A DNA stretch of 7,679 nucleotides, taken from contig JADFON010000074.1 in assembly GCA_022562855.1 (NCBI GenBank), positions 1-7,679 of the forward strand, given 5' to 3'. A program made the position numbers and the translations under genes. The stretch comes from Candidatus Zhuqueibacterota bacterium. Lineage in GTDB: Bacteria > SM23-31. Under the pieces are notes generated by a model, which was given only the letters and a program-made list of their open reading frames with translations, searched no databases and was not told the DNA's origin. Below are positions 1-7,679 of the stretch, piece by piece; the first letter of the stretch is position 1; the number at the start of each line of letters is the position of its first letter.

Positions 1-1023
1 TTGAAATGAATGATGAAGCGGTGCGCGGTAAAAAAACCGTTTGCCTATCCGGGCAATACCGATCCTGTCCTGCAGAAGTACCGATACAGCCTCTGCGAGA
101 AATATACCCCCCGCGATTAAAAAGAGAAATTCCTGCTTAATAAGCAGCGCAATGGTGGCGATCAGACCTCCAAGCGCTTGAGAACCGGTGTCTCCCATAA
201 ATACCTGAGCCGGATAAGCGTTATACCACAGGAACCCAAGCCCCGCGCCTATTACTGCGGCGCATAGAATTGTAAGTTCACCTGCACCCGGTATCGGCTG
301 GTACAACAGGTATTCGGAATATATGGTGTTACCTAAGATGTACGCAAAAACAGCGTATACTGCTGTAGTCGTACACACAGGAACAATGGCAAGACCGTCG
401 AGACCGTCGGCAAAGTTTACCGCATTTGATATAGAGAGCATTATAAAAATACAAAAAGGTATATAAATCCATGAAAGATTTATGAGAGAAAATTTGTAGA
501 ACGGCACATATAAATTATGGATCATATCAGCGGGGAAGGGGGATGTAGATTCGGAAAAGATCACCAGACCCAAAAGCAGCCCGAAAATTCCCTGCAGCAG
601 AAGTTTTTTTGAACGCGAAAGTCCCCTGTTACTTGAGCCGTGTTTCAATTTTATATGATCGTCAATATACCCTATTCCTCCGAACCAAACCAAGGATGCG
701 AGTGGGAGAATAATGAATAGACTTTTTAGGTCACACCATAAAAATGCGGAAATGAGAACAGAAAGAATAATTATCAAGCCTCCCATTGTAGGTGTGCCTT
801 GCTTATTACGTACAACGACATCAACCTCATTTCTCGGGGTCTCGCGAATTCCTTTTTTGTACAGACCGGCTATAATCTTCCTTCCAAATACAAGTGTAAA
901 AACAAAAGAAGTAAAAAATGCAAAACTCGACCTGAAGCTTATATAGTTTAGCAAGCGAAGAAATGAAAGGGGTCCCTCGAGGGCAGAGTGCGATTGAAGA
1001 AATTCGTAAAGAAGATATCCCAT
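1..1023 (-). CDS. mraY: Phospho-N-acetylmuramoyl-pentapeptide transferase MraY (3' end outside window)
   Basis: This integral membrane enzyme transfers phospho-MurNAc-pentapeptide from UDP to undecaprenyl phosphate, giving lipid I on the cytoplasmic face of the inner membrane. I translated 341 codons from the ATG at 1023 to the left edge; the family is usually about 360 residues or more, so only the C-terminal tail is missing. Visible motifs, in order: K74-QGTPTMGG at 74-82; the DDxxK-type acidic pair D121-D122 with K125; NAVNFADGLDGLA at 200-212; NAYPAQVFMGDTGS at 268-281 with the expected catalytic-site D278; and APLHHSF at 334-340. Hydrophobic segments alternate with these loops as expected for a ten-helix protein. 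Two deviations are noted: the usual triple His near the end reads His-His-Ser (337-339), and the segment before GTPTMGG lacks the common DGPxSH pattern. The gene starts 12 bases after the HEAT-protein gene stops, so co-transcription is likely. No Shine-Dalgarno sequence is evident. Confidence 0.96.
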   Translation of the reverse strand, partial: MGYLLYEFLQSHSALEGPLSFLRLLNYISFRSSFAFFTSFVFTLVFGRKIIAGLYKKGIRETPRNEVDVVVRNKQGTPTMGGLIIILSVLISAFLWCDLKSLFIILPLASLVWFGGIGYIDDHIKLKHGSSNRGLSRSKKLLLQGIFGLLLGLVIFSESTSPFPADMIHNLYVPFYKFSLINLSWIYIPFCIFIMLSISNAVNFADGLDGLAIVPVCTTTAVYAVFAYILGNTIYSEYLLYQPIPGAGELTILCAAVIGAGLGFLWYNAYPAQVFMGDTGSQALGGLIATIALLIKQEFLFLIAGGIFLAEAVSVLLQDRIGIARIGKRFFYRAPLHHSFQ

Positions 1024-1035
1024 AATGAAAGTCCG

Positions 1036-1740
1036 CTACTTTTTATTGTTGATCAGGAAATAAATTCCAGGTATAAAAATATTTTTTAACTCTGAAGAGA
1101 GTTCAGCTTTATCTTTTATTACTCCACGTTCATGCAATTTCTTGAGCGTTTCCACAATAACTGTTTTCACAATGATATTGGGATGATCATAGGTTTTCCG
1201 TAAATTGTTGACGACATTTTCCCGGGTAGCGAGCGCCCCCAATGTACATACTGCCTGGGCAACAACTTCAAAACTTTTATCCTGTAACGCCTGGCTAACC
1301 GTATCCAATATTTCCGACGGCACATTTTTTACGTATAATCTGCGCATTGCATTAAAGGCTTCGGCTCTCACCTCCCAATATCTGTCTTGTGAGGCTTCAA
1401 GAAGCGCCGAAGTTACGTTTTCGGCTGCGGTATCCATGCATCCCAGCGCATAGGCGGCATTGCGCCTGATAAAACCAACCTGGTAATAGTCTCCGCCAAG
1501 CATCCGGTCTATGAGTTTTGCAGGTGTCCGGTCGGTTACAATCTTTGCAAGGATTTCCGTGAATTCGGATAATCTTAATTCACCAATGATTTTTACCCCG
1601 ATATTCCTGATCTTCCATGAGGGATTATTTAACCATGCAGTAACAAGATCGTGCGATATTGAATCGGCAATATTTTGTCTTTCCGGCGAATCCGGTTTGG
1701 TATTTTTGATTTTTCCTAATAGCGAATCGGGTGACGTCAT
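1036..1740 (-). CDS. HEAT-repeat alpha-solenoid protein between murG and mraY
   Basis: A soluble protein of 234 residues, or 242 if translation starts at the in-frame TTG at 1764. No signal peptide or membrane helix is seen. From about residue 20 it is helical, with HEAT-type units of about 30-35 residues. Each has a helix ending in a hydrophobic/Gly turn followed by a V-R or V-A helix: examples are WKIRNIGVKIIGEL, GFIRRNAAYALGCM, YWEVRAEAFNAMRRL, FEVVAQAVCTLGAL and IIVKTVIVETLKKL. Such solenoids normally bind partner proteins; no catalytic residues are recognisable and the partner is unknown. Its place between murG and mraY suggests a role in, or co-regulation with, lipid I/II synthesis (inference from context only). 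The TTG start would overlap the murG stop as TTGA, giving translational coupling. The ATG at 1740 leaves a 20-base gap and is chosen by analogy with neighbours, whose upstream TTGs also look spurious. Neither start has a good ribosome site. Confidence 0.82.
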   Translation of the reverse strand: MTSPDSLLGKIKNTKPDSPERQNIADSISHDLVTAWLNNPSWKIRNIGVKIIGELRLSEFTEILAKIVTDRTPAKLIDRMLGGDYYQVGFIRRNAAYALGCMDTAAENVTSALLEASQDRYWEVRAEAFNAMRRLYVKNVPSEILDTVSQALQDKSFEVVAQAVCTLGALATRENVVNNLRKTYDHPNIIVKTVIVETLKKLHERGVIKDKAELSSELKNIFIPGIYFLINNKK

Positions 1741-1760
1741 ATAATTTCTATCTGTATAAT

Positions 1761-2924
1761 TCAATCGAAATGAATTACGGATTTTATTTCAGATAAGATT
1801 TGTTCATTAGTATTTTCGACATAAATCTTTTTTATGTTATTGCCCATATCGAGGAGCTGTTGAGAATTCTTTACAAGTTCAATAATGGTGCGAAATAGAT
1901 TGGCTCCATTGAGGGTCGATTGGTTTTGGTATGTTTCTTCATTCACGACGACACCGCCGCCTGCCTTTTCAACCGAGAGAGCATTTTTTACCTGGTGATC
2001 TCCCGGAAGCCCGCTTTTTGGGATGAGAATCATCGGAATACCTAACGATGCACATTCCATGATTGTTCCTGCACCTGCCCTGCTCACAACAAGATCGGCT
2101 GCCGAATACATTGTATCGATATCCTTGAAGTAATCCTTTACCTGGTACCGGTTTTCCGGGGGGGGTGATGGAAATTGTTTTTCAATAAGTTTCAAGGTTT
2201 CCGAATATGGCATAGCGCCACCTGTCTGGTCTCTTCCGGTACCGTGAATGATCGTCAGCTTATCGACGGCAAGAGCAAGGTCGAGATTTCTTACGATAGC
2301 TTCGTTTATGAGTTGTGCGCCAGAGCTGCCTCCGAATACAAAAACTATTTTCGCCTCGTTAGGCAAACCCAATTTTTGGCGGGCTGCCTCTTTTGTCATA
2401 GGTTTAATACGTTTTCTTAAAGGGTATCCGGTTACAACGGCTTTTCCTGAAGGGAAAAGAGACACCGTGTCCGAAAAGGTAACGAGTATCTTTTCTGCAA
2501 AACGGCACAAAATTCTATTTGCCAATCCCGGAACGCTATTTTGCTCCTGTAATATAATTTTTTTATGTGCAAATCTGCCAGCTATTGTAACAGGTGCGCT
2601 TACATATCCTCCGGTCGAAATAATCAAATCAGGATCGACTGCTTTGATAATCTTTAAAGATTCGCGAATTCCCAGCCAAAGATCCCTGAAAAATCTTCCC
2701 CATTGCGCAAGATTCTTTGACCTGGGAAGCCCGCGGGCATGAATATAATAAATTGGAAATTTGTCGCCGTTCTGCAATCCGCCAATTATGAATTCTTCGG
2801 CTTTTCCTGCAACACCAATATAATTAAACTCCGCCTTCGGATCGTCTTTTTCAATAATCTCCTTAATAGCGAGAGCCGGATAGACATGCCCGCCTGTTCC
2901 ACCTCCGGTTAATATATACTTCAT
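1761..2924 (-). CDS. murG: MurG, lipid II-forming GlcNAc transferase
   Basis: MurG is a peripheral inner-membrane GT-B glycosyltransferase that adds GlcNAc from UDP-GlcNAc to lipid I, giving lipid II. The 387-residue product is slightly longer than the usual 350-370. The N-terminal domain has the glycine-rich loop GGGTGGH (7-13) followed by PALA, then STGGYVSAP (103-111) and QEQNSVPGLAN (126-136), where the usual HEQN begins with Gln. TGYPLR (165-170) leads into the C-terminal domain, with GGSSGA (198-203), the donor-site segment SRAGAGTIMEC (281-291, family Glu at 290) and GDHQVKNA (308-315). No key motif is missing. The ATG at 2924 gives a start directly followed by the expected beta strand and G-loop. 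There is no clear Shine-Dalgarno sequence. It lies 70 bases downstream of the desulfhydrase gene and nearly abuts the HEAT-protein gene. murD and ftsW, common neighbours of murG, are absent from the window. Confidence 0.97.
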   Translation of the reverse strand: MKYILTGGGTGGHVYPALAIKEIIEKDDPKAEFNYIGVAGKAEEFIIGGLQNGDKFPIYYIHARGLPRSKNLAQWGRFFRDLWLGIRESLKIIKAVDPDLIISTGGYVSAPVTIAGRFAHKKIILQEQNSVPGLANRILCRFAEKILVTFSDTVSLFPSGKAVVTGYPLRKRIKPMTKEAARQKLGLPNEAKIVFVFGGSSGAQLINEAIVRNLDLALAVDKLTIIHGTGRDQTGGAMPYSETLKLIEKQFPSPPPENRYQVKDYFKDIDTMYSAADLVVSRAGAGTIMECASLGIPMILIPKSGLPGDHQVKNALSVEKAGGGVVVNEETYQNQSTLNGANLFRTIIELVKNSQQLLDMGNNIKKIYVENTNEQILSEIKSVIHFD

Positions 2925-2939
2925 ACGTTCAGAAAGGAT

Positions 2940-2970
2940 GTTATAAATATGGCACGGATAGTACTGTTAA
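2940..2970 (-). promoter_or_regulatory. Candidate promoter for murG-HEAT-mraY
   Basis: On the minus strand the 70-base gap before murG carries TTAACA (2970-2965) and TATAAC (2945-2940), each 5/6 to the sigma-70 -35 and -10 consensus. The 19-base spacer is longer than ideal. It could give the wall genes a start independent of the upstream desulfhydrase. AT-rich DNA produces such matches by chance, so this is tentative. Confidence 0.22.
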
Positions 2971-2994
2971 TAATCACCGGCTAAAGAATCTTTG

Positions 2995-3990
2995 TCAACT
3001 GTTTAGAATAAGTTTCGAGATTCTTTCACGTTCCGGAAATAATGCAAAAAAACCGCCCGTGTGTACAAACAGAATTCTTTTACCAAACCGGTCGGGATAT
3101 TTCTTGAGTAAATCTACCATTCCGTAAAAAGCTTTTCCCGTATAAACCGGATCCAGGTATATCGCTTCGTTGCGGGCTGTCTCAAGAATGACCTGCATTT
3201 CCGCATCAGTAGTTTTGGCATATCCCTCGCCGATATAATCAGAAATTATTGTAATGTCATTTTCATCAAATGAAATTGGAAGATCATAAATTTCGATTGC
3301 TTCTTCACAAGTATTTTTTATGTAGTCGTACAAATTGCGGGTTTTTTTAAAGACGTTAATTCCATAAACATCGACTCGATTGCCGGTCAAATACTTTCCC
3401 AGTAAAATTCCGGCTTGAGTGCCCCCCGACCCCAATGCCACAAACATACTGTCAAATTCCAAGTTTAATTTCTTCTGCTGTTCGTTTAACTCTTCCATCA
3501 TTGAAATGTATCCCCAGCATCCGAGAGAATTCGAAGCGCCTTCCGGTATGAAAAATGGATTGTATCCTCTTTCGCGTAATTTCACATCCATATCATCATA
3601 GACGGTTTCAATATTTTCATACTCTTCTTCGGTTATATAAGTGATTTCTGCTCCGGACAGAGCTGTAAGAAGCGTGTTTCCATCAAATATTTCCGGTTTT
3701 TTCCCGCGTAGCACCGCGAATGTTTTGAAGCCTTGCTGTCCGGCAGATATTACCGTGGCGCGGACGTGGTTTGATTGTAGTCCGCCACACGTAACTACCG
3801 CGTCTGCTTTCCGGTCAATTGCTTCTTTTAGAACATATTCTAATTTTCGGATCTTGTTGCCTGAAATAAGCATACCGGTAGCGTCATCACGCTTGATATA
3901 AATCTCCCGGTTCAAACGTGCGCTGGATATTTCAAGTTTGTGAATAGGAGTTGGAAGTAAAGCCAGGGAAAGTTTATGAGGACGCTTCAT
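2995..3990 (-). CDS. PLP-dependent D-cysteine desulfhydrase / ACC deaminase family enzyme
   Basis: A fold-type II (tryptophan synthase beta-like) PLP enzyme of 331 residues, the family's normal length. The likely reaction is alpha,beta-elimination of D-cysteine to pyruvate, ammonia and sulfide in the cytoplasm. PLP-binding Lys46 lies in SGNKIRKLE (43-51). GGLQSNHVRAT (69-79) carries Ser73 of the substrate-site loop, and GSGGTQAG (187-194) is the phosphate-binding loop. Tyr257 and Tyr283 match the two active-site tyrosines. Two positions separate the family's activities: as I recall, ACC deaminase has Glu after the second Tyr and Leu before the C-terminal GG. This protein has Thr284 (VYTGKA) and Thr311 (VHTGG), as expected for D-cysteine desulfhydrase rather than ACC deaminase. 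Another D-amino acid substrate remains possible. The ATG at 3990 starts just before the family's conserved LPTPIHKL; a TTG at 4023 would add 11 residues not expected in the family. It lies 50 bases after fapA. Confidence 0.9.
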   Translation of the reverse strand: MKRPHKLSLALLPTPIHKLEISSARLNREIYIKRDDATGMLISGNKIRKLEYVLKEAIDRKADAVVTCGGLQSNHVRATVISAGQQGFKTFAVLRGKKPEIFDGNTLLTALSGAEITYITEEEYENIETVYDDMDVKLRERGYNPFFIPEGASNSLGCWGYISMMEELNEQQKKLNLEFDSMFVALGSGGTQAGILLGKYLTGNRVDVYGINVFKKTRNLYDYIKNTCEEAIEIYDLPISFDENDITIISDYIGEGYAKTTDAEMQVILETARNEAIYLDPVYTGKAFYGMVDLLKKYPDRFGKRILFVHTGGFFALFPERERISKLILNS

Positions 3991-4029
3991 TAACAGAAAT
4001 TTGACGTTTCTGATGAAAAACAAAAATCA

Positions 4030-4049
4030 AAGTGGAAATACTACCACTC
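4030..4049 (-). terminator. Weak hairpin with T-rich tail at the fapA stop codon
   Basis: On the minus strand, GAGTGG (4049-4044) can pair with CCACTT (4035-4030): five Watson-Crick pairs plus one G-T wobble around an 8-base loop that contains the fapA TAG stop. A T-rich stretch follows (TTGATTTTTGTTTTTC). The stem is short, so it would be at best a partial terminator, reducing read-through from fapA into the desulfhydrase gene. Confidence 0.25.
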
Positions 4050-5513
4050 GATTAGATTAAGGCGGCTTTTATATTCCTTAATATTATATTTAGGGGAAAA
4101 CGAAAATTTCCCCTTAATAATTGTCATCAAACCGCCCTGAGACGGTTCCATAATGTTTATTTGCTCATTCCCGACTTGAATTTTACTGCTGGGTTCTACT
4201 ATCGATCCGCTTGAGTTATCTCTCGAGAAGCCGTTGCGGATTAATAAGAACGGATTCTCTGTCGGAAGCATTTTCTCGAGGGCTTTTTCTTTTTTTTCCT
4301 GGAGCGATTTTATTTTTTCTTTATAGTAGTCGAACTTTTCTTTAATTTCTTTGATTTGAGGCAACTCTTTTGCAATCAGCGGGTGTTTAGGATTCTTTTT
4401 ACTGAGTTCTGCCAGGTATGCCATCCTTTTTTCATTGTTTCGCCAAACCTTCTTCAATTGCTCAAACGGTTCATCCATATCATTTAGTTCTTTTATACAC
4501 CTGTCATGGATAACTTTCGCCTCGTAATCGATTCCAACCATTATTTTGTTTTGACCGTTTACATAATCTGTCCAGATGCCTTCTCCCGCTATCACTGAAC
4601 TGCCCTGGATTGCATACGCCTTCACCTGGGTCGCATAGACCTGTGCCCCGTTGCTGATTTCACGGGTGACTCTGATACCTTTTGCATGTACGCGGCGTGA
4701 CCCGTTTATGTATCCAACGTTAATCTTTGATGCATTAATGGGTAAATCGCTTGTACCGACAATTCCCTGGGCAATATCAAGTTCTTCCGCCACAATTTCA
4801 CAATCTTCGACACAACCCCCGACAGTAATCTTGTGTGCCTTCACCCAGTATCCCGACTTTATGTCTTTTGAAATAGCCACTTCAACTTTATACGTGTCCG
4901 GAATCTCAATAGAACCTGTACCGGGTCCGACGTCGTCATAAATTCTAAACACTGGTTCGACATTTAATTTTGTTGCCCTGGGGATGACAAATCCGTCCAT
5001 TGTTGCGATGAGAACACTCCCATCGACTTCGGTATTGATTCCGCCCATTTCATCAAGATCAAAATCCTTCCCCCAAATCCCCGGAATTTCCTTTCCATAA
5101 ATGTTTATTCCGGGATTTCCTTGCGTAGGCGATGTCTTTACCGCAATTTCGTCATCCTTGTTTACGACCACTATCCATCCTTCACGCGGCGATAAATAAT
5201 CGACGTCCCCTGCCTCATTAGATATGGGCAATACTTCCTCGCGCTTTTTTGGTCTTTTCTGAACATGAACTTCTGCCCTCTTCCCGACGGTAGGCGGCTT
5301 ACTCTGTGCAATTACAACATCTTTAGACGGTTCTTCTTTTTCCGATAATTTAGCGATCGCTTCATTGTTAATTCCGTAGACTATTTGTTTTTCCTCAAGA
5401 ATAGCCATTATATCGTCTGCACTCACAGGTTTTTGCTTAATATGGTGTTGATCCTCGAAAGCAGTGCAATATACAGTGAGATTATTACTTGAAATGTCGA
5501 TTTTCAGCTTCAT
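4041..5513 (-). CDS. FapA / DUF342 family protein
   Basis: A cytoplasmic protein of 490 residues resembling the FapA (DUF342) family, one member of which was named for flagellar assembly in Vibrio. Many homologues outside flagellar loci have no known function. In order: a small N-terminal domain (1-60), a low-complexity Lys/Glu/Pro linker (60-100), the DUF342 core with REGWIVVV (110-117) and the G-x-PG-x-x-x-x-GK element (132-141), and a right-handed beta-helix-like stretch (about 205-330) with repeating I-x-V-G and A-x-x-I-x-V patterns. A charged coiled coil (about 335-416) and a short C-terminal beta region follow. The ATG at 5513 has an AAGGA box ten bases upstream, the only plausible ribosome site among the minus-strand genes. 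The TTG at 5537 would overlap that box and is rejected. No flagellar gene is nearby, so a flagellar role should not be assumed. It is the first gene of the minus-strand series. Confidence 0.85.
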   Translation of the reverse strand: MKLKIDISSNNLTVYCTAFEDQHHIKQKPVSADDIMAILEEKQIVYGINNEAIAKLSEKEEPSKDVVIAQSKPPTVGKRAEVHVQKRPKKREEVLPISNEAGDVDYLSPREGWIVVVNKDDEIAVKTSPTQGNPGINIYGKEIPGIWGKDFDLDEMGGINTEVDGSVLIATMDGFVIPRATKLNVEPVFRIYDDVGPGTGSIEIPDTYKVEVAISKDIKSGYWVKAHKITVGGCVEDCEIVAEELDIAQGIVGTSDLPINASKINVGYINGSRRVHAKGIRVTREISNGAQVYATQVKAYAIQGSSVIAGEGIWTDYVNGQNKIMVGIDYEAKVIHDRCIKELNDMDEPFEQLKKVWRNNEKRMAYLAELSKKNPKHPLIAKELPQIKEIKEKFDYYKEKIKSLQEKKEKALEKMLPTENPFLLIRNGFSRDNSSGSIVEPSSKIQVGNEQINIMEPSQGGLMTIIKGKFSFSPKYNIKEYKSRLNLIEW

Positions 5514-5553
5514 TATTGGAAAATCCTTGCGGTGCAATAAATTTCAAAATCCC

Positions 5554-5582
5554 AATATATATAAACTCAAAAAAATATACAA
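5554..5582 (-). promoter_or_regulatory. Candidate fapA promoter
   Basis: On the minus strand TTGTAT (5582-5577) and TATATT (5559-5554) are separated by exactly 17 bases, matching the sigma-70 -35 at 3/6 and -10 at 5/6. Transcription would start near 5547, giving a leader of about 35 bases before the fapA ATG at 5513. The surrounding DNA is very AT-rich, so chance matches are likely. Confidence 0.3.
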
Positions 5583-5680
5583 GTTATTTATAAATTATTT
5601 AAATTATTAATGGCTTGAATCGCACAATATAGCCTCGGATGTCAAATTTATTCATTAATTTCCGGAGGGTCGGATCCATT

Positions 5681-5707
5681 ATGTGCCGTCTCGCTTGTGC
5701 ATACTGA
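5681..5707 (+). other. Possible leader ORF, nine codons including stop (MCRLACAY)
   Basis: ATG at 5681 opens eight sense codons (M-C-R-L-A-C-A-Y) ending at TGA 5705-5707. A strong GGAGGG box lies at 5664-5669, 11 bases before the start. It sits 82 bases upstream of the amidotransferase-like gene, on the same strand but in another frame. The first four residues equal the usual start of class II amidotransferases, whereas the gene downstream begins MSRL. It may be a translated leader peptide, a remnant of an older 5' end, or chance. The promoter candidates nearest the main gene lie downstream of this ORF, so it would need its own upstream promoter. Confidence 0.2.
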
Positions 5708-5759
5708 TTATTATTTTTGCATAATCGAACTTGACAAGGTATAAAAATATTGCTAATTT
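5706..5759 (+). promoter_or_regulatory. Candidate promoter region of the amidotransferase-like gene
   Basis: Several overlapping signals are seen. TATTTTTG (5712-5719) is a perfect match to the Bacteroidota-type -7 element TAnnTTTG, but no well-spaced -33 TTTG precedes it. TTGCAT (5717-5722) followed after 17 bases by TATAAA (5740-5745) gives a fair sigma-70 arrangement. A perfect TTGACA (5731-5736) has only a poor -10 (TAATTT) 17 bases on. GATTAT (5706-5711) and ATAATC (5721-5726) form a perfect inverted repeat around the TAnnTTTG element and could be an operator. The real promoter cannot be chosen from sequence alone. Confidence 0.35.
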
Positions 5760-5789
5760 ACACAAAATAATTAAAAAATTGAATTTAAT

Positions 5790-6644
5790 ATGAGCAGATT
5801 GTTTGGACTGTACAGCGAAGAACCGGTAAAGCTTTCATGTATACAGGCAAAGGAAATCCCGTCCTGGCGCAACCTTGGTGAGAATTCAGGAAATCCCGTT
5901 GAAGCAGATGGCTGGGGAATTGGTTTTTACAAAAACAACGGGTCTTTTCTCTTTAAAAAGGCATCCAAAAGCTCGAAGTCGCAACGAATTACCAATATTA
6001 CTGAGGTGATATCTTCCCCCATAATTGTCAGCCACGTCAGACACGCCACGGTTGGAGAAAGAAAAGAAGCAAACACCCATCCATTCCGCTGGGGGCTTTG
6101 GTTGTTTGCGCATTACGGGAAAATAAATCATTTCAGGAGAATTCGGTCAAAGATCATGAGAAAGCTCCCGTCCGCATACAAAAAACAAATCGAAGGCAAT
6201 ACGGACAGTGAGTTCTGTTTTTATTTGTTTTTGTCCCATCTTAAAAAAGAGGGCGCCATCAAAAAAGGCGATATTGATTTGGACGCAGCTATTAAAGGCT
6301 TGAAGAATTTTCGCAACGATATAGAAGAATTCCAAAGAGAAGCTGATGTTACAGAAATGTCGGAATTAAATTTTTTAATTTCCAACGGGTCTTACCTGAT
6401 AGCCTCACGGTGCGGCAGCCCTCTTTATTATTTGTGCAGCGACAAGAGCAATCCTCAGGATACTGTCTTTTTTTCTTCCGAAACCTGGCTCCAGTACGAG
6501 CTAATCGATTTCGACCCTGAAAAAAAACTTGTCACGGTATCGTCAGAAAAATTAACTGATTCTACTAAGTGGAGAGTTGTTCCCGATAATCATATTCTAA
6601 CCATTAATTCTGCTCAGGAAATTGAAATCATACCCTGGAAGTAA
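5790..6644 (+). CDS. YafJ-like class II glutamine amidotransferase homologue with altered active site
   Basis: A cytoplasmic protein of 284 residues with the Ntn-hydrolase glutaminase fold, the YafJ/GATase_4 type. Family members use an N-terminal Cys, exposed by Met removal, to hydrolyse glutamine to glutamate and ammonia. Family landmarks present: RLFGL after the start, ADGWGIGFY (39-47), SHVRHAT with Arg84 (81-87), ENTHPF-like ANTHPF (94-99), FAHYG (106-110), NTDSE (137-141), and a C-terminal LTxxxxW-type segment (LTDSTKW) shared with YafJ. Two catalytic positions differ: residue 2 is Ser (codon AGC) instead of Cys, and the oxyanion-hole Asn of HNG is Tyr109. An in-frame stop at 5772-5774 rules out an upstream start that would supply the Cys. 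Family membership is clear; glutaminase activity is doubtful, and an N-terminal Ser nucleophile is conceivable. The start has an A/T-rich leader without Shine-Dalgarno. It is transcribed away from fapA and followed after 92 bases by the repeat protein. Confidence 0.88.
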   Translation: MSRLFGLYSEEPVKLSCIQAKEIPSWRNLGENSGNPVEADGWGIGFYKNNGSFLFKKASKSSKSQRITNITEVISSPIIVSHVRHATVGERKEANTHPFRWGLWLFAHYGKINHFRRIRSKIMRKLPSAYKKQIEGNTDSEFCFYLFLSHLKKEGAIKKGDIDLDAAIKGLKNFRNDIEEFQREADVTEMSELNFLISNGSYLIASRCGSPLYYLCSDKSNPQDTVFFSSETWLQYELIDFDPEKKLVTVSSEKLTDSTKWRVVPDNHILTINSAQEIEIIPWK

Positions 6645-6736
6645 CGTATAACGGAATACAGATCCGAAATTGAATATCCTGTTTTTTCTAATCTGCAATC
6701 CGACAGATTTGAATTTACTAATTCCCATTATTCCTT

Positions 6737-7679
6737 ATGGAAGCGATTGAAAATACGAACGTAAAGAATACGATATTCGACCTAATCAAGAAATGCGAAT
6801 TTGAAAAGGCAGAAGCCTTAGAGAGTGAAAATTCTATTTCTTCGATGGAGATAAGCAATATCGCATCGAAAGCATACACTGAACTAATTTCAAAGGAAAA
6901 ATTCGAAGAAGCAGTACTTATAACGGAACAATTTCATCTTCCTTCTGAAAAAAAGATCGAGGCTGTTTCCGGACAATTCCGAATTTTCAACAAGAGAAAA
7001 GAATATGATAAAGCCATAGAATGGGGAAAGAATTATAAACTGCCTGATACGGAAATCAACAATATTTCCGTTAAAGCGTTTAAGGAGGCGTTAAACGCTA
7101 AAGACGTTGAAAAGGCTTTAGAAATTAAAAAAAAATATAATATACCTCATAATACGATAGTGGGATTAGCAAGGGATTGGTTTAATGCTTACATAGACCA
7201 GGGTAAAAATCTCGAGGCTCTTTTGCTTGGACAGATATTTGATATATCACGAAAACGGACACTGACGTCCGGTATCTGGGCTTACCAAAAATTACTAAAT
7301 GAACAGGATATAACGAAATTTATGGCGCTGGAACAGAAATACTATATTTTGACCGATAGAGATCTTGACCAGATTGACCGGAAAGAGTGGGATAATTTTG
7401 CAAAAGTGTTTATTGACGCAATAATAAAGGGAATGATCTCCAGTAACCGTATAGACCAGCTTGCAAAAATTGTTGAATCTTTAAAAATACTCGTCTACCG
7501 GGACAATAACCCTTATATATCGGTGTTGATTTCACAGGCAGCCGATGTTGTAACCATTGAGCATAAACTTCTCATGGAATCGGCTCAATATTCGGATGCT
7601 TTCAAATTAATCGAGAGTTTTCATCTGCTGTCGGAAAACATATCTTCCGATGCAAAATCATCGGTGATAGAACATGCTG
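6737..7679 (+). CDS. 34-residue helical-repeat (TPR-like) protein, partial
   Basis: I read this frame by hand: ATG at 6737, open to the right edge (314 codons visible, no stop). I do not recognise the protein. It consists of helical repeats with a strict 34-residue period near the N-terminus: units at 22-55, 56-89, 90-123 and 124-158 (35 residues). They share [FYV]-[ED]-x-A at the start, an aromatic residue at position 11 (three of four units), [LI]-P at 13-14 in the last three, and a second helix closing in a charged turn. Less regular units follow, and the pattern returns at Y285 (YSDAFKLIESFHL). Length and Ala placement resemble TPR solenoids, which bind proteins. There is no signal peptide or membrane segment, and the protein is rich in Lys and Glu. 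It lies 92 bases after the amidotransferase homologue on the same strand with no convincing terminator between, so the two may be co-transcribed. No Shine-Dalgarno sequence is seen. Confidence 0.8.
   Translation, partial: MEAIENTNVKNTIFDLIKKCEFEKAEALESENSISSMEISNIASKAYTELISKEKFEEAVLITEQFHLPSEKKIEAVSGQFRIFNKRKEYDKAIEWGKNYKLPDTEINNISVKAFKEALNAKDVEKALEIKKKYNIPHNTIVGLARDWFNAYIDQGKNLEALLLGQIFDISRKRTLTSGIWAYQKLLNEQDITKFMALEQKYYILTDRDLDQIDRKEWDNFAKVFIDAIIKGMISSNRIDQLAKIVESLKILVYRDNNPYISVLISQAADVVTIEHKLLMESAQYSDAFKLIESFHLLSENISSDAKSSVIEHA

Follow-up and report, generated by a model that had tools for sequence, protein, structure and literature searches.

A conserved and apparently non-catalytic variant of the class II amidotransferase family in Candidatus Zhuqueibacterota

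The gene at positions 5790–6644 on the forward strand of the window (the whole analysed stretch of DNA, 7,679 nucleotides) encodes a protein of 284 amino acids that is apparently a conserved, non-catalytic variant within a known family. In class II amidotransferases the N-terminal Cys is the nucleophile and an Asn-Gly pair serves the oxyanion. The window protein has Ser at the first of these positions and Tyr in place of the Asn. Since Cys and Asn are both missing, ordinary glutaminase activity is not expected, and the residues present suggest that the protein very probably lacks it. Retention for a non-catalytic role is likely as well. Taken as a whole, the reading that we favour, with somewhat less assurance, is that of a class II amidotransferase homologue without glutaminase catalysis that is retained to bind a ligand or to act as a scaffold. 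That the window protein specifically binds a ligand is a more tentative proposal, for which the chances appear slightly less than even.

The gene and its catalytic positions

The gene was assigned from its open reading frame, a Pfam match and a structural model. Its product begins with MSRLFGLYSEEP and matches Pfam GATase_4 (PF13230) with 102.9 bits (gathering cut-off 23), over positions 1–248 of the 272 in the profile. Upstream of the ATG at 5790 only K-I-E-F-N can be read in frame, preceded by a stop, so that this ATG is the sole plausible start. The AlphaFold2 model, built with 36 sequences, shows the Ntn (alpha-beta-beta-alpha) fold with a pLDDT of 90.4 and a pTM of 0.90.

Codon 2 (5793–5795), at the position of the canonical nucleophile Cys, is AGC and encodes Ser. 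Within FAHYG (residues 106–110, 6105–6119), which occupies the place of the canonical HNG, the oxyanion-hole Asn is replaced by Tyr109 (TAC, 6114–6116) and Gly110 is kept. The first-pass annotation had noticed both replacements, which the reading frame and codons bear out, and had described the rest of the fold signature as intact. This description holds for DGWG (residues 40–43, 5907–5918), VRHAT (residues 83–87, 6036–6050, also intact in its longer form HVRHAT), NTHPF (residues 95–99, 6072–6086) and TDSE (residues 138–141, 6201–6212), all of them present on the forward strand in the 284-aa frame. However, the range given there, 5790–6130, covers residues 1–113 only, so TDSE is real but lies outside it. 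Arg84, in VRHAT, aligns to the conserved Arg of canonical members, and Asp139, in TDSE, is kept; the window protein thus has both glutamine-anchoring residues, as assigned by sequence alignment.

Apart from a GlmS-type match, no canonical GATase_4 paralogue was found in the genome from which the window comes (contig C80), a 2.5 Mb draft that is ~80% complete. A tiny ORF, MCRLACAY-stop (5681–5707, forward strand), with a GGAGGG stretch before it, lies upstream of the gene, ~80 bases away and in a different frame. It resembles the canonical amidotransferase N-terminus (MCRL), which may be chance, and no further amidotransferase relic was seen in the three forward frames.

Relatives, replaced residues and selection

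One orthologue is present in each of the six genomes of the window's own phylum that were examined. Asn109 is gone in all six and Cys2 in five, which agrees with the earlier suggestion of a divergent branch and not a one-off. Residues 2 and 109 are Ser and Tyr in the window protein, Cys and Leu in L003, Val and Gln in L085 (which has a GTG start with AGGAGA ahead), and Ser and Ser in L084, L086 and L087, where Ser2 of the last two depends on a GTG start. The closest relative is L003 (61% identity to the window protein; the G001 protein, of 'bacterium SM23_31'), followed by L084 (48%), L085 (44%) and L086 (37%). The idea that Ser2 and Tyr109 co-vary as a pair defining a clade did not survive this comparison: among the compared proteins Tyr109 is seen in the window protein alone, the closest relative combines Cys2 with Leu109, and the common trait is 'not Asn'. 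An N-terminal Ser is not conserved among orthologues either (S, C, S, V, S, S in the phylum, and S, G, A or C elsewhere). Arg84 and Asp139 are present in all six phylum proteins.

Similar proteins with Ser or Ala at position 2 had been suspected in Deltaproteobacteria-like genomes, and Myxococcota proteins with Ser, Ala or Gly there do exist. A profile search gave matches in 159 of 195 genomes of a Myxococcota-type phylum, often two in each; the label is taken from the Myxococcales-titled contigs L005, L007, L009 and L011, which fall in the same clade. The top-scoring copies read MSVVLAALTSDP...FAHQG or MGALAAILQSDP...FAHDG, and the second copies sampled are canonical, with MCRLFGFRS or MCRLFAQHA and HNG. 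The clade comprises 45 dereplicated proteins with S, G, A or C at position 2 and Q, T, D, V, E, I and others at position 109, and a second phylum of Myxococcota type has S, A or G at position 2 and E, T or L at position 109. A small third group, family f131 (L166, L168 and L171), shows Cys2 with Ser109, an unclear start with His109, and Ser2 with Thr109, and may have lost the two residues independently. Its S2/T109 member has lost the Arg84 position too. Some non-canonical members combine Cys2 with Val, Thr or Ile at position 109 and two combine Ser2 with Asn109; since both combinations exist, the losses did not always occur in the same order.

In a dereplicated set of 54 non-canonical proteins, Ser occupies position 2 in 24, Cys in nine, Gly in eight, Ala in eight and Val in one (four undetermined). 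The residue is small throughout the family, as would suit either removal of Met or packing within the former active site. At position 109, 15 different residues occur (Q11, T10, D8, V5, S4 and others), with Asn in two proteins. Gly110 is kept in 54/54, Asp139 in 51/54 and Arg84 in 41/54, the last being absent in many Myxococcaceae-type members. Arg100 (6087–6089 in the window) and Pro127, neither of which played a part in grouping the proteins, do not vary within the two main non-catalytic clades (51/51); of the 31 canonical proteins, 8 have Arg100. These 31 were chosen by Cys2 and Asn109, so their zero variability at both positions is circular; no such circularity affects the figures for the non-canonical set.

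In the tree, whose alignment kept the trait columns of positions 2 and 109, the window's own phylum is supported with 100/99 and the Myxococcota-type clade with 100/100, and of the 23 rows that fall in none of the three groups, 22 carry C2/N109. At least six changes are needed for Cys/not-Cys and four for Asn/not-Asn. Joining the phylum, the Myxococcota-type proteins and f131 in one clade costs 4.1 log-likelihood units (AU p 0.37), and such a clade is neither rejected nor established. By the NG86 method, dN/dS is 0.06–0.21 in nine closely related pairs from the Myxococcota-type set, and L086/L087 of the window's phylum give 0.10; these values come from related genes, as synonymous sites of the window gene itself are saturated. 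The low ratios and the frame kept open across six genera argue for constraint without decay, as the first-pass annotation had proposed, and, judged from these comparisons, the gene family is under purifying selection.

Gene neighbourhood and possible role

On the reverse strand of the window, 1–2924 carries genes which we take to be MraY-like and MurG-like. A HEAT-repeat gene (1036–1764) lies between them, and the same order is seen in L106. The divergent upstream neighbour of the amidotransferase homologue encodes a FapA family protein (4041–5537, reverse strand), and a divergent FapA-family gene is found in four of the six phylum genomes (the window's, G002, G004 and G005). Downstream, a co-directional ORF with no Pfam match (6737–7679, forward strand) is cut by the contig end. 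This ORF is conserved on the same strand in three phylum genomes (the window's, G001 and G002; L003:2171-3784 and L106:7511-9127) and has ~537 aa where complete; in G001/L003 the next genes encode a PilZ-domain protein and then an M48 peptidase, with the same families and order in G002. In 13 Myxococcota-type loci an Hsp70 gene divergently adjoins the family gene, and at the one locus scanned (L148:5305-9234) a DnaJ-domain gene comes next after Hsp70. Signalling genes occur near the family gene at nine loci. Gene calls at these loci come from a simple ORF picker. No neighbour is common to different phyla, FapA, Hsp70 and the signalling genes being lineage-specific, and function is therefore not fixed by context. 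Two papers on Myxococcus Hsp70 genes (PMC8265645, PMC4319316) mention no amidotransferase.

We propose that the protein still holds a ligand which it no longer cuts. The counterparts of Arg84 and Asp139 in canonical enzymes hold the alpha-carboxylate and alpha-amino groups of glutamine, and all six proteins of the window's phylum retain both residues. A ligand resembling glutamine or a gamma-glutamyl compound would most likely still be bound, uncut, and its occupancy might be passed on to a partner protein, so that the protein would act as a sensor or scaffold. This non-cutting role is preferred because Arg and Asp are kept in the phylum and because, according to PDB titles, two mutants without the Cys, EgtC C2A and GlmS C1A, gave crystals with substrate or glutamate, so that loss of the Cys need not abolish ligand binding. 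A role as a ligand sensor, which the first-pass annotation had raised, is possible for the window protein. As a role conserved across the whole set, however, ligand binding is excluded by the loss of Arg84 in many Myxococcaceae-type members. Weak or altered hydrolysis is also possible in some members, as the nearest relative keeps Cys2 and Ser serves other Ntn hydrolases. A broader and rather doubtful extension would see here a widespread, stand-alone pseudo-amidotransferase family of the SM23_31-type phylum and the Myxococcota-type phyla, acting as a glutamine or gamma-glutamyl sensor or a chaperone-linked regulator, whose own invariant residues, Arg100 and Pro127, would point to a novel site for interaction or ligand binding.

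The main rival to non-cutting ligand binding is a ligand-free scaffold, that is, a purely structural or protein-interaction module in which Arg84 and Asp139 are kept for folding. The persistence of the protein in the many Myxococcaceae-type members without Arg84, the newly invariant Arg100 and Pro127, and the frequent position of the Myxococcota gene divergently beside an Hsp70 gene would all suit such a module, but the presence of Arg84 and Asp139 in every protein of the window's phylum speaks against it, and we regard it as unlikely. Less likely still is an active Ntn hydrolase in which Ser2 would attack another amide or ester, with an oxyanion hole formed by Gly110 and another group. Ser nucleophiles do occur in other Ntn hydrolases, position 2 is occupied by Ser more often than by any other residue (24 of the 50 determined), and the invariably small residue there is compatible with Met removal. 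However, orthologues and near relatives carry Val, Gly or Ala at position 2, which makes Ser improbable as a family-wide replacement nucleophile, position 109 is almost free, and in the first set of ten proteins no Ser/Thr/Cys column is invariant except T96 and T138, which belong to motifs that canonical members share. The earlier suggestion of a different amidase or peptidase using Ser2 is not supported, for the same reasons. Cys17 was considered as a substitute nucleophile and rejected: it is present in 40 of the 54 non-canonical proteins, yet three of the six phylum members have Tyr there.

An ordinary amidotransferase altered by a local mutation, a sequencing error or a misplaced start can practically be dismissed. 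It is true that Ser2 (AGC versus TGC) and Tyr109 (TAC versus AAC) are each one base away from the canonical codon. But the relatives come from separate assemblies and do not mostly carry Cys2 and Asn109, the pattern that the first-pass annotation had associated with such an error: Asn109 is missing from all six proteins of the phylum and Cys2 from five. No other in-frame start is available. Sequencing error and a wrong start are both rejected on these grounds.

Family models label these proteins as 'glutamine amidotransferase', yet the residues needed for that reaction are missing in almost all of the group. Should the proteins be dead enzymes that persist in a binding or regulatory role, they would form a graded natural series (C2/non-N109, S2/N109, S2/non-N109, and G2 or A2). 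Such a series would be useful for studying the passage from an Ntn hydrolase to a non-enzyme, with the Myxococcota copies residing in genetically workable hosts.

Comparison with known systems

A literature search returned no paper on a class II pseudo-amidotransferase of this type, which does not prove that none exists. By fold, the model is matched by 1te5 (Z 26.4), 3mdn (24.7), EgtC (23.7), PurF (22.8) and the GlmS glutaminase domain (22.3), and more weakly by beta-lactam synthetase (Z 12) and carbapenam synthetase (Z 9.3). The top match, 1te5, is a YafJ-type predicted glutamine amidotransferase from Pseudomonas of the same Pfam family; unlike the window protein, it retains Met-Cys and HNG. 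EgtC, the Ntn hydrolase of the ergothioneine pathway (4zfj/4zfk/4zfl), has the same fold, with DGWG, VR.AT and PF aligned, but it possesses the catalytic Cys2 and HNG and the window protein neither. Membership of the EgtC equivalog (TIGR03442) was considered and rejected: the window protein scores 124.3 bits against a cut-off of 218.65, and a search for the EgtD family (PF10017) found no gene in the ~80% complete genome.

The glutaminase domains of GlmS and PurF share the Ntn fold with the window protein (Z about 22), and the ligand-anchoring Arg/Asp positions have their equivalents in them. These are active domains fused to a synthase, whereas the window protein is a stand-alone domain without Cys or Asn. 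The N-terminal domains of beta-lactam and carbapenam synthetases (1jgt, 1q15), also found by fold, are class II amidotransferase-fold domains that are not known to have a working glutaminase site. They are, however, parts of asparagine-synthetase-like enzymes, while the window protein stands alone, within GATase_4.
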